Source: an uncultured Prevotellaceae bacterium
GTDB taxonomy: Bacteria; Bacteroidota; Bacteroidia; Bacteroidales; Bacteroidaceae
Reading direction: 5' to 3'
DNA: 64,000 nt
Assembly: GCA_900318115.1 (NCBI GenBank)
Contig: ONJJ01000007.1
Coordinates: 121,726-185,725 of the forward strand
In this document: one piece after another, positions 1 through 64,000 of the stretch
How the letters are laid out: the number at the start of each line of letters is the position of its first letter
How positions within the stretch are numbered: position 1 is the first letter of the stretch
Notes under the pieces: model-generated
The model's database searches: none
What the model was told of the DNA's origin: nothing
What the model saw: the letters and a program-made list of their open reading frames with translations, nothing else
Position numbers and translations under genes: made by a program

Positions 1-156
1 GCCGGCGTGGTTGATTTCTTCAAAGAAGATACCATAGTGGTCCTCGGTCACCTGCTGGCCTCGATTCTTGAAATCAAAATCGATTTTCACTTGGCCCTGA
101 GCCGACAAGGCACACAGCACTAATGTCCATGCCGAAAACAATCTTGAAAGTCTCAT
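1..156 (-). CDS. alpha-L-arabinofuranosidase, GH51 family (N-terminal fragment, runs off window)
   Basis: Only the first 52 codons lie in the window; the gene continues leftwards beyond base 1. The ATG at 154-156 opens a signal peptide (MRLSRLFSAWTLVLCALSAQG) and then a segment QQVTEDHYGIFFEEINHAG. The YGIFFEEINHAG stretch is the hallmark start of bacterial GH51 alpha-L-arabinofuranosidases, which remove arabinose side chains from arabinoxylan or pectic arabinan; the secretion signal places it in the periplasm or on the surface. The gene is divergent from the GH31 gene and shares with it a 226-bp control region carrying mirrored copies of the same 21-bp-spaced operator. The catalytic residues are outside the window, so the family call rests on the N-terminal motif alone. 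Confidence 0.8.
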   Translation of the reverse strand, partial: MRLSRLFSAWTLVLCALSAQGQVKIDFDFKNRGQQVTEDHYGIFFEEINHAG

Positions 157-191
157 AAGTTTTTTCGTTAGATCGTAAATGAATTCGGCTG

Positions 192-199
192 CAAAGGTA
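192..199 (-). promoter_or_regulatory. -7 box of the GH51 promoter
   Basis: The minus strand reads TACCTTTG, a full match to the Bacteroidota -7 consensus TAnnTTTG, 36 bp before the GH51 start codon. Twenty bases further upstream (220-223) there is TATG rather than TTTG, so the usual -33 box is missing. That fits a promoter that needs an activator. Confidence 0.65.
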
Positions 200-228
200 C
201 AACGAATCCTACATAAATTCATAAATAA

Positions 229-256
229 ATCACGGATAATTTTACCAAAATTACTG
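229..256 (-). promoter_or_regulatory. operator of the GH51 promoter (two direct half-sites 21 bp apart)
   Basis: On the minus strand the half-sites are CAGTAAT (256-250) and CCGTGAT (235-229), 21 bp start to start, with TGGTA between them. The second half-site ends 29 bp before the -7 box. Over about 30 bp the site is roughly 26/30 identical to the site at 5689-5718 ahead of the small secreted protein. Direct half-sites two helical turns apart fit an AraC-type DNA-binding dimer, as found in hybrid two-component regulators of carbohydrate loci; the regulator itself is not in the window. Confidence 0.6.
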
Positions 257-292
257 ATTCTGGAGAAAAAGACTGCAGCGAGACGCCATTTT

Positions 293-320
293 CCGTAAAA
301 ATGGTAGATTTATCCGTAAA
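293..320 (+). promoter_or_regulatory. operator of the GH31 promoter (two direct half-sites 21 bp apart)
   Basis: CCGTAAA occurs at 293-299 and again at 314-320, exactly 21 bp apart, with TGGTA (302-306) between them, as in the GH51 and 5.7-kb operators. The second half-site ends 30 bp before the -7 box at 351. The same geometry in three promoters argues for one shared activator. Confidence 0.6.
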
Positions 321-350
321 TCGGTTATGCAGCCCGCATCGATTTTGAGC

Positions 351-358
351 TATCTTTG
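351..358 (+). promoter_or_regulatory. -7 box of the GH31 promoter
   Basis: TATCTTTG matches TAnnTTTG and lies 24 bp before the chosen GH31 ATG. No TTTG is found 20 bp upstream (327-330 is ATGC), again pointing to an activator-dependent promoter. Its position also shows that the GH31 start must be downstream of 358. Confidence 0.65.
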
Positions 359-382
359 CGGCGTCAAAAATATAAATCGATT

Positions 383-3300
383 ATGGTTAGAAAAACTATT
401 CTTTTTGCACTTATGCTTTCTTGCCTGCTCAGCACGAGCGCACAAGATTACTCGCTGACGTCGGGCGGTGTGACGACAGAGGTCACATTCTACTCCCCGC
501 AAATTGTGCGAGTGACAAAATATCAGGTGGCGGATGCACTCGGAAAGTCCGACCCGAAGGTCGTGGTGACGATGACGCCGCAGGCTGTGGCACCGACGTT
601 GTCGGAAGGCAGCAAGGCCGACACGCTGCTGACGGCAAACGTGAAAGTGGTATGCAACAAGCAGACGGGCGTGCTGAGTTTCTACCGCCCCGATGGCACG
701 ACGCTGATCAAGGAGCGTTCGAAGGCGACCTTCACACGACGTACTGCTCACACTATAGACCCTTATGACGTATCGCAGTCTTTCACTCTGGCCAGTGGCG
801 AGGCCATCTATGGCTTCGGGCAGGTGCAGGACGGCAACCTGAATCATCGCAACAAGACCTATACTCACATGGTGCAGAACAACACCTCGGTGTGGATTCC
901 TTTCTTCCACTCGGTGAAGGGCTACGGAATCTACTGGGATTTGTATGGCCCCTGCGACTTCAGCGATAACTCGTCCGGCGGCGCTACCTTCAGGACCGAG
1001 GCCGCCCATGCCGTGGACTACTACGTGCTGGTCGGCGACGAGCATCGTGGCGATGACGTGGTGCGCAGGCTGAGGGAACTGACGGGCAAGGCCACGATGG
1101 TGCCCCTTTGGACCTACGGTTATTTCCAGAGCAAGGAACGCTACCAAAGTGCCATGGAGACGCTGGGGGTGATGCAGAAGTACCGCTCGCTGAAGGTGCC
1201 TATCGACTGCATCGTGCAGGACTGGCAGTACTGGGGCGACAACAATATGTGGAACGCCATGGAGTTCCTGAACCCACAGTTCAAGACCACCTATCCTCAG
1301 ATGATCGATGGCCTGCACGCCGATGGGGCGCATCTGCTCATTTCCTTCTGGGCCAATTTCGGCCCCGACACAAAGCAATACCGGCACTTCAAGGAGCACA
1401 ACCAATTGATGAAGCAGGGAGGCAGCATCATGACCTCCACCTACCCTCCCAACTCGGGTGTGGCTGTCTATAGCCCCTATCAGCAGTCGGCGCGCGACTA
1501 CTACTGGAAATGTCTGTGGGAAGGCGTGGTCAGCAAGGGCGTGGACGCCTACTGGGTGGATTCCTCCGAGCCCGACCACTACCAAGGCGGCGAGGACTGG
1601 GAGCAGACCAACGACTTCGTGGTGCTGAACAAGGGTGGTCAGGACAATGCCACCCTGAACCCGCTCTCGCTGCAGAGCGACCACACCTGGCGCTCGCTGC
1701 GCAACGTGTTCCCGCTGATGCACGCCAGCGGTGTCTACGACGGCCACCGCGCACAGAAAGATGCCCTGACGGAGGCCAAGCGCGTGATGATCATGACACG
1801 CTCGGGTTTCATCGGTATGCAGCGCTACGGCGCCGGCACCTGGAGCGGCGACATCACCGCATCGTGGGAGACACTGGCCAAGCAGATTCCCGCCGCCCTG
1901 AACTACTCGGCCTGCGGCATACCCAGCTGGAACAGCGACATCGGCGGTTTCTTCAACGGAGCCTACGGCGTGCCAGGACAGGACAACAACTACAGCGAGC
2001 TCTACTGCCGCTGGATTCAGTTCGGCGCCTTCTGCACCATCATGCGCAGCCACGGCTCCGGCACCGACCGCGCCATCTACCAGTTCGGCAAGGAAGGCGA
2101 GAGTTACTACGACATCATCAACCGCTACATCCACCTGCGCTACGCCCTCCTGCCTTATATCTACAGCACGGCCCACCAGGTTCACGCCGATGACTACTCC
2201 TTCATGCGCGCCATGGGCATCGCCTATCCGGCAGATCGCACGACCCATGAGCTGAAAGACCAATTCATGTTCGGTCGCGACCTGCTCGTGGCTCCCGTGG
2301 TGCAGTCTCTGGCCACGAAGCGGAGCGTCTATCTGCCCGTGGATGAGGAAGTCGCGAATGGCCAGGCCGTCAGACGCGGCTGGGTGGACTTCTGGAGCGG
2401 CGAGCAGCATGAGGGCGGAAAGAGGGTTTCACGCGAGGTCAGTCTGGCGCTGATGCCCCTCTACGTCCGTCAGGGCACCATCCTCCCCTGGGGGAGCGAC
2501 GTGCAGTACAGCTCACAGAGCAACTGGGACAACCTCGAAATTCGTGTCTATCCAGGCGCCGACGGCTCGTTCACGCTCTATGAGGACGAACGCGACAACT
2601 ACCACTACGAGCAGGGACGGAGCTCGGAAATACCTTTCACGTGGGACGATGCCACGCACACGCTGACCATCGGCCAGCGCCGGGGCGACTTCGACGGGAT
2701 GCTGCAGCAGCGCACCTTCCGCATCGTGCTCGTCGATGCCGAGAAGAGCCTAGGACTGGGACCGAAGGCCTCCGTCCGCTTCAGCCGCGAAGTGACCTAC
2801 GACGGCCAGGAACTCTCCGTCCAGATTGACAACGAGAACCTCGTGGCTCAGGAGAAGGCGGCCGTCAAGAGCATCAGAGTGACACCCGCCAGCGTGAAAC
2901 TATACCTCGGGCAGTCACGCACCCTCTCCATCAAGGCTACCCTCGCCGACGGCACCTCGCAGTTCGTCACCCTCGACGCCCTCTGCACCAGCTCCGACCC
3001 GCAGGTCGCCTACGCCCGCGACGGTATCATTTACGCCGGCCAGAACGAGGGACATGCCGACATCCAGGTCAGCTACACCGACGGCTTCGGCACCACGCAC
3101 AACGCCACCGTCAGCGTCGAGACGGCCATCCCCACAAACCTCTACAGCTGGAAGGCGCTGGAGTGGTACCGCAACCGCGTCAGCGACCGGCTGGCGGAAT
3201 CCGAAATCCGCTACAGCAGCAAGGAAAACACCATCACCATCACCAAGAAAGGTGCACAGAACATCGCACTCCGCTACCGCGAACAGAAATATATGGAACC

Positions 3301-3733
3301 CGGAATGAAATACCTCGTCGCCGTGGCCACGGAGGTCTCGAAGGACAAGGGCGACTCGCAGCTCTGGCACATCAATGGCAAGTGGGTGAATATTCAGAAT
3401 CCGGCCGACGTCCGCACACTGAAGGACGGACGCATCATGGTCTCGTGGAGCATCGACGAGAACAAGGGCTACGAGCTCACCGGAGAGACGGTGTTCGGAC
3501 TAACCTCCACCAACACCCAGGGACGCTCCGTCGTCAGCTACGTCGGTTTCTCCTCCGACCTGAAGAAGACCGAGAAAGCACTCAATGAGGCTGTGGGCAT
3601 TTCCCAGCTGCATACAGAACCGGCTGAGCCGCAGACTATCTATGCCCTCGACGGGACACAACGTCCCCGGCTGGCCCCGGGCATGAACATCGTCTCTGCC
3701 AACGGCCATGTCGCCAAGGTCTTCAAGAAATAA
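383..3733 (+). CDS. secreted GH31 family glycoside hydrolase (alpha-glucosidase/alpha-xylosidase type) with Ig-like and sorting domains
   Basis: The protein is 1116 residues from the ATG at 383; an earlier in-frame ATG at 356 overlaps the promoter and precedes no signal peptide, so it was rejected. After the signal peptide (ends LLSTSAQ) come an N-terminal beta-sandwich (about 20-235), the GH31 TIM barrel (about 240-600) and a C-terminal beta domain with DUF5110 character (to about 830). The nucleophile motif YWVDSSEPD gives Asp about 393, and TWSGDITASW gives the acid/base Asp about 490. A BIG2-like Ig domain (about 833-925), an unassigned beta domain and a short sorting tail ending VAKVFKK follow. 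Family members hydrolyse alpha-linked glucose or xylose. Sharing an operator with a GH51 gene favours a role in xyloglucan or arabinoxylan side-chain removal, but the substrate cannot be read from sequence. Confidence 0.9.
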   Translation: MVRKTILFALMLSCLLSTSAQDYSLTSGGVTTEVTFYSPQIVRVTKYQVADALGKSDPKVVVTMTPQAVAPTLSEGSKADTLLTANVKVVCNKQTGVLSFYRPDGTTLIKERSKATFTRRTAHTIDPYDVSQSFTLASGEAIYGFGQVQDGNLNHRNKTYTHMVQNNTSVWIPFFHSVKGYGIYWDLYGPCDFSDNSSGGATFRTEAAHAVDYYVLVGDEHRGDDVVRRLRELTGKATMVPLWTYGYFQSKERYQSAMETLGVMQKYRSLKVPIDCIVQDWQYWGDNNMWNAMEFLNPQFKTTYPQMIDGLHADGAHLLISFWANFGPDTKQYRHFKEHNQLMKQGGSIMTSTYPPNSGVAVYSPYQQSARDYYWKCLWEGVVSKGVDAYWVDSSEPDHYQGGEDWEQTNDFVVLNKGGQDNATLNPLSLQSDHTWRSLRNVFPLMHASGVYDGHRAQKDALTEAKRVMIMTRSGFIGMQRYGAGTWSGDITASWETLAKQIPAALNYSACGIPSWNSDIGGFFNGAYGVPGQDNNYSELYCRWIQFGAFCTIMRSHGSGTDRAIYQFGKEGESYYDIINRYIHLRYALLPYIYSTAHQVHADDYSFMRAMGIAYPADRTTHELKDQFMFGRDLLVAPVVQSLATKRSVYLPVDEEVANGQAVRRGWVDFWSGEQHEGGKRVSREVSLALMPLYVRQGTILPWGSDVQYSSQSNWDNLEIRVYPGADGSFTLYEDERDNYHYEQGRSSEIPFTWDDATHTLTIGQRRGDFDGMLQQRTFRIVLVDAEKSLGLGPKASVRFSREVTYDGQELSVQIDNENLVAQEKAAVKSIRVTPASVKLYLGQSRTLSIKATLADGTSQFVTLDALCTSSDPQVAYARDGIIYAGQNEGHADIQVSYTDGFGTTHNATVSVETAIPTNLYSWKALEWYRNRVSDRLAESEIRYSSKENTITITKKGAQNIALRYREQKYMEPGMKYLVAVATEVSKDKGDSQLWHINGKWVNIQNPADVRTLKDGRIMVSWSIDENKGYELTGETVFGLTSTNTQGRSVVSYVGFSSDLKKTEKALNEAVGISQLHTEPAEPQTIYALDGTQRPRLAPGMNIVSANGHVAKVFKK

Positions 3734-3776
3734 AAAAGACGAATCATAGAGTATCTTCAAAAGAATAGAACAGAAT

Positions 3777-4919
3777 ATGAAAAAGACTTTTTTGAGCAGA
3801 GTGCTACTGACGTTGACAGGACTGTTAGCACTGGCCTGCAGCAGCGACGATGCCGCACAGGTGAACGCGCAGCCCACCGAAACGACAGGAAAGATGCTGG
3901 TCGCCTACTACAGCTACACGGGCGACTGCCGCAATATCGTCAGTCAGCTGACCACACAGATCAAGGCCGACGTCGTGGAAATCCAGCCCGCAGAGAAGGG
4001 CCTGCGCTACGAGGCCAACGGCTATGCGCTGGGCACACAGCTGCTCAACGCCATCAAGGCTGCTCCCGGCGAGGCCGGCAGCTATCCCGCTATCGACCCC
4101 GTGCAAGCGACACTCGACGACTACCAAAACATCATCATAGTCACCCCGCTGTGGTGGAGCCAGATGGCTGCCATCATGCAGAGCTACCTCTTCCGCTATG
4201 GCCCTCAGATGGCAGGCAAGAGCATCGCCCTCATCGTCTCCAGCGCCAGCAGTGGCATCAGCCAGGTGGTGGCCGACTGCCGACGGTTGGTGCCCGACGC
4301 CACGTGGATGGGCGACGCCCTCTGGATCAACAACAGCAACCGCAGCCGCACGGCCTCGCTGCTGACCGAATGGCTGGCAACCCTGAAATTCCAACCCTCA
4401 GCAGAAACAAAGAAAATGTATATCACCATCGACGGACAGACACAGAGCGCCACGCTGGCCGACACACAGGCCGCCCGCGAACTGGCAGCGAAGCTGGAAG
4501 ACGGCCCCGTCACCGTCTCGCTGAACTCCAGCGGCGGCTTCGAGATCTGGGGGCCTCTGGGCTTCTCGCTGACCACCAGCAACCAACAGATCAACGCCCA
4601 GCCGGGCGACATCATCCTCTACAACGGCAGCAACATCTGCATGATGTACGGCTCGAACTCCTGGAGCTACACGCGCTTGGGGCACATCGACGGCCTCAGC
4701 GAGAGCGAACTGCGCACGTTCCTGAAAGCCGGACAGAGCAACGTCGCCGTAACGCTCTCGCTCTCGCAGGACGCCACGGCCGTGCGCGACCTCCCCGCCA
4801 GCCGGCAGCGCACCGCGTCCTACACCCTCGACGGCCGCCGCAGCCGTTCGATGCATGGCGGCATCACCATCGTGGATGGTCGAAAAACCGTGTTGGCCAC
4901 GACAAGAAAGAATCAATAG
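3777..4919 (+). CDS. flavodoxin / cyclophilin-like fusion lipoprotein
   Basis: A 380-residue lipoprotein: the lipobox LLALACSS puts the acylated Cys near residue 21. Residues about 40-200 form a flavodoxin-like domain: VAYYSYTGDCRNI resembles the FMN phosphate loop and IVTPLWWSQMA the second FMN loop typical of Flavodoxin_4. Residues about 213-330 (from MYITIDGQTQSATL, with GDIILYNGSNICMMYG) resemble the cyclophilin-like fold domain that is often a separate small protein next to such flavodoxins. The end (YTLDGRRS...GGITIVDGRKTVL) resembles the short sorting tails of neighbouring secreted proteins. It begins 43 bp after the GH31 gene on the same strand, so co-transcription is plausible. The substrate is unknown; an envelope redox role is inferred. 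Confidence 0.8.
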   Translation: MKKTFLSRVLLTLTGLLALACSSDDAAQVNAQPTETTGKMLVAYYSYTGDCRNIVSQLTTQIKADVVEIQPAEKGLRYEANGYALGTQLLNAIKAAPGEAGSYPAIDPVQATLDDYQNIIIVTPLWWSQMAAIMQSYLFRYGPQMAGKSIALIVSSASSGISQVVADCRRLVPDATWMGDALWINNSNRSRTASLLTEWLATLKFQPSAETKKMYITIDGQTQSATLADTQAARELAAKLEDGPVTVSLNSSGGFEIWGPLGFSLTTSNQQINAQPGDIILYNGSNICMMYGSNSWSYTRLGHIDGLSESELRTFLKAGQSNVAVTLSLSQDATAVRDLPASRQRTASYTLDGRRSRSMHGGITIVDGRKTVLATTRKNQ

Positions 4920-4951
4920 GAGAAAAGGCGCAAGCCTGCTCCCCGCTATTT

Positions 4952-5090
4952 GCCGTCTCCGTCCCCGCAGGTCTCCTTCTCGCAGTATGCAGCGCGGTCG
5001 ACTCCGTCCGCAGTAACTTCACTCGTTCCACAGGTTACTCCACACGTTGCTTACTCGCAGTCGCAGGCGACTGCTGCGGACGGAGACGGC
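4952..5090 (+). repeat. 139-bp nested inverted repeat downstream of the flavodoxin gene
   Basis: The outer arms GCCGTCTCCGTCC (4952-4964) and GGACGGAGACGGC (5078-5090) are perfectly complementary over 13 bp. Inside, GCAGTCGC/GCGACTGC forms a tight hairpin near 5057-5074 and AGTAAC...GTTACT a further one. A run of eight A follows at about 5097. No coding pattern is visible. It could be a complex terminator, a palindromic repeat element or a processed RNA; the choice is open. The rest of 5091-5340 is low-complexity T-rich sequence with no gene. Confidence 0.5.
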
Positions 5091-5340
5091 CGCACTTAAA
5101 AAAAAGCGAAACGGACATATACTTTCGTTCGTTTGTTTGTTCTTTTATTTGTTTTCTTTCTTCTCTTTCTTTATAAAAGGGGGTATGGGGGGAATGCTTT
5201 CTTTCTCATTCTTTCTTAAAAGGTGTACACGGAGCCCGGAAAAATGCCTCGCAGAACGCAGGACGATGCGGCAGGTGGCGCCATCGTAAAGAGGCATTGT
5301 GCAACGGCCGGCTTCGGAGGAAGCTGGAGGGGGCGGAGAG

Positions 5341-5580
5341 GGTCTTCCTGCACCGTGCCTTGGGCCGTCCTGCACCGTGGCTCGGGTCTTCCTGCACCGT
5401 GGCTCGGGACGCCCTGCACCACGGTACGCAGGGCCAGACACCACGGTACGCAGGGCCAGACACCACGATGTATGCCGCCTCACAGCGTGGTGTATGCCGC
5501 CTCACAGCGTGGTGTGTGCCGCCTCGCAGCGTGGTGAGTGGCACCCCGCAGCGTAGTGTGTGGCACCCCGCCACGAAGAA
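5341..5580 (+). repeat. tandem array with strict 22-bp period (about 11 units)
   Basis: CCTGCACCGTG recurs at 5347, 5369, 5391 and (shortened) 5413. CACCACGG-type cores follow at 5417, 5439 and 5461, and CAGCGTGG-type cores at 5483, 5505, 5527 and 5549. All steps are exactly 22 bp. The unit sequence drifts in blocks while the period is kept. Stops in the reading frames and the absence of a start context argue against coding. Confidence 0.8.
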
Positions 5581-5692
5581 GAAGATTTCCCGGAGACGGA
5601 GGTGCTGTTAAAAAAAGTCGGCGGATACGGTAAAGACGATCGGCGGATGCAGCAAAGACAGTCGGCAAGGAAAAGACACAAATCGTGAGAAT

Positions 5693-5720
5693 CAGTAATT
5701 ATGGTAAAAGATTCCGTAAT
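5693..5720 (+). promoter_or_regulatory. operator of the small-protein/hydrolase/CMD-cupin operon
   Basis: Half-sites CAGTAAT (5693-5699) and CCGTAAT (5714-5720) lie 21 bp apart with TGGTA (5702-5706) between them, ending 30 bp before the -7 box. The wider site (AGAATCAGTAATT, then TGGTAAAA, then TCCGT) is nearly identical to the GH51 operator. Confidence 0.6.
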
Positions 5721-5750
5721 ATGGACAAATGCAGTTTGCGGATTTTTTAC

Positions 5751-5758
5751 TACCTTTG
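5751..5758 (+). promoter_or_regulatory. -7 box of the 5814-8243 operon
   Basis: TACCTTTG is a full match to TAnnTTTG. Position 5727-5730 is AAAT, so no -33 box is present at N20; the operator just upstream probably compensates. The leader to the first ATG is about 50 nt. Confidence 0.65.
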
Positions 5759-5813
5759 CACCCAGTTAGAACAGGTAGCGAAACGCTCGCGCCCAGCCAT
5801 CAATTAAACGCCA

Positions 5814-6014
5814 ATGAAGAAGTGTTTCATTTTCATAGCATTCGCCTTTGTGCTCGCCCTTGCGGCTGCGGCACAAGAGACGATATTCCCTACGAAGTTC
5901 ACGGGGGAAGAGTCCAAGTCCATCATCCGACAATGCAACGAGGCTGCCGCCCGAATGAAGCGCGAACTACAAGGAGATGATATTGAGGGAGAATGCCCGG
6001 AAGTTGATAGCTAA
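5814..6014 (+). CDS. small secreted protein of unknown function
   Basis: A 66-residue protein with a clear signal peptide (MKKCFIFIAFAFVLALAAAA, cleavage near AQE) and a mature part of about 45 residues rich in charged residues (FTGEESKSIIRQCNEAAARMKRE). Two Cys remain in the mature part. It is the first gene after an operator-bearing promoter and lies 28 bp before the hydrolase gene, so it belongs to that operon. It matches no family that I recognise. It could be a real small exported protein or the decayed remnant of a longer gene; the intact signal peptide and good spacing favour the former. Confidence 0.6.
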   Translation: MKKCFIFIAFAFVLALAAAAQETIFPTKFTGEESKSIIRQCNEAAARMKRELQGDDIEGECPEVDS

Positions 6015-6042
6015 TGTCGATAGGTCACTCAATAAATAAGTT

Positions 6043-7143
6043 ATGAAAAGCGTTATAGTAGCGGCAGCTGCGGCCGTCCTCCTGCTCGCAGGCTGCACCC
6101 AGAAAGAATCCAATCAAACCCAAGAAGAGAATATAACTACACTGAATCTGACCCAAGAATGGGACAAGACGTTCCCGAAGAGCGACAAGGTGGAGCACTG
6201 CAAGGTGACCTTCCACAACCGCTATGGTATTGAACTGGCCGCAGACATGTATGTGCCGAAAGCCTCCGATGGCGAGAAGCCCCTCCCCGCCATCGCTGTC
6301 TCCGGCCCCTTCGGAGCCGTGAAGGAGCAGAGCAGCGGCCTCTACGCTCAGCACATGGCAGAACGGGGCTTCGTGACCCTGGCCTTCGACCCCTCGTTTA
6401 CCGGCGAGAGTGGCGGTGAGCCACGCCGCATGGCATCGCCCGATATCAACACGGAGGACTTCCTGGCTGCCGTGGACTTCCTGAGCAACCACGAACTGGT
6501 GAACCCCGAGCGCATCGGCATCATCGGCATCTGCGGATTCGGCGGAATGGCTGTGAACGCTGCTGCCCTGGACCCGCGCATCAAAGCCACCGTGGCCTCT
6601 ACGATGTACGATATGAGTAAGGTGAATGTGGAGGGCTACTTCCAGAGCGAGGACACGCCCGCCCAGCGACAGGAGAAGCGCCGGGCCCTTGCTGCCCAGC
6701 GCACACGCGACTACAAGGCCGGCGAATACCAGCGCGCCGGAGGGGTCATTGACCCCCTGCCCGAGGACGCTCCTTGGTTTGTCAAGGACTATCACGCCTA
6801 CTACAAGACTCCGCGTGGCTACCACGAGCGCAGCGGCAACAGCACCGACGGATGGAACGTCATCGGCTGTCAGTCGTTCTTGAACCAGCCTCTGCTCTGC
6901 TGGGCCCACGAAATCGAGAATCCGGTGCTGCTCATCCATGGCGAAAAAGCTCATTCGCGCTACTTCAGCGAGTATGCCTTCGAACGCATGACAGGAACTA
7001 AGGTCGAAGGCGAGAGCAAGGTCGTCGGGAACAAGGAACTCCTCATCATCCCCGGGGCAACGCACGTGGACCTCTACGACGACGAGGCTGGAGTGATTCC
7101 CTACGACAAGATAGAGGCTTTCTTCACCGCGAATCTGAAATAA
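6043..7143 (+). CDS. alpha/beta hydrolase lipoprotein (dienelactone hydrolase-like)
   Basis: A 366-residue lipoprotein with lipobox VLLLAGC (acylated Cys about 18). The mature part is an alpha/beta hydrolase: a strand and oxyanion region near GPFGAVKEQSSG, the nucleophile-elbow region IGIIGICGFGGMA (about 160-170), an Asp/Asn segment and a late His in IIPGATHVDLYDD. The elbow has Cys where most esterases have Ser, as in dienelactone hydrolases, but with GFGG spacing, so the catalytic residue is not certain. It ends 5 bp before the CMD-cupin gene, strongly suggesting translation from one transcript. Relatives are annotated as hydrolases or putative acetyl esterases. Co-regulation with GH51 and GH31 would fit a deacylating role, which is inference. 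Confidence 0.8.
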   Translation: MKSVIVAAAAAVLLLAGCTQKESNQTQEENITTLNLTQEWDKTFPKSDKVEHCKVTFHNRYGIELAADMYVPKASDGEKPLPAIAVSGPFGAVKEQSSGLYAQHMAERGFVTLAFDPSFTGESGGEPRRMASPDINTEDFLAAVDFLSNHELVNPERIGIIGICGFGGMAVNAAALDPRIKATVASTMYDMSKVNVEGYFQSEDTPAQRQEKRRALAAQRTRDYKAGEYQRAGGVIDPLPEDAPWFVKDYHAYYKTPRGYHERSGNSTDGWNVIGCQSFLNQPLLCWAHEIENPVLLIHGEKAHSRYFSEYAFERMTGTKVEGESKVVGNKELLIIPGATHVDLYDDEAGVIPYDKIEAFFTANLK

Positions 7144-7148
7144 TAACT

Positions 7149-8243
7149 ATGAGACGTATTCATCGTGGGGTGCTGGCAGCCGTTTTGCTGTCGGCCTCCA
7201 TGCATCTTTCTGCACAACTGACTATGGAACTGACAGACAGGCAACAGGCTCTCGTGGCCATCGCCGCCTACGAGGCCAAGGGTGATATCGAGGCCCTGAA
7301 GAACGAAGTGAACAATGGGTTTGAGGCAGGACTCAGCGTGAGTCAGATTAAGGAAGCCCTCTCACACCTGTATGCTTACACGGGCTTTCCCCGCTCGCTG
7401 AATGCACTGGGCGCCCTCCAACAGGTGATCCGGCAGCGGCAGGAGGCCGGACTGACAACAGAAGAGGGGCGCGAGGCCGACCCGCTGCCCGCCGATTACG
7501 ACGCCCTCAGACGTGGCACAGAAGTGCAGACACAACTCTGTGGCGGACAGCCCTTCAACTACACCTTCGCTCCGCAGACGGACTACTACCTGAAAGCACA
7601 CCTCTTCGGCGACATCTTCGCGCGCAACAACCTCACGTTCGCCGAGCGCGAGATCGTCACCGTCTCCGCTATTTCCGCGCTGGAGGGCTGCGAACCGCAG
7701 CTGAAGGCACACGTCAGCGGCGCACGGAATTTGGGTGTGACCGACGCCCAACTCCACGAACTGCCCGCAGTGCTGCGCAAACGTGTCGGCGAGGCAGAAG
7801 CCACGCGCTGTCAGAAGGCTGTGGCAAGCGTGTTCGGCGAGGAGTATCAGGCCGTGGACACCGTGGATTTCAGCGTCTGGCCGCGGGGCGTGGAGAACCC
7901 CTATGGCAAGTACTTCACCGGTCAGAGCTACCTGGCTGAGATGGGGGCCGTGACGAACGTTACTTTCGAACCTGGTTGCCGCAACAACTGGCACGTGCAC
8001 CACAAGCAGGTGCAGGTGCTTATCTGCGTGGCAGGACGGGGCTGGTACCAGGAATGGGGCAAGCCTGCTCAGCAGATGACACCCGGAACGGTGATTGCCA
8101 TTCCCGCAGAGGTTAAGCACTGGCACGGAGCCGCTCGCGATTCGTGGTTCCAGCACCTGACCTACCACAAAGACGTACAAGAGGGGGCCAGCAACGAATG
8201 GCTGGAACCGGTGGACGACGAGTGGTACGGAAAACTGGATTGA
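7149..8243 (+). CDS. secreted carboxymuconolactone decarboxylase-cupin fusion protein
   Basis: A 364-residue protein with a signal peptide ending SMHLSAQ. Residues about 25-110 and 140-225 are two helical CMD/AhpD-like segments (LVAIAAYEAKGD; FAEREIVTVSAISALEGCEPQLKAH). Residues about 250-350 form a cupin with the metal-ligand pattern WHVHHKQVQVL...HWHGAARDSWF. The second CMD segment has one Cys (EGCEPQL) rather than the CxxC of AhpD peroxidase partners, so redox activity is doubtful. It is the last gene of the three-gene operon and is followed by a strong bidirectional terminator. Such fusions are widespread in Bacteroidota next to alpha/beta hydrolases; the substrate is unknown. Confidence 0.85.
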   Translation: MRRIHRGVLAAVLLSASMHLSAQLTMELTDRQQALVAIAAYEAKGDIEALKNEVNNGFEAGLSVSQIKEALSHLYAYTGFPRSLNALGALQQVIRQRQEAGLTTEEGREADPLPADYDALRRGTEVQTQLCGGQPFNYTFAPQTDYYLKAHLFGDIFARNNLTFAEREIVTVSAISALEGCEPQLKAHVSGARNLGVTDAQLHELPAVLRKRVGEAEATRCQKAVASVFGEEYQAVDTVDFSVWPRGVENPYGKYFTGQSYLAEMGAVTNVTFEPGCRNNWHVHHKQVQVLICVAGRGWYQEWGKPAQQMTPGTVIAIPAEVKHWHGAARDSWFQHLTYHKDVQEGASNEWLEPVDDEWYGKLD

Positions 8244-8254
8244 GAAATCATAAA

Positions 8255-8290
8255 AAAGTGGTCAGCCCAGACACAACGGCTGACCACTTT
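8255..8290. terminator. bidirectional terminator
   Basis: AAAGTGGTCAGCC (8255-8267) and GGCTGACCACTTT (8278-8290) form a perfect 13-bp stem with a 10-nt loop. T-rich DNA follows on the plus strand and A6 precedes it, giving a U-tract on the minus strand. It separates the convergent CMD-cupin gene and the 1179-residue gene. Confidence 0.85.
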
Positions 8291-8306
8291 CTTTAGGTGG
8301 GTTTAT

Positions 8307-11300
8307 TCATTTGACGAGGACCTTACGCCCGCCCTGGATGTAGAATCCTTTCTGAATGGGAGGTGCGGGGAGCTGGCGCCCCGTGAGGTCGAACCAGGTG
8401 GAATTGAGGGAACTGCGGGATGCCCCCTTGCTGCCTTCAGAGTAGCTCCAGGGGGCTGCGACGCCATCGGGGTCGAGGTAGGAGGCTTCGGCGCGGTCGA
8501 TGGCAGCCTGCAGGCGGAGGGCATCCTCCGAAGTGACGGACTTGGTGTGAATACAATTACGCATGGCGGCGATTTCCTGACCGAGGTCGTCCACGGCCTC
8601 CTGCACCCACGGGCGCTGGCAGTAGAGCGAAGCCGCGGAATCGACGAGGGCGGGATGGATCTGCAACTCGCTCATGGCGAAGACGCGACCGCCATCGCGG
8701 TTCTCCAGCGTAGAGAGGCATTCCATCCGCACGAAGCCGATATCCTGCCCGCTGAAGATGGCGGGAGAGGTGTAAACTTCACTGACCTCGCTGGGCATAT
8801 CTTCTGTGAGTTCGCAGATGAAATCGAGGTTGGAACGGCTGGTGCCCGTGTAGATGCGGAGGTCTTGGGGGATATCGGGGCGACCGTACTGGGTGTGCTG
8901 CGAAGGAGTGAAAGTGATGTAGAAGGCGGGCACGGGGGTGGTGAGCTTGGCCTGCACGTAGCCCGGTTCACTGGGCCACGAGATGCCGGAGTACCATGAC
9001 TCCCAGTAGGTGCTGGTCTTGCCATCGACGAGTTTGGCGAGGCTGTGGGCTTCCTGTTGGCTGCTGTTTACGTTAGAGCTGAGTGAACTGCTGCCTCGGA
9101 TGAGTTTCGTGGCGCGGTCGATGGTGGTGACGAAAGCCTTGGAGTAGGTGTGGATGGCTTGCTCGCAGAGGGCGTTGTACACGGCCTCGATGTGAGCTTG
9201 CTGCTGAGAACTGTCGATGAGGTTGAGGACGTCGGTGTTGGAAGGCGTCAGGGCGTAGTTGTTGCGGAACTCAAAGAGGGTGGCTTTGGAGGTCGAGGTG
9301 AAGCGGCCCACGGGCTGCTCCTTGGTGGCGTCGAGCCCTACGAGGCCTTTGGGGACTCCGATGGTGAAGCCGCTGCTGCTGCGCGTGACGTTGAGGGGCA
9401 CGGGGACATCGACGAGCTCGGGCTGGGTGGTGGGGCTGACGCTGAGGAACCGGCGGGCGCCGAGGTTGTAGAGGTAGTAGTCCTTGAACGCGGCAGAATA
9501 GAGGATGAGCCAGTTGGAGTAGGGGCTGGTGACGGAGGTGGCAGAGCTGGCCGCCGGGGCGCCGTCGGGGGAGGTCTGCGAGGTAGCGCCCGTGATCGAG
9601 AGGGCGCCCTCGGGGGTGGCGATGAGGTCTCCGCGGCCGTCAATGTTATGCAGCTGATAGGCACAGAAGGAGGAGAGGTGCTCGGCAGAACCGACGACGC
9701 CGTAGGTGAGGGGCTGGGCGCTCTGGCCCAATTGCTCCAGCGAGCGGAGGAGTGCGTCGGTGGACGGAGAGGAGGCCGTGAGGGTGGCGTCGTAGGTGGT
9801 ATGGAGGTCTTGGAGGTCGGCGGGAGCGAAGCCTCCGAACTGGTCTTCCTCGGACAGGATACTCGCTGCCAAGGTCTTCAGGTCCTCGATGCGGTACTCA
9901 TTCTTGAAATACATCTCGTTGATGACGAGGTTGGCCCCGTAGCCTGCGAGGAAGCGGACGCGGAAGTAGCGGGCGGTGACGGCGGAGTCGAGCTCCACGG
10001 TGGGATAGTCTGTGTCCTCTACATCGAGGCGGCTGCTGACAGGGGTGTAGCGCTTACCGTCCTCGGAAGCATAGAGCTGCAACTGCTTGGCGCGGTAGTT
10101 GCTGTCGCGGCTCTGGTAGAGCTCCAGTGAACGGACAGTGACGGGCAGGCCGGCGTCGAAGGTGAAGGCGTGAGGAAAGCTGGCGGAGCCGTTCTTCCAC
10201 TTATTATGATAATAGGTGGTGAGGTTGCCGTCGAGGATGCCTGCGGCACGACCGTTGTCTCCCTCGCCCACGGTCTCCTCGTCGCTGTAGTCGATGAGTT
10301 GCCATGTGGCGGGGTCGGACACGGTGCGCGTGGCCTCGATGGCGGAGCGCACGGTCTTGCCGTGGTTGCGGGCGATGGCGAGGTCTATGCGCTGGTTCAG
10401 CCGGTCGATGTCGATGGTGTCCACCCAGGGCATCTGGCCCTGCACAGGCGCACGATAGCTGTCGGCGCTGTCGCGTGTGCCCATATACCCTCCGGTTTCG
10501 AGGTAGAAGCAGTTGTCGTAGAGCTCCGTGCGTCCGTGGCCGAAGTCATAGCGGGACTCGCGCTTGCCATTGTTTTGGGTGTTGCCGAACCCCACCTTGT
10601 TCAGTGCAAACCATAGCCCGCTGGCGGCAGAGCGCATGGCGCCGTTGCGGAAGTAGCAGCGGTGCAGGAACTCGCCGCCGCCGTTGCCGAAGTTCTCGAG
10701 GAAGCTGTAGATGCCGGATGTGAGGCGGTCGGCCCCCGCCACGCGCAGGGTTCCGATATAGTGCCATTCGGGTTCGTCCGCCATCTTGTACCACATAGAC
10801 TGAAGGGTGCTCTTGTAGTCAATGACCTGGGGGTCGCCTTGGGCGTCGATGGTCTGGATTTGTGTGTGTTCCGGGCGCTCGTTGAGCAGGAACTGGATCC
10901 AGTGGTCGAACTTCCAGAGTGTGTCGGCCCGGAAGCGGATACTGCTGCCGGTGCCTTCGCCGCCGAAGCGTGTGGCGTAGGCTCCCGGACCGACATCCAC
11001 GGCAGCGGACCTCATGTGTTCTGGCAGGTTGCGGTCCTTCTCCACGTCTCCGTTGTCCCAGACGGAGAAGAGCACGCTGTTGCCATAGGAGCCGTCGGGG
11101 CGCGTGGGCATCTGAATTCCGGAATAGCCTACGTCCGTTCCGATGGCCATCTGGTAAGTGGCCACGTGGCGGTATTCTCGGGGGTACATCACTTCGAGGT
11201 AGGTCCAGTCGTAGGCCTGCCCGGAAGGAGCGCCTGGCACCGTGGTGCTCCACCAGAGGTGCACGCTGGGCGCCATGAAGATTTCGGAGTCGGTGATCTT

Positions 11301-11846
11301 CAGGCTGGACTCGCGCTGGAACTCCATGATGTTCAGCCGGCCGAGGGTGTTGACCCCATCGGGACAAGTGAGCTCAAAGCGGTACCAGCCGTCGTAGGGC
11401 ATGTCCGTTGGCGGCATGATCTCCATGCGCTGTTCAGACGTCGAGGTCTTGGTGCTGGTGGCGCTGTGCTCGAGGACCACGGTGCCCGTGGCGGGGTGCA
11501 CGATGCGTACGTTGAATGTGACGTGCTTGCCGGACTGAGCCTGGAAGAGGGCGTCGGCGCGCACGTAGCCCTTGGGGAAGTGCAGTCCGTAAACGAGGAT
11601 GGTGCCTTCAGGGTGCTTCCAGTCAATCCAGGCTTTCGTCATCTGGTCGCCGGACCAGTCGCCCTCGAACTCGCGGTAGTGGCGGGCTGGCCAGATGGTG
11701 TCGGGGTGGGATTGCCAGGTGAAAGACTCTTCAAGACTCTCCCCCCTGCCCCTCCCTAAAGGGAGGGGAGTAATTACTTGGGAGGATAGGGAAAACTGGG
11801 AAGAAATAGATAGTATTGCGAAAAGTAGGCTGATGACTTTCTTCAT
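8307..11846 (-). CDS. large secreted DUF5077/DUF3472 protein with two discoidin (F5/8 type C) domains and sorting tail
   Basis: A 1179-residue protein. The signal peptide (MKKVISLLFAILSISSQ) is followed by a stretch encoded by a GGGAGGGG palindromic repeat (VITPLPLGRGRG). Residues about 45-175 look like DUF5077 and about 185-420 like DUF3472 (HLWWSTTVPGAPSG; GIQMPTRPDGSYG; RFGGEGTGSS; SIYSFLENFGNGGG). A discoidin-like domain lies at about 515-655 and another at about 935-1085 (KLVDGKTSTYWESWYSG). The tail WFDLTGRQL...GGRKVLVK is a short sorting signal. It is a longer paralogue of the protein at 14275-17073; the second discoidin domain explains most of the length difference. These domains suggest binding or processing of carbohydrate at the cell surface, but no catalytic site is recognised. 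Confidence 0.8.
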   Translation of the reverse strand: MKKVISLLFAILSISSQFSLSSQVITPLPLGRGRGESLEESFTWQSHPDTIWPARHYREFEGDWSGDQMTKAWIDWKHPEGTILVYGLHFPKGYVRADALFQAQSGKHVTFNVRIVHPATGTVVLEHSATSTKTSTSEQRMEIMPPTDMPYDGWYRFELTCPDGVNTLGRLNIMEFQRESSLKITDSEIFMAPSVHLWWSTTVPGAPSGQAYDWTYLEVMYPREYRHVATYQMAIGTDVGYSGIQMPTRPDGSYGNSVLFSVWDNGDVEKDRNLPEHMRSAAVDVGPGAYATRFGGEGTGSSIRFRADTLWKFDHWIQFLLNERPEHTQIQTIDAQGDPQVIDYKSTLQSMWYKMADEPEWHYIGTLRVAGADRLTSGIYSFLENFGNGGGEFLHRCYFRNGAMRSAASGLWFALNKVGFGNTQNNGKRESRYDFGHGRTELYDNCFYLETGGYMGTRDSADSYRAPVQGQMPWVDTIDIDRLNQRIDLAIARNHGKTVRSAIEATRTVSDPATWQLIDYSDEETVGEGDNGRAAGILDGNLTTYYHNKWKNGSASFPHAFTFDAGLPVTVRSLELYQSRDSNYRAKQLQLYASEDGKRYTPVSSRLDVEDTDYPTVELDSAVTARYFRVRFLAGYGANLVINEMYFKNEYRIEDLKTLAASILSEEDQFGGFAPADLQDLHTTYDATLTASSPSTDALLRSLEQLGQSAQPLTYGVVGSAEHLSSFCAYQLHNIDGRGDLIATPEGALSITGATSQTSPDGAPAASSATSVTSPYSNWLILYSAAFKDYYLYNLGARRFLSVSPTTQPELVDVPVPLNVTRSSSGFTIGVPKGLVGLDATKEQPVGRFTSTSKATLFEFRNNYALTPSNTDVLNLIDSSQQQAHIEAVYNALCEQAIHTYSKAFVTTIDRATKLIRGSSSLSSNVNSSQQEAHSLAKLVDGKTSTYWESWYSGISWPSEPGYVQAKLTTPVPAFYITFTPSQHTQYGRPDIPQDLRIYTGTSRSNLDFICELTEDMPSEVSEVYTSPAIFSGQDIGFVRMECLSTLENRDGGRVFAMSELQIHPALVDSAASLYCQRPWVQEAVDDLGQEIAAMRNCIHTKSVTSEDALRLQAAIDRAEASYLDPDGVAAPWSYSEGSKGASRSSLNSTWFDLTGRQLPAPPIQKGFYIQGGRKVLVK
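11739..11780 (-). repeat. GGGAGGGG palindromic repeat inside the 5' coding region
   Basis: On the minus strand: AGTAATTACTCCCC, then TCCCTTTAGGGA, then GGGGCAGGGG. The core CCCCTCCC/GGGAGGGG is a perfect palindrome. It lies in frame just after the signal peptide of the 1179-residue protein and encodes VITPLPLGRGRG. A second copy in the opposite orientation is at 11936-11971. Confidence 0.75.
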
Positions 11847-11935
11847 CGTAGTTGTTTCTTTTGATTAGTTATCAAGTCTTGGCAGGCCTTGAAGCGGAGA
11901 TGATTCGCGCAAATATGCGCGACACCCAACCGCAG

Positions 11936-11971
11936 GTAATTACTCCCCTCCCAGGGAGGGGCCTGGGAAGG
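11936..11971 (+). repeat. second copy of the GGGAGGGG palindrome, inverted relative to the first
   Basis: Reads GGTAATTACTCCCCTCCC, then AGGGAGGGGCCTGGGAAGGG. It shares the TAATTACTCCCCTCCC lead-in with the copy at 11739-11780 but on the other strand, so the two copies form an inverted pair around the 5' end of the 1179-residue gene. Just beyond it, AGGGACCAAGGC occurs twice in tandem (about 11991-12015). Confidence 0.7.
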
Positions 11972-12033
11972 GACCAGTCTAGGGACGGACAGGGACCAAG
12001 GCAGGGACCAAGGCAGGAGCCGGCCCGTTTTCT

Positions 12034-14253
12034 TTAATACTTCACCTTAATATACTCGCACCCGTGCGTGGGGATCACCCACTGGAGGTCGGAGGTCGGG
12101 AGGTCCTTCTGGCGCCAGAGGTCACGGGCGCTCTGCAGCTGCTGGATCCCCATGAGCTGGAAGTAGTCGGCGAGGTTAACTTTCAGGTCCTTGTCGCCTA
12201 CATTGAAGATGCCGATGGCGTGGGCGCCGTCGGCCAGCGGGCGAGCCCAGATCTGGATGTCGCCATTCTCCACCACGCGGTCTGCCTGCTTGCCCAGGAG
12301 ATCCTGGTTGATGGCGTTGACCTCGTTATTGCAGAGGAGGTTGATGGTGAATTCGTCCATTTGGGCGATGTCACAACCGATGAGCATATTCGAAGCGAGA
12401 AGGGTCCAGAGGGTGATGTGCGTGTACTGCTCGTCGGGTGTCAGGCGGCTGTCGCGCAGGTTGCTGCTCCATCCCACCTTGCCCACGATGAGCATGTCGG
12501 GGTCGTTCCAGTGGCCGGGACCGGCGTAGGGAGCCAGGCCGGCCTGACGCCTGAAGCCGATGTCATACATCGAGCCCCAGGAGTCGTTGATGTCACCTGT
12601 TGTGCGCCAGCTGTTGGCGTCCACGAAGCGTCCCCACTCCCAGACATTGGCCATACCGTACTGACAGAGGCTGTAGAAGATGTCGCGGGGCTGCTCGCGC
12701 AGGTATTTCTGCATGAGCAGGTAGGGGCGCACGTAGGAGGCTACGCCCTTGTCCTTCTCCTTCGCGTGGGCGCGTCCGTAGCCGCACCAGTCGTACTTCA
12801 GGTAGTCGATGCCCCAGCTGTTGTAGCTCTCTGCATCCTGCAGCTCGTGGTCGATGCTTCCGAGGTAGCCGCCGCACGTGTAGTCGCCGGGGGAACTATA
12901 GATACCGAACTTCAGGCCGCGCTCGTGGAGCCAGTCGCCGAGGGCTTTCATGGAGGGGAACTTCTCGTTCACGGCGATGGTGCCGTCGGCGTTGCGCTCG
13001 GGAGCTTCCCAGCCGTCGTCGATGTTCATGTAGCAGTAGCCGTAGTCCGCCAGCCCCTTGTCAATGAGCGCCTGAGCGGAGGACATCACCTTCTCCTGCG
13101 AGACGCTGAGAGCCCAGCAGTTCCAGGAATTCCACCCCATGGGCGGTGTGAGGGCAATCTTGCTGCCTACTTTCAGGGTGAACTCCTGCTGAGCGCGGCC
13201 GCGGGCGTTCTCTGCCGTGGCGGTGAAGGTGATTTCGCAAGGATGACCGATGCTGCCGCTGAGCACACCTTCCTCGGTGAGCTTCAGGCCGGCGGGGAGC
13301 TTGTCTGCCGTAATCTTGATAGGCTTCTCGCCACTGACGCCGAAGCGGAAGATGACGGGCGAACCGGGACGGACGCCGAAGACGGCGGGCGTGTTGAAGC
13401 GAGGAGTCAGCGGCGCGGGAGGTGTCAATAGGTATTTCAGGGGACGCTGATGCTCGACGTACTTGCCGCTCTTGGCGTCCACGTACTTAGCGCTGGCTAC
13501 GCAGCGTTTCGTCTTGTCGTAGGGGAGGGCCAGGCGCGTGGGCTTGCCTTTGCGGACCGTGACCTTGCGGGTGAGGGTTCCCTGCACGGCACCCGTCTCA
13601 CGATTGACGATGTTGAAGGTGACGGTTCCGACTTGGTTGGTGGCGTATTCGTTGTTCAGCTCCAGCGTGCATTGTGAGGCCTGACCGTCGGGAGCCTCGG
13701 CAAAACGCATCTTCAGTCCGTCCGTAATGTTGGGTACTCGAACGGTGAGTGGGCGGCCGAAGAGGCCACCAGGCTCGCCGCCGTTATAGACACGGACCGC
13801 GATGACGTTGTCCTGATCCCAGCGAATGCCACCGGACTTAGCATCTACGGAGTAGCTGCGCTGGGCACTCCAAGCGGACTGGTAGCCGCCTTCGTCCTTG
13901 GGGAAACGACCCTTCTTGCCGATGAGTTTTCCGTTGAGGAAGGTCTCGTCGGCGTCATCGGCCTGAGGCAGGTCGAAGACCACAATCTTCTGCTGGTCGG
14001 CGCCGTCCATCAAAGACTTCGGGATGGTGACGTGAATGCGGTACCAGACAAACGAGTTGTTGAACTGCTGACCCTGGTCGTCCCACGTCTTGGTGATGCT
14101 CATCTCCTCCCAATTGGCGTCGGAGGCTTCGGGCTTTGCCCAGTTCATGTCGTCGCCCTGATGGTAGCGGGCACGGCTCACGGAAATGTTCTGTGCGGCC
14201 AGATTCAGCGCGAGCGCTGCTGCCGCGAGTGTCAAAAGAATACTTTTTCTCAT
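12034..14253 (-). CDS. secreted GH27 family alpha-galactosidase-like glycosidase
   Basis: A 739-residue protein with a signal peptide (LTLAAAALALNLAAQ). An N-terminal beta-galactosidase-like jelly-roll (about 25-180), a linker domain and a putative-Ig (He_PIG-like) domain (about 285-362, KLPAGLKLTEEGVLSG) precede the GH27 barrel from about 366 (LTPPMGWNSWNCW). The nucleophile motif YLKYDWCGYG gives Asp about 488 and RTTGDINDSW the acid/base Asp about 553; MNIDDGWE is also conserved. A C-terminal beta domain completes it. GH27 enzymes act on alpha-galactosides; some act on beta-L-arabinopyranosides or isomaltodextran, so the substrate is open. It starts 21 bp after the upstream DUF3472 gene, so the two are probably co-transcribed. 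Confidence 0.9.
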   Translation of the reverse strand: MRKSILLTLAAAALALNLAAQNISVSRARYHQGDDMNWAKPEASDANWEEMSITKTWDDQGQQFNNSFVWYRIHVTIPKSLMDGADQQKIVVFDLPQADDADETFLNGKLIGKKGRFPKDEGGYQSAWSAQRSYSVDAKSGGIRWDQDNVIAVRVYNGGEPGGLFGRPLTVRVPNITDGLKMRFAEAPDGQASQCTLELNNEYATNQVGTVTFNIVNRETGAVQGTLTRKVTVRKGKPTRLALPYDKTKRCVASAKYVDAKSGKYVEHQRPLKYLLTPPAPLTPRFNTPAVFGVRPGSPVIFRFGVSGEKPIKITADKLPAGLKLTEEGVLSGSIGHPCEITFTATAENARGRAQQEFTLKVGSKIALTPPMGWNSWNCWALSVSQEKVMSSAQALIDKGLADYGYCYMNIDDGWEAPERNADGTIAVNEKFPSMKALGDWLHERGLKFGIYSSPGDYTCGGYLGSIDHELQDAESYNSWGIDYLKYDWCGYGRAHAKEKDKGVASYVRPYLLMQKYLREQPRDIFYSLCQYGMANVWEWGRFVDANSWRTTGDINDSWGSMYDIGFRRQAGLAPYAGPGHWNDPDMLIVGKVGWSSNLRDSRLTPDEQYTHITLWTLLASNMLIGCDIAQMDEFTINLLCNNEVNAINQDLLGKQADRVVENGDIQIWARPLADGAHAIGIFNVGDKDLKVNLADYFQLMGIQQLQSARDLWRQKDLPTSDLQWVIPTHGCEYIKVKY

Positions 14254-14274
14254 AGTTGTTAGGCTTTTATGGTG

Positions 14275-17073
14275 TTATTGGATAAGTTTTTTCATACTCA
14301 TCTTGCCGGCACGGATCACATACACTCCGGCGGGCAAATGCGGGATGTTGTCATACTGGCCTCGATAGAGCATCTGTCCGAGGGCGTTATAGACCGCCAC
14401 TTGCTTCCCCGCAAGGGATGTGCCGGCAGCGGCTTCGGCCTCGGGCACCACCACTCCCGTGCCGCCGTGGAGGAACTCCTCGGTCTCGCGGAGCAGTGCT
14501 GCGATATCCTGCTCTGCAGGTGTCACTGCGTAGTTGTTGCGCAGCTGGAAGAGGCAGGCGTCGTCCGAACGGGCCGTACGGTTGAAGGGCGCTTCCGCCG
14601 TGCTGTTTGCCTGCAAGTGTGCGCGCGAGGAGCCGATGAAGAAATTGTTGTTGCTGCGAGCCGTCAGCGCCAAGGCTACGGGCTTATCGCTGAGAGCGGG
14701 CACGTCGTCCGAGAGGCTCAGATACTTCTTCGCGCCGAGGTTGTAGAGGTAATATTCCTTGTAGTCCACGGAATGGAGCACAAGCCAGTTCGCATAAGGG
14801 TTGGAGATTTGGGTGCTGGCGGTGTAGACTTCGAGGGCGCCGTCGAGAGTGGCACCGCTCAGGGTGAGTTCGCCTTGCTCATTGGCGATGACGTCGCCTC
14901 GGCCTGTGGAGCTGTGGAGCACGTAGGCGCTGAAGCTGGAGTGATGCACCAGGTTATCCAGCAATCCGTAGTTCAGGGGCTGTGCTGTCTGGCCGAAGCG
15001 GTCGATGGCCTCGCGCAGTGCCGTGACGGCCTCTGCGTCATCACCCGGCAGGGCGTGGTAGGTGGCTCGCAGTTCCTCGAGAGCCGCAGGGGCGTAGCCG
15101 CCGAAGCGGTCGGCCTCGCCCAGCAGTTCCTCGGCCACTGCCTTGAGGTCGTTCAGCCGGTATTCGTGCTTGAAATAGACTTCGTTGATGAGGAGATTGT
15201 TGCCGTAGCCGCGGGCACAGCGGAGACGGAAGTAGCGGGAGGTGATTGGCTCCTTCAGTTCCACGGTCGGAAATTCCTCGTTCTCTACGCCGTAGTTGCC
15301 CATGGTGCGCCACGTCTTGCCATCGTCCGACACGGCCAGCTGGATGTCCTTCACGCGATAGGTGTACTCTCGTGCCTGATAGAAGCCTATGCTGCTGATG
15401 GTGACGGGCTCCCCGGCATCGAAGCTGAAGGTGTGAGGAAAGGAGCTCCACTGCTTCTGGCGGTAGTAGGTCGTCGTGTTGCCGTCCATGATTTGTGCCG
15501 CACGGCCGAAGTCGCCTTCTTCGTTCACCTCCTCGTCGCTGTAGCCGATGAGGGTCCACGTGGCGGGGTCGGAGATAGTGCGCGTGGACTCAATCTTCAT
15601 CCGGATATCTTTATAGTTGCTGCGCGTGGTAGCCAGGTCCACCCGCTCGCGCAGTGCCTGCGTATTGATGGTGTCCACCCAGGGCATGGCTCCCTGCTGG
15701 GCGTAGTCGAAGGTGCTGGCGCTGTCGCGCACTCCCAGCAAACCGCCAGATTGCAAGTAGAGGCAGTTGTCGAAGAGCGCTGTCACGCCGTGGCCGTAGT
15801 CATCGCGCGAATTGCGCTGGGTCTCCCAGTGCTGGGTGCTGCTGAACCCGGCGTGGTTCAGGGTATGCCACCTGCCGCTGGCTGCGGAGCGCATGGACAT
15901 ATTCCTATAATAGACGCGACGATAGAGGTCGCCGCCGAAGCCGCTCCAGTTCTCGAGAAAACTGTAGAGGCCGGAGTTGTTGCCCTCCATGCGGTAGTCC
16001 CCCGCACAGCGCAGGGTGCCGAAATAATGCCATTCCGTCTCTTCCGCCTGCTTGTACCACAGGGTCTGCAGGGTGCTCTTGAAGGTCTTCACCACGGGGT
16101 TGCCCTGCTCGTCCGTGGAATTGATTTCCACGAATTCGGGGCGGTCGTTGAGTAGCATCTGCACCCAGTGGTCTGTCTGCCAGCGCTGTCCTTCGGGATA
16201 GCGCAGGCTGCTGCCGGTGCCCTCGCCGCCAAATCGCACGGCGTAGGCTTCCGGACCTACGTCGGCGGCTCCGGCGCGCATATAATCCGGCAGGTTCTTG
16301 TCCTGATCCGTGTCGCCGTCGTCCCAGACCGAGAAGATCACGGCATGGGTCCACGAGTCGTCGTTAAGCAGGTGGTTGGTCTGGATTCCAGAGTAGCCTC
16401 CACTCATGCCGATCGTCATCTGATAGGTGCATGACTGCTTCACCGCTTCCGGAATCATTGCCTCCATATATACCCAGTCGTATCCGTTGCCCGAGGGGGC
16501 CGAGGGGTCGGTGGTGCTCCACCATAGGTGCACGGCGGGTGCCATCATCGAATTGGCGGCCGTGGCTGTCTTCTTGGACTCACGCTGAATCAGCAGATGC
16601 TGCAGTTCGGTCTGAGCCTGACGTGCGTTTGTGCTGGAGAACTCGAAACGATACCATCCGTCGTCCTCCAACTCTGTATCCGGCAGAATTTCTACCCGCT
16701 GACGCCCGGTCTTGGAGATCTCCAACTTGTGGTCTGCGATGACCTTGTCCTTGGCAGGATAAAGGACACGTACGTTCATGTCCAACTGCTTGCTGCCGGG
16801 CGTCATCATCATATCTGCGCGCACGTGACCGCTGGGCAGATGCACGGCATAGACAACGAGCGTGCCGTCTTCCCAGGTCCAGGTCACTGACCTGTCGCTT
16901 TCGGAATAGCCTGTGGCCACTCCATTGATCTCGCGGTAGTGGCGTCCTGCCCACACCGTGTCCGTTTTCTCCTGCCACTCCGTGGCCAGGACTGGTTGCG
17001 AGGTTGCGGCAAGCATCAATCCGGCAATGCTTCCGAGAGCTCTTCTCATGATACTTCCAAAAGAGGTTTCCAT
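14275..17073 (-). CDS. secreted DUF5077/DUF3472 protein with discoidin domain and type IX-like sorting tail
   Basis: 932 residues from the ATG at 17071-17073. Longer reading to 17226 would cross the -7 box at 17109-17116, so it was rejected; a further ATG at 17049 (MRRALGSIAGLML) is the alternative and gives an equally good signal peptide. The order matches its paralogue at 8307-11846: DUF5077-like (about 35-165), DUF3472-like (about 175-410; HLWWSTTDPSAPSG; LYSFLENWSGFGG), then one discoidin domain (about 520-640). The C-terminus VYNALGQMLYRGQYDN...GVYVIRAGKMSMKKLIQ is a typical type A T9SS sorting domain. First gene of an operon with GH27. No catalytic motif is recognised; a surface carbohydrate-binding or processing role is inferred. 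Confidence 0.8.
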   Translation of the reverse strand: METSFGSIMRRALGSIAGLMLAATSQPVLATEWQEKTDTVWAGRHYREINGVATGYSESDRSVTWTWEDGTLVVYAVHLPSGHVRADMMMTPGSKQLDMNVRVLYPAKDKVIADHKLEISKTGRQRVEILPDTELEDDGWYRFEFSSTNARQAQTELQHLLIQRESKKTATAANSMMAPAVHLWWSTTDPSAPSGNGYDWVYMEAMIPEAVKQSCTYQMTIGMSGGYSGIQTNHLLNDDSWTHAVIFSVWDDGDTDQDKNLPDYMRAGAADVGPEAYAVRFGGEGTGSSLRYPEGQRWQTDHWVQMLLNDRPEFVEINSTDEQGNPVVKTFKSTLQTLWYKQAEETEWHYFGTLRCAGDYRMEGNNSGLYSFLENWSGFGGDLYRRVYYRNMSMRSAASGRWHTLNHAGFSSTQHWETQRNSRDDYGHGVTALFDNCLYLQSGGLLGVRDSASTFDYAQQGAMPWVDTINTQALRERVDLATTRSNYKDIRMKIESTRTISDPATWTLIGYSDEEVNEEGDFGRAAQIMDGNTTTYYRQKQWSSFPHTFSFDAGEPVTISSIGFYQAREYTYRVKDIQLAVSDDGKTWRTMGNYGVENEEFPTVELKEPITSRYFRLRCARGYGNNLLINEVYFKHEYRLNDLKAVAEELLGEADRFGGYAPAALEELRATYHALPGDDAEAVTALREAIDRFGQTAQPLNYGLLDNLVHHSSFSAYVLHSSTGRGDVIANEQGELTLSGATLDGALEVYTASTQISNPYANWLVLHSVDYKEYYLYNLGAKKYLSLSDDVPALSDKPVALALTARSNNNFFIGSSRAHLQANSTAEAPFNRTARSDDACLFQLRNNYAVTPAEQDIAALLRETEEFLHGGTGVVVPEAEAAAGTSLAGKQVAVYNALGQMLYRGQYDNIPHLPAGVYVIRAGKMSMKKLIQ

Positions 17074-17108
17074 TAGTCTTCGTGTGTTGATTAGGTAACT
17101 TTTCGGCA

Positions 17109-17116
17109 CAAAAATA
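17109..17116 (-). promoter_or_regulatory. -7 box of the DUF3472-GH27 operon
   Basis: The minus strand reads TATTTTTG, matching TAnnTTTG, 36 bp before the chosen start at 17073. It decides against a start further upstream. Confidence 0.5.
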
Positions 17117-17212
17117 GCACTTTCTCCCGACACCGCCATCATTTTTTCCAAAAAATCGCATCTCTTCCGCCCCATTTCATTAAAATAAGGTTCACGCGCA
17201 CACGAAAAAGAC

Positions 17213-17288
17213 GGTGAGAGTCTCAAAAAACGGAAACAAAAGAAGGATGCCGCATGGCATCCTTCTGGAGTGATCCGTTTGGGGCTCG
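17213..17288 (-). repeat. partial duplication of tRNA-Lys 3' end plus its terminator
   Basis: The 76-bp segment GGTGAGAG...GGGGCTCG is repeated at 17340-17416 with only one small difference (CGCATGGC versus CGCAGGGGC). It carries a full copy of the terminator hairpin (17243-17264, AAGGATGCC/GGCATCCTT) and the last 18 bases of the tRNA, up to the T-loop, then diverges. The 51 bp between the copies does not continue the tRNA. This is the footprint expected from a past integration or slippage event at the tRNA 3' end. Confidence 0.75.
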
Positions 17289-17369
17289 CGCTCGGCTCGT
17301 AGAGACGCTTTCAGAGCGTAGCGGGTGAAAGAACCCTTGGGTGAGAGTCTCAAAAAACGGAAACAAAAG

Positions 17370-17392
17370 AAGGATGCCGCAGGGGCATCCTT
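17370..17392 (-). terminator. rho-independent terminator of tRNA-Lys
   Basis: AAGGATGCC/GGCATCCTT (9-bp stem, 5-nt loop) followed on the minus strand by TCTTTTGTTTCCGTTTTTT. It sits 6 bp after the tRNA 3' end, and a second copy lies at 17243-17264. Confidence 0.8.
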
Positions 17393-17398
17393 CTGGAG

Positions 17399-17471
17399 TG
17401 ATCCGTTTGGGGCTCGAACCCAAGACCCCAACATTAAAAGTGTTGTGCTCTACCAGCTGAGCTAACGGATC
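17399..17471 (-). tRNA. tRNA-Lys (anticodon TTT)
   Basis: 73 nt: acceptor GATCCGT/ACGGATC, D-stem GCTC/GAGC with AGCTGGTA loop, anticodon stem CAACA/TGTTG with loop CTTTTAA (anticodon TTT), variable GGGTC, T-stem TTGGG/CCCAA with TTCGAGC, discriminator A. All stems pair perfectly. CCA is not encoded. It has its own promoter and terminator. Confidence 0.97.
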
Positions 17472-17523
17472 CCTCGATGCAAATTCATAGTGGCTCATGG
17501 CCACATTGTCGCATTTGCGGGCG

Positions 17524-17555
17524 CAAAGGTAGTGAGTTTTTGTGTACTGACCAAA
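17524..17555 (-). promoter_or_regulatory. promoter of tRNA-Lys
   Basis: Minus strand TTTG (17555-17552), exactly 20 bp, TACCTTTG (17531-17524). This is a full consensus Bacteroidota sigma-ABfr promoter, about 50 bp ahead of the tRNA 5' end. Confidence 0.85.
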
Positions 17556-17558
17556 CTT

Positions 17559-18659
17559 TTAGGCAACTTTTTCGCTTTCGGACCCTTCTTCGAGCACAAA
17601 TTGGCGATAATAGGAGATGAGAATGGTGGTCAGGGGCAGGGCTATGATGAGTCCTATGAAGCCTAAGAGGGAACCCCAGACGGACAGCGAGAGGAGGATG
17701 ACGGCAGGGTTTAGCCCCATCGCGGAGCCCATAATCTTCGGTACCAGAATCATATCCTGAATGACCTGGACGACGGCTACCACGAGGGCACCAAGGAAGA
17801 ATATCCACCAGAAGTTCTCACCTGTGTCGGCTGCCTTCAACAACGACAGCAACGCCATAGGCAGGAAGCCGAGAGTCTGCAAGTAAGGAACCAGGTTCAG
17901 GAACCCCATAAACATTCCGAGCCCAATAGCCATCGGCATTCCAACGATAAGAAAACCAATGGAGAAGAGAACTCCGACGAGGAAGGCCACCGTGCCTTGA
18001 CCGCGGAAATAACTGTTCATGCCGCGCTCCACATCGTCGGCCAACCGGGAGGCAAAAGGACGACTCTGCTGAGGGATGAGCTTGATCCAGCCTTCGCTGA
18101 TGACTTCATAGTCCTGAAGAATGAAAAACATATACAGCAGGACGATGAGCGATCCAACCAGTCCGAAGGCGAAGTCCACCGTCTGATAGACGAAATTCCA
18201 CAACTGAGTGAGCAGGGCTTGGACAGCATCCAAGAAACTCTTGTTCTGCACAATGTCCATAATCTTCCCCTGATACTGAGGCAGATATTGTTCGATGAAC
18301 TCCTTGATGTAGGGAGCTAATCGGGTGTCGTTGAGGTAGCGGTCTGAAAATTCCTTGACGAGTCCGCTGAACTTGCTGAATTCTTCAATCGTAGGGGGGA
18401 TGATCAGGGCAAAAAATCCCGTCAGGGTGGCCAAGACGACAACGGCTGCCACGATGATGCTGAGGGTGCGGTTGCGCAGGCGGCATTTGTACTGGATAAA
18501 CTTGACGAGTGGGTACATCAGGTAGGCCAGGAGCCAAGCGATGAAGAACGGCAGGAGGACACTGCTCAGCCTGTCGATAAGCAGGCCTGCGCCGAAGAGG
18601 GCGGCGACGACCATCAGTCCGCGGATGAAGGAGTCAAAGGTAATGGGCTGTTTGAGCAT
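17559..18659 (-). CDS. AI-2E family transporter (PerM/TqsA-like membrane protein)
   Basis: A 366-residue polytopic membrane protein. Hydrophobic segments lie near 15-50 (two helices), 60-90, 150-180, 205-265 (GTVAFLVGVLFSIGFLIVGMPM), 270-300 and 310-350. The features GLGMFMGFLNLVPYLQT and VIQDMILVPKIMGSAMGLNP are characteristic of the AI-2E/PerM family. Members export small molecules or serve as cation/H+ antiporters; the name does not prove autoinducer-2 transport. It starts 60 bp after the thymidine kinase gene and probably shares its transcript. Confidence 0.9.
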   Translation of the reverse strand: MLKQPITFDSFIRGLMVVAALFGAGLLIDRLSSVLLPFFIAWLLAYLMYPLVKFIQYKCRLRNRTLSIIVAAVVVLATLTGFFALIIPPTIEEFSKFSGLVKEFSDRYLNDTRLAPYIKEFIEQYLPQYQGKIMDIVQNKSFLDAVQALLTQLWNFVYQTVDFAFGLVGSLIVLLYMFFILQDYEVISEGWIKLIPQQSRPFASRLADDVERGMNSYFRGQGTVAFLVGVLFSIGFLIVGMPMAIGLGMFMGFLNLVPYLQTLGFLPMALLSLLKAADTGENFWWIFFLGALVVAVVQVIQDMILVPKIMGSAMGLNPAVILLSLSVWGSLLGFIGLIIALPLTTILISYYRQFVLEEGSESEKVA

Positions 18660-18719
18660 CTGTCAGGAGAAGGTGTTGAAAATTGAGATATTGAGGATTT
18701 GAAAGGTGGACGCGGGCTG

Positions 18720-19301
18720 TCATCCCTGAGTGGCTTCTGCGTAGCACTGACGGCAGAGGGGTTCGTACTCGTGGGTCTCGCCGAGCATCACTTGCCGGTC
18801 GCCGGCAACAATGCGGTGGCTGACGTAGGCCAGGGCGCCGCAGCGGACGCAGATGGCGTGCACCTTGGTGACATCGTCTGCTATGGCGCAGAGCTGTGGC
18901 ATCGGCCCGAAGGGCAGTCCTTTGAAGTCTAAGTCCAGGCCTGCCACGATGACACGTGTCCCGCGACTGGCCAGCTCGTTGCATACATCCACGATTTGGC
19001 TGTCGAAGAACTGCGCTTCATCGATTCCTAGGACATCGGCGTCTGATCCCATCAGCAAGATGCTTGCCGCACTTTCTACGGGTGTGGAGGGAATGGCATT
19101 GCCCTCGTGGCTGACGACATCTTCTTCGCTATAGCGCACGTCGATGGCGGGCTTGAAAATCTCCACTTTCTGCTTGGAGAGCTTGGCGCGCTTCATGCGG
19201 CGGATGAGTTCCTCGGTCTTTCCGGAGAACATCGAACCGCAGATGACCTCCACACGCCCCCGACGCATGAATTCACCGCTATATTCTTTCGAGTTTGGCA
19301 T
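18720..19301 (-). CDS. tdk: thymidine kinase
   Basis: A 193-residue TK1-type enzyme that phosphorylates thymidine to dTMP with ATP for pyrimidine salvage in the cytoplasm. The P-loop [14 protein letters not shown] (about 22-35), the DEAQFF motif [11 protein letters not shown] (about 97-107; catalytic Glu), and the zinc ribbon Cys pairs ICVRCGAL and PLCRQCY near the C-terminus are all intact. Length is usual for the family. It is divergent from rsmI across about 137 bp containing its promoter. Confidence 0.96.
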
Positions 19302-19323
19302 AATCGATAACGTTTTTCGGGTG

Positions 19324-19355
19324 CGAAATTAGCGTTTTCTTCGCTTCCAACCAAA
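19324..19355 (-). promoter_or_regulatory. promoter of tdk
   Basis: Minus strand TTTG (19355-19352), 20 bp, TAATTTCG (19331-19324; one mismatch to TAnnTTTG). The leader to the ATG is about 17 nt. Confidence 0.65.
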
Positions 19356-19438
19356 GAAAATGCAAGAAAAAGTAAAAACTTTGTTAATTTCTGCCTCTCA
19401 TTGGCCGTTAAATGAAGATTTATGCCGAACTTTGTGCC

Positions 19439-20110
19439 ATGTTATATATTGTACCCACACCCGTAGGCAACCTTGAAGACATTACTTTGCGCGCCCTGAA
19501 GGTGCTTCGCGAGGCAGATTTGATTCTGGCCGAAGACACTCGCACCAGCGGTCTGCTGCTAAAGCACTTTGACATCAAGCGCCCCATGCAGTCCTACCAC
19601 AAGTTCAACGAGCATCAGACGGTGCAGCGCATCGTGGAGCGATTGCAGGCAGGCGAACAGGTGGCGGTCGTCAGTGACGCAGGCACTCCGGGCATCAGCG
19701 ACCCTGGTTTCCTCGTGGCGCGCGAAGCCATAAAAGCAGGCATCGACGTGACCTGCCTGCCGGGGGCTACGGCCGTGATTCCGGCTTTGGTCGGCTCCGG
19801 CCTGCCGTGCGACAAGTTTTGCTTCGAGGGCTTCCTGCCCCAGAAGAAAGGGCGCCAGACACGCCTCCAGCAGCTCGCCGCCGAACCTCGGACCATGGTG
19901 TTCTACGAGTCGCCCCATCGGGTGGTCAAAGCCCTGCAACAATTCATCGAGGTCTTCGGACCCGAGCGGCCTGTGGCCGTCTGCCGTGAGATTTCCAAGA
20001 TTCACGAGGAGTACATCCGGGGCTCGTTGGCCGAGGCCCTCGCCCATTTCACGGAGCATGAGCCGAGAGGCGAATTCGTGATAATCGTGGCAGGGCGCGA
20101 CGAAGAGTAG
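19439..20110 (+). CDS. rsmI: 16S rRNA (cytidine(1402)-2'-O)-methyltransferase
   Basis: 223 residues from the ATG at 19439, chosen because family members begin with MxLYIVPTPxGNLEDITLRAL; the upstream ATG at 19412 adds nine residues not found in relatives. The SAM-dependent tetrapyrrole-methylase fold is shown by LAEDTRTSGLLLKHF, VSDAGTPGISDPG and CLPGATAVIPALVGSGLP. It methylates the ribose of C1402 in the ribosomal decoding site. The C-terminus (GEFVIIVAGRDEE) is complete but lacks the extra domain of the E. coli protein, as usual for Bacteroidales. Confidence 0.95.
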   Translation: MLYIVPTPVGNLEDITLRALKVLREADLILAEDTRTSGLLLKHFDIKRPMQSYHKFNEHQTVQRIVERLQAGEQVAVVSDAGTPGISDPGFLVAREAIKAGIDVTCLPGATAVIPALVGSGLPCDKFCFEGFLPQKKGRQTRLQQLAAEPRTMVFYESPHRVVKALQQFIEVFGPERPVAVCREISKIHEEYIRGSLAEALAHFTEHEPRGEFVIIVAGRDEE

Positions 20111-20120
20111 GATCATCCTC

Positions 20121-20168
20121 CCCATTACCCCATCCACCCCATTCACCCCATTACCCCCATCCACCCAA
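20121..20168 (+). repeat. low-complexity CCCATTACC/CCCATCCACC repeat
   Basis: Irregular repeats of CCCCATTxACC and CCCATCCA between rsmI and the coiled-coil lipoprotein gene. No coding or hairpin is seen. A shorter run of the same composition occurs at 41390-41425, also between genes. Confidence 0.5.
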
Positions 20169-20200
20169 CAACTGAAAGATATTCATTAAATTATAGCGTC

Positions 20201-21055
20201 ATGAAAAAATTGTTTATCCTGCCCCTCTGCCTATTGGCAATAGTGGCTTGCACAGACGGAAAGAAAGTTGCCGAGGAACGAGCTCAGCACGAGCGCGACT
20301 CCCTCATGCAGGTTATTGACGAGAAAGAAACGGAGCTGAACGACATTATGGGTTCCATCAATGAAATCCAGGAAGGCTTCCGCCAGATTAATGAAGCCGA
20401 GGGGCGCATCACCGTGGCCAACGGCAATCCGGAAGCAGCGTCGTCGCGAGGCGTCATCCGCGAGAACATGGAGTTCATCCAGCAGACGATGCAGCAGAAC
20501 CGCGACAAGATTGCCCAACTGAAGCAGCGCCTGAAGACGACCACGGTCAACGTCGAGAAACTGACAAAGACCATCGAAAACCTGCAGAAACAGCTCGATG
20601 AGCAGAACACCCGGGTGCAGGAGCTGGAGGCACAACTGGCAGAGAAAGATGTGCAAATCGCTGAACAGGGCGAGCAAATCAGTCAGCTCAACGAGAATGT
20701 CAGTGATCTCAAGACCGAGAACCAGCAGAAAGCAGAGACCATCCAGGCTCAGGACAAGGACCTGCACAGCGCCTGGTTCGTTTTCGGTACCAAGGCCGAG
20801 CTGAAGGAGCAGAAGATCCTGCAGAAGGGCGATGTCCTCAAGAGCAGCGACTTCAACAAAGACTACTTCACCAAGATCGACACCCGCATCGACAAGGAAA
20901 TCAAGCTCTACAGCAAGAGTGCAGAGCTCCTGACCAACCACCCCGCCGGCACCTATATTCTTGAGCGCGATGCCAAGAAGCAGTACACGCTGAAGATCAC
21001 GAACCCCGACAAGTTCTGGAGCACCAGCAAGTATTTGGTCATTCTCGTGAAGTAA
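20201..21055 (+). CDS. coiled-coil lipoprotein (Cbp1-like adhesin family, tentative)
   Basis: A 284-residue lipoprotein; lipobox LLAIVAC gives the acylated Cys about 16. Residues about 25-195 are almost entirely coiled coil with heptads rich in E, Q and K (KETELNDIMGSINEIQEGFR; LEAQLAEKDVQIAEQGEQI). Residues about 195-284 form a compact C-terminal domain (SAWFVFGTKAELKEQKILQKG; KLYSKSAELLTNHPAGTY). The whole resembles a conserved Bacteroidales lipoprotein family that some annotations link to the collagen-binding Cbp1; I cannot confirm binding from the sequence. It is a single gene between rsmI and hflX on the same strand. Confidence 0.7.
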   Translation: MKKLFILPLCLLAIVACTDGKKVAEERAQHERDSLMQVIDEKETELNDIMGSINEIQEGFRQINEAEGRITVANGNPEAASSRGVIRENMEFIQQTMQQNRDKIAQLKQRLKTTTVNVEKLTKTIENLQKQLDEQNTRVQELEAQLAEKDVQIAEQGEQISQLNENVSDLKTENQQKAETIQAQDKDLHSAWFVFGTKAELKEQKILQKGDVLKSSDFNKDYFTKIDTRIDKEIKLYSKSAELLTNHPAGTYILERDAKKQYTLKITNPDKFWSTSKYLVILVK

Positions 21056-21097
21056 ATTTAGGATTCGAGGCAGCTCTTTGAATCATCCATTAAGTAG

Positions 21098-22366
21098 ATG
21101 AAGGAATTTGTAATCACCGAAGCTAAAGCGGAGACTGCGGTACTCGTGGGCCTCATCACTCCCCAGCAGGATGAGCGCCGCACCACCGAATATTTGGATG
21201 AGCTGGAGTTCTTGGCCACGACGGCTGGTGCCGTGACCGTCAAGCGCTTCACCCAGCGTGTGCAGGGTCCCAGCCAGGTCAGCTATGTCGGCAAAGGCAA
21301 ACTCGAAGAGATCCGGGCCTACATCGTGGCGGAAGAAGACGCCGAGCGTGAGGTCGGTATGGTCATCTTCGACGATGAACTCTCGGCCAAGCAGTTGCGT
21401 AATATCGAGCAGGTGCTGAAGGTGAAAATCCTGGATCGCACGTCCCTCATCCTCGACATCTTTGCCATGAGGGCTCAGACCGCCAACGCCAAGACTCAGG
21501 TGGAGCTGGCGCAATATCGCTATATGCTGCCACGTCTGCAGCGCCTTTGGACTCACCTCGAGCGCCAGGGCGGCGGCTCCGGTTCGGGCGGCGGCAAGGG
21601 CAGTGTGGGACTGCGCGGCCCCGGTGAGACTCAGTTGGAGATGGACCGCCGAATCATCCTCAACCGGATGAGCCTGCTGAAACAACGGTTGGCTGATATC
21701 GATCGCCAGAAGAGCACCCAGCGCAGCAACCGAGGCCGCATGATCCGCGTGGCGCTTGTGGGCTACACGAATGTGGGAAAATCCACGCTGATGAACCTCC
21801 TCTCCAAGAGCGAGGTCTTCGCTGAAAACAAGCTGTTTGCCACCTTGGACACCACCGTCCGCAAGGTCATCATCGACAACTTGCCATTCTTGCTATCGGA
21901 CACGGTGGGATTTATCCGCAAACTACCCACCGACCTCATCGACAGCTTTAAAAGCACCCTCGACGAGGTGCGGGAGGCAGACCTGCTCGTTCACGTGGTA
22001 GATATCTCTCACCCCGACTTCGAGGAGCAGATCAAGGTGGTAGAGAAGACGCTGAGCGACCTGGGGTGCGCCGACAAGCCTTCCATGATTCTCTTCAATA
22101 AGATTGACGCCTACACCTTCACGCCGAAAGATGCCGACGACCTCACGCCTTCCACGCGCGAGAACATGCCGTTGCCGGACCTTATGAAAACCTGGATGGC
22201 CAAGCTCAATGGCGACTGCCTCTTCATCAGTGCTGCCCAGCGCACAAACATCGACGAACTGAAACGCGTGCTCTACTCTCGCGTTCGTGAGCTACACGTT
22301 CAGAAATACCCCTACAACGATTTCCTCTACCAGCACTACGAGGACGATTCAACCACGGAATCATAA
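21098..22366 (+). CDS. hflX: GTPase HflX
   Basis: A 422-residue ribosome-associated GTPase that splits or rescues stalled ribosomes. The N-terminal HflX domain (about 1-185) includes YVGKGKLEEI and the glycine-rich segment GGGSGSGGGKGSVGLRGPGE. The G domain follows: G1 GYTNVGKSTL, G2 region TLDTTVR, G3 DTVGFIRKLP, G4 NKID, G5 SAAQ. Length and order are normal. The C-terminal tail is short. Confidence 0.96.
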   Translation: MKEFVITEAKAETAVLVGLITPQQDERRTTEYLDELEFLATTAGAVTVKRFTQRVQGPSQVSYVGKGKLEEIRAYIVAEEDAEREVGMVIFDDELSAKQLRNIEQVLKVKILDRTSLILDIFAMRAQTANAKTQVELAQYRYMLPRLQRLWTHLERQGGGSGSGGGKGSVGLRGPGETQLEMDRRIILNRMSLLKQRLADIDRQKSTQRSNRGRMIRVALVGYTNVGKSTLMNLLSKSEVFAENKLFATLDTTVRKVIIDNLPFLLSDTVGFIRKLPTDLIDSFKSTLDEVREADLLVHVVDISHPDFEEQIKVVEKTLSDLGCADKPSMILFNKIDAYTFTPKDADDLTPSTRENMPLPDLMKTWMAKLNGDCLFISAAQRTNIDELKRVLYSRVRELHVQKYPYNDFLYQHYEDDSTTES

Positions 22367-22434
22367 TCCCAAATCGGTCAGCTCAGAAGCTTTGTATCAC
22401 AAAGGAACTGCTTTTGCAGGTCGTGCTGGCCATA

Positions 22435-22481
22435 TAACAACTTCTGGGTTGAAAGATAGACTAACAACTTTTGGGTTGAAA
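22435..22481 (+). repeat. two direct copies of a 20-bp sequence
   Basis: TAACAACTTCTGGGTTGAAA (22435-22454) and TAACAACTTTTGGGTTGAAA (22462-22481) differ at one base and are 27 bp apart. They lie in the 656-bp gap after hflX, upstream of the large inverted repeat. No coding potential is seen. Confidence 0.6.
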
Positions 22482-22522
22482 AACATATTTCCTCCGAAGA
22501 CAATTCCCAGTCTTCGGCAGGA

Positions 22523-22665
22523 TGCATGCAAAACAGAATTTCAAAAACCTTGCTAACCTTGCTAATTTTGTTAAAAAACCTTTCAAGGTTTTTGACTCAT
22601 TTTTTTACAGAAATTAACTTTTTTAGCAAGGTTAGCAAGGTTTTTGAAATTCTGTTTTGCATGCA
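22523..22665. repeat. 43-bp perfect inverted repeat with nested hairpin
   Basis: The arms 22523-22565 and 22623-22665 are exact reverse complements over 43 bp. Each arm has a GCATGC palindrome at its outer end and a tandem CCTTGCTAA pair at its inner end. The 57-bp centre contains a second perfect hairpin, AAAAACCTT/AAGGTTTTT. The region is between convergent hflX and fucI. It has no ORF. It could act as a two-way terminator, or be a non-autonomous palindromic element. Confidence 0.85.
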
Positions 22666-22699
22666 AGGGGGGCGAGGAGGGTGGTGAGTAGCGTCGTGG

Positions 22700-22920
22700 C
22701 ATCCCCCATGCATCTTGGCATATCGTCCCATGCATCAAGGTGTATCGTCCTATGCATCAAGGTGTATCGTCCTATACTGACTTCCATGAAGCCTTATGCT
22801 GCCTGGTGTGTAGGCTCCTTCAGCCTGGTGTGTGGCCTCATACAGCCTGCTATGAAGCCTCATACAGCCTGCCATGTAGGCTCCTTCAGCCTGCCATGTA
22901 GGCTTCTTCAGCCTGATGTA
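22700..22920 (+). repeat. second tandem array with strict 22-bp period (about 10 units)
   Basis: CATGCATC-type cores at 22707, 22729, 22751, with related sequence at 22773 and 22795, then CAGCCTG-type cores at 22799, 22821, 22843, 22865, 22887 and 22909. Every step within a block is 22 bp. The unit sequence is unlike that of the 5.3-kb array but the period is the same. The 100 bp from 22921 to fucI holds nothing recognisable. Confidence 0.8.
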
Positions 22921-23022
22921 TAGTCTCATCCTCGTGGGACTCGGCCTCTACGTCCTTACGTGCGGAGATGTGGCAGGGTGTACTTCTCTGGCAATGGTTC
23001 TGCAGAAAGCCTTTCGGACTGC

Positions 23023-24843
23023 TTATTTGTAGATTGGGCCGAAGTTGGCGCAGGCACGGTAGTCGGCACCTTCCTTGTTCATTCCGAATGCGTTCCATGC
23101 AGCCGGACGGAAGATGTCCTGCTCGGCGATATTATGCATGCTGACCGGGATGCGGAGGATGCTGCAGAGGGTGATGATGTCCGCTCCGATGTGGCCATAG
23201 GCGATGGCTCCGTGGTTGGCACCCCAGCAGTTCATGACGGAATAAACGTCCTTGAAGCAGTCCTTGGTGGGGTCCAGACGCGGCACGAACCACGTCGTGG
23301 GCCAGGTGGGGTCGGTACGCTTGTCGAGGATGTCGTTCACTTCCGGATCGAGAGAGACGGTCCACCCCTCGGCCAGTTGCAGTACAGGACCGAGCCCCTG
23401 CACGATGTTCAGGCGCATCATGGTCATAGGCATCCCGCCTTCCGAGAGGAAGTGGGAACTATAGCCTCCGCCACGGAAGTAATCGCGGTCGGCGGGCATC
23501 CAGGAAGTGGCTTTCAGACAAGCTTCCACGTCCTGCTGCGTCAGTTCCCAGTGGGGCTTCATCGTCGGGGCACCTTCGGCATCGGTCATGGCACCTGTGG
23601 CGTCGAGGGTGGTGGCACCGCTGTTGATGAGGTGAATGAATCCTCCGGCTGCTGCCCCTTCAGGTCTGCGACCAGCCACCCGCTCCACGGCTTCTGGGCT
23701 CCAATAGGTACGGATATCCGAGAACATCACGCCACGGTTCGTCAGCAGGTGCCCGAAGAGCATTGTGATGCCGTTGAGGAAGTCGTTTTCCGTGGCCAGC
23801 ACGCGTGCTTCGCGCGGGCCGTTCCAGTCGAAGCTGGTGCAGAGCATACTCTCCGGGAAGTCGAAGTTGGGCTTGTAGTCAGTCCATTGGCGCTGGCCCT
23901 GCACGCCGCCGGCGATGGCGTTGTGCCCCAAGGCTTCTTCCTTGTAGCCCGCCTCCAGCAGGCGAGGGTTGCCTTCCATGAGGTCGCGGATGATCATCAT
24001 GGTCTTCACGGTGAACTCCCAGTCGGCATCTTTCTCGGCGCGGTTCTTGCCTTTGCCCTTGCCGTTGAAGGTGGTCATGGGGGTGCCGGGGAACAGCGGG
24101 CGGTCCTCGTTGTAGTCGTGGCCTTCCTGGGGCTTGCAGTAGCGCTCCACCCAATCCATGGCGCGGCGGAATTCTTCCTTGTCGTAGATTCCGAAGTCCA
24201 CGCGGCGGAGGATCTCTACGAGCGAGACGTACTCTGTTCGCATTCCCAGATATTGCTGCAGGAAATCGGCATCGACGATGCTGCCGGCGATGCCCATGCA
24301 GGTGTTCCCCATGGAGAGGTAGCTCTTGCCGCGCATGGTAGCCACAGCCTGAGCCGCGCGGGCGAAGCGCAGGATCTTCTCTGCCACGTCGGAGGGAATG
24401 GTGTTGTCGTCGAGGTCCTGTACGTCGTGGCCATAGATGCCGAAGGCGGGCAGTCCTTTCTGGGCGTGAGCCGCCAGCACGGCTGCCAGGTACACGGCAC
24501 CCGGACGTTCTGTTCCGTTGAAGCCCCATACGGCTTTGGGATAATGGGGATTCATATCCATGGTCTCGGAACCGTAGCACCAGCAGGAAGTCACGGTGAT
24601 GGTGGATCCGACGCCTTCGCGCTCGAATTTCTGGGCGCAGGCAGCACTCTCGGCCACTCGACCGATGGTGGTGTCTGCGACGACGCATTCCACGGGGCTG
24701 CCGTCGCCATTGCGCAGGTTGGATTCTATCAGCCCTTTTACGGCCTGGGCCAGTGCCATGGTTTTCTCTTCAAGACTCTCGCGGACGCCGCCTTGGCGAC
24801 CGTCGATGGTGGGACGGATTCCGATTTTAGGGTAATTAGGCAT
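23023..24843 (-). CDS. fucI: L-fucose isomerase
   Basis: A 606-residue cytoplasmic enzyme that converts L-fucose to L-fuculose (and often D-arabinose to D-ribulose), the first step of fucose breakdown. The N-terminus [20 protein letters not shown], then [32 protein letters not shown] spread over about 85-120, and [15 protein letters not shown] near 225-240 are typical; [11 protein letters not shown] and the C-terminal [16 protein letters not shown] also match. Length is normal (about 590-600). It stands alone with its own full promoter; the kinase, aldolase and permease of the pathway are not in the window. Confidence 0.96.
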
Positions 24844-24871
24844 AAGTGATTCAGTTAGGGGTTTTGCGAGA

Positions 24872-24903
24872 CAAAGTTATCGACTTTTTCGGTATTCACC
24901 AAA
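24872..24903 (-). promoter_or_regulatory. promoter of fucI
   Basis: Minus strand TTTG (24903-24900), 20 bp, TAACTTTG (24879-24872): full consensus. The ATG follows 29 bp after the -7 box. Confidence 0.85.
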
Positions 24904-24985
24904 AAAGTGACGACTTTTTTTACTCTTTGCCCTCTGATTATTGCCTTTTAGGAGAAAGAAGGGGCTTCCTTGGCACTTCTGGCGG

Positions 24986-27900
24986 TCAGCGGCTGTGGAG
25001 AAGAGCCCCTTCCGAGGTCTGCCCGGCGGCATCGATGGCAATGGTGGTGCGCTGGCTATTATTAAAGAGGTGAACATGAGCGCGTCCGCTGGCATCGAGC
25101 TTCAGTTCGGGATTCCAGTAGAGGGTGCGGCGGTAGTCCTTCTGTCCCTCGGTGGGCGGGTTGCGCTGATAGTCGGGGTGATAGAAGTCCTCTTGATAAG
25201 CGAAGCCGTGGAGGATGTAGCGGCGGTCGCGGTAGGTGACGCGCTGGCTTTGGTCCGGGAAACGGCGGATATCCACGATGACTTCTGGTTGGTCGTCTTG
25301 GGAGTAGCGCTTGTCGCCCTCGCGACGTGGTGAGTAGTCGGTATAGACGTAGATCTTGTCGATATTCGTGAGCAAGCCGAAGCGCAGGCGTTCCAGCGGT
25401 CCGTAGTTGTAGCTTGCGGGTTTGCCGTCGAGAAAGATTCGGGAGCTGTAGTGTCTGTGCATGCCCATATCGCTGATGAGGCTGCCTATCATCCCGTTGA
25501 CGGTGGTGTAGGTGCTTTGCGAGGGAGTGGCGAGTCCGGCATCGAGGGCCAGGTTCTTGGCCTCATAGGGGTCGATGACGTAGGCGGGTTTGGAGAGGTC
25601 CACATGACGCAGGCCGCCGTGGCGGGTGCGCACAGTAATCTGGTCGAGCACGCTGGTGCCGTCGGTCAGCAAGCGGGGCGAGAGGTAGGTGGTGTCCCGC
25701 AGCGGTGCGTTGTGCACTTGATAATAGGTGTAGGGCTTTATCCAGCGGGGGTAGGGGAAGTTCAGGCGGACGTAGTATTCGGGGTAGCTCTGTGGGCGTT
25801 GTGCCATGGCGTCGTATTCGTTATAATCATCCACCTGCACCCAGTTGTGAGGCTTGCGTCGGCGGAAGCCGTCCCATTTCTTGTGCCACTTGGTGGTGTC
25901 GCTGGCTCCGAGGAAGAAGATGCAGTCGCCTTCGAAGCGGGGCAGGTCGATTTGGAAGCGCCCTTGCCGAGTCTCGGTTTCACCGACGAGGAAGTCTTTA
26001 TCGTCGAAGGGATTGACGAATTCCGCGTGTACGCGTACCTCTTTCTTCACGGTGCCCGTCTCTATGTAGCGGCGGGCGGCTAACTGGCGCTGGCGGCGCT
26101 GCTGGTGCTGGTATTTGTCGTCGGGGCGGAAACTGAGGACGTTGTAGTCGGTGTTCTCCCATTCGTTGCCTTGCAAGGAATAGATTCCGTGCTGGGTGTC
26201 GCTGATGGCTCCCATCTGGTAGCGGCGCTCGTAGATGGGATTGAGGTTCCAGGCCATGTTACGGCGGCTATAGCCTGCACGTCCGAAGGTCTCGGTGTTT
26301 GTCACCCCCGATGGACTCCCGTCCACGGTGAAAAGGGACGACGGCTGTTGCTGCGAGAGGGACTCGTTCCATTCGGTCATGAAGCGTTCGTGGTCTGCCT
26401 GCACCTCATTGAATATCTGCGGACCTTCGTAGTCCAGCGACCAATATCGGTTGACGGTGCCTGTGACCATCTGGGTGTGTTCGGCGGGGTGAGTGATTTC
26501 CCAGGAGCCGCGGACGGCCATGTCCTGCCAGTTGAATCGGCGCCACCCTTGGGTCATCATCAGCAGGTCGAGGGCACGGCGGTGCTCCGCGTCGTCGCGC
26601 TCGAAGAAGTATTCAGGCTGTGGCACGAAGCCCTTGATTTCGGAAGCCAGCAGCATCTCGGTCAGGATGGTGCCGGAATCGAAGGTGTTGTCGGCGTGGA
26701 CGGCATCGCGCACGGTGAGCGAAATGACCTGATCGGGCAGGAGATGAGCGGAAGTGACGTCGAAGTCTATAGCCTGGAAGGCATCGTACTGCTCCTGAGC
26801 CCCTTCGATCATCAGCGTGGGCTGGGAAAGGTCGGGGCGAGTGACGAAGAACAGGCGGTCGGCATAGATGTGTCCGATGGAATCAAAGACGGTGACCTGA
26901 TGGACGCCAACCGAGCCCTTTATTCTGTCCTCATTCGCGGGAAAAGCCCCGTTGTCCGTAGCTGTTCCCGATTGGGAGGAGTGACCTTCGGCTGTAGGAG
27001 TAAAACGAACCTGAGTGAATGACGCGTTGAGGCTTCCGGGAACGTCGGAGAGATGGAGCTCCTCGAAGTGCTGGAGGCGTCCTTCGCACATGACGGTGAG
27101 GCCAAGGGGTTGGCGGGTGACTTGGCCTCGGGCTGAGATATCGAAGATCCAGTCGCCGGTGAGGCTGTCGAGGCGGACCTGCAGGGCAACGCCTTCGGCT
27201 TTGACGTCTTTGATGTCCTGCGAGGCTGTGTTGGCCTTCTTGGCCTTGGGGGAGGTCTTCTTGGTGCGTTCCTTATTCTCAGGGCTCTCTTCTTCCGGCA
27301 GTGATTCTGAGGACAAGCTTTGAGTGAACACGGCTTCATATTTCTCACCCTCTCGGGGAGTGAAGGTAAATGTGCCTCGTCCACGGTTCTCCGTGCTGGC
27401 AGTGGCGATGACGTTCTTTTTATGGCGTAGTTCCAAGGTCCCCTCGCGCATCTCGCCCTCGCTGGTAGCGGCTTCGAAGGCCACACGGCAGGGAACACCC
27501 GCTACAAGGTTGCCTCCCTCGGGGAAGAGGGAGAGACGTAGCTCGGGTGCTTTCGGCTCGGACTTGAAATAGCGGCGCAGCGGGCGGAACGTCATGTCGC
27601 GGTAGAAGTCACCTGCCTCCTTAGGCTTGTCATAGACGGGGAAGACGCGGGAGTACAACTTCTCGTAGTCGCGGAAGAAGTCCTTGGCCATCGCCTTGTT
27701 GTAGAACCAATATTCGGTGCTCCACACGTGGTAGTGCTCCGTCTGGCCCCAGTTGAGCTGCCATCGGGTGTAGGCCCGGAGTTCGAAGTATCCGCTGTAT
27801 AGCGTGTCCGGCAGGGCGAAGAAGCCTTGGCCGCGTCCCTCCTTCATCTCCACGAGTTTGCGCTCGACGAGGTAGCCGTCGTGGTTCCAAAGTTCACAAT

Positions 27901-29380
27901 AGAGTACGCGCGAGATGCGGCTGGGGGCATCGTTATTTGTGCGGCGCGTGTAGGCGGCAAACCAAATGGTGTCGCCGAGAAAGTAGGAAGTGTTGTCCAT
28001 ATGGACATATACTTTCTCTTGTGGAATGGCATTGCCGAAATTGGCAAGCCGGTCGGCTAAGCGAACCAGTGGAGGCAGAGCTGCCTTGGCGGCGGCGATG
28101 CTGTCCAGACGAGCTTGGTAGCGATCCACGGTTCCTGAGGCAATCGCCTGCTCCTGGGCAGTCCGCTTGATGACATCGTTGTTTGCCCAGAAAGTGCTGT
28201 CGTAGCCTGCTTGCTGGATACTTGAGAGCATGTTCTCCTGCACGCGTGTCGCTTTCTTGCGCTGCTTGTGCGTCAGACGTTTCTGGCCTTCGATGTTAAA
28301 AACCAAGGTGCGTGTCTGGAAGTCTTGCCATTTGGCTTCCATTGAGAGGTCGGCCACCTCGGGATAGTTGTGGTCGTAGCGGTAGTCGAGGTGGAAGTTG
28401 AACGTCACGGGCAGGACGGTGGCGCTGCGCAGTTCGCCTTTGCCGAAGCGGATTTTCAGGTTCTCGACTTGGCCGTCGAAGGCCAGGGGACTGAGTGTCA
28501 CGCGGTCCACATAGAGGACACCGACGAGGATGGGGATCTCGGACTCTGTCTCTTCATTTCGGGTGAAGGTGAAGCGATAGAGGCGCTGGTCTTCGCCATC
28601 CACTTGTTCCAGGGTGATGTGGTAGTATTTCTGCAGGTACTCAATCCCCGAGAGAGCCCAATCTGGCTTCAACAGTATCGGTGAACCATCGGTGTTGAGC
28701 TTTATGTGTATGGTCGTAGAAGGCTTCCACTGTTTTGCTTCTTGAATATGCAGGGGGGTGATGAGGCTCCCCCAGAAAGCAGCACCCTTGGTCATGGGGC
28801 CCACTTCCAGCAAGTGGTGCAAGTTCATATCGTTGATGGCAGAACGTTCCCATGCAGCCTTGTCCAGCGCTCCATGGCGTCCGCTGAGGAACTGCAGGTC
28901 GCGAAGGTTCACGGCGGAGAGCGCACTGACAAATGCTTCCACGATATCCTGATTTGCGCCCAACACAGAAGTCTGACGATAGAAGTATTGCGACTTCTTG
29001 GTGCGCTTGCGGTTGAAAGCCTTCTCTGTCTTGCGAGCCACCTGCAGCAGCGTGCCTTCTACAGCCGAGACGGTGACCTCCGCAAGGGAGGAGGAGAGCA
29101 TCTTCATCTGCACCTCGGCGGGCAGCTCGGACGCGCGTACGATGACCGATTGACGACCTACGCACGTGATGCGCAAAACATCGGTGGAATCGGCAAAAAT
29201 GGAGAATTCGCCATCGAAATTGGTGAGCGTGTTGCACGCTTCGGATACATATACGCCCACGAGTGGCAATGCCTCTCCCGTCTCGGCGTCGACAACGCGT
29301 GAGGTGAAGGAGGTCTGAGCCAAGGCTGTCAACGGAGCTGTCAGCAGGGCTATGAGAAAACAAGTCAGACGGTAATTCAT
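24986..29380 (-). CDS. large secreted carboxypeptidase-regulatory / macroglobulin MG2 / TonB-plug-like protein
   Basis: A 1464-residue exported protein with a signal peptide (LIALLTAPLTALAQ). Residues about 22-105 form a carboxypeptidase-like regulatory (CarboxypepD_reg) domain (RVVDAETGEALPLVGVYV; NFDGEFSI). Residues about 440-560 contain a macroglobulin MG2-like segment (EKVYVHMDNTSYFLGDTIWF; YSGYFELRAYTRW), followed by further beta domains. Residues about 1230-1400 resemble a TonB-receptor plug (LDQITVRTR; SRIFLDGKPASY) but no beta-barrel follows. A Lys-rich acidic linker lies at about 690-725 (KERTKKTSPKAKKA). The last 60 residues (YWNPELKLDASGRAHVHLFN) end in a macroglobulin-like strand. 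It lies 36 bp after the small secreted protein gene, in an operon headed by a TPR sensor. Function is unknown; such proteins often accompany outer-membrane transport or protease inhibition. Confidence 0.7.
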   Translation of the reverse strand: MNYRLTCFLIALLTAPLTALAQTSFTSRVVDAETGEALPLVGVYVSEACNTLTNFDGEFSIFADSTDVLRITCVGRQSVIVRASELPAEVQMKMLSSSLAEVTVSAVEGTLLQVARKTEKAFNRKRTKKSQYFYRQTSVLGANQDIVEAFVSALSAVNLRDLQFLSGRHGALDKAAWERSAINDMNLHHLLEVGPMTKGAAFWGSLITPLHIQEAKQWKPSTTIHIKLNTDGSPILLKPDWALSGIEYLQKYYHITLEQVDGEDQRLYRFTFTRNEETESEIPILVGVLYVDRVTLSPLAFDGQVENLKIRFGKGELRSATVLPVTFNFHLDYRYDHNYPEVADLSMEAKWQDFQTRTLVFNIEGQKRLTHKQRKKATRVQENMLSSIQQAGYDSTFWANNDVIKRTAQEQAIASGTVDRYQARLDSIAAAKAALPPLVRLADRLANFGNAIPQEKVYVHMDNTSYFLGDTIWFAAYTRRTNNDAPSRISRVLYCELWNHDGYLVERKLVEMKEGRGQGFFALPDTLYSGYFELRAYTRWQLNWGQTEHYHVWSTEYWFYNKAMAKDFFRDYEKLYSRVFPVYDKPKEAGDFYRDMTFRPLRRYFKSEPKAPELRLSLFPEGGNLVAGVPCRVAFEAATSEGEMREGTLELRHKKNVIATASTENRGRGTFTFTPREGEKYEAVFTQSLSSESLPEEESPENKERTKKTSPKAKKANTASQDIKDVKAEGVALQVRLDSLTGDWIFDISARGQVTRQPLGLTVMCEGRLQHFEELHLSDVPGSLNASFTQVRFTPTAEGHSSQSGTATDNGAFPANEDRIKGSVGVHQVTVFDSIGHIYADRLFFVTRPDLSQPTLMIEGAQEQYDAFQAIDFDVTSAHLLPDQVISLTVRDAVHADNTFDSGTILTEMLLASEIKGFVPQPEYFFERDDAEHRRALDLLMMTQGWRRFNWQDMAVRGSWEITHPAEHTQMVTGTVNRYWSLDYEGPQIFNEVQADHERFMTEWNESLSQQQPSSLFTVDGSPSGVTNTETFGRAGYSRRNMAWNLNPIYERRYQMGAISDTQHGIYSLQGNEWENTDYNVLSFRPDDKYQHQQRRQRQLAARRYIETGTVKKEVRVHAEFVNPFDDKDFLVGETETRQGRFQIDLPRFEGDCIFFLGASDTTKWHKKWDGFRRRKPHNWVQVDDYNEYDAMAQRPQSYPEYYVRLNFPYPRWIKPYTYYQVHNAPLRDTTYLSPRLLTDGTSVLDQITVRTRHGGLRHVDLSKPAYVIDPYEAKNLALDAGLATPSQSTYTTVNGMIGSLISDMGMHRHYSSRIFLDGKPASYNYGPLERLRFGLLTNIDKIYVYTDYSPRREGDKRYSQDDQPEVIVDIRRFPDQSQRVTYRDRRYILHGFAYQEDFYHPDYQRNPPTEGQKDYRRTLYWNPELKLDASGRAHVHLFNNSQRTTIAIDAAGQTSEGALLHSR

Positions 29381-29416
29381 TATCTTGGGGATTTATGGAT
29401 TTACGAATTTACAGAT

Positions 29417-30193
29417 TTACGGATTGGGGCGTCTTTGTTCTTGGAGCATTTTTTGTTCGAATCGGGAGAATCGCTTGAGTTCGCGGCGTGAAGGCTTGGG
29501 CGCCCGAGGGAGAGAGCGGATTTCTTCGGCATGAGCCGGGAGCCTGTTCGCTTGAGTGGGAGCGCTCTCGTTTCGGATTTCCGCTCCACGATGGTTTGGG
29601 GGTGAGGCTGTCGCTGGCGAGTGGCGTTCCTGTGACCGCTGAAGCAGGAACGCCTGATGCGGAGTGAGGTGCCATTTCCATACGATGTAATCGCGGAAAA
29701 TGGACAATTGGCGCTGGATGGCGGCATAGGCGGAGTCTGTCGTTGCCAGAGCTGTGAGGTCGTTGGCTCGCAACAGGGTCTGGATGGAATCGGGCAAATT
29801 GGCGTGCTCGTCCATGCGCGGCCGTACTGGCGGAAAATGTATGGTGCGCAAGGCGCTGTGGATGCCCATCCAACGATGCCCTTCTCCTCCTTCGAAGTCC
29901 AGCAGACGAGTGGCCTGCGGCAGAGCGTCGAAGTAGAGAAGGAGGTCGCTGCCGCGTTCCTCGGTGCGAAGAAGGCGGTGGCGGTGACCGCGTTCATCAG
30001 AGAGGTAGGCTTCCGCAGATGGTGTCCACGGCTGGAGGCGGCGGAAGTTGAGGCACGTCTGCGAGCGTCCCAACTCCACAGCCACGAGTTGCGCTGTCCC
30101 GTCCGTGGTGAGGATGGGAACGGGTTGCCAGAGTTCTTGTCCTGACAGGGACAGACAGAGCAACAGGAGGAGTATGCAGATGTTCGCTTTCAT
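29417..30193 (-). CDS. secreted protein of unknown function
   Basis: 258 residues from the ATG at 30191-30193; an upstream ATG at 30205 would overlap the TPR gene by 11 bp and is the alternative. A clear signal peptide (MKANICILLLLLCLSLSGQ) is followed by a domain of about 130 residues (LGRSQTCLNFRRLQPWTPSA; LLYFDALPQATRLLDFEGG) and a Ser/Arg/Pro-rich basic tail (about 205-258). It starts 1 bp after the TPR gene stop, implying translational coupling. No family is recognised. Short GATTTACG-like repeats lie between it and the next gene (29390-29425). Confidence 0.65.
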   Translation of the reverse strand: MKANICILLLLLCLSLSGQELWQPVPILTTDGTAQLVAVELGRSQTCLNFRRLQPWTPSAEAYLSDERGHRHRLLRTEERGSDLLLYFDALPQATRLLDFEGGEGHRWMGIHSALRTIHFPPVRPRMDEHANLPDSIQTLLRANDLTALATTDSAYAAIQRQLSIFRDYIVWKWHLTPHQAFLLQRSQERHSPATASPPNHRGAEIRNESAPTQANRLPAHAEEIRSLPRAPKPSRRELKRFSRFEQKMLQEQRRPNP

Positions 30194-30194
30194 T

Positions 30195-31622
30195 CTATAT
30201 CTCATTTATGACATCGTCCAGGGGGCGGTTGGGGTCAAATTCGCCGAATCCATCCTTCTTTAGCTTAAGCTTGCGGTGCTTGACGGCTGAGACCGTGATG
30301 AGGTAAATTCGGGCAATGGACTGGTTGGAGAGGTGCATACGGGTCATCATACATAGTTGGATGTCTTCTTCATGAAATTCGGGATGCCGTTGTCGCAGTC
30401 GGGCCACGAATCCTCCCGTGATACTGTCCAAAGTCGCTTCGATTTCGCGCCAGTCTCTGTTGCTTAGGGTGATTTTATGATCGCCTTCACCCTGTAGCCG
30501 TTGGAGGATCTCACTCTTCTCGATGATGAAGTTCTGCAGGAGGCTGACCATCTGTTCTTGCTGTTGCAGGCGTTCCACTGCACGTTCGCGCTCGCGCTGT
30601 TCTCCCAGCAATCGTTCCTCTGCTAATTCCCGCTCTCGCTGCTCTGCCAATAACCGCTGCTGCTGGATTGCACGGCGGTGGCGGCTGAGTGAGATGATGT
30701 AGGCAATCGCCAGTCCGGCAAAGATGATGATGCCCAGCGACAGCCCGAGAATCAGGCGGTGGCGGTAGGCGGCGCGTTCAGCCTCGCGTTGCTGCTCGAG
30801 GCTTGCGCGGTGGTACAATTCTTGTTGCTGCAAGGTCTCGAAAAACATGTCCTCGGCAGTGGCGAAGGCTGAATCAACATAGTGGGGTGCCACTTCGAGG
30901 TCCCCCTCCAGTAGTGCAATCTCCGTAAGGTGGCGCAGGGCGACATAGCGCGCTTTGGTGTTGCCGCGAGTATCTATTTGTTCGTAGATGGCTCGTGCCT
31001 GCTGCAGCGAATCGCATTGTAGGAAGCAGTTTGCCAGTACGAATAGGGCTTGACTACTCCCGCCCTCGCCCTCTGTGAAGGGAATCTGCCGAGCTGTAGC
31101 GAGTGCTTCTGTGTCCTTACCTTCGGCAAGGTAGAGTTCTGCCATTCCTGCCAAGGTGCTGCGCAGGGCGGTCGTATCTCGAAGTTGGCGGGCGTTCTGG
31201 AGACAAATATTATATAAGGTACGCGCCTGTGCGAGGCTATCCACTTGTGCCAGCAGTCCTGCCATCGTCAGTCGGGCCTGAATTTTGCCGGTTTCATCGG
31301 ACATTTGGTCGTAAAGTTGAAGGGCGCGTGTGGCCAGACGGTAGGCTTCATGTACGTCTGACCATTGCTGCTGACGGGCCATCAGCAGGGCACAGCGCGC
31401 CATGCACTCTGGCGTGTTTTCCCGCACAGCTTGCTGCATGGCTGCCTGCAGCAGGTCGATGTATGTCTTGTTGCTGTCTGGGTAGATGGCGTACATTTGC
31501 TCTGCCTCAGCCAGCAGATCGGCGGCCGAACGACGCTCGCTGCATCCCGTGAGGAGGCAGGCGATGGCGGCAAAGGTCGTCATCAGCAGTGAAAAGAGAT
31601 GTATGCGTGTACGTGAATGCAT
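30195..31622 (-). CDS. membrane-anchored TPR sensor/regulator with C-terminal helix-turn-helix-like domain
   Basis: 475 residues from the ATG at 31620-31622, chosen because the promoter TACCTTTG lies just upstream at 31643-31650 and the lipobox LLTGC follows a good signal sequence. Residues about 30-270 are tetratricopeptide-like repeats (ARLTMAGLLAQVDSLAQART; ALFVLANCFLQCDSLQQARA). A membrane helix lies at about 288-310 (LILGLSLGIIIFAGLAIAYI), then a coiled coil rich in E, R and Q (about 315-375). The C-terminal 100 residues (DIQLCMMTRMHLSNQSIARI; VSAVKHRKLKLKKDGFGEFD) resemble the LuxR-like domain of Bacteroidales TPR regulators. The topology places TPRs in the periplasm and the HTH-like part in the cytoplasm, so it may sense envelope signals and control its own operon. 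Confidence 0.75.
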   Translation of the reverse strand: MHSRTRIHLFSLLMTTFAAIACLLTGCSERRSAADLLAEAEQMYAIYPDSNKTYIDLLQAAMQQAVRENTPECMARCALLMARQQQWSDVHEAYRLATRALQLYDQMSDETGKIQARLTMAGLLAQVDSLAQARTLYNICLQNARQLRDTTALRSTLAGMAELYLAEGKDTEALATARQIPFTEGEGGSSQALFVLANCFLQCDSLQQARAIYEQIDTRGNTKARYVALRHLTEIALLEGDLEVAPHYVDSAFATAEDMFFETLQQQELYHRASLEQQREAERAAYRHRLILGLSLGIIIFAGLAIAYIISLSRHRRAIQQQRLLAEQRERELAEERLLGEQRERERAVERLQQQEQMVSLLQNFIIEKSEILQRLQGEGDHKITLSNRDWREIEATLDSITGGFVARLRQRHPEFHEEDIQLCMMTRMHLSNQSIARIYLITVSAVKHRKLKLKKDGFGEFDPNRPLDDVINEI

Positions 31623-31642
31623 AATGGTGCTGAAATCTGCGG

Positions 31643-31673
31643 CAAAGGTAAGGCCTTTCTGCGAATCCACCAA
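31643..31673 (-). promoter_or_regulatory. promoter of the TPR-sensor operon
   Basis: Minus strand TTG (31673-31671), 20 bp, TACCTTTG (31650-31643): consensus match. Its spacer is one arm of the inverted repeat that ends the upstream GH2 transcript. Confidence 0.8.
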
Positions 31674-31713
31674 GAAAATGGTGTGGAAAAATACCGATTC
31701 GCAAAAAGGCCTT
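31650..31713 (-). terminator. imperfect 18-bp inverted repeat overlapping a promoter; likely GH2 operon terminator
   Basis: AAGGCCTTTCTGCGAATC (31650-31667) pairs with GATTCGCAAAAAGGCCTT (31696-31713) with one position that is G-U on the minus strand. A second hairpin TGCGCGGA/TCCGCGCA lies at 31736-31756, closer to the GH2 stop. Either could end the GH2 transcript; the larger one overlaps the promoter of the next operon. Confidence 0.5.
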
Positions 31714-31770
31714 ATTTGTTTGATACCTAATGGGGTGCGCGGAAGGGGTCCGCGCAGAGGTGTGGAAAAG

Positions 31771-34164
31771 TTACTTTCTGGAGGTGAAATTCAGGCGCAA
31801 AGTGGCAGCCTGAAGCCCCTTCGCACTCACTTTCAGCGTGGAATTTCCGTTGCGACGGGGGGCGCGCACGATGATTTGAGCACGACCATGCCAGGCAGCG
31901 TGCTGGGGGGCATGGATAGAAGTCGTGTCGCGTAAATCGGCATTGCCGAAAGCAATGATGGAGGCATCGCCCTTCAGGCTGGCGGTCAGTTCTTCGGAAC
32001 TCAGAGCGCAGAGGTTGCCCTTGGCATCGAGTACTTCCACATCAATGAACGCGATGTCCTCGCCGTCGGCGCGGTAAGTCGCGCGATCTGCAACCAGACG
32101 AATACGATCGGGCGCCGAAGCGGTGCAGAGTGTGGAACTCTCCACTTCGCGTCCTTGGCTGTCCACACCCACGGCACGTAGCGTGCCAGGTTTGTAAGTG
32201 GTGTGGACGATGGCGCGGAATTCCTCCGCCTCGGTCGTGGCCTGCTCGCCTATGAGCTGGTCATTCAGGTAGAGGCGGATTCGCGGGTAGCGGCTGACGA
32301 CCTCTACCTCTATTTCTTTTCCTTCCCATCCTGGCCAAGTCCAGCATTCCCAAGTGGGCCACGTGGACCACTGCGATGTGCGAATCGGCTCCACGTAGCC
32401 TGATGGCTCGCGGACGGAGAGGTGAAGCTTCTTGTTGTCGGTGGTGGTTACCCCGTTCCAGAGCAGTGAGCGGTAGTAGCTGATGGGCTTGCGGTAGCCC
32501 GTGATATCGACGTCGCCGCAATAGGCTCCATGCCAGGGCCATTGCGGGTTCATCCAGGATTCGCCCTGGGGCCACGAGGCGTAGCGCCATCCACCGATGC
32601 CGCTTTCGCCTAAGTAGTCGAGACCTGTCCAGACCATATCTCCGATGACATAGCTGTTATCACGGACGGTCTGCCAGTTCTTGAAGGCATCGGCGGGGTA
32701 GGATTCCGTCTGCCAAATCACTCGGTTGGGCACGCGCTCGTGGTCGCTTGCGTGCTTGAAGAGCATATAGTTGTAGCCGGCGATATCAAGGACGTCAGCG
32801 TGCGGGTCGTAGATTTCCCAATCGCGGTCCCAGGCACAGAGAGCCTCGGTGATGGGGCGGGAGGTGTCCATGGCGAGAGCTGCCTGCTTCAGGAGCTTAG
32901 CCGTGTAGATCACGCGGATATCCTTGCGCTCGATTACTTCATTTCCTAAACTCCATGCGATGACCGAGGGGTGGTTGCGGTCGCGTCGTACGAAGGAGCG
33001 CATCTCCTCCTCCGCTTCCTTATCGAAGAACTTGTGGAAGTCGTTGGGGTTCTTCTGGGTGCGCCATCCGTCGAAGGCTTCGTCCACAACCAACATACCC
33101 AATTCATCACAGGCATCGAGGAAAGAGGGGCTGGGTGGATTGTGGCTGGTGCGGATGAGATTGAATCCCGCCTGCTTCATCAACTGAACTCGGCGAGCTT
33201 CTGCTGCATCGAAGGCGGCAGCTCCGAGCAGACCATTGTCATGATGCACGCAGGCTCCATTGATGAGGATGGGCTGTCCGTTGAGGCGGAAACCATTCTG
33301 GGCATCGTATTCGATGGTGCGGATTCCGCAAAAAACATCGGTTTCATCGAGGATTTTGCCCTCCAGCGAGCGCAACGATAGGTGTACCCGGTAGCGGTTG
33401 GGGGTCTGAGGTGTCCAGAGTCTGGGCTGTGCGATGCTGAAGGTCTGCGTGACTGTGGCGTAGTCATTTCCCTGGCACTCCAAGCGGGTGGCCTGTGTCT
33501 GTCCGTCGACCTCCGTCACGAGGTTAAATTCTCCCCAGCAGTCACTTCCATTGCCCACTTCCGTCCGGACGACAATCGTCTTCAGGTCGGGTGTGGTGAC
33601 CTGGACATTGTCGGAGGTCAGGAACTGCTCTCCGGTGGTGACCATCCATACGTTGCGATAGATACCTGAGCCCGAGTACCAGCGACAGTTCTTCTGGTTG
33701 CTGTTGTCCACGCGCACGGCAACGATGTTGTCGCCCTCATGCACGAGGTCAGCGATGTGCACATTGAAGCCGGTGTAGCCGTAGTTGTGATGTCCGGCGA
33801 GCTGTCCGAGCTGTCCGTTGACATAGACGTCAGCCCGCTCGTAAACGCCCTCGAAGTACAGCCAGCGGTTGAACACAGCAGCCTCAGCGGCCGTGAGGCG
33901 AAAATGCTTGCGGTACCATCCGATTCCTGTCGGATAATAGCCGCCTTCATTGCCGGCGGGAGCCTTCTCGTCAGGCTTGAATGCGATGCTCCAGTCGTGC
34001 GGTAAGTCCACGCGCTGCCACGTCCCGTCGGGGCTTTCGGGAGCTCGGAATGTGCTGTCGTCCTGAAGAATGAAACGCCAGTCGGCGTTGAAGCGAGTAC
34101 GTGTCTCGGCGCTGAGCGAGAGAGACGTGATGCAGGTTAGAAAAAAGATAAGTAAGCGGTTCAT
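31771..34164 (-). CDS. secreted GH2 family beta-galactosidase-like glycosidase
   Basis: A 797-residue protein with a signal peptide (LLIFFLTCITSLSLSAE). The GH2 sugar-binding jelly roll (about 25-180; GWYRKHFRL, YFEGVYERADVYVNG), Ig-like domain (about 185-285) and TIM barrel (about 290-590) are in order. IRTSHNPPSPSFLDACDELG marks the barrel start; the acid/base motif is WSLGNEV and the nucleophile motif WQTESYP. MVWTGLDYLGESGIGGW is the usual GH2 signature. Two C-terminal Ig-like domains, including DUF4982-like, complete it. It follows the other GH2 gene by 34 bp. Beta-galactosidase is the usual activity, but glucuronidase or mannosidase cannot be excluded. Confidence 0.9.
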   Translation of the reverse strand: MNRLLIFFLTCITSLSLSAETRTRFNADWRFILQDDSTFRAPESPDGTWQRVDLPHDWSIAFKPDEKAPAGNEGGYYPTGIGWYRKHFRLTAAEAAVFNRWLYFEGVYERADVYVNGQLGQLAGHHNYGYTGFNVHIADLVHEGDNIVAVRVDNSNQKNCRWYSGSGIYRNVWMVTTGEQFLTSDNVQVTTPDLKTIVVRTEVGNGSDCWGEFNLVTEVDGQTQATRLECQGNDYATVTQTFSIAQPRLWTPQTPNRYRVHLSLRSLEGKILDETDVFCGIRTIEYDAQNGFRLNGQPILINGACVHHDNGLLGAAAFDAAEARRVQLMKQAGFNLIRTSHNPPSPSFLDACDELGMLVVDEAFDGWRTQKNPNDFHKFFDKEAEEEMRSFVRRDRNHPSVIAWSLGNEVIERKDIRVIYTAKLLKQAALAMDTSRPITEALCAWDRDWEIYDPHADVLDIAGYNYMLFKHASDHERVPNRVIWQTESYPADAFKNWQTVRDNSYVIGDMVWTGLDYLGESGIGGWRYASWPQGESWMNPQWPWHGAYCGDVDITGYRKPISYYRSLLWNGVTTTDNKKLHLSVREPSGYVEPIRTSQWSTWPTWECWTWPGWEGKEIEVEVVSRYPRIRLYLNDQLIGEQATTEAEEFRAIVHTTYKPGTLRAVGVDSQGREVESSTLCTASAPDRIRLVADRATYRADGEDIAFIDVEVLDAKGNLCALSSEELTASLKGDASIIAFGNADLRDTTSIHAPQHAAWHGRAQIIVRAPRRNGNSTLKVSAKGLQAATLRLNFTSRK

Positions 34165-34198
34165 GGTTAATGTTATATTTGATATTTCTTTTGCTTTA

Positions 34199-36694
34199 TT
34201 ACTGAGCCACCAGGGTGAGTGTGGCTTTCTTCAGTCCCTTGGCTGTTGCTTCAAGAGTGATGGCTCCGGGCTGATCGGCAGCTTGAACGAGTGCCGTGAG
34301 CTGACCTGCAAAGACATGATGCTGAGGCAGGTGGAAGAGGTCGAGGTTGGCGGCGTCGCCATTGGCGGCTGCGCGGAAGCGACCAGCGCCCTTCACTTTG
34401 AACTGAACGAGATGTGCAGCGTCGGGAACGAGGTTGCCATCCTTGTCGCAGACGCGCACGGTGACATAGGCCAGGTCTTCCCCGTCAGCTTGGATGCGTG
34501 AGCGGTCGGGTACGAGTTCCAGGTGATGTGGTCGTCCTGCTGTGCGGACAATCTTCTCGCTGCGTGTGCCGTCGGGATAATGAGCTACTACTTTCACTTC
34601 TCCAGGTTCGTAGCGGGTGTCCATCCACATGAGACGATAGCGGCGTTGTAGCCAGAGCGTGTCGCCGGCTTCCTTGGCAGCCAGAGCTTCCTCGCGCGAG
34701 TATTTGTGCTGGATGCCTTGGCTCTTGCCGTTGATGAAGAGTTCTGCCTCGGGAGCGTCGGTATAGACAAAGACAGGCACGATTTTCCCTTCATGACCAG
34801 GCCACGTCCAATGGGGCAGAAGGTGGAGCGTATGCTCGCGTTTGTTCCAGAGGCTGCGATAGAGGTAGTAGCGGTCCTTGGGCAGCGAGGCGAGGTCGAT
34901 GATGCCGAAGACACTGCTGTGGGATGGCCAGGCATTGGTGTCGTAGGGCGAGGGCTCGCCGAGGTAGTCGAATCCTGTCCAGACGAACTGACCGATTTCC
35001 CACTCATGGTCGTCGGCGTTGGCGAAATCATGGTCGGGAGTGTTGGACCACCAGCAATATTCGAGGTCGTAGCCGCTGCACTGATGATCGTCGTAGGTCG
35101 CATTGGCTCGCAGGCGTGCGGGCAGCTTGTAGATGCCTCGACTGCTGACGGTACTTGCCGTCTCGCTGCCGAGGACAACGTTCTGCGGCAGCCGTGTGTA
35201 GGCTTCTTCATAGCGGTTGGCACGGTAGTTGAAGCCGGGAATGTCCAACTGAGCAGCAAATCCGTTGCCGAGGGCGCAGTCCACCTGATCCATGCCACAG
35301 GTGACGGGGCGCGTGGGATCCTCGCGGTGGCAGAGATCCTGAAGGAAGCGAGCCACTTTGTAGCCGTCGGGCGAGCATTGTGTGGGCACCTCGTTGCCGA
35401 TACTCCACATGACGACGCTGGCGTGGTTGCGATAGTGGTGCAGCATGTTGATCATATCTTTCTCCGCCCACTCCTTGAAGAAACGGTGGTAGCCGTTCTT
35501 GCATTTGGCACGATCCCACTCGTCGAAGGGTTCGAGCATCATCATGAATCCCATGGAGTCGCAGAGCTCCACGAGTTCTGGAGCCGGCATGTTGTGGCTG
35601 GTGCGGATGGCGTCGCACCCCATATCCTTCAGTAGTGTCAGCTGGCGTCGCAGGGCTGCACGGTTGATGGCGGCTCCGAGGGGACCAAGGTCGTGGTGGT
35701 TGCAGACGCCCTGGAACTTGCGCACTTTGCCATTAAGGAAGAACCCGCGATCGGGGACGAGGGCGATGGTGCGGATTCCGAAAACGGTGCTGTACTCGTC
35801 GAGTAGCCGGTCTGCCAAATATACGCGCGTGAGTGCCCGATATAAATAAGGTGTCTCCGGAGACCAAAGTTGAGGTTGCTGGACAATGAGATTCTGGGTG
35901 AGGGGTTGTTGATGCACCACGGCTTGGGTATTCGTCTTCGTGCTTACAGCCTTTCCTGCGGGGTCATAGATGGTGGTCTCGAGGCGAATCTTCTGCCCCT
36001 CAGCGCCGGAGAGGGCGGTTCGTAAAGTCACCGAAGCCTCGCCTGAAGCGGGTATCAGCTGGGTGGTTACCTGTGTGCCCCAGGTGGAAACGTGAATGGG
36101 AGCAGTGGTGACAACATGCACGTTGCGATAGATGCCTGCGCCGCAGTACCATCGGCTGCTCTCGGAGCGGTTCTGGAGCCGAACGGCCAGAGTGTTCTGC
36201 TGTTCTGCGGGGTTCAGAAGGTGGGTTACGTCAACGTGGAAGGAGTTGTAGCCGTAGGGCCAGAAGATGGCCTCCTTGCCATTGACATAGACGCGCGCCT
36301 CGCTCATTGCTCCATCGAAGACGAGGGTGGTATGCAAGCTGTCGGCAGCACCGTCAGTCGTCGGGGTGGGGGAAGGGAAGGTGGTGCGGTACCATCCGAC
36401 TCCGACGTACGGGAGTCCTCCCGTACGCCCTGTCTTGAGGCTTGCTTCTTTTTCTCCGTTCTGCGTGACGGCCACGTTCTGCAAGTCGTTCTCGCTGCCG
36501 AAGGGTCCCGTGATGGCCCAGTCGTGCGGGACGCAGACGGACTGCCACTGGCTGTCGTCGAAGGAGGGTTGTTCGGCAGAGGTGACGTCTCCCCGATGGA
36601 AGCGCCATCCTGTGCGCAGGAGGGTCTCGGAGCGCTGGGCCGTGGCGCAGAAGGCTACAGCCATCAGCAGAAAGCTGGAAAGGAGTCTTTTCAT
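34199..36694 (-). CDS. secreted GH2 family beta-galactosidase-like glycosidase
   Basis: 831 residues from the ATG at 36692-36694. The frame stays open 285 bp further upstream, but that part overlaps the promoter at 36725-36732 and carries no signal peptide, so it was rejected. The signal peptide (MKRLLSSFLLMAVAFCATAQ) precedes the sugar-binding domain (about 25-175; MSEARVYVNGKEA), Ig domain and barrel (about 285-570). Catalytic motifs are WSIGNEV (acid/base Glu) and VLGSETAS (nucleophile Glu); IRTSHNMPAPELVELCDSMG is also conserved. Its C-terminal Ig domains resemble those of its downstream neighbour. The two are about as alike as different GH2 subfamilies, so they probably act on different linkages. 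Confidence 0.9.
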   Translation of the reverse strand: MKRLLSSFLLMAVAFCATAQRSETLLRTGWRFHRGDVTSAEQPSFDDSQWQSVCVPHDWAITGPFGSENDLQNVAVTQNGEKEASLKTGRTGGLPYVGVGWYRTTFPSPTPTTDGAADSLHTTLVFDGAMSEARVYVNGKEAIFWPYGYNSFHVDVTHLLNPAEQQNTLAVRLQNRSESSRWYCGAGIYRNVHVVTTAPIHVSTWGTQVTTQLIPASGEASVTLRTALSGAEGQKIRLETTIYDPAGKAVSTKTNTQAVVHQQPLTQNLIVQQPQLWSPETPYLYRALTRVYLADRLLDEYSTVFGIRTIALVPDRGFFLNGKVRKFQGVCNHHDLGPLGAAINRAALRRQLTLLKDMGCDAIRTSHNMPAPELVELCDSMGFMMMLEPFDEWDRAKCKNGYHRFFKEWAEKDMINMLHHYRNHASVVMWSIGNEVPTQCSPDGYKVARFLQDLCHREDPTRPVTCGMDQVDCALGNGFAAQLDIPGFNYRANRYEEAYTRLPQNVVLGSETASTVSSRGIYKLPARLRANATYDDHQCSGYDLEYCWWSNTPDHDFANADDHEWEIGQFVWTGFDYLGEPSPYDTNAWPSHSSVFGIIDLASLPKDRYYLYRSLWNKREHTLHLLPHWTWPGHEGKIVPVFVYTDAPEAELFINGKSQGIQHKYSREEALAAKEAGDTLWLQRRYRLMWMDTRYEPGEVKVVAHYPDGTRSEKIVRTAGRPHHLELVPDRSRIQADGEDLAYVTVRVCDKDGNLVPDAAHLVQFKVKGAGRFRAAANGDAANLDLFHLPQHHVFAGQLTALVQAADQPGAITLEATAKGLKKATLTLVAQ

Positions 36695-36724
36695 AGATAA
36701 TAATGTGTGGTATGATTTTGGCTG

Positions 36725-36732
36725 CAAAGTTA
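36725..36732 (-). promoter_or_regulatory. -7 box of the GH2-GH2 operon
   Basis: The minus strand reads TAACTTTG, matching TAnnTTTG, 30 bp before the ATG. No TTTG lies 20 bp upstream. No copy of the 21-bp-spaced operator was found here. Confidence 0.65.
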
Positions 36733-36860
36733 GGCATTTTTGTGGATTCCGGTTAGAAGTTTTCAAGTTTTTTTGCGTTGAGGTCTTAAATAAAGCCAAA
36801 AACGTAGCCTTGGGAGCAACATAAATGCAAAATGATAGGCAAAGAATGAAAGGAAAAGTG

Positions 36861-36868
36861 TAATTTTG
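36861..36868 (+). promoter_or_regulatory. -7 box of the lptF/G-type gene
   Basis: TAATTTTG matches TAnnTTTG, 19 bp before the ATG. A -33 box at N20 is not seen. Confidence 0.5.
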
Positions 36869-36887
36869 CGCCGCTTTTCGTGCGCGT

Positions 36888-38786
36888 ATGCGAATATTAA
36901 AGAAATTAGATATCTTTATTCTGAAGCAGTTCTGCCTGCTCTTTGCCGGCACCTTCTTCATCTGTCTGTTCATCTTCATGATGCAGTTCCTCTGGCGTTA
37001 TGTGGATGACCTGATAGGGAAGGGTCTGTCCATGGAAGTGCTGGGCAAGTTCTTCTTCTACGCCTCGATGACCTTGGTGCCAATCTCGCTACCTCTGGCG
37101 CTGCTGCTGGCTTCGCTGATATCCTTCGGAAATATGGGTGAGCGTCTGGAACTGCTGGCAATGAAGGCGGCAGGTATTCCGCTCGTGCGCATCCTGCGCC
37201 CTGTCTTCACCTTCGTGTTAGCCGTGGCCATTGGTTCTTTCTATTTCCAGAACGTGGTGGCGCCCGAATCCAGCAAGCAGCTGGCAGCCCTGCTCTACTC
37301 CATGAAGCAGAAATCCCCGGAGATGGAGATTCCCGAAGGACAGTTCTACAATGAAATTCCCGGCTACAACCTCTTTGTGGAACACAAGGATGTAGAGACG
37401 GGAATGCTGTATGGCGTGATGATTTACACCCAAGGCTCGAATTTCGACGACACGCAGATCATCCTTGCCGACTCTGGACGCATTCAGACCACTGCCGAAC
37501 AGATGCACTTGAAGCTGACACTCTACGATGGCGAGCGCTTCAGGAACATGCAGAACACAGGCGGCGCACTGGACAAAGCCACGGTACCCTACATGCGCGA
37601 GACCTTCAAGAAGGAGGTGGACTTGATTCCCTTCGACAACAATTTCAGCGTGATGGATGCCAACCTCTTTAACGAAAACGCCCAGACAAAGAACCTGGCG
37701 ATGCTCAATCGCGGTGTGGACTCCATCGCTGGCCGACTGGACACGCTTGGGCAGGAATACTACCGCGATTATAGCCGCACCTTCCTGCGTCAGACACTTT
37801 TGGAGGACCGGAAGGACTCTGCCGAGTTGGTGGCTCGTGCAGTGGAGCACCCCCTGAATTTCGACACCGTCTATGCCAACCTCACCGACAACGAGCGGGC
37901 GCACGTCGCCCGGATGGCAATGGACCAAGCACACAATGGGTTGCAGCAAGCAGATTTCCAGCGGGATGCCAGCTATCAGACCAACCGGTCGCTGCGCATA
38001 CACAAGCTTGAACGTCACAAGAAGTTCACCCTCTCGCTCGCGTGCATCATCTTCTTCTTCATCGGTGCCCCGCTGGGGTCGATTATCCGCAAGGGTGGCT
38101 TGGGCGTTCCTGTGGTAGTTTCCGTGCTCATATTCATTTTCTACTATATGGTCAACGTCTCTGGCGAGAAGTTGGCCAAGAGTGGCGAGTGGGATGTGAC
38201 TTTTGGACTCTGGCTGAGTACGATGGTGCTGGCACCTATAGGTGCCTGGCTGACATACAAGTCGAATCAGGATTCCGCCGTTTTCAACATCGAAGGCTAC
38301 CAGATGTTCTTCCGGCGACTGCTGGGTTTACGCGTGCCGCGCCACATCGCCCGCAAGGAAGTCATTATGGAGGAACCCGATGGCGCACGTCTGGTGCCAG
38401 AGCTGCAGCAGTTCATCTCCGATTGCGCCGATTACGTCCGCACGCGTAACCTGAGTCGCATGCCCAGCTACCTCCGCATCTTCTTCTACTACGAGCAGGA
38501 CACGGTGGTCATCGGTTTGAGCAATCGGCTGGAAGCTTTCGTGGAAGAACTGGCCAACAGTCGTGACCTTCGCATCATCGGCACCCTGAACGAGATGCCT
38601 ATTCTGGTGCCCGACGCCCACACACGTCCCTTCGCTAATCCTCGTTGGAACAAGGCGGCTGGCATCTTCATTCCCGTAGGCATCTTCTTCTGGATGCGTA
38701 TCTGGCGTTATCGTTTGCGGCTGTGGCGCGACCTTGAGGTGCTGCAGAAACACTGCGCTTACATCATCACACGCCTGAATCACTAA
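36888..38786 (+). CDS. LptF/LptG family permease (lipopolysaccharide export)
   Basis: A 632-residue inner-membrane protein of the YjgP/YjgQ family, which with LptB drives LPS from the inner membrane to the outer membrane. Two N-terminal helices (about 12-40 and 52-85, [20 protein letters not shown]) and the motif [20 protein letters not shown] are typical, then a periplasmic jelly-roll (about 125-365) and C-terminal helices (about 380-470). The last 150 residues form a soluble extension (about 480-630) ending in another hydrophobic stretch ([17 protein letters not shown]), longer than E. coli LptF or LptG but usual in Bacteroidales. It is divergent from the GH2 operon. LptF versus LptG cannot be decided here. 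Confidence 0.9.
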
Positions 38787-38833
38787 TATTACAAAACAAT
38801 TTGATTCCCAATAGTATTTACAACCAAGGAACT

Positions 38834-40042
38834 ATGATAAAACTCTCCACCATTCCCGAAGCCATTGAGGACTTCAAGCAAGGCAAATTCATCATCGTCG
38901 TGGACGATGAGGACCGCGAGAACGAAGGCGACTTCATCACTGCCGCCGAGATGATTACCCCCGAGAAAGTGAACTTCATGCTGCGCGAGGGACGCGGCGT
39001 GCTCTGTGCTCCCATCACCATCAGCCGTGCCGAGGAACTGGAACTGCCCCATCAGGTGCAGGACAATACCTCGGTGCTGGGCACCCCTTTCACAGTCACC
39101 GTGGATAAGCTCGAGGGCTGCACCACGGGCGTCAGTGCTGCCGACCGCGCTGCCACTATCCGTCATCTGGCCGACCCTGCTGCCAAGGCTGCCGACTTCG
39201 GGCGTCCCGGACACATAAATCCCCTCTACGCCCAAGACCGTGGCGTACTGCGTCGTGCGGGTCACACCGAAGCAGGTATTGACATGGCACGGTTAGCAGG
39301 CCTCCAGCCGGCTGCCGCACTCATCGAGATACTGAATCCCGACGGCACCATGGCGCGCATGCCACAGCTGATGGAAGTCGCTGAGCGCCACGGCATCAAA
39401 ATCATCACCATCCGTGACCTCATCGCCTATCGGTTGGAGCGCGAGAAGATGGTGGAAGCCGCTCCCGAAGTGGACCTGCCCACTGTCTATGGTCACTTCC
39501 GCGACATCACCTTCCGCCAGCTGTCCAACGGCCTGGAGCACGTGGCACTCATCAAGGGAGAGTGGACGGAGGACGAACCCGTGCTGGTGCGTGTCCACTC
39601 CAGTTGTGCCACGGGCGATATCTTCGGAAGTCAGCGTTGTGACTGCGGAGAACAGCTCCATCGTGCCATGCAGATGATCGACCAGGAAGGCAAGGGCGTG
39701 GTTCTCTACATGAACCAGGAAGGACGCGGTATAGGACTCTTCAACAAGATGAAAGCCTACAAACTCCAGGAGCAGGGCGACGACACCGTCGAAGCCAACG
39801 TCCACCTGGGCTTCCGGCCAGACGAACGTGAGTACGGCGTGGGTGCACAAATCCTGCGCCAGCTGGGAGTGCGCAAGATTCGTCTGTTGACGAACAATCC
39901 CGTCAAGCGTGTAGGACTCGAAGCCTATGGACTCGAAATCGTGGAGAACGTGCCCATCGAGGTCAAACCTAACCCCTACAATGAACGCTATCTGATGACC
40001 AAGAAGGAGCGCATGGGCCACACACTTCATTTCAATAAATGA
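38834..40042 (+). CDS. ribBA: bifunctional 3,4-dihydroxy-2-butanone 4-phosphate synthase / GTP cyclohydrolase II
   Basis: 402 residues from the ATG at 38834; an earlier in-frame ATG at 38801 adds residues absent in the family. The N-terminal DHBP synthase (about 1-200) shows [18 protein letters not shown], the acidic metal-binding loop, and [22 protein letters not shown] spread over about 125-150. The GTP cyclohydrolase II half (about 205-402) has [20 protein letters not shown] with zinc Cys residues and [14 protein letters not shown]. Together they supply both entry branches of riboflavin synthesis. It follows the LptF/G gene by 47 bp. Confidence 0.96.
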
Positions 40043-40150
40043 AGCGGAAAACGCGAGAAAAGCGAGCGTGCGCGATAGAAAAACGTCAAAAAACAGCTCG
40101 TTAATCTAAAACTCCCCCCTCTTCATGATGAATATTCCAATATAATTCGC

Positions 40151-40158
40151 TACTTTTG
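40151..40158 (+). promoter_or_regulatory. -7 box of the aminotransferase gene
   Basis: TACTTTTG matches TAnnTTTG, 29 bp before the ATG. The 145-bp gap before it (40043-40187) shows no other element. Confidence 0.6.
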
Positions 40159-40187
40159 CACGCAGATTCTAAAATAACCCACCAATA

Positions 40188-41381
40188 ATGAACACCCTAT
40201 CCGATCGTTTGAACCGCCTCGCACCTTCCGCCACACTGGCTATGTCCCAGCGCAGCGGTGAGCTGAAAGCTCAGGGCGTGGACGTTATTAACATGAGTGT
40301 CGGCGAACCCGACTTCAACACTCCCGACCACATCAAGGCTGCCGCTATCCAGGCTGTGGAAGACAACTGGTCGCGCTACTCTCCTGTTCCAGGTTATCCC
40401 TCGCTGAAGCAGGCTATCGTCAATAAGCTCAAGAATGAGAATGACCTCGACTACGCACCTTCGCAGATTCTCTGTTCCAATGGTGCCAAGCAGAGTGTCT
40501 GCAACGCCATCATGGCACTGGTCAACGCCGGCGATGAGGTCATCATCCCCGCTCCCTACTGGGTCAGCTACCCTCAGATGGTGCTGCTGGCAGAAGGCAC
40601 TCCCGTCTATATCGAAGCCCCCATCGAGCAGGACTTCAAAATCACGCCTCAGCAGCTGGAGGCTGCTATTACTCCCCGCACGCGTGCTTTCATCCTCTGC
40701 TCCCCCTCCAACCCCACAGGATCTGTCTATTCCAAGGACGAGCTTCAGGCTCTTGCTGAGGTCCTTGCCCGCCACGAGCGCATCATTGTCCTCGCCGATG
40801 AGATCTACGAACACATTAATTACGTGGGTAAGCACGAGTCCATCGCCCAGTTCCCCGAAATCCGCGACCGTGTGGTCATCATCAACGGCGTTTCCAAGGC
40901 GTATGCCATGACCGGTTGGCGTATTGGTTTCATCGCAGCTCCCGAATGGGTGGTCAAGGGTTGCAATAAGCTCCAGGGTCAATATACCAGCGGACCTTGC
41001 TCCGTCAGTCAGAAAGCTGCCGAAGCTGCCTACACGGGTCCCCAGCAATGCGTTGAAGAGATGCGTCAGGCTTTTGAACGCCGTAAAAACCTCATTGTGC
41101 GACTGGCCAAAGATATTCCTGGATTGGAAGTCAACGATCCGCAGGGTGCTTTCTATCTCTTCCCCAAGTGCAGCAGCTACTTCGGCAAGGCTGACGGCGA
41201 CCGCGTCATCTGTACCAGTACTGATCTGGCTATGTATCTGCTCGAGGTGGGACACGTCGCCACCGTCGGCGGCGATGCCTTTGGCAGCCCTGAGTGTTTC
41301 CGCATGAGCTACGCCACCAGCGACGAGAACATCATCGAGGCAATGCGCCGCATCAAGGAGACGCTGGCTCGACTGAAATAA
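40188..41381 (+). CDS. pyridoxal-phosphate aminotransferase, class I/II (aspartate aminotransferase type)
   Basis: A 397-residue cytoplasmic enzyme of fold type I. Motifs: SVGEPDFNTPDHI, the CSNGAKQSVCNA phosphate-binding region, CSPSNPTGSVYS, LADEIYEHINY, and the PLP lysine in NGVSKAYAMTGWRIGF (Lys about 238). The late Arg that binds the substrate carboxylate is in CFRMSYATSDENI. These features are those of bacterial aspartate aminotransferases of the AspC/AspB-like subgroup I-gamma, which transfer an amino group between aspartate and 2-oxoglutarate. Exact substrate range is not readable from sequence. Confidence 0.93.
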   Translation: MNTLSDRLNRLAPSATLAMSQRSGELKAQGVDVINMSVGEPDFNTPDHIKAAAIQAVEDNWSRYSPVPGYPSLKQAIVNKLKNENDLDYAPSQILCSNGAKQSVCNAIMALVNAGDEVIIPAPYWVSYPQMVLLAEGTPVYIEAPIEQDFKITPQQLEAAITPRTRAFILCSPSNPTGSVYSKDELQALAEVLARHERIIVLADEIYEHINYVGKHESIAQFPEIRDRVVIINGVSKAYAMTGWRIGFIAAPEWVVKGCNKLQGQYTSGPCSVSQKAAEAAYTGPQQCVEEMRQAFERRKNLIVRLAKDIPGLEVNDPQGAFYLFPKCSSYFGKADGDRVICTSTDLAMYLLEVGHVATVGGDAFGSPECFRMSYATSDENIIEAMRRIKETLARLK

Positions 41382-41430
41382 TTCCCCTTCCTTTTACCCT
41401 CATTCACTCACCCCATAACCCTATCCTAAA

Positions 41431-42024
41431 ATGAACAACAAACAGATAAAGACAGCCCTCATCTCCGTATTCCACAAGGACGGACTCGAGGAACTCCTCC
41501 AGCAATTGAGCGCCAACGGCGTCAAATTCCTCTCCACTGGCGGCACGCAGGCATTCATCGAGAGCCTGGGCTACGAGTGCCAGAAAGTGGAGGACGTCAC
41601 CACCTATCCCAGCATCCTGGGCGGGCGCGTGAAGACCCTGCACCCCAAAATCTTCGGAGGTATCCTCGGCCGCCGCGAACTTCAGGGCGACCAGCAGCAG
41701 ATGGCCGAGTACGACATTCCCGAGATTGATCTCGTGGTTGTGGACCTCTATCCTTTCGAGCAGACCGTGGCCAGCGGAGCCAGCGATGCAGACATCATCG
41801 AGAAAATCGACATCGGCGGCATCTCCCTCATCCGTGCCGGCGCTAAGAACTTCAACGACGTCGTCATCATTCCCTCCAAGGACCAGTACGCACAGCTCGT
41901 GGATATCCTAAAGGCACAGGGCGCTGTGACCACCCTCGAGCAGCGCCGCCAGTTTGCCACTGCCGCCTTTGGCGTCAGCAGCCACTATGACACCGCCATC
42001 CACGCCTGGTTCAGCACCAAATGA
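41431..42024 (+). CDS. stand-alone IMP cyclohydrolase (PurH N-terminal domain only)
   Basis: A 197-residue protein matching only the MGS-like IMP cyclohydrolase domain of PurH, which closes FAICAR to IMP in the last step of purine synthesis. Conserved pieces are LISVFHKDGLEELLQ, LSTGGTQAFIE, ILGGRVKTLHPKIFGGIL, VVVDLYPFEQTV and IDIGGISLIRAGAKN. A normal bifunctional PurH is about 510-530 residues; here the frame closes at TGA just after the domain and the downstream 100 bp show no formyltransferase sequence. The end (ATAAFGVSSHYDTAIHAWF) is the normal domain boundary, so this looks like a true single-domain enzyme rather than a truncation. The formyltransferase step must be encoded elsewhere. 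Confidence 0.88.
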   Translation: MNNKQIKTALISVFHKDGLEELLQQLSANGVKFLSTGGTQAFIESLGYECQKVEDVTTYPSILGGRVKTLHPKIFGGILGRRELQGDQQQMAEYDIPEIDLVVVDLYPFEQTVASGASDADIIEKIDIGGISLIRAGAKNFNDVVIIPSKDQYAQLVDILKAQGAVTTLEQRRQFATAAFGVSSHYDTAIHAWFSTK

Positions 42025-42125
42025 ATAATGAAGAGTGAGTTTCCCCGTTCATGAATCATTTTCAGCAGCCGAAGTAAAGTTAATTCTACACACACACTTT
42101 TATATTTTCACTCTTCACATTCACT

Positions 42126-43145
42126 ATGGGATTATTCTCCTTCACTAAAGAAATAGCCATGGACCTCGGCACCGCCAACACCATCATCATCGCTGATGGC
42201 AAGGTGGTGGTCGATGAGCCGTCCGTGGTAGCCCTCGACCGCCACACAGAGAAGATGATCGCTGTGGGCGAGAAGGCAAAACTCATGCATGAGAAGGTTC
42301 ACGCCGACATCCGAACCATCCGTCCTCTGCGCGATGGCGTCATCGCAGACTTCAATGCCTGCGAGCAGATGATGCGCGGACTCATCAAGATGGTGCACAC
42401 CGGCTCCCGCTTCTTCACTCCCTCTCTGCGCATGGTCATCGGCGTTCCCTCCGGCAGCACCGAGGTGGAACTGCGTGCTGTGCGCGACTCCGCTGAGCAT
42501 GCAGGTGCCCGCGAGGCATACCTCATTTACGAACCCATGGCAGCAGCCATCGGCGTGGGACTCGATGTCCTGGCACCCGAGGGCAATATGATTGTTGACA
42601 TCGGCGGCGGAAGCACCGAGATTGCCGTCATCTCCCTCGGAGGCATCGTAGCAGACCAGAGCCTCCGTATCGCCGGTGACGAACTGACGCGCGACATCCA
42701 GGAGTACATGAGTCGTCAGCACAACGTCAAGGTCAGCGAACGCATGGCCGAGCGCATCAAGATCAATGTCGGTTCCGCACTCACCGAGTTAGGCGACCAG
42801 GCCCCCGAGGATTATGTCGTCCATGGTCCTAACCGCATCACCGCGCTGCCCATGGAGGTGCCTGTCTGTTATCAGGAAATCGCCCACTGCATCGAGAAAA
42901 CCATCTCAAAGATTGAGACCGCTGTGCTCGCGGCACTCGAAGAGACTCCCCCTGAACTCTATGCCGACATCGTCAAGAACGGCATCTACCTTACGGGAGG
43001 TGGAGCGTTGCTGCGTGGACTCGACAAGCGACTGACCGATAAGATTAACATCCCATTCCACATCGCCGAGGATCCTCTCCACAGCGTGGCTCTCGGAACC
43101 GGAGTTGCGCTGAAGAACCTCCACAAGTTCCACTTCTTCAAATAA
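42126..43145 (+). CDS. mreB: rod shape-determining protein MreB
   Basis: A 339-residue bacterial actin that guides lateral wall synthesis. The phosphate-1 loop MDLGTANTIII, PSVVALD, IVDIGGGSTEIAVISLGG (phosphate-2), and the adenosine-site region YLTGGGALLRGLDKRL are intact. Length is normal. It leads the mreB-mreC-mreD-mrdA-rodA cluster. The 100 bp before it hold no clear TAnnTTTG box. Confidence 0.97.
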   Translation: MGLFSFTKEIAMDLGTANTIIIADGKVVVDEPSVVALDRHTEKMIAVGEKAKLMHEKVHADIRTIRPLRDGVIADFNACEQMMRGLIKMVHTGSRFFTPSLRMVIGVPSGSTEVELRAVRDSAEHAGAREAYLIYEPMAAAIGVGLDVLAPEGNMIVDIGGGSTEIAVISLGGIVADQSLRIAGDELTRDIQEYMSRQHNVKVSERMAERIKINVGSALTELGDQAPEDYVVHGPNRITALPMEVPVCYQEIAHCIEKTISKIETAVLAALEETPPELYADIVKNGIYLTGGGALLRGLDKRLTDKINIPFHIAEDPLHSVALGTGVALKNLHKFHFFK

Positions 43146-43270
43146 ATCTTTCGGTACGTTTCTTCTTTGACGTCTGAAGTCTCATGCTGATATTGCCCTG
43201 CTCCCTTCCCAGTGTGGCGTGGAGCAGGGTCCATCTGGCACCTCTCTTCAGAACTTGATCTCCACGCAAG

Positions 43271-44131
43271 ATGCGAAGTCTGCTTGAAATCCTTGCCAAA
43301 TACTATCACTGGCTGATATTCATAATGCTGGAAGTTGTGAGCTTCGTGCTCCTCTTCCAGTTCAATCACTATCAGAGCAGCGTATGGCTGACGACGGCGA
43401 ATGTCGTTGTCGGCCGCATTGATGCGTGGGAGCGTAGCCTCCTGAACTACATGACCCTTGGTCAGGTCAACCAGCAACTCACTCGCCGCAACCTCTATCT
43501 CGAACAGAACAACGAGGCACTCACCCGCCAGCTCATGCAGCTCACACACGACAGCACCCGCACCGAGCTCCTCCAGGCCCAGCGCCTCCAGGGAGTGGAC
43601 CTCCTGCCTGCCGAGGTGGTAACTAACAGCGTGCTGCGCAAGAACAACTGGATGACCGTCTCCGCCGGAGCTCTCGATGGCGTGCAGCCGGAGATGGGTG
43701 TCGTTTGTGGAACTGGCATTGTGGGCATCGTGCTCATCACTTCCGACCACTATTCCATTGTCACCCCCCTGCTCAATGGCAACTCCAGCATCAGCTGCCG
43801 CCTGCGCGGTTCTTCATACATCGGGTTCCTGCGCTGGGACGGCCGCAGTCCCCTCTACTGTATTCTTGACGACATCCCTCGCCACGCCCGTTTCAAGATC
43901 GGCGACATCGTGGAAACCAGCGGCCATGGTAGCACCTTCCCCGCCGGACTCTTCGTCGGACGAGTCAGTGCCATAGAGAACAGTGATGACGGTCTCAGCT
44001 ACCGCCTGCGCGTCCATCTGGGCATGGATTTCTCCCGCATGCAGCACGTCAGCATCGTGCGCCAGACTTTTCAGCAGGAACTGCGTGACCTCGGAGCCAA
44101 AGCCGACTCACTAAATAACGAAGAACAATGA
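43271..44131 (+). CDS. mreC: rod shape-determining protein MreC
   Basis: A 286-residue protein with one N-terminal membrane helix (about 13-35, LIFIMLEVVSFVLLFQF), a coiled coil (about 65-105) and the paired beta-barrel domain (about 115-275; LPAEVVTNSVLRKNNWMTVS; PEMGVVCGTGIVGIVLITS; FPAGLFVGRVSAIE). MreC is the periplasmic scaffold linking MreB to PBP2. Its stop overlaps the MreD start by four bases (ATGA), indicating translational coupling. Confidence 0.95.
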   Translation: MRSLLEILAKYYHWLIFIMLEVVSFVLLFQFNHYQSSVWLTTANVVVGRIDAWERSLLNYMTLGQVNQQLTRRNLYLEQNNEALTRQLMQLTHDSTRTELLQAQRLQGVDLLPAEVVTNSVLRKNNWMTVSAGALDGVQPEMGVVCGTGIVGIVLITSDHYSIVTPLLNGNSSISCRLRGSSYIGFLRWDGRSPLYCILDDIPRHARFKIGDIVETSGHGSTFPAGLFVGRVSAIENSDDGLSYRLRVHLGMDFSRMQHVSIVRQTFQQELRDLGAKADSLNNEEQ

Positions 44132-44643
44132 TAATCCGCTTCCTACAACGACTGCTATGGATGCTGGCACTCGTAGCTATGCAGATGGTGGTGTTCAACT
44201 ACATCCACCTTTTCGGCTATGCTACGCCTCTGCCCTTCGTCTATCTCCTGCTGCTCTTTCCCTTGGGTACCGACAGGTGGAGCATCTTGCTGTGGGGCTT
44301 CGTCTGCGGACTGCTCTGCGACATCACCTCGCTCTCCCTCGGCGTGGGCATGGCAGCAATGACCCTCGTCGCCTTCATCCAGCCGCCTCTGCTGCAGCTC
44401 ATGATTCCCAAGGACGCGGTGGAGGACATGCAGCCAGGCTACGACACCATGGGCTTCTGGGGCTATTTCCGCTACGCCCTCCTGCTCACCTTCATTTTCG
44501 TCATCGCCTACTTCCTGTTCCAAGTCTTCAACTTCTTCCACCCTCTGGACTTCCTCATTTCCATGCTTTCCAGCTTTGTACTTACCTTCTTCTTCTGCCT
44601 CACCTTCGAAGCAATCCGCTATAAACTCTCAACCCAGAGATAA
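44128..44643 (+). CDS. mreD: rod shape-determining protein MreD
   Basis: A 171-residue integral membrane protein with five to six hydrophobic segments (for example LLWMLALVAMQMVVFNYIHL, LPFVYLLLLFPLG, ILLWGFVCGLLCDITSLSLG, YALLLTFIFVIAYFLFQVF). Sequence is weakly conserved in the family, so the name rests mainly on size, topology and the exact position between mreC and mrdA. Confidence 0.88.
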   Translation: MIIRFLQRLLWMLALVAMQMVVFNYIHLFGYATPLPFVYLLLLFPLGTDRWSILLWGFVCGLLCDITSLSLGVGMAAMTLVAFIQPPLLQLMIPKDAVEDMQPGYDTMGFWGYFRYALLLTFIFVIAYFLFQVFNFFHPLDFLISMLSSFVLTFFFCLTFEAIRYKLSTQR

Positions 44644-44747
44644 CTTTAGCTTCGCATACTTTTATCGCGCTTCGGCAATTCAGGCAAGCTTGATTGCCCT
44701 CGCAGTCCAGAATACTCTCTTATCTCAACACTCAACTTCCTCTCAAC

Positions 44748-46619
44748 GTGGCTGACTATTCATTAAACAATCGCAAGTACGTCTTGGGCGCTTCCGTGGC
44801 GCTCATCATCGTCATATACCTGATTCGTCTGTTCACGTTGCAACTCATGTCAGATATCTACAAGGACCGCGCGGACTCCAACGCCTTCATGCGGCGCATC
44901 CAGTTTCCGGCCCGTGGATCTATCTCCGACCGCAACGGCAAACTCCTTGTCTTCAATCAACCCGCCTACGACATCATGGTCGTCATGCGGGAGCAGGAAG
45001 GCGTGGACACCCTCAGCTTGTGCCAGAGTCTCGGTATCACCCCTGAATGGTATGTCCAGAGGATGAAAGAGATTCGCGCCATGAAAGGCTACTCACCGCT
45101 CACCCAGCAGCTCTTCATGAGCCAGCTCTCTGCGCAGGAGTCCAGTGACTTCCAAGAGAAACACTCCCTCTACCACGGATTTTCCATTCAGAAACGCAGC
45201 ATCCGAGAGTACACCGGACCCTGGGCTGCTCACCTGCTTGGAGACGTCGGCGAGGTCTCGCCCTCCGACATCGAGGCCGATGACTACTACCGCTCCGGAG
45301 ATTACATCGGCAAGCAGGGCGTGGAGCGTAGCTACGAGCGCCAACTACGCGGCATCAAGGGGTCCGAGATCCTGCTTCGCGACGTCCACGGACGTATCAA
45401 GGGCAAGTACCAGAACGGCCGCTACGACGTCATGCCCATACCTGGCAAGAACCTCACACTCAGCATCGACCTCGAGCTCCAGAAACTCGGCGAGCGACTG
45501 ATGCAGGGAAAGCTCGGTGCCATCGTTGCCATAGAACCCGCCACCGGAGAGATCCTCGCCATGGTCACATCGCCCACCTTCGACCCCCGCGAGATGACTG
45601 GTCGCCAGCGCGGACAGCACTTCGCAGCACTCGCCCGCGCACCCCACACACCCCTGCTCAACCGTGCCATCCAAGGCACCTATCCCCCAGGAAGCACCTT
45701 TAAGACCTCCCAAGCGCTCACCTTCCTGCAGGAAGGCGTCATCACCAAGGATACGCGCTACCCTTGTGTCCACGGATTCCACTTCGGAGGACTCAAGGTC
45801 GGATGCCACGGCCACCCCTCGCCGCTTGACCTCATTCCCTCCATCGCCACGTCCTGCAATGGATATTTCTGCTGGGGACTCCACGCCATGCTTGACAACC
45901 GTTCCAAGTACCCCTCTGTCCAGGACGCGATGTCCAAGTGGCGTGACTACATGGTTTCCATGGGCTTCGGCTACCCTCTCGGCGTAGATCTCCCTGGCGA
46001 GAAGCGAGGACTCATCCCCAACGCCGAGTTCTATAACTCCAAACTCCATGACAGGAACAACGTCCCGCGCTGGAACGGACTCAGCGTCATCAGCATATCC
46101 ATCGGGCAGGGCGAGGTCACACTCACACCCCTGCAAATCTGCAACCTTGCCGCCACCATCGCTAACCGCGGTTGGTTCATCACGCCCCATGTCGTCCACG
46201 CTATCCAAGATGGCGAACTTGACTCCATCTACTACAAAAGACGCTACACCGACGTTTCGCCCGTGCACTACGCCACCGTTGTCCAGGGCATGGAGCGTGC
46301 AGTACTCGGCGGCACCTGTCGCTCTGCCTACACCCCCAACTATGTCACCTGCGGCAAGACAGGCACGGCCCAGAACCTCGGTCACGATCACTCCGTATTC
46401 ATGGGATTCGCCCCCAAGGACAACCCCAAGATTGCCGTTGCGGTCTATGTGGAGAATGGCGGTTGGGGCGCCACCTTCGGAGTGCCGTTCGGTGCACTGA
46501 TGATGGAACAATACCTCATGGGGCACCTTTCCGAGGCAAGCGAACGCAAGGCTGAGACGCTCATCAACAAGCAGATTCTCTATGGCCCACAGAAACCTCG
46601 CTCCGTCCCCAAGGACTGA
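44748..46619 (+). CDS. mrdA: penicillin-binding protein 2 (peptidoglycan D,D-transpeptidase MrdA)
   Basis: 623 residues if started at the GTG at 44748, which gives MADYSLNNRKYVLGASVAL like other Bacteroidales PBP2. The frame stays open to a TTG at 44694, the alternative; no ATG is available upstream of the membrane helix. The single membrane helix is at about 13-35, the pedestal/dimerisation domain at about 50-240 and the transpeptidase at about 250-600. Catalytic motifs are STFK (active Ser, in YPPGSTFKTSQ), SCN (ATSCNGYF) and KTG (CGKTGTAQN). It polymerises and cross-links wall for elongation with RodA, MreC and MreD. Confidence 0.94.
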   Translation: MADYSLNNRKYVLGASVALIIVIYLIRLFTLQLMSDIYKDRADSNAFMRRIQFPARGSISDRNGKLLVFNQPAYDIMVVMREQEGVDTLSLCQSLGITPEWYVQRMKEIRAMKGYSPLTQQLFMSQLSAQESSDFQEKHSLYHGFSIQKRSIREYTGPWAAHLLGDVGEVSPSDIEADDYYRSGDYIGKQGVERSYERQLRGIKGSEILLRDVHGRIKGKYQNGRYDVMPIPGKNLTLSIDLELQKLGERLMQGKLGAIVAIEPATGEILAMVTSPTFDPREMTGRQRGQHFAALARAPHTPLLNRAIQGTYPPGSTFKTSQALTFLQEGVITKDTRYPCVHGFHFGGLKVGCHGHPSPLDLIPSIATSCNGYFCWGLHAMLDNRSKYPSVQDAMSKWRDYMVSMGFGYPLGVDLPGEKRGLIPNAEFYNSKLHDRNNVPRWNGLSVISISIGQGEVTLTPLQICNLAATIANRGWFITPHVVHAIQDGELDSIYYKRRYTDVSPVHYATVVQGMERAVLGGTCRSAYTPNYVTCGKTGTAQNLGHDHSVFMGFAPKDNPKIAVAVYVENGGWGATFGVPFGALMMEQYLMGHLSEASERKAETLINKQILYGPQKPRSVPKD

Positions 46620-46662
46620 TTACCACCTCTTTTTTCATTCACTATAAATCCTTCATCACACC

Positions 46663-48030
46663 TTGGAACCGAAAAAGAACACTATCGCCAGCCTCGATTG
46701 GATGACCATCTTCATCTATGTCGCCTTGCTTGCCCTTGGATGGACCAGTATCTGTGGTGCTTGCTACGAGTATGGCGAGCCTCAGGACTTCCTCTCGCTG
46801 GCTTCCTTCAGCACTCGCACGGGTATGCAGCTCGTGTGGATAGGCAGTTCCTTGATACTCGGTGCACTGATACTCATGCTGGACGACCGCATCTACGACA
46901 CCTTCTCGTATCTTATCTACGCCGTTATGCTGCTGCTGTTGCTGGCTACGCCTTTCCTTGCGCACAATATCAAGGGTTCCATGTCCTGGATTAAGATAGG
47001 CCCCTTCAGCATCCAGCCAGCCGAGTTTGCTAAGTTTGCCACGTCACTGGCTTTGGCCAAATTCATGAGTAGCTATGGTTTCCGTCTTCAGGGCTCGTGG
47101 CGCAACCTTTTCGTCTGCATCGCCCTGTTGATGGTGCCTATGGTACTTATTGTACTCCAGAAGGAGACAGGTAGCGCCCTCGTTTACCTCAGCTTCTTCC
47201 TCATGCTCTACCGCGAGGGTATGCCCGGCAGCGTCCTCTTCACCGGTATCGCCGCCGTGGCCTACATCGTCGTCGGACTCCGCTTTAGCGAGATCTACCT
47301 CCTGGGTTCCTGGTTCACCCTTGGCGATGCCCTCGTGCTGCTGATGGTTGGCGCCTTCGTCGCCGGGCTCTCCTTCGTCTATTGCCGCCCGGCAGCTCTC
47401 CTTGCTGACTCGGCTGCCAGCCATCAGGGCAATCTTCATGCCCTACGCCAGAAACGCTACTTCTACATCGCCCTCTTCGCTGTCGCCTCCCTCGCCGTAC
47501 ACCTCTCCGCCAGTGCCATCGTGGACCACATGCCACCCCATCAGCAGAAACGCATACAAGTCCTGCTCGGATTGCGCGACGACCCCAACGGCGTGGGCTA
47601 CAACCAGATTCAGGCCAAGATAGCTATCGGCTCGGGCGGTCTCGCCGGCAAGGGATTCCTCAACGGCACCCAGACCAAGCTCAAGTACGTTCCCGAGCAG
47701 GAGACAGACTTCATCTTCTGCACCGTAGGCGAGGAACAGGGTTTCATAGGTTCCGCAGCCGTCCTCGTTCTCTTCCTTGTACTGCTTTGGAGGCTCATCT
47801 ATCTCTCCGAGCGCCAGCCCACAGTCTTCGGACGAGTCTATGGCTACTGTGTATTCTCTATCTTCGCCTTCCACGTTATCATTAATGTCGGTATGGTGCT
47901 CGGCCTGATGCCCGTCATAGGCATACCCCTTCCCTTCTTCAGCTATGGAGGCAGTTCCCTTTGGGGTTTCACTCTTCTTCTCTTCATTTTCCTTCGCATC
48001 GATGTTGGGCGCGTGCGTCTGCAGCGCTAA
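46663..48030 (+). CDS. rodA: rod shape-determining protein RodA (SEDS peptidoglycan polymerase)
   Basis: A 455-residue membrane glycosyltransferase with about ten helices. The start is a TTG at 46663, giving MEPKKNTIASLDWMTIFIYV; Bacteroidales RodA proteins begin with a similar basic segment then SxDW, while the first ATG at 46699 would delete it. SEDS features are SWIKIGPFSIQPAEFAKFA, the extracellular loop GYNQIQAKIAIGSGGLAGKG and PEQETDFIFCTVGEEQGFIG. It partners PBP2, encoded 43 bp upstream. The C-terminus is complete. Confidence 0.95.
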   Translation: MEPKKNTIASLDWMTIFIYVALLALGWTSICGACYEYGEPQDFLSLASFSTRTGMQLVWIGSSLILGALILMLDDRIYDTFSYLIYAVMLLLLLATPFLAHNIKGSMSWIKIGPFSIQPAEFAKFATSLALAKFMSSYGFRLQGSWRNLFVCIALLMVPMVLIVLQKETGSALVYLSFFLMLYREGMPGSVLFTGIAAVAYIVVGLRFSEIYLLGSWFTLGDALVLLMVGAFVAGLSFVYCRPAALLADSAASHQGNLHALRQKRYFYIALFAVASLAVHLSASAIVDHMPPHQQKRIQVLLGLRDDPNGVGYNQIQAKIAIGSGGLAGKGFLNGTQTKLKYVPEQETDFIFCTVGEEQGFIGSAAVLVLFLVLLWRLIYLSERQPTVFGRVYGYCVFSIFAFHVIINVGMVLGLMPVIGIPLPFFSYGGSSLWGFTLLLFIFLRIDVGRVRLQR

Positions 48031-48052
48031 CCCGCACAGCACCTATAAATGA

Positions 48053-48082
48053 GGGAGGGCGCGCCTCACGGCGCACCCTCCC
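48053..48082 (-). terminator. terminator between rodA and the 955-residue gene
   Basis: GGGAGGGCGCGCC (48053-48065) and GGCGCACCCTCCC (48070-48082) form a 13-bp stem with a TCAC loop. The one imperfect position is C-A on the plus strand but G-U on the minus strand, so the stem is better in minus-strand RNA. It lies between two convergent stops. Confidence 0.75.
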
Positions 48083-48110
48083 CACTCTTCAAACTTAAAT
48101 CGGTTATGAC

Positions 48111-50978
48111 TTACTTTATCATAACCTTTTTACCGCTGATGATATATGTGCCTCGCGGCAGGTTTTCGATATCATTAAACTTGACGTTACCCTTTATTTT
48201 TTTGCCGTCTATAGTGTAGACGTTCACATAAGCAGCATTTACGATGCTCTTGATACCATCCGTGATTGACAGGGTATACTGGATGTCATGGGCTGGCATG
48301 GTCTCGAACTTTTCTCCCATCCACTCATACGTGTAGCGTTCTGGATCTTCCACCTCATATTCGCGCAGCACCACGGCTGTGCCGAACGTGACTTCCTCTT
48401 CTGCATATACCTCTTCGCCGATGTAGTAGCGAATCACATATACATTGGCTTCGAATGTAGCCGTGATAGTGACATCGGCGGCAGGCATTGTGGCGGGAAT
48501 CTCGCTCCAGCCCATGAAGGTATAACCTTCCTGCTCGGGATCGTCCACTGCAGGAATCTTATCTCCGTATTTCACGTTGAAGGTCATGTACTCTGCGTCG
48601 CCCACCATATAAGTGACCTTATAGCTGTTGACGGTGTACTGAGCTTCGATGGTTATGTCGTTGGCGGGAACGGTCTGCGGCATTTCGCCCCATCCGCCGA
48701 AGGTGTAACCTTCCTTGGTGGGATTCTCTGGAGCTACGATAGCAGATTGGTACTCCTGCTTCTTCTCCGAAATGACCTCTCCAGCGAAGACGAACTTCAC
48801 GGTGTACTGGTTGATGGTGTATTCTCCGTAATAAGTCAGGCTATGGTCGGGCATGGTCGTAGGCACGCTGCCCCATCCTCCAAAGGAATAACCCACCTTT
48901 TCGGGAATTTCAGGCAGACCAATAACTTCACCTTCTTTAAGGTACTGGATTAACCATAGCTCACCTTCCAGATAGTAGGTCAGTTGGTATTTGCCATCGT
49001 TTCCACCTTCTCGCTGAGCTTCGAGCTGCTCTGCCAATTTGGCAACGATGGCGTCCACGGCGACCTTGTTCTCGTCAAGGCTCTTAGTCTCGTCGAAGGT
49101 CGTGGCGTCGATAGCGTTCTTCGCCTGTTGGATGAGTTCCTGGCAGACCTCGCTGTCGCCTTCCTTGGCCAGCGCGTCCGCCGCATTTTCTTGCTGCGTT
49201 TTGTAAGCTTCAAATGCCGCCTTGTCTGCAGCAAGCTTATCAGCAGCTTCCTTCTCTGCCTGTGCCTGCTCGGCAGCAACCACGATGTCCACGATATCAT
49301 CTATAGTGGGAACATTCTCGTTGGCACTCTCTGCCGTCAGCTGAACGTTCTCGTTAGCAGCTTCGAGGGCCGTGCGAGCGTCATCCACTTTTGCTTGTTC
49401 AACGGCCAGTTGAGCCAGATAGTCATCCTTCACGTCGGAGGCGTTCTCCTCGATAGCTTCTATGGCATCGGCAATAGTCTGATCGAGCGCATCGAGTTCA
49501 GCCTTCAGGGTGGCATAAGCCTCATCATTGACCTTATTGGCCACAATTGTGAAGTTCACAGTCACCGTACCGGTGAAGTTGCTGGCGTCGTTGGCCTTCA
49601 CGGTCACCGTGTAGATGCCCTTGTCTTTGCCCGTATTGTCGCTAACTGTGTAATCGGCTGCAGGGACGACAATTTCTCCAGCCTTGACCTCTGCCACCTC
49701 GGCCGTCTGCACCTGGTTGTTGTAAACCAGTTCTGCTACACTCAGGGTAGCAGCCGAAAGGGCTGCCTTGGCGATGGAGACAGAGACAGGGGCGTAGGTA
49801 GCCTCTGTGCCGAGCACCTGGTCAGCGCCAGCCACCACCTTATAATATACAGTATAGTCGCCGGCATCTTTTGCAGTCGGGATGTCAGCGGTGAAGTTTG
49901 TGTTGTCCAGTGAATAGACCAGCGAACCGCTGCCCGAGACAGAGCCTGCGGCCACCAGTGCCTGCGCGGCACCATTGTAAGTCAGCGTCTTCGCGGTGGG
50001 AGCTGACTTCAGTGCAGCCACAGCCTGCACATCCATAGCAATACCCTGGATTTCTAAGCGATGTGAAGCTGTCGTGGTACCCACGATACCAGAAAGTGCC
50101 ACCTGGCCATTGGCCACGAAGTCCTCATTGGCCGTCAGCTTGATATTCATCAGAGTACCCACCTTGCCCGTGAGCCCAGTCCCGATGATACTGCCGGTCG
50201 AAGCAGAGTAGCTGGGAGCTGCTGTTGCGAGGTCTCCCTTCTCCACCTGAGCCACGATACCGGCAGGCAGCACCAGCTTGGCCTGATAGAGGGACATCTG
50301 CAGTTCGCTGTTCAGCAGCACGCTGATATTCTCAGTCTGGCCAGGAGCCAACGTCAGAGGTCCTGCCACACTGTAGGAAACGACGGGACTGGCCACCACG
50401 TGGATATCCAGCGACAAATCATCCATGGGATGGCGTGTGGCTGTAGCATCCGTAGCAACGATACCCGTCACCTGCAGGGTTGCATCACCGGCGAAGCCCT
50501 CAGCAGCCCTCAGCTTCACCTTGAAGATGGAGCCACTGTTCCCTGAGATGGCTCCCATGGAAATGATGCGGCCATTGTTATAGTTCCAGCCCGTGAGGCG
50601 GTCGGTCTTCTCCACAGAGGTAATCTCAATGCCAGCGGAGGGCACCAGACGGGCCTGCAGCCCGGAGAGGGAAAGCGTGTTGATCAGCTGTATCTCCACC
50701 TCCTGGTCAGCGGTAGCATTGGGCAGGATGGTCAGCGCGGTAGCACCCACGAAGGAGCACGTCACCGTGCCGCTGGGATCTGAGGGATCAGGATCAGCGC
50801 CGCCACTGCCACCGGCACCATTCGTCACTTTGGTGGGGGCCACCGTGATGTCTACCAGTGCTTTGCGAGGGCCGTACTGCATCTCCGAGAAGGTGATTTG
50901 GCTCGATGCTGCCAAGTCGTCTGTGGCTTTCACATCGAACGAGAATCTGCAGACCTGCCGGCAAATTGATGTAACCAT
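48111..50978 (-). CDS. giant surface protein, main part: cohesin-like, MBG, helical-repeat and InlB-repeat domains with sorting tail (5' end frameshifted)
   Basis: 955 codons in this frame; the signal peptide and first domain are in another frame upstream (50794-51171). After a Gly/Ser/Pro linker (about 53-70) come two cohesin-like beta domains (about 72-190 and 195-320), two MBG-like domains (about 325-485; GDYTVYYKV, GIYTVTVKANDASNFTGTVT), a helical segment (about 490-690) with the module FEAYKTQQENAADALAKEGD, and four Listeria-Bacteroides InlB repeats (about 690-905; GYSFGGWGSVPTTMP, GYTFGGWGEMPQTVP, GYTFMGWSEIPATMP). The tail VNVYTIDGKKI...YIISGKKVMIK is a short sorting signal. It has no promoter match at its head and probably reads through from the upstream giant genes. 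Function is unknown; adhesion or matrix building is inferred. Confidence 0.75.
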   Translation of the reverse strand: MVTSICRQVCRFSFDVKATDDLAASSQITFSEMQYGPRKALVDITVAPTKVTNGAGGSGGADPDPSDPSGTVTCSFVGATALTILPNATADQEVEIQLINTLSLSGLQARLVPSAGIEITSVEKTDRLTGWNYNNGRIISMGAISGNSGSIFKVKLRAAEGFAGDATLQVTGIVATDATATRHPMDDLSLDIHVVASPVVSYSVAGPLTLAPGQTENISVLLNSELQMSLYQAKLVLPAGIVAQVEKGDLATAAPSYSASTGSIIGTGLTGKVGTLMNIKLTANEDFVANGQVALSGIVGTTTASHRLEIQGIAMDVQAVAALKSAPTAKTLTYNGAAQALVAAGSVSGSGSLVYSLDNTNFTADIPTAKDAGDYTVYYKVVAGADQVLGTEATYAPVSVSIAKAALSAATLSVAELVYNNQVQTAEVAEVKAGEIVVPAADYTVSDNTGKDKGIYTVTVKANDASNFTGTVTVNFTIVANKVNDEAYATLKAELDALDQTIADAIEAIEENASDVKDDYLAQLAVEQAKVDDARTALEAANENVQLTAESANENVPTIDDIVDIVVAAEQAQAEKEAADKLAADKAAFEAYKTQQENAADALAKEGDSEVCQELIQQAKNAIDATTFDETKSLDENKVAVDAIVAKLAEQLEAQREGGNDGKYQLTYYLEGELWLIQYLKEGEVIGLPEIPEKVGYSFGGWGSVPTTMPDHSLTYYGEYTINQYTVKFVFAGEVISEKKQEYQSAIVAPENPTKEGYTFGGWGEMPQTVPANDITIEAQYTVNSYKVTYMVGDAEYMTFNVKYGDKIPAVDDPEQEGYTFMGWSEIPATMPAADVTITATFEANVYVIRYYIGEEVYAEEEVTFGTAVVLREYEVEDPERYTYEWMGEKFETMPAHDIQYTLSITDGIKSIVNAAYVNVYTIDGKKIKGNVKFNDIENLPRGTYIISGKKVMIK

Positions 50979-51171
50979 TAATCTGGCCTATAGTGGTCTC
51001 ATCGGTATCCAGGTTCAGGGAAATCTTCTTGGTCTCACCGGGGCTGATGCTGAAATCGCTGATGTAGATTTTCGTAGCACCAGCGGCAGTCCCGACAACA
51101 GCCACTAACATCATCGCCAGCATGGCGAGCTGCTTGGAGAACCTGTCTTTGAGAAGTTTGAATCTGCTCAT
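50794..51171 (-). pseudogene. frameshifted 5' part of the preceding giant surface gene
   Basis: The ATG at 51169-51171 opens a signal peptide (LAMLAMMLVAVVGTAAGA) and the start of a cohesin-like domain (TKIYISDFSISPGETKKISL; GYINLPAGLQ). At about 50940-50960 the domain continues in the next frame as RFSFDVKATDDLAASSQ, which is the frame of 48111-50978. Beyond that point this frame (CESHRRLGSIEPNHLLG) is noise. One extra base or two lost bases would explain it. It could be a genuine lesion or a sequencing error; the rest of the gene shows no decay. Confidence 0.7.
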
Positions 51172-51217
51172 TGTTGTTTTCACGAATAAAGTGTTTTCGT
51201 TATATTTTAAGTAAATA

Positions 51218-51250
51218 TGCGTGCGCACCCCGGAAGGGGATGCACACGCA
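51218..51250 (-). terminator. hairpin between the 1350- and 955-residue giant genes
   Basis: TGCGTGCGCACCCC, GGAA loop, GGGGATGCACACGCA. On the minus strand it forms a continuous 14-15 bp stem with two G-U pairs; on the plus strand two positions mismatch. The downstream U-tract is weak (TATTTACTTAAAATATAAC), so it may attenuate rather than stop transcription. Confidence 0.65.
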
Positions 51251-51259
51251 CCTTAAAGA

Positions 51260-54200
51260 TTACTTCACGAGAACCTTGCGCACCTGGCCATCGGCATTGC
51301 GCACAACGTTGACACCCTTCTGAGCGCTCTGCAGCTTGCGGCCGCTGAGGTCGTAGCGGGCAGCACCGTTGTTCTGGTCAGCCATGGCGTTGATACCGGT
51401 TGCCACGTTGATTTCGAAAGCCACGGAGGTAGCACCGAGGGTAGCGAAGGTAATATGGTTGAACTGAGCACTGCCCTTCACATCCACGGTCAGCACCTGA
51501 CTCTTGGCCAGTACGTCGTTGTTCGCGAAGCCGAGGACTCGCATACCCTTGGCGGTTTGCTTGGTCATCAGTTTGGCGTCGTCGGAGTTGACAGCAAGCA
51601 CCTCGCCTGCAATCTGCATCTGGAAGGCAGCGAACTCACGGCTGTCGTCGAGGCTGATGACATAGCGGGTCACTCCATTGCCGAGGTTGGTGGCAGCGGC
51701 GGCGAGCGTGCCGGCTACCGCGTTCCGTGCACGGATAGCGCTGGGCAGCGAACCATCAACATTCAGACCGAGGGTGAGGTTCATCAGAGCCTGTGCATCG
51801 GCTACATCGATGAAACCGTCGCCGTTCACATCGTACTTCTCATACTTCTCGTAGGTCTCGGGATCCTCAGAGAGGATGGCATCCCAAATCTCATCGTTCT
51901 CGAGCAGTTCGTCTACGAATTCGTCGAAGTCATCGAAGTCAATCACACCGGAGTTGTCCAGGTCGCCCGGCACATTCTGCTGAGCAGTTGTTGCGGCTGC
52001 GATGATGGCGTCAATCTCCTCGACCGTGATGGATTCGATGTTCTGACTCGACGAAGTCAGTACGTTCTGGCGGGCATCGAGGTCAGCACGGGCAGCATCC
52101 ACCTTGGCCTGCAAAACGTCTAACTGAGCATTGTATTCGTCGGCAATCAGGGCGTTCTGCGGCTCGTCCAGAATGGCTTTGGCCTCAGCAATAGCCTCGT
52201 CCAGAGCATCGAGTTCTGCCTTCAGTTCCTGATAGATAACCTGACTGTCGGCCACGCGCTGAGCGGCGAGGTCGTCATCCAGTTGAGCAACGAGGTCTTC
52301 CATAGCAGCCTTGTTACCATCCAGCGACAGGTCTACATCGAATGCCAGAGCGTCGATAGCAGCCTTGGCATCGACTATCAGCTGCTGGCTGGCAGCACTG
52401 TCTTCGCTCTTAGCCAGTGCCTCGGCAGCGGTCTTCTGGGAACTCTTGTAAGCCTCGAAGGCAGCCTTGTCGGCAACCAACTGTGCGGCAGCGTCCTCGG
52501 CAGCGGCATCAATGGCAGCCAGGGCGGTGTCGAAGTCGTCAATGGCAGCGGCGTAGACATCAGCATTAGCCACGAAAGCGGCATCAGCATCCATCTCGGC
52601 CTTCTTGCTGGCAGCGTCAGCTTTCAAGTCATCCAGCTGGCTGTTCAGTGCTTCGAAGTCGGAGGTGTAGAGTTCGCCCTCCACCTCTTCGGTGGCAAAG
52701 GCATCCAGACGTGCAGCCAGTTCAGTGTAAGTTGCCTGGCTGGCAGCTGCTGCCTCCAGAATCGTGGGCAGTGCATCGGTGATAGCATCGGTGTCGATGG
52801 AGCTGTCTGCGGTGAGCGAACCTGCGGTATACTGAGCCTTCACGTCAGCGAAAATGGCGTCGATAGCAGCCTGCTGAGCAGCAATCTGTGCATCGTAGGT
52901 GACCTGCACGCAGTCAGCGTAGTCAGCAATCACATCGCTTGCAGCGTTGATGGCGGCCTGCACTTCAGCAATCTGCTCGTTCAGGGCATTGTTGGCAACT
53001 TCGTTCTCAGCGCTGGCATCCAGAGCTGCGATTTCAGCGGCGATAGCAGCCTTCTCGGCATCGATGTTGCTCGTGGCGTCGAGGTTGCCGGCAGCATAGC
53101 TCTCGTCATTGTTGTCGGTCAGGACATCAATTTCGTCCTGAATAGCCTGCAGATTGTCTGCGAACAGGTCGACGACGGTGGCATATACAGCGCCGGCAGC
53201 GAACTTAGCCTTCAGGGCATCCTGCTGGGTCTGTAGGGCTGCAATGTCGGCTTTGATGGCTTCGTTGGCAGCTTCGTTAGCAGCTTCGGCGGCATCGGCG
53301 GCAGCCTGCACGGCAGTGATGGCATCTGTCACGGTGGCCTTCTGAGCAGCCACAAATGCAGCCGTCAGTCCGTCGGGAATATAGGCATCGCGTGTTTCAT
53401 ATTTGTTTTCTACAGCTTCCTGGGCTGCGGCAATCAGCGCCTGAATCTCGGTCAGGTTCTCCTGGAAATGATCCTTCACGTGCAGCGCATTGACGGCTTC
53501 GGTGAGGGCTGCGAGCTGAGCAGTCAGCTCGGGCACTGTCACCTCGATGAACGGAGTCAGGAAGTCTGTCCACTGAGCCTCGGCATAGTCTGCTTCGGTC
53601 TTGAGGTTGGCGATGTCGGTGTCGATGGCCTCACTGCCGAAGTCCACCAAGGTCGTGGTGCTGTTGAGCTCATTGTTCAGGTGGGCAGCCGTGAAGTTGG
53701 TCTTCATCTGGTCAATCGAAGTATAGATGTCCTCAATGCGAACGGCATATTCGCCGATGACATCAGCGTCGTTGGCGCTGATTTCTTCAATCTTCTTCTG
53801 GGAGGCAGTCTTGTACTCGTTCCAGTAGTTCAGGAGCGTGTTGTAGCGGGCGTCGTTCTGAGCCAGCAGGGCATCATACTTCTTTTCGGCATCATCGAGC
53901 ACTTTCGCGATACTGGCCTTGATGGCTTCGTTCTCTTCGAACTTCAAATTGCCTGCCAGCACTATTGCCTCCGCATCCAGCGCATCGACCTTTTCTGAAA
54001 TCACATTGAGTTGTGCGGTGAAGGTTTCTACGACCTCCTCCATATCATACCCGTTGATTTCGTTCTGGGCATCCTCGACATCTTTCTTCAGCTGCTTGAT
54101 CTGCTCGGTAATGGTTGCCAGCGCAGCCTCCTCGGCAGCCTTCATGTCCTTGAGGTCACCGGCCAGTGGCGCCACGATAGCATCCACGGCCGCCTTGTTC

Positions 54201-55312
54201 TCCTCCAGGGTCTTTCCCTCGTCGTATCCGAGGGCTTCAATAGCGGCAGCAGCATTGTTGACCAGTTCCTCGCACTTCTTGCTGTCGCCCTCCTGAAGCA
54301 GAGCCACCACGGCAGCACTCTGTGTTTCCTTGTAGGCCTCGAACTCAGCCTTCAAGTCTTTTGCCAGAGATGCTTTAATGGTGATGACGTCTTCCAGACG
54401 ATACGCTCTGGCTGAGGGGGTACCGACTACGAAGTTCTTGAGTACTATTTCGGATTCTCCTGTCAGGGTCTCATCAGCCTTCAAAGTGATTGTGAAGAAG
54501 GTTCCTTCTTCGCCGTTGAACTTGGCATTCGTGGGAGAAGAAAGAGTGAATTTGCCCGATGAGGGGAAATAGTTGAAAGATGCACTCGCGGGAATACGGC
54601 TGGTATAGCCAAAGTATTCATCCTCTTCATCTTGAACGATACTAATGCCTTCAGGAAGCGAGATGACGCCCTGCATAGATACCAATGCAGCGTCATTGCT
54701 CATGCTGATGGCAATCGTCTTTGTTTCGCCTTTGGTGAATATGACTTCATCCTGGTCAGCGGAGAAAGACACCTCGATTTTAGCGGGGATATCGATGGGA
54801 CTGACCGGTGTTTCTACTACAACGGGTGCTGCTTCAGTAGTCGTAGCGGTCGTCTTGCCAAACGAGGCTGTCAGACCTTCTGACATTTCTGTCACACCGG
54901 CTTTCGTCGTTGCCTTGAAGGTGAACAGCGTGCCAGACGTACCTTTAATAGTAGAAGTAAGGTCAGAGCCGACGACGACGAATTTCACGACATTCTTGGG
55001 CAGCTGGTCTTTCTGGACGGCTCCTTCCACGGTGAACTTTCGTGTCAGGCGATCAGCATTCTTTTCCTCACTGCCTTTCACAAAGTCAAGTTCTGTCGGA
55101 AGAGTGATTTCGAACTGGAGGTCTGAGATTTGATCCGACTCCAGATTCTCCATTACAACAGCCAACGTAACCTCCACCTTGTTGCCTACAGTCTCGGACT
55201 TGATATCTCCCAGCGAGAGCTTTACTCCTGCAGAGGTAGGAATTGCGAAGGCAATCACCGCAAACAAGGAAAGCATCAACTTGCTGAAGATACTTGTGGT
55301 AAGAGTTTTCAT
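51260..55312 (-). CDS. giant surface protein with cohesin-like domains, FIVAR-like helical repeats, dockerin module and sorting tail
   Basis: A 1350-residue protein with a signal peptide (LMLSLFAVIAFAIPTSAG). Two cohesin-like beta domains (about 30-165; about 178-310, ISLPEGISIVQDEEDEYFGY) are followed by a very long helical region (about 320-1110) of degenerate 70-90 residue repeats, Ala- and Asp-rich, including two copies of the module F-E-A-Y-K...DS...AI-EAL...SL-x-NKAA found also in the 955-residue protein. A dockerin-type module lies at about 1113-1185 with two EF-hand loops (DLDNSGVIDFDDF and DVNGDGFIDVADA). A third cohesin-like domain (about 1200-1310) and the tail YDLSGRKL...GQVRKVLVK end it. 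No enzymatic motif is seen. It is likely secreted by the type IX system and may bind partners through Ca2+-dependent contacts; that is inferred from domain types. Confidence 0.8.
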   Translation of the reverse strand: MKTLTTSIFSKLMLSLFAVIAFAIPTSAGVKLSLGDIKSETVGNKVEVTLAVVMENLESDQISDLQFEITLPTELDFVKGSEEKNADRLTRKFTVEGAVQKDQLPKNVVKFVVVGSDLTSTIKGTSGTLFTFKATTKAGVTEMSEGLTASFGKTTATTTEAAPVVVETPVSPIDIPAKIEVSFSADQDEVIFTKGETKTIAISMSNDAALVSMQGVISLPEGISIVQDEEDEYFGYTSRIPASASFNYFPSSGKFTLSSPTNAKFNGEEGTFFTITLKADETLTGESEIVLKNFVVGTPSARAYRLEDVITIKASLAKDLKAEFEAYKETQSAAVVALLQEGDSKKCEELVNNAAAAIEALGYDEGKTLEENKAAVDAIVAPLAGDLKDMKAAEEAALATITEQIKQLKKDVEDAQNEINGYDMEEVVETFTAQLNVISEKVDALDAEAIVLAGNLKFEENEAIKASIAKVLDDAEKKYDALLAQNDARYNTLLNYWNEYKTASQKKIEEISANDADVIGEYAVRIEDIYTSIDQMKTNFTAAHLNNELNSTTTLVDFGSEAIDTDIANLKTEADYAEAQWTDFLTPFIEVTVPELTAQLAALTEAVNALHVKDHFQENLTEIQALIAAAQEAVENKYETRDAYIPDGLTAAFVAAQKATVTDAITAVQAAADAAEAANEAANEAIKADIAALQTQQDALKAKFAAGAVYATVVDLFADNLQAIQDEIDVLTDNNDESYAAGNLDATSNIDAEKAAIAAEIAALDASAENEVANNALNEQIAEVQAAINAASDVIADYADCVQVTYDAQIAAQQAAIDAIFADVKAQYTAGSLTADSSIDTDAITDALPTILEAAAASQATYTELAARLDAFATEEVEGELYTSDFEALNSQLDDLKADAASKKAEMDADAAFVANADVYAAAIDDFDTALAAIDAAAEDAAAQLVADKAAFEAYKSSQKTAAEALAKSEDSAASQQLIVDAKAAIDALAFDVDLSLDGNKAAMEDLVAQLDDDLAAQRVADSQVIYQELKAELDALDEAIAEAKAILDEPQNALIADEYNAQLDVLQAKVDAARADLDARQNVLTSSSQNIESITVEEIDAIIAAATTAQQNVPGDLDNSGVIDFDDFDEFVDELLENDEIWDAILSEDPETYEKYEKYDVNGDGFIDVADAQALMNLTLGLNVDGSLPSAIRARNAVAGTLAAAATNLGNGVTRYVISLDDSREFAAFQMQIAGEVLAVNSDDAKLMTKQTAKGMRVLGFANNDVLAKSQVLTVDVKGSAQFNHITFATLGATSVAFEINVATGINAMADQNNGAARYDLSGRKLQSAQKGVNVVRNADGQVRKVLVK

Positions 55313-55362
55313 ATATCCTTTGGATTTTGAGTTCTTGTGTGAATAGTTTGAATTAGGGAAAT

Positions 55363-55398
55363 GGGTGCATGGGGCAAACCTGAGTCCCCATGCAACCC
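55363..55398 (-). terminator. hairpin between the 2346- and 1350-residue giant genes
   Basis: GGGTGCATGGGG (55363-55374) and CCCCATGCAACCC (55386-55398) form a 12-bp stem with one bulged base and an 11-nt loop. There is no strong U-tract on the minus strand and no TAnnTTTG box follows before the next start, so partial read-through is likely. Confidence 0.65.
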
Positions 55399-55419
55399 TT
55401 CAAGATATCGGCTCGTTTC

Positions 55420-58400
55420 TTACTTCAGAACCTTGCGAATGGTGCCGTCGCTGCCGGTGATGATGTTGATACCGCGCTTCAGGCTGTTGACCATGCGGCC
55501 ACCGAGGTCGTAGATGCGACCCATGATGCCCTGCTCGCGAGTGGAGCTGACGCCCGTGGCAATCGGACTGCTGACAGCGAAACGGGTAGCAAAGGCGTTG
55601 GCATCGGAGAAGACCACCTTCTCAATTGCCACACTGCCACCCTGGTAAGCATCGGTGCGCTTGACGTCGAGGTAGAGGACTGCGCCCTCTGTGCCGTCGA
55701 AAGCCTCGTTCTTGATGGAGCTACCAATGATGCGGATGGCACCGCTGCTGAGTTCGTTGCTGAGCAGATCGTGGTTAGCAGCACGCTCGCCCAGCGACTG
55801 ACCTATGAGTTCCATACCCTCGGGCAGCACGACATCCAGCTGGAAGCCTGTATAGGCTTGGTTATTGGTGAGGTCGACTGCTATGCGCATGGTCTCGCCG
55901 TCGTTGTTCAGGACTCTCAGGGCAACAGCTTCGGCTGCTTGGGCGCCAGCCTCGATACCACGGACGGAAGCGTAGGCCTCGCCGCGACGGTCACCGTAGA
56001 GGATGACATTGACAACTGCCGAAGCGTCGACGACATCAATGTATCCATCCTGATTGACATCGTAGGAAGGATGATCCTCAGCTGTAGCGTCTTCGTTCTC
56101 GAGAGCGAACTTCAGAACCGTGCGATAGTCGGTGACATTCACTTCGCCGTCGCCGTCGACGTCGCCGAGGGTGCCGTTCCTGACCTGATCCAGCAGGGCT
56201 TCGAGGTCAGCGGCAATGCTTGTGACACTGTATTCCACAGTCACATAATCACTGCCAGACCAGGAACTATATTCGGCGTCATCCTTGAGCCAGTCATGAT
56301 TCCCGAAGATGGATCCGTAGCTGGTATCATCGTTCTTTTGGTTCTGCAGGCGGGTGATGCGTGCGCTGATATCACTCTGTCTGGTCAGCATGTCAGCCCA
56401 GACGTCTGCAGCATAGTCCTTCTGGTTCTTCGTATCGGACAGGACTGCGTTGATCTCTGCATAGGTTGCATTCAGATCATTGATGAGGTACTGAATGTCG
56501 GCTGCCGCAGCGGTGGTGCGATAGGTATTCAGATTGTTCTCCCAATTGTCAAATGCGTCTTGGGTATACTGATAATAGGGCAAGTACTGGTATAGCTTTG
56601 TCTTGTTTGCTTCCCTGGTTGATTCGGCATTGCCGCTGTTCCATTCCAGGTTTTCAATATACCAGGAATATTTACTCGCTGTCCGTTCATCGTATCCTTC
56701 GAAAGCTGTCTTGAACGTTTCCGTCTGACTGTTGAGGTTGTTGAAGCGACTTACGAAATTATTATAGTTGGTTTCGTTCGTAGTGTTCCTGCCCTCATAA
56801 ACGGCTCTCGTGGGATCCAGCTCGTTCGCTTCGAACAGGTCGAGTGCTACTTCGAGGTCTTCCTTGTAGTAGAGGATCTTGGAAGCGTTCTTCTCGATGA
56901 AGGCCTTCTTCTCTGCAATGAACTCCTTGAGGGCTGTCAGATCTGCGCTGTATTCAGCCACGTCTGCGAACGGGAAGTCCGTAGCAAAGTCGGTCTTGCC
57001 TTCCAGACGCTCGATGGTCGCATTCAGGCCTGCCAGCGTCTCTGCGCTGAGACCCTTGTTGGCTGCTTCACGCATGTCGGCAGACAGCTGTGCAGCATCA
57101 TCACGCAGTGTCTCGAGAGCAGCACTCTCTGCAGCCACATCAGGAGTATAGAGCTGGAATTCAGACATATGACCGAAGACGTCGCCCGAATTGGTGCTCT
57201 CTATATACAAGCGGATAAACTTGTAGCCCTTCGTTAAGAATTCATCAGTGGTAATCTTCTCTCCTAGCTTTACATAAGGAGTACTCAAGGTTGTAAGCGG
57301 CACGCATTCACTCTTGGTAGCACCAGGGACATTTGTTCCATAGACGCCCCACTGGGTGACATGTCCTGTCGTGATTTTGTCACGACGAGTGAACTCCATA
57401 TAAACGGTGCTGGTCGTAATGGGCTCTGCAATCTCGACCTGGAGATAATGGCTACCAACAGTCTCTTTGGCCTTGTCACCTGTCCATGCAGAGTGCCAGA
57501 AGTTATCGTCGCCTGTCACTCCGTCTAACAATGCTGTAAGACTACCTTCGGTTGCTTCTGTATACGGGCTGCTCAGCTGTGCCACATCAGTGATGAGAGC
57601 CTTACCCTCTGGAGCAAGCTTCGTGACATGGTCCTTGAAGCCGTCCACATCATCTTTGAAGGCTGTCGCTGCCTGCTCGTCGGCGGCCAGCAGCTTGTTG
57701 TACTCCGTGTTGAGCGCATTGATGATGATATCCTTCTCGTCGTCGATAGCGTCCAGCAACGCGTCCTCGATCTGCTTGTTGTAGTCCTTGAACTGTACAT
57801 CGAAAGACTTGCCTCTCAGGTCATTGATGGTGTTCTGCAGGCTCTTGAAGTAGACATCGGAATCCAGCGTATAACCCTCGACGACAGCCTTGGCGGCATC
57901 AAGCACCTTCTGCAGTTCGTTGAGCTGGGTCTCGGCTGCTGCACGTTCGGCAACGTCATCTGCAAAGTTTGCAGCGAAGTCTACGCTGGCGTTGGTGACA
58001 AAGTTCTGGAGGTCAACTCTGTAGGTGAATGCTTTCTCAGCATTGTTCAGCCTGTTGTTCCGCAGCCAGTACAATGTGTTCAGGAGGTTGTCAACGGTGC
58101 TTTCGTACGATGCGTTCAGATCTTCATACGGCGATACGAACGTCAGCGCAGTCAGCTTGTTCTCTGCATTTGTGAGCTCTGTGGTGAAGTGAGCCAGCGT
58201 ACTGCCCTGCTTCTCTGCTGTGAGTTCTGCATCGAAGTCTGCCAGGGCAACCACGGCATCATCGAGTGCGGGAACGTTGGAGGCATCGTAGGCGGCCTGG
58301 GCGGCCTTCACTTTGGCGACAGCACCGGCGATGGCTGCATTCTGGTCATCAACGGTCGTTGCCCAGACAGAGAGTTCTTTCCTGGCATCATTGAGCTTAC

Positions 58401-61400
58401 CTTCGTAGGTCGCCTTCCTGCTGTTCTTCCAGAAATTGTCAATGGTGGACTGGACAGCGGCCTTGAAGGTCGTTTCGGCGTCAAGGATGGCAGTTTCGTA
58501 ACCCGTGGCGGCCTTAATCTTATCGGACTTCTGGTCGAAGAAGGCGGGAGCTTTGGTCTTGGCGTACTCTTCCTCACCGGCAGCCTGCAGCTTGTCGATG
58601 TTATCGGCAATCGTGTACAGCGTGGAACTCAGGGCATCGGCAGCGGGCTTGAAAGCAGCCTGCAAGTCGTCATCCTTGATGGTCTGGTAGGGGCTCAGGA
58701 TGGATGTGACGCGGTTATAAGTAGTCCGGGCGGCCTTGACGGCAGCATCGAGGGCTGCTTTCTTAGCAACATTCTCGGCCTCGATATCCGCATTATTAGC
58801 GTCTTCGATAGCGGCCTCGGCGATGCGGACTTTGCCGTCTATGGCCTTGATATCGTCCAGTTTGCCGTTGGTGGCAGACTCGCCGGCGGCAAAGCCTGTG
58901 AGCAGGTCGATGGCATCGATTTCGGTGAGGTAACCACCTAAGGTCTTCTGCAGCTCTGAGAGCTGGGTAATCTTGTCCTTGTCGTAGGCATCCGGGTTGG
59001 CCTTCACCACGGCCAGCTTGTCGCTCACCTCCTGTGCTACGGTCTTTTGGTAGACACGCAGTTCTGCCAGGGCTGTATTCTGCTCGTTGTATGCCGCAAG
59101 GTTAGTTGCGGAGTTGGTGACTGCGGCTGCAGCGTCCTTCGCCATCTGTTCCAGAACGGGCTTCTGCTCGTTGATGACAGCGGTGCCTGCATTGGTGTGG
59201 TTGTGGGCATCCACCAGCTTCTTCCAGATACCGCTGGTGGCATCGGAGCCGAGCTGCGTCTGGTATTCAGCGAGTTTGCCGAGATACAGGTCTTTGGCAC
59301 CGTTCGGATTCAAGGCATCTGCATCGGTGATAGCCTTCGTAGCATCGTTGATAGCTTTCTGGGCGACAGCTACGAGCGGGAATACGGCATCATAAGCCTT
59401 GTTGTTGTCCTCAAATGCCTTCTGGTCTGCAATGGCCTTGTCCACCACATTCTGGATGTCTGTGCGGATGGTCTTATAGGCATTGAGGATTGTGGTTTTC
59501 TTGTCCACCAGTGTGGGAGTGGCTGCGCTGTATGCGTCGTCGCGGGCTTTCTTCTGGGCGGCGATGGCTGTCTCTACGGCACTCCAGTCCGGAGTGATGT
59601 CCTTGGCGTTGGCAGCGGCTTCTGCCTTCTTGGCGATTAGCAAGGCATCCACTTCTCCAGCTTCCTTATCCACATCTTTCTTCGCAGCAGCATTGTCTTC
59701 GATAGCCTTGACCTTCGTCTTCAGGGCCTTGAGGGCGTCTGCAATCTTGCCGGTCAGCTGCTCGGTGATCTTCAGCAGCTCGGCACTGGAAGCATTGTAC
59801 TCACTGGCGTTGGTGTGGGGCTTGCCTTCCTCTGCCGTGATGTTCCCGGCTTCGGTATCGATGAGGCTCTTCACAGCCACGAGGTCGCTGTTGAGTGCTG
59901 CATATTGAGGTTCTGTCGTGAGCTTCCCGATACGGGTGTTGAGGTCATCATAGCCTTTTGTCCCCTGAGCTTCAGCAAGGCTGGCCTTGGCCTCTGTGAG
60001 GTTCGTATCGTAGGTGTTGATGGCCACCTGAAGGTGGTAGGCATCCGTTTCGCTGACCAGTTTGTCGGTCAGTTTCTTCAGTTCGCCGACGAAATCATAC
60101 GAGACATCCACGGCAGCGAGGGCATCGTAATGGGCCTGCCCCGTCTTTGCCATCGCGGCCTCGAAAGCCTTGTTCAGCTTTTCGACCTCGCCTTCGATCG
60201 TGGTGAGCTTGTCGTTGTATCCATTGTAGTTCGAGGCATATACCTCGCTGGCTTTCACCTTGGCGATATCGTCTGTGAAGGTCTTTGCCGTCGTCTTTGC
60301 CACCTGGGCTACAATGGCGTCATAGGCTACTACGGAACCGATGGTCCAAGTTGCATAGTTCCCGATCATGTCGGCTATTTTGGACTTGGCGTCCAAGAAT
60401 TCCTTCGTGGTCTTATAGGAGGTACCATTGGCCTTGTTGGCTTCGACCTTGGACTTGATGGCATCAAGTTCCTGCTGGATGTTGGCGGCATAGTCGGTGT
60501 ACTTGGCAGCACCTGTGTACTTCCCGTCGGCAGACTTCTTGTCGCCGGCTGCCTTCTTGGCATCGTCCAGGCTCTTCTGCAGAGCTGCCACATCGTCGAG
60601 GTTGGCGTGGTAGTCATTGACGTTCTGGGCTCGGGTCTTGTAGTCGGCCACGGCCTTGTCTGCCTTGCTGATCAGCGCCTTGAAGGACTCTTCGGTCACG
60701 GCAGGAATGTTGGCAGCCTTGCTGTCGATGAAGGCCTTGACGGCATCCAATGCATCGGTGGCAGCCTTCTTCTCGGCAGCTGCTTCGGCTGCGTATTCAG
60801 TCTTGGAGAACGTGACGCCGTTGACATCGTCCAACTTGTTCTGATACTGCGTATTAACAGCAGTATTGTACTTGTCCTTCAGAGCCTTATTGTCCGTGAC
60901 AGCCTTGGTGATGGCGGCTTCGGCATCGCTGATGGACTTGTCGAGTGCGGCTTCATCGGCAACGACGGTGCCTTCCTGATACTCGCTGGTGACAGCGTTG
61001 CTGACGGTCGTCACCTGGGTGTTCAGGGTCTGGATGTTAGCAGTAACCACACTGACCAGAGCTTCTGCAGCTGCAGGAGTAGCCTTCAGGTAGTCCTCGA
61101 TCTCCTTCTTTGCCTTTGTGAAATTCCCGATGGCTGTAGCAACCTTGGCGGACAGCGTTACATAGGTGTCCTTGTTGGCCTTGGCGGCAGCGATAGCGGC
61201 ATTGTAGGCGGCTACGGCTGCTGTGGCTTCAGTAGGTTCTGTAGCAAACTTGAGGTTGTTGCCAGCATAGGCATCCTCAACCAGTTTCTTGTAAGCGGCG
61301 AGCTTGGCGCTGGCTGCCGTCTTAGCGGTCAGGGCTGCCTGATAGGGCTTGATGTTGGAAGCCTTGTCTGCGGCAGAGAGGGTAGCGTCCCAGTCGTTGA

Positions 61401-62460
61401 AGACCTTCACGTAGCCACCCTTGCCGTCGGCACCCTCGAAGAGAACGCGCTGGGCCTCGTATTTTGCAATATAGGTAGCGTAGACTGCGTAGTTGTCCTG
61501 ATGTGCCTTGATGGCTTTGTTCAAAGCAGCAACAGCGTCTGTTACAACCTTCGGGTCTTCCGTGAAGTCAAAGGTCACAGAACTGGAAGCCGCAGCGTCA
61601 TCAGCAGCTTTCTTATAAGCTTCGTACTTGGTCTTGGCTGCATCATAAGCAGCCTTGGCTGCTGTATACGTCGAGTTCGCAACGACTTCCTTCAAAGCCT
61701 TGAAATCGGCCTCGGCAGCAATGAAGCTACTGACGTCTGCAAGAGCTAGAGCTGCATCATAGGCGGTCTTCTTAGCTTCCTTATTTTTGGAATCAGTAGA
61801 AAGCTTGGTGATAGCGGCTTTCTCATCAGCCAGTGCCTTTTCTGCATCATAGAGTTTGTATGCCTCATAGTCAGCATAAGTACCACTGGCAGAAATCAGC
61901 AACAGCTTGTTGACAATCTCATCGATAGCAGCCTTGTCCTCTGCCTGCGTGCTATAGGTGTAACCATCAATCGTGGTCTGCACCTTCTGTGCTTCCAAAA
62001 GAGTAGCACTGATAGCTGCCTCGAAGTCAAAGTTGAGATCGAGATCAAATCCATCGACAGCGAACGGAGTCTTGGGGTCAGTGGGTTCACTGCTGAGCTC
62101 AAGTTCGACATCCGTCTCAGAAGCAAGCGTGAACTTCACTTCTTTGTCCTTGTCAAAATCTACGGCTGCAATTTCCTCTGTCTTACCACCAATCTTGGCA
62201 ATGACCTTGGTTGCAGAAGAGGAACCGGCCTTATCGACCTTAATCTTCAGGATGTAGTCACCTTTCTGAAGTTTGCCGATAGTCTGCTTCACGGCAACGC
62301 CCGAAGATACGGTGAGCTTGTTGGAGGTGAAGGTCACATCTGCAACCTTTCCCCATTCAGCTTTGGTAAAGTCATACGCATCAACCTGAACAGCGGCAGC
62401 ATTAGCTGCTGTGGACATAGCAGACAGCGTAATCAGAGAGTAGATAACTTTCTTTTCCAT
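55420..62460 (-). CDS. 2346-residue surface protein: helical repeats, discoidin, dockerin and cohesin-like domains, sorting tail
   Basis: The largest gene of the window. A signal peptide (YSLITLSAMSTAANA) precedes a beta domain (about 22-140; YDFTKAEWGKVADVTF). Residues about 145-1620 are tandem FIVAR-like helical repeats of roughly 70-90 residues, rich in A, K, D and T (YDAAKTKYEAYKKAADDAAA is typical). A discoidin-like domain follows at about 1625-1780 (SLTALLDGVTGDDNFWHSAW). More helical sequence leads to a dockerin module at about 2096-2156 with loops DVDGDGEVNVTDY and DVNQDGYIDVVDA, a cohesin-like domain (about 2175-2300; TGFQLDVVLPEGMELIGQ) and the tail YDLGGRMVNSLKRGINIIT...IRKVLK. It is preceded by a LytTR gene and a candidate operator. 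A fibrous stalk bearing binding domains is the simplest reading; nothing shows enzymatic activity. Confidence 0.85.
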   Translation of the reverse strand: MEKKVIYSLITLSAMSTAANAAAVQVDAYDFTKAEWGKVADVTFTSNKLTVSSGVAVKQTIGKLQKGDYILKIKVDKAGSSSATKVIAKIGGKTEEIAAVDFDKDKEVKFTLASETDVELELSSEPTDPKTPFAVDGFDLDLNFDFEAAISATLLEAQKVQTTIDGYTYSTQAEDKAAIDEIVNKLLLISASGTYADYEAYKLYDAEKALADEKAAITKLSTDSKNKEAKKTAYDAALALADVSSFIAAEADFKALKEVVANSTYTAAKAAYDAAKTKYEAYKKAADDAAASSSVTFDFTEDPKVVTDAVAALNKAIKAHQDNYAVYATYIAKYEAQRVLFEGADGKGGYVKVFNDWDATLSAADKASNIKPYQAALTAKTAASAKLAAYKKLVEDAYAGNNLKFATEPTEATAAVAAYNAAIAAAKANKDTYVTLSAKVATAIGNFTKAKKEIEDYLKATPAAAEALVSVVTANIQTLNTQVTTVSNAVTSEYQEGTVVADEAALDKSISDAEAAITKAVTDNKALKDKYNTAVNTQYQNKLDDVNGVTFSKTEYAAEAAAEKKAATDALDAVKAFIDSKAANIPAVTEESFKALISKADKAVADYKTRAQNVNDYHANLDDVAALQKSLDDAKKAAGDKKSADGKYTGAAKYTDYAANIQQELDAIKSKVEANKANGTSYKTTKEFLDAKSKIADMIGNYATWTIGSVVAYDAIVAQVAKTTAKTFTDDIAKVKASEVYASNYNGYNDKLTTIEGEVEKLNKAFEAAMAKTGQAHYDALAAVDVSYDFVGELKKLTDKLVSETDAYHLQVAINTYDTNLTEAKASLAEAQGTKGYDDLNTRIGKLTTEPQYAALNSDLVAVKSLIDTEAGNITAEEGKPHTNASEYNASSAELLKITEQLTGKIADALKALKTKVKAIEDNAAAKKDVDKEAGEVDALLIAKKAEAAANAKDITPDWSAVETAIAAQKKARDDAYSAATPTLVDKKTTILNAYKTIRTDIQNVVDKAIADQKAFEDNNKAYDAVFPLVAVAQKAINDATKAITDADALNPNGAKDLYLGKLAEYQTQLGSDATSGIWKKLVDAHNHTNAGTAVINEQKPVLEQMAKDAAAAVTNSATNLAAYNEQNTALAELRVYQKTVAQEVSDKLAVVKANPDAYDKDKITQLSELQKTLGGYLTEIDAIDLLTGFAAGESATNGKLDDIKAIDGKVRIAEAAIEDANNADIEAENVAKKAALDAAVKAARTTYNRVTSILSPYQTIKDDDLQAAFKPAADALSSTLYTIADNIDKLQAAGEEEYAKTKAPAFFDQKSDKIKAATGYETAILDAETTFKAAVQSTIDNFWKNSRKATYEGKLNDARKELSVWATTVDDQNAAIAGAVAKVKAAQAAYDASNVPALDDAVVALADFDAELTAEKQGSTLAHFTTELTNAENKLTALTFVSPYEDLNASYESTVDNLLNTLYWLRNNRLNNAEKAFTYRVDLQNFVTNASVDFAANFADDVAERAAAETQLNELQKVLDAAKAVVEGYTLDSDVYFKSLQNTINDLRGKSFDVQFKDYNKQIEDALLDAIDDEKDIIINALNTEYNKLLAADEQAATAFKDDVDGFKDHVTKLAPEGKALITDVAQLSSPYTEATEGSLTALLDGVTGDDNFWHSAWTGDKAKETVGSHYLQVEIAEPITTSTVYMEFTRRDKITTGHVTQWGVYGTNVPGATKSECVPLTTLSTPYVKLGEKITTDEFLTKGYKFIRLYIESTNSGDVFGHMSEFQLYTPDVAAESAALETLRDDAAQLSADMREAANKGLSAETLAGLNATIERLEGKTDFATDFPFADVAEYSADLTALKEFIAEKKAFIEKNASKILYYKEDLEVALDLFEANELDPTRAVYEGRNTTNETNYNNFVSRFNNLNSQTETFKTAFEGYDERTASKYSWYIENLEWNSGNAESTREANKTKLYQYLPYYQYTQDAFDNWENNLNTYRTTAAAADIQYLINDLNATYAEINAVLSDTKNQKDYAADVWADMLTRQSDISARITRLQNQKNDDTSYGSIFGNHDWLKDDAEYSSWSGSDYVTVEYSVTSIAADLEALLDQVRNGTLGDVDGDGEVNVTDYRTVLKFALENEDATAEDHPSYDVNQDGYIDVVDASAVVNVILYGDRRGEAYASVRGIEAGAQAAEAVALRVLNNDGETMRIAVDLTNNQAYTGFQLDVVLPEGMELIGQSLGERAANHDLLSNELSSGAIRIIGSSIKNEAFDGTEGAVLYLDVKRTDAYQGGSVAIEKVVFSDANAFATRFAVSSPIATGVSSTREQGIMGRIYDLGGRMVNSLKRGINIITGSDGTIRKVLK

Positions 62461-62553
62461 ACTCTTTTGTTTAAAGGATTAATAATATTGTTTTTTACGT
62501 TTTTTTGCCCAATTTTAGGGTTGCTTGAGGTGTAATATGCACCTACTTCGGGG

Positions 62554-62561
62554 CAAAAGTA
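62554..62561 (-). promoter_or_regulatory. -7 box of the giant-protein cluster
   Basis: The minus strand reads TACTTTTG, matching TAnnTTTG, with a leader of about 85 nt. No TTTG lies 20 bp upstream, so activation may be needed. Confidence 0.6.
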
Positions 62562-62601
62562 CGCATTTAATCCGAAATGGAGTATGGGAAGAATGTTGTT
62601 T

Positions 62602-62645
62602 TGGCCGAAGATATTGGGATTACTGGCCGAAACTAGCGGTTTCGG
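62602..62645. promoter_or_regulatory. candidate operator upstream of the giant-protein promoter
   Basis: TGGCCGAA occurs at 62602-62609 and 62624-62631, 22 bp apart, and the second copy runs into a perfect palindrome CCGAAAC-N5-GTTTCGG (62627-62645). LytTR proteins bind paired direct 9-bp repeats about 21-22 bp apart, and a LytTR gene lies immediately upstream. The sequence does not match the AgrA-type consensus closely, so binding is an inference from spacing and position. Confidence 0.4.
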
Positions 62646-62759
62646 TGTACGAAGCGAAACGTGGGATAAAAGTGACTATGAGGTAAGTCTTTAATTTCAA
62701 TAATTAAGGTACTCGCGCGCGTAGGAGTGACGCAGTACCCTCGGACAGGGCAAGGGCTG

Positions 62760-63128
62760 TCAGGCAGCTCCTTCCTCGCCCATCTGCTGCTTCAGTGCCG
62801 CCAGCAGGTTCTTCGACGCCGCAAGGTAGATGGGCGGGTTAGTGCGGAAGGCAATCTTCTGGAGCTTCATGCTGACGAGTTCCACGTGGGAAGTGTTGAT
62901 CAGCAGGCTGCGCCCCAGGCGCAGGAAGGGATCGTGGATGCCCTCCCGACGCATGCCCTCCCGCACCTTCGACTCGAAGAAAGAGAGGTTGGAGAGCTCG
63001 CTCTTCACACGACCGTCCGTGAAGTGGAAGTCCGTGTAGTTGCGGCTGGCCTGTAGGTAAAGCACCTCGGAGAGGTCCACGACACGTAGCTCGTCGCGTG
63101 ACTCGATGATGATTCGCATGGAGTTCAT
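62760..63128 (-). CDS. single-domain LytTR family DNA-binding regulator
   Basis: 122 residues from the ATG at 63126-63128 (MNSMRIIIESRDEL); the open frame further upstream lies in the structured leader and has no homology-like content. Almost the whole protein is one LytTR domain (VVDLSEVLYLQASRNYTDFHF; FLRLGRSLLINTSHVELVSM). There is no receiver domain and no membrane helix, so it is not a normal response regulator and may be controlled by its own level, by a partner, or through its long leader. It lies 300 bp upstream of the giant surface genes on the same strand. Confidence 0.85.
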   Translation of the reverse strand: MNSMRIIIESRDELRVVDLSEVLYLQASRNYTDFHFTDGRVKSELSNLSFFESKVREGMRREGIHDPFLRLGRSLLINTSHVELVSMKLQKIAFRTNPPIYLAASKNLLAALKQQMGEEGAA

Positions 63129-63163
63129 TTGTGCAGTACTTCGTTTATAGTATGAGTCATACA

Positions 63164-63505
63164 CAAAAAGCGTGGGTCTTTTTGAAAACTTGCCGCCGTT
63201 CCAAGTTCTGAGGCTCTCGCATTGCCCAACACCAAGGAACGAACAGCGAAGAGCCCACGCAGGGACTTGGTACACCACAATCTACCCGCAAACAAACCCT
63301 TGGTGCACAAGGATCGCAGGGGAAACTGTTGGGGGTACATTCCCAACTGGACATCTACTGCTGCGTGGTTCTAATGGTGCTTCCGAGATTTGCGAGATTT
63401 CAGAACTTTCAGAACATCGCGCTTGTAAACGCCTTCTATGTATAGTCGTCCGCCGGCATTGCCACAGCCCGCCACAGGTGCAAATCATAGCCTGCCGTTT
63501 CCGAC
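63164..63505 (-). ncRNA. candidate structured RNA or long leader of the LytTR gene
   Basis: About 340 nt between a good promoter (63511-63542) and a terminator-like structure. On the minus strand GCGTGGG-C-TCTT (63260-63249) pairs with AAGACCCACGC (63180-63170) and is followed by TTTTT (63169-63165). Inside are further stems: GTTCC/GGAAC (63240/63199), CCTTG-TGCAC-CAAGG (near 63300-63314) and GTTGGG/CCCAAC (near 63328-63347). All frames are poor in coding signal. It could be an independent sRNA or an attenuating leader, since the LytTR start is only 36 nt beyond the U-tract. It lacks the signature sequences of RNase P RNA and tmRNA. Confidence 0.45.
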
Positions 63506-63510
63506 GCTCG

Positions 63511-63542
63511 CAAAGGTAGTTATTTTATCCGATTGGACGAAA
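63511..63542 (-). promoter_or_regulatory. promoter of the structured RNA / LytTR gene
   Basis: Minus strand TTTC (63542-63539), 20 bp, TACCTTTG (63518-63511). The -7 box is perfect and the spacing canonical; the -33 box has one mismatch. Confidence 0.7.
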
Positions 63543-63690
63543 GAAAATGTATAAAAAAAATATAAAAAGTCCAATTTTATCTACTTTTCGTTTCGTGCTT
63601 GCGCGTTTTTGCTGTTTGCCTATTGTAATTGGAAGCCTCAGAGTAAGCAGTTGGCGACTGCGTGCAACTGCCACCTTGGCCGCACGCATC

Positions 63691-63738
63691 CGTTGTTCCA
63701 TGGCGATGGAACCATTGTTTCAAGGCGATGGAACAACG
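63691..63738. repeat. short 22-bp-period repeat with 11-bp inverted repeat
   Basis: GGCGATGGAAC occurs at 63702-63712 and 63724-63734, 22 bp apart, the same period as the arrays at 5.3 and 22.7 kb. The block is closed by CGTTGTTCCAT (63691-63701) and ATGGAACAACG (63728-63738), a perfect inverted repeat. Confidence 0.6.
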
Positions 63739-63792
63739 AAGAGGGGCGGATGAATGCCGGACGTGTGTCGGACAAATTGTCTTACGTGTAAA

Positions 63793-63895
63793 AGTTGTAT
63801 TTTTACAACACCTTTACACCTTGAGGGGTAGATGGTTGGTATATAGGTAATTGCAAGGTGTAATTAGGGTGTAATTGATGGTGCAATGGTGTAGT
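63793..63895 (+). repeat. GGTGTAA-type short repeats in AT-rich intergenic DNA
   Basis: ACACCTTTACACCTT (about 63808-63822) and AAGGTGTAATTAGGGTGTAATT (split over about 63855-63877) are related on opposite strands, with further TGGTGCAATGGTGTAG. No gene is visible from 63543 to 63984 apart from these repeats and the promoter at 63925. Confidence 0.4.
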
Positions 63896-63924
63896 TTGAG
63901 TGTAAGCGTGTCCGCTTTGACGCC

Positions 63925-63955
63925 TTGCAGCTCTTCTAATAAGGCCTTATCTTTG
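63925..63955 (+). promoter_or_regulatory. promoter of a gene entering from the right edge
   Basis: TTG (63925-63927), 20 bp, TATCTTTG (63948-63955): consensus match, 29 bp before an ATG at 63985. Confidence 0.75.
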
Positions 63956-63984
63956 CAGACTCATTTATCTAAGATTATGCAAAT

Positions 63985-64000
63985 ATGGAAAGACTGACAT
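63985..64000 (+). CDS. start of an unknown gene (5 codons, runs off window)
   Basis: ATG at 63985 opens M-E-R-L-T at the window edge, well placed after the promoter at 63925-63955. A nearer ATG at 63977 hits a stop after six codons and was rejected. Nothing can be said about the product. Confidence 0.4.

Follow-up and report, generated by a model that had tools for sequence, protein, structure and literature searches.

A direct-repeat operator shared by glycosidase and CMD-cupin promoters, and its predicted one-component AraC-family activator, in the Bacteroidaceae

The window, that is, the whole stretch of 64,000 nucleotides analysed here, begins within a GH51 alpha-L-arabinofuranosidase gene. 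Only its first codons lie inside (1–156, minus strand; the start codon was chosen by eye on the downstream side of the −7 box), and almost its whole length lies to the left (Pfam-confirmed, L005:11071–15222). On the plus strand, a GH31 glycosidase gene (383–3733; start ATG at 383 placed by eye) is followed after 43 bases by a second gene behind the same promoter, absent from the initial annotation, that encodes a flavodoxin-cyclophilin-like protein (3777–4919, Pfam). Further along the plus strand is the 5.7-kb operon, which encodes a small secreted-looking protein of 66 aa (5814–6014, from translation), an alpha/beta hydrolase (S15/AXE1/DLH-like, 6043–7143) and a CMD-cupin fusion protein (7149–8243). 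Pfam confirmed the identities first given to the GH51, GH31, hydrolase and CMD-cupin genes.

The three promoters have in common two boxes, ATCMGTAAwnnnGGTw, spaced 21 bp apart as direct repeats. The sites occur, at the positions first annotated, as CAGTAATTTTGGTAAAATTATCCGTGAT (229–256, minus strand, GH51 promoter), CCGTAAAAATGGTAGATTTATCCGTAAA (293–320, plus, GH31 promoter) and CAGTAATTATGGTAAAAGATTCCGTAAT (5693–5720, plus, 5.7-kb operon promoter), and each of them has TGGTA between its half-sites, as claimed. The operators extend over 222–258 (minus; second box CCGTGAT), 291–327 (plus, GH31-flavodoxin promoter) and 5691–5727 (plus). Each is followed, 30–31 bp past the second CMGTAA, by a TAnnTTTG −7 box: TACCTTTG at 192–199 (minus, N30 past the second CMGTRA), TATCTTTG at 351–358 (plus, N31) and TACCTTTG again at 5751–5758 (plus, N31). 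The gap of 29–30 bp given initially is correct when counted from the 7-mer; from the 6-mer CMGTAA it is 31, 31 and 30. In none of the three promoters did a TTG or TTTG precede the −7 box at about N20 (the spacers were 0, 3 and 12), in agreement with the reported lack of a −33 TTTG; the exact arrangement TTTG-N19..21-TAnnTTTG occurred twice in the window. The GH51 and 5.7-kb sites were found to be identical at 25 of 30 positions (27/32), slightly below the 26 or so of 30 claimed.

The pattern CMGTAAW-N14-CMGTAAW gave two exact matches in the window and one with a single mismatch; 60 first-order Markov simulations of the window averaged 0.00 exact matches and 0.083 matches when one mismatch was allowed. 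A matrix was built on other genomes' sites, with those of the own genome excluded, from 35 distinct N31 sites out of 42 motif loci; repeated 27-mers, other spacings and sites too close to a contig end were dropped. Positions that had not been searched for were also conserved in these training sites, for example GGT (30, 26 and 32 of 35) and the GTnTA end (T in 31/35, A in 28/35). The matrix ranked the GH31, GH51 and 5.7-kb sites highest (52.8, 48.3 and 48.0), followed by a weaker fourth site outside the window, adjoining a regulator gene (L005:8929, score 24.7), and then by noise at 7.7 or below.

Strict patterns detected no further sites elsewhere in the own genome (87% complete). With up to three mismatches, a 28-mer returned the 5.7-kb and GH51 sites only, and a longer N31 pattern the GH31 and 5.7-kb sites only. 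As the fourth site was found only by the matrix in stretch L005, other weak sites in the genome may be missed. The regulon members found in this genome lie together in a single cluster of some 15 kb: the regulator, a GH39-like gene (the weak fourth site), GH51 accompanied by a truncated GH27, GH31 accompanied by flavodoxin-cyclophilin, and the small protein-hydrolase-CMD/cupin genes. A shared operator and a local regulon, as first proposed, were supported. Genome-wide enrichment at glycan genes, the lack of which the proposal had named as its refutation, was not seen with strict patterns, the known sites forming one cluster.

Conservation of the operator was followed at orthologues of the target genes. 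GH51 orthologues of at least 84% identity carried it in 4/4 cases, with the GTGA variant kept in all, and the boxes of this site were conserved base by base across five species. GH51 orthologues of 73–75% identity reached an operator score of 20 in 0/3 cases (19.5 in G048). For GH31, the operator was present in one relative, G103, and in 0/5 other orthologues, from a sample that did not include G103. The GH31 orthologues had been examined to prove that a carbohydrate regulon is conserved and failed to do so, all five being without the operator; G103 was found positive later. The suggested tie of the CMD-cupin and hydrolase to glycosidases is supported by the shared operator here and partly by relatives. 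GH39 adjoins the regulator in two relatives. Other CMD-cupin-like loci had a site within their 1.5-kb flanks in only 4/29 cases.

Across the family, a scan of 399 genomes gave 134 matches to the pattern and nine to its backward control, with a spacing of exactly N31 in 122 of the 134 (spacings counted by eye from the rows). The corresponding figures for the genus (139 genomes) were 14 and four. Strict sites numbered at most five per genome, and 318/399 family genomes had none. The genes behind the motif were mainly oxidoreductases and related enzymes, and the glycosidases are a lineage-specific addition. The description 'carbohydrate regulon' is too narrow.

Approximately 6 kb to the left of the window, a 300-aa one-component AraC gene (G000:C40:114685–115584, minus; L005:7960–8859) very probably encodes the regulator of the three sites. 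The gene's 300-aa frame is uninterrupted. The DNA-binding domain matches PF12833 (HTH_18) with E = 3.1e-18, at C-terminal residues 236–312 of a 319-aa reading, and Pfam at E 0.001 gave AraC-type matches only, with no kinase or receiver. NCBIfam returned only weak names below cutoff, and solved structures and Foldseek only generic AraC-type relatives. The predicted structure of an orthologue (L184) has a strand-rich N-terminal domain and matches ToxT, Rns and CsvR, with the sensor domains of RhaR and AraC ranked lower; overall TM was about 0.3, so that the likeness is to parts. Twelve AraC-type matches were found in the own genome, of which the one-component protein alone lies on contig C40. 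The motif-linked AraC protein of locus L083 had a full-length, 66% identical match in the own genome, 6 kb from GH51, the remaining matches being 25–37% identical. The recognition helix NYFGD was present in 7/7 aligned motif-linked AraC proteins and in 0/7 other AraC-type proteins of the own genome; one alignment row (L153_rel), in the wrong reading frame, was excluded. An AraC protein adjoining a site in L087 was rejected as a clade member on alignment, having other recognition helices, and was omitted from the count of clade AraC at motif loci.

Linkage between this clade and the operator was seen in both directions. Relatives of the regulator, collected without use of the motif, had the operator in 75/80 loci. 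All 94 sites at these loci were N31, and the reversed matrix found none; at least two of the 80 loci (L229, L241) are apparently contigs that also gave training sites. Three of the five siteless loci (L239, L251, L258) had fewer than 350 bases available before the regulator. A divergent site lay within 400 bp of the AraC start in 62/80. The first protein-based reverse test had given a site in 28/30 loci, a count that includes the own locus (L142), compared with 2/30 for the reversed matrix; in the same scan the operator was found at 0/24 GH31 loci and at 0/11 loci of other own-genome AraC-type proteins. Starting instead from the motif, clade AraC proteins were found inside 14/42 motif loci and 0/45 control loci. 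For the other 28 motif loci, regulation from a distance or by another AraC protein must be assumed.

Taken with the conserved geometry, these data make it highly likely that a single AraC-family activator, predicted to be the one-component protein of about 300 aa, uses the three sites as its operators. The initial annotation had proposed an AraC-type protein on direct repeats two helical turns apart, and that proposal is supported. Several observations count against the preferred reading: no operator at 5/5 other GH31 orthologues and none scoring 20 or more at the GH51 orthologues of 73–75% identity, the low share of other CMD-cupin-like loci with a site, the motif loci without a clade AraC, the divergent helices of the AraC protein beside a site in L087, and G090, which has a site before a cupin gene but in which the clade regulator was not found. 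We nevertheless weighed the possibility that the clade reads the operator in general while the glycosidase sites here are relics or are read otherwise, co-regulation of CMD-cupin and glycosidases having been lost. The clade regulator was not found in G043 (97% complete), G046 or G063, all of which keep the GH51 operator. Beside the own regulator the site is weak. The aldo/keto reductase that is the usual divergent partner of the regulator (at least 70% identity in 59/80 regulator loci) was not found in the own genome (87% complete). However, the window sites score as high as those of other genomes, the base-by-base conservation of the GH51 boxes runs against decay, and the regulator frame is open, so we regard loss as improbable.

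Slightly less probable still is that the sites are operators of a hybrid two-component system (HTCS) sensing an arabinan-, arabinoxylan- or xyloglucan-derived oligosaccharide. Glycosidases are the first genes behind two of the three promoters, and AraC-type ORFs of HTCS size occur in the own genome (L106, a 1407-aa open frame). In passages of PMC3878776, HTCS motifs of Bacteroides are direct repeats at an average distance of 21 bp. As repeats of this spacing are also described for the one-component RhaR of Bacteroides (passages of PMC3870299), the spacing is no pointer to an HTCS. No HTCS was seen on contig C40 among the AraC-type matches, although a very divergent DNA-binding domain could escape and the genome is 87% complete. 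The operator was also absent at the loci of the 11 other own-genome AraC-type proteins, and through the family the motif tracks the one-component clade. The hybrid regulator named initially was not supported, the only AraC-type protein found on the contig being one-component and its relatives adjoining the same operator. Were the two boxes and TAnnTTTG a general promoter element, for instance a variant tied to a sigma factor, this would account for the rigid N31 distance to TAnnTTTG and for the 28 motif loci with no clade AraC nearby, but such a reading is very improbable given the scarcity of strict sites per genome, their absence from most genomes of the family and the strong two-way linkage to one clade.

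For the preferred one-component activator, a mode of action can be proposed. Two subunits would bind the two boxes on one helix face, with CMGTAA and GGT each contacted by one of the two helix-turn-helix units within a single AraC DNA-binding domain. The downstream box would end at about the position of a −33 element, which suggests that the bound activator replaces the missing −33 TTTG; it would then recruit RNA polymerase to TAnnTTTG, acting by activation rather than repression. With 21 bp between the boxes and then N31, the fixed distances offer a clean case in which to study such a replacement in Bacteroidetes promoters. The redox targets point, as the probable signal, to a small molecule such as a reactive carbonyl or a phenolic.

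A possible likeness to YqhC of E. coli, the AraC-type activator of yqhD and dkgA in the aldehyde response, lies in gene neighbourhood: in relatives here the AraC protein adjoins genes for aldo/keto reductase or iron alcohol dehydrogenase, the latter behind the operator in L080, whereas the own genome showed no such aldo/keto reductase. Glycosidases, which lie behind the operator here, are not known to belong to the YqhC regulon. RhaR is likewise a one-component AraC protein from the same family of bacteria, but it targets rhamnose genes, whereas the targets here are mainly oxidoreductases with some glycosidases; its DNA motif is described as unique to RhaR in passages of PMC3870299. The HTCS regulons of Bacteroides thetaiotaomicron share the AraC-type DNA-binding domain and direct repeats spaced on average by 21 bp (passages of PMC3878776), whereas an HTCS fuses sensor, kinase, receiver and AraC domain and the 300-aa protein here shows AraC-type Pfam matches only. 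No earlier description of the regulon was recognised among the best-ranked open-licence literature matches; the passages of PMC10434189, which concerns iron, and of PMC11253607, which concerns HTCS interdomain control, do not describe the operator. Many poorly understood oxidoreductase operons of the Bacteroidaceae gain from this analysis an operator, a promoter geometry and a predicted regulator.

The CMD-cupin, hydrolase and glycosidases are probably co-regulated by a redox-type AraC activator. The analysis makes a testable regulon of what had been a guess about a CMD-cupin lying next to glycosidases. A more speculative and rather unlikely extension is that, within a Bacteroidaceae-wide AraC regulon, sugar removal in this lineage is coupled to processing of the remainder, with the aglycone and not the sugar as inducer. 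The exo-glycosidases (GH51, GH31, GH27, GH39) might strip plant glycosides, for example phenolic or flavonoid glycosides, and the flavodoxin, CMD-cupin and hydrolase, induced along with them, might transform or detoxify the freed aglycone or reactive carbonyl, a treatment that the aldo/keto reductase and amidohydrolase of relatives may share. The aglycone would perhaps be sensed at Cys75, which is invariant in the sensor domain of the regulator. A homologue of the flavodoxin-cyclophilin protein in G077, 68% identical, has an operator of its own.

Three operators, at 222-258 (minus strand, GH51), 291-327 (plus strand, GH31) and 5691-5727 (plus strand, the 5.7-kb operon of a small protein, an alpha/beta hydrolase and a CMD-cupin), lie where the initial annotation had placed the half-site pairs (229-256, 293-320 and 5693-5720), and the pattern count in the window was far above chance. 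The gene identities (GH51, GH31, flavodoxin-cyclophilin, alpha/beta hydrolase and CMD-cupin) were upheld by Pfam. Within the genome's own assembly (3.33 Mb, 74 contigs, 87% complete; the window is positions 121726-185725 of contig C40, and its end is the contig end), the strict pattern matched the GH31 and 5.7-kb sites only, and a 28-mer with up to three mismatches matched the 5.7-kb and GH51 sites.

Genomes of the genus and family were searched with CMGTAA-N15-CMGTAA-N25..38-TANNTTTG, which allows 14 spacings. The genus scan (139 genomes) gave 14 matches in 12 genomes versus 4 for the backward control, with N31 as the spacer in 11 of the 14. The family scan (399 genomes) gave 134 matches, spread over 81 genomes and 15 of 30 genera, versus 9 backward-control matches; spacers, counted by eye, were N31 in 122, N30 in 9, N32 in one and longer in two. 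An ORF was present downstream in 41 of 42 motif loci, its chosen start lying 15-51 bases past the -7 box in 36 of the 41. Some promoters had an additional operator some 60 bp further upstream, and others two divergent operators back to back (loci L069, at 1439 and 1501; L128, at 1627 and, on the minus strand, 1566; L119; and L120), arrangements that may reflect auto-regulation or stacked binding.

A matrix built from 35 distinct sites, all from other genomes, showed that the boxes are longer than first described: each extends to ATCMGTAAwnnnGGTw and recurs at a 21-bp interval, with GTnTA closing the downstream copy. Positions absent from the search pattern were conserved as well, and the TTTG of the -7 box was mostly followed by CA (31 and 27 of 35). 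A -33 TTTG would be expected approximately where the second box ends, and no TTTG consensus was seen there among the 35 sites. One locus, L021, has CCGCAA in both boxes, an identical change in each copy. When the window and the adjoining left-hand stretch L005 (together 84 kb, 5 kb of it overlap) were scanned on both strands, the GH31, GH51 and 5.7-kb sites scored 52.8, 48.3 and 48.0 and the next best 24.7, at L005:8929; the rest scored no more than 7.7, shifted readings of the known sites aside.

The genes that follow or flank the motif elsewhere include those for AraC proteins of about 300 aa, together with those for Fe-ADH, zinc ADH, aldo/keto reductase, flavodoxin, flavin reductase, CMD, cupin, SDR, ABM, amidohydrolase and DUF362 proteins. 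The AraC protein of locus L083 had a 66% identical full-length match at C40:114706-115602 (minus strand), 6 kb left of the window; 11 other matches in this genome reached 25-37% identity. In this regulator, Pfam recognised AraC-type DNA-binding hits only. In a reverse test, in which loci were collected from the regulator protein without use of the motif, a site scoring at least 15 occurred in 28 of 30 family loci (own locus counted), as against 2 of 30 when the matrix was reversed; none of 24 GH31 loci had one, nor did the loci of 11 other AraC-type proteins of the genome. In a named collection, mainly rumen Prevotella, Prevotellaceae and Bacteroidales assemblies (including Prevotella sp. ne3005 and Xylanibacter ruminicola SIG140), 75 of 80 regulator loci had a site scoring at least 20 (94 sites, every one N31), and the reversed matrix found none in the same 80. 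A divergent site lay less than 400 bp from the AraC start in 62 of the 80, and 65 held a homologue of the aldo/keto reductase (at least 70%) or amidohydrolase (at least 60%); three had GH51-like hits (30-43% identity) and none had a GH31 hit. From the motif side, AraC proteins of this clade were present in 14 of 42 motif loci versus 0 of 45 control loci.

Seven motif-linked AraC proteins share NYFGD in the first recognition helix, and seven AraC-type proteins encoded elsewhere in this genome lack it; one further protein reads NYFSN here, a partial sequence reads AYFND, and that of L087 differs. Modelled from 46 sequences (mean pLDDT 82), the L184 orthologue shows a strand-rich sensor part and an AraC DNA-binding part. 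Cys75 in the former and Cys218 in the latter are invariant in the 46 orthologues, and Cys37 nearly so; redox or electrophile sensing by these residues is possible.

The initial annotation had suggested an AraC-type dimer such as a hybrid two-component regulator (HTCS). The 21-bp spacing does not discriminate between the types, because it is described both for HTCS sites (PMC3878776) and for the one-component RhaR of Bacteroides (PMC3870299); the discriminator is gene linkage. The observation was confirmed and the interpretation held in part, the regulon being supported and the HTCS not: as judged from sequence, the three sites are very probably served by a one-component, mainly redox-type AraC protein, a predicted activator, with the glycosidases as probable recruits to its regulon in this lineage. 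Most likely, a ligand-bound dimer would occupy both boxes and touch RNA polymerase at a promoter without a -33 element, in a class II-like mode suggested by operator position. The target genes suggest a reactive carbonyl or phenolic inducer; for the exo-glycosidases one might speculate about plant glycosides whose aglycone needs handling.

Locally, from left to right, AraC on the minus strand is followed by a GH39-like gene on the plus strand, then by a truncated GH27 and GH51 on the minus strand, and lastly by GH31-flavodoxin and the 5.7-kb operon, both on the plus strand. The weaker fourth site (L005:8929, C40:115654; CGGTGA-N15-CGGTAA-N31-TAATTTTG) lies between the AraC and GH39-like genes, where relatives G077 and G048 have strong sites (42.4 and 35.9); its second box, TCGGTAA, also occurs at the G103 regulator. 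Genome G103 has the same divergent GH51/GH31 pair with operators on both (44.4 and 42.6), an aldo/keto reductase gene directly behind its GH31 (91%), and a clade AraC on that contig too. GH51 orthologues at 84-87% identity had the operator in 4 of 4, the second box retaining GTGA; at 73-75% identity, 3 of 3 had no site scoring at least 20. The operator was absent from GH31 orthologues in 5 of 5 of a first sample, drawn without G103. From this survey of GH51, GH31 and GH39 operators, the glycosidase part is common to a few relatives, the redox part being widespread.

The GH31 and GH51 orthologues without a site weigh against the assignment, as do further observations. In G043 (97% complete), G046 and G063 the GH51 operator was present and no clade regulator was found at E 1e-20; G090 likewise had a site and no clade regulator found. 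Only 4 of 29 other CMD-cupin-like loci had a site within the flanks covered, and an aldo/keto reductase of the regulator-linked kind was not found in this genome, in a search without a parallel positive control.

The truncated GH27-like gene (L005:10420-11064, left of the window; 214 aa, after GH51) is long in relatives (849 aa in L079) and is abutted by the convergent GH39-like gene, a junction that suggests a rearrangement or assembly break. By eye, the stretch 5240-5600, ahead of the 5.7-kb promoter, contains short GC-rich repeats centred on GCACCGTGG and CAGCGTGGTG. In other genera, additional ORFs that come first after the motif (L113, L128, L136, L118, L116, L127, L119, L131, L121 and L135) resembled, also by eye, a DXS-type synthase, a MATE-type transporter, a RibD/DHFR-like reductase, a DUF3737-like protein and a small ORF of another kind.
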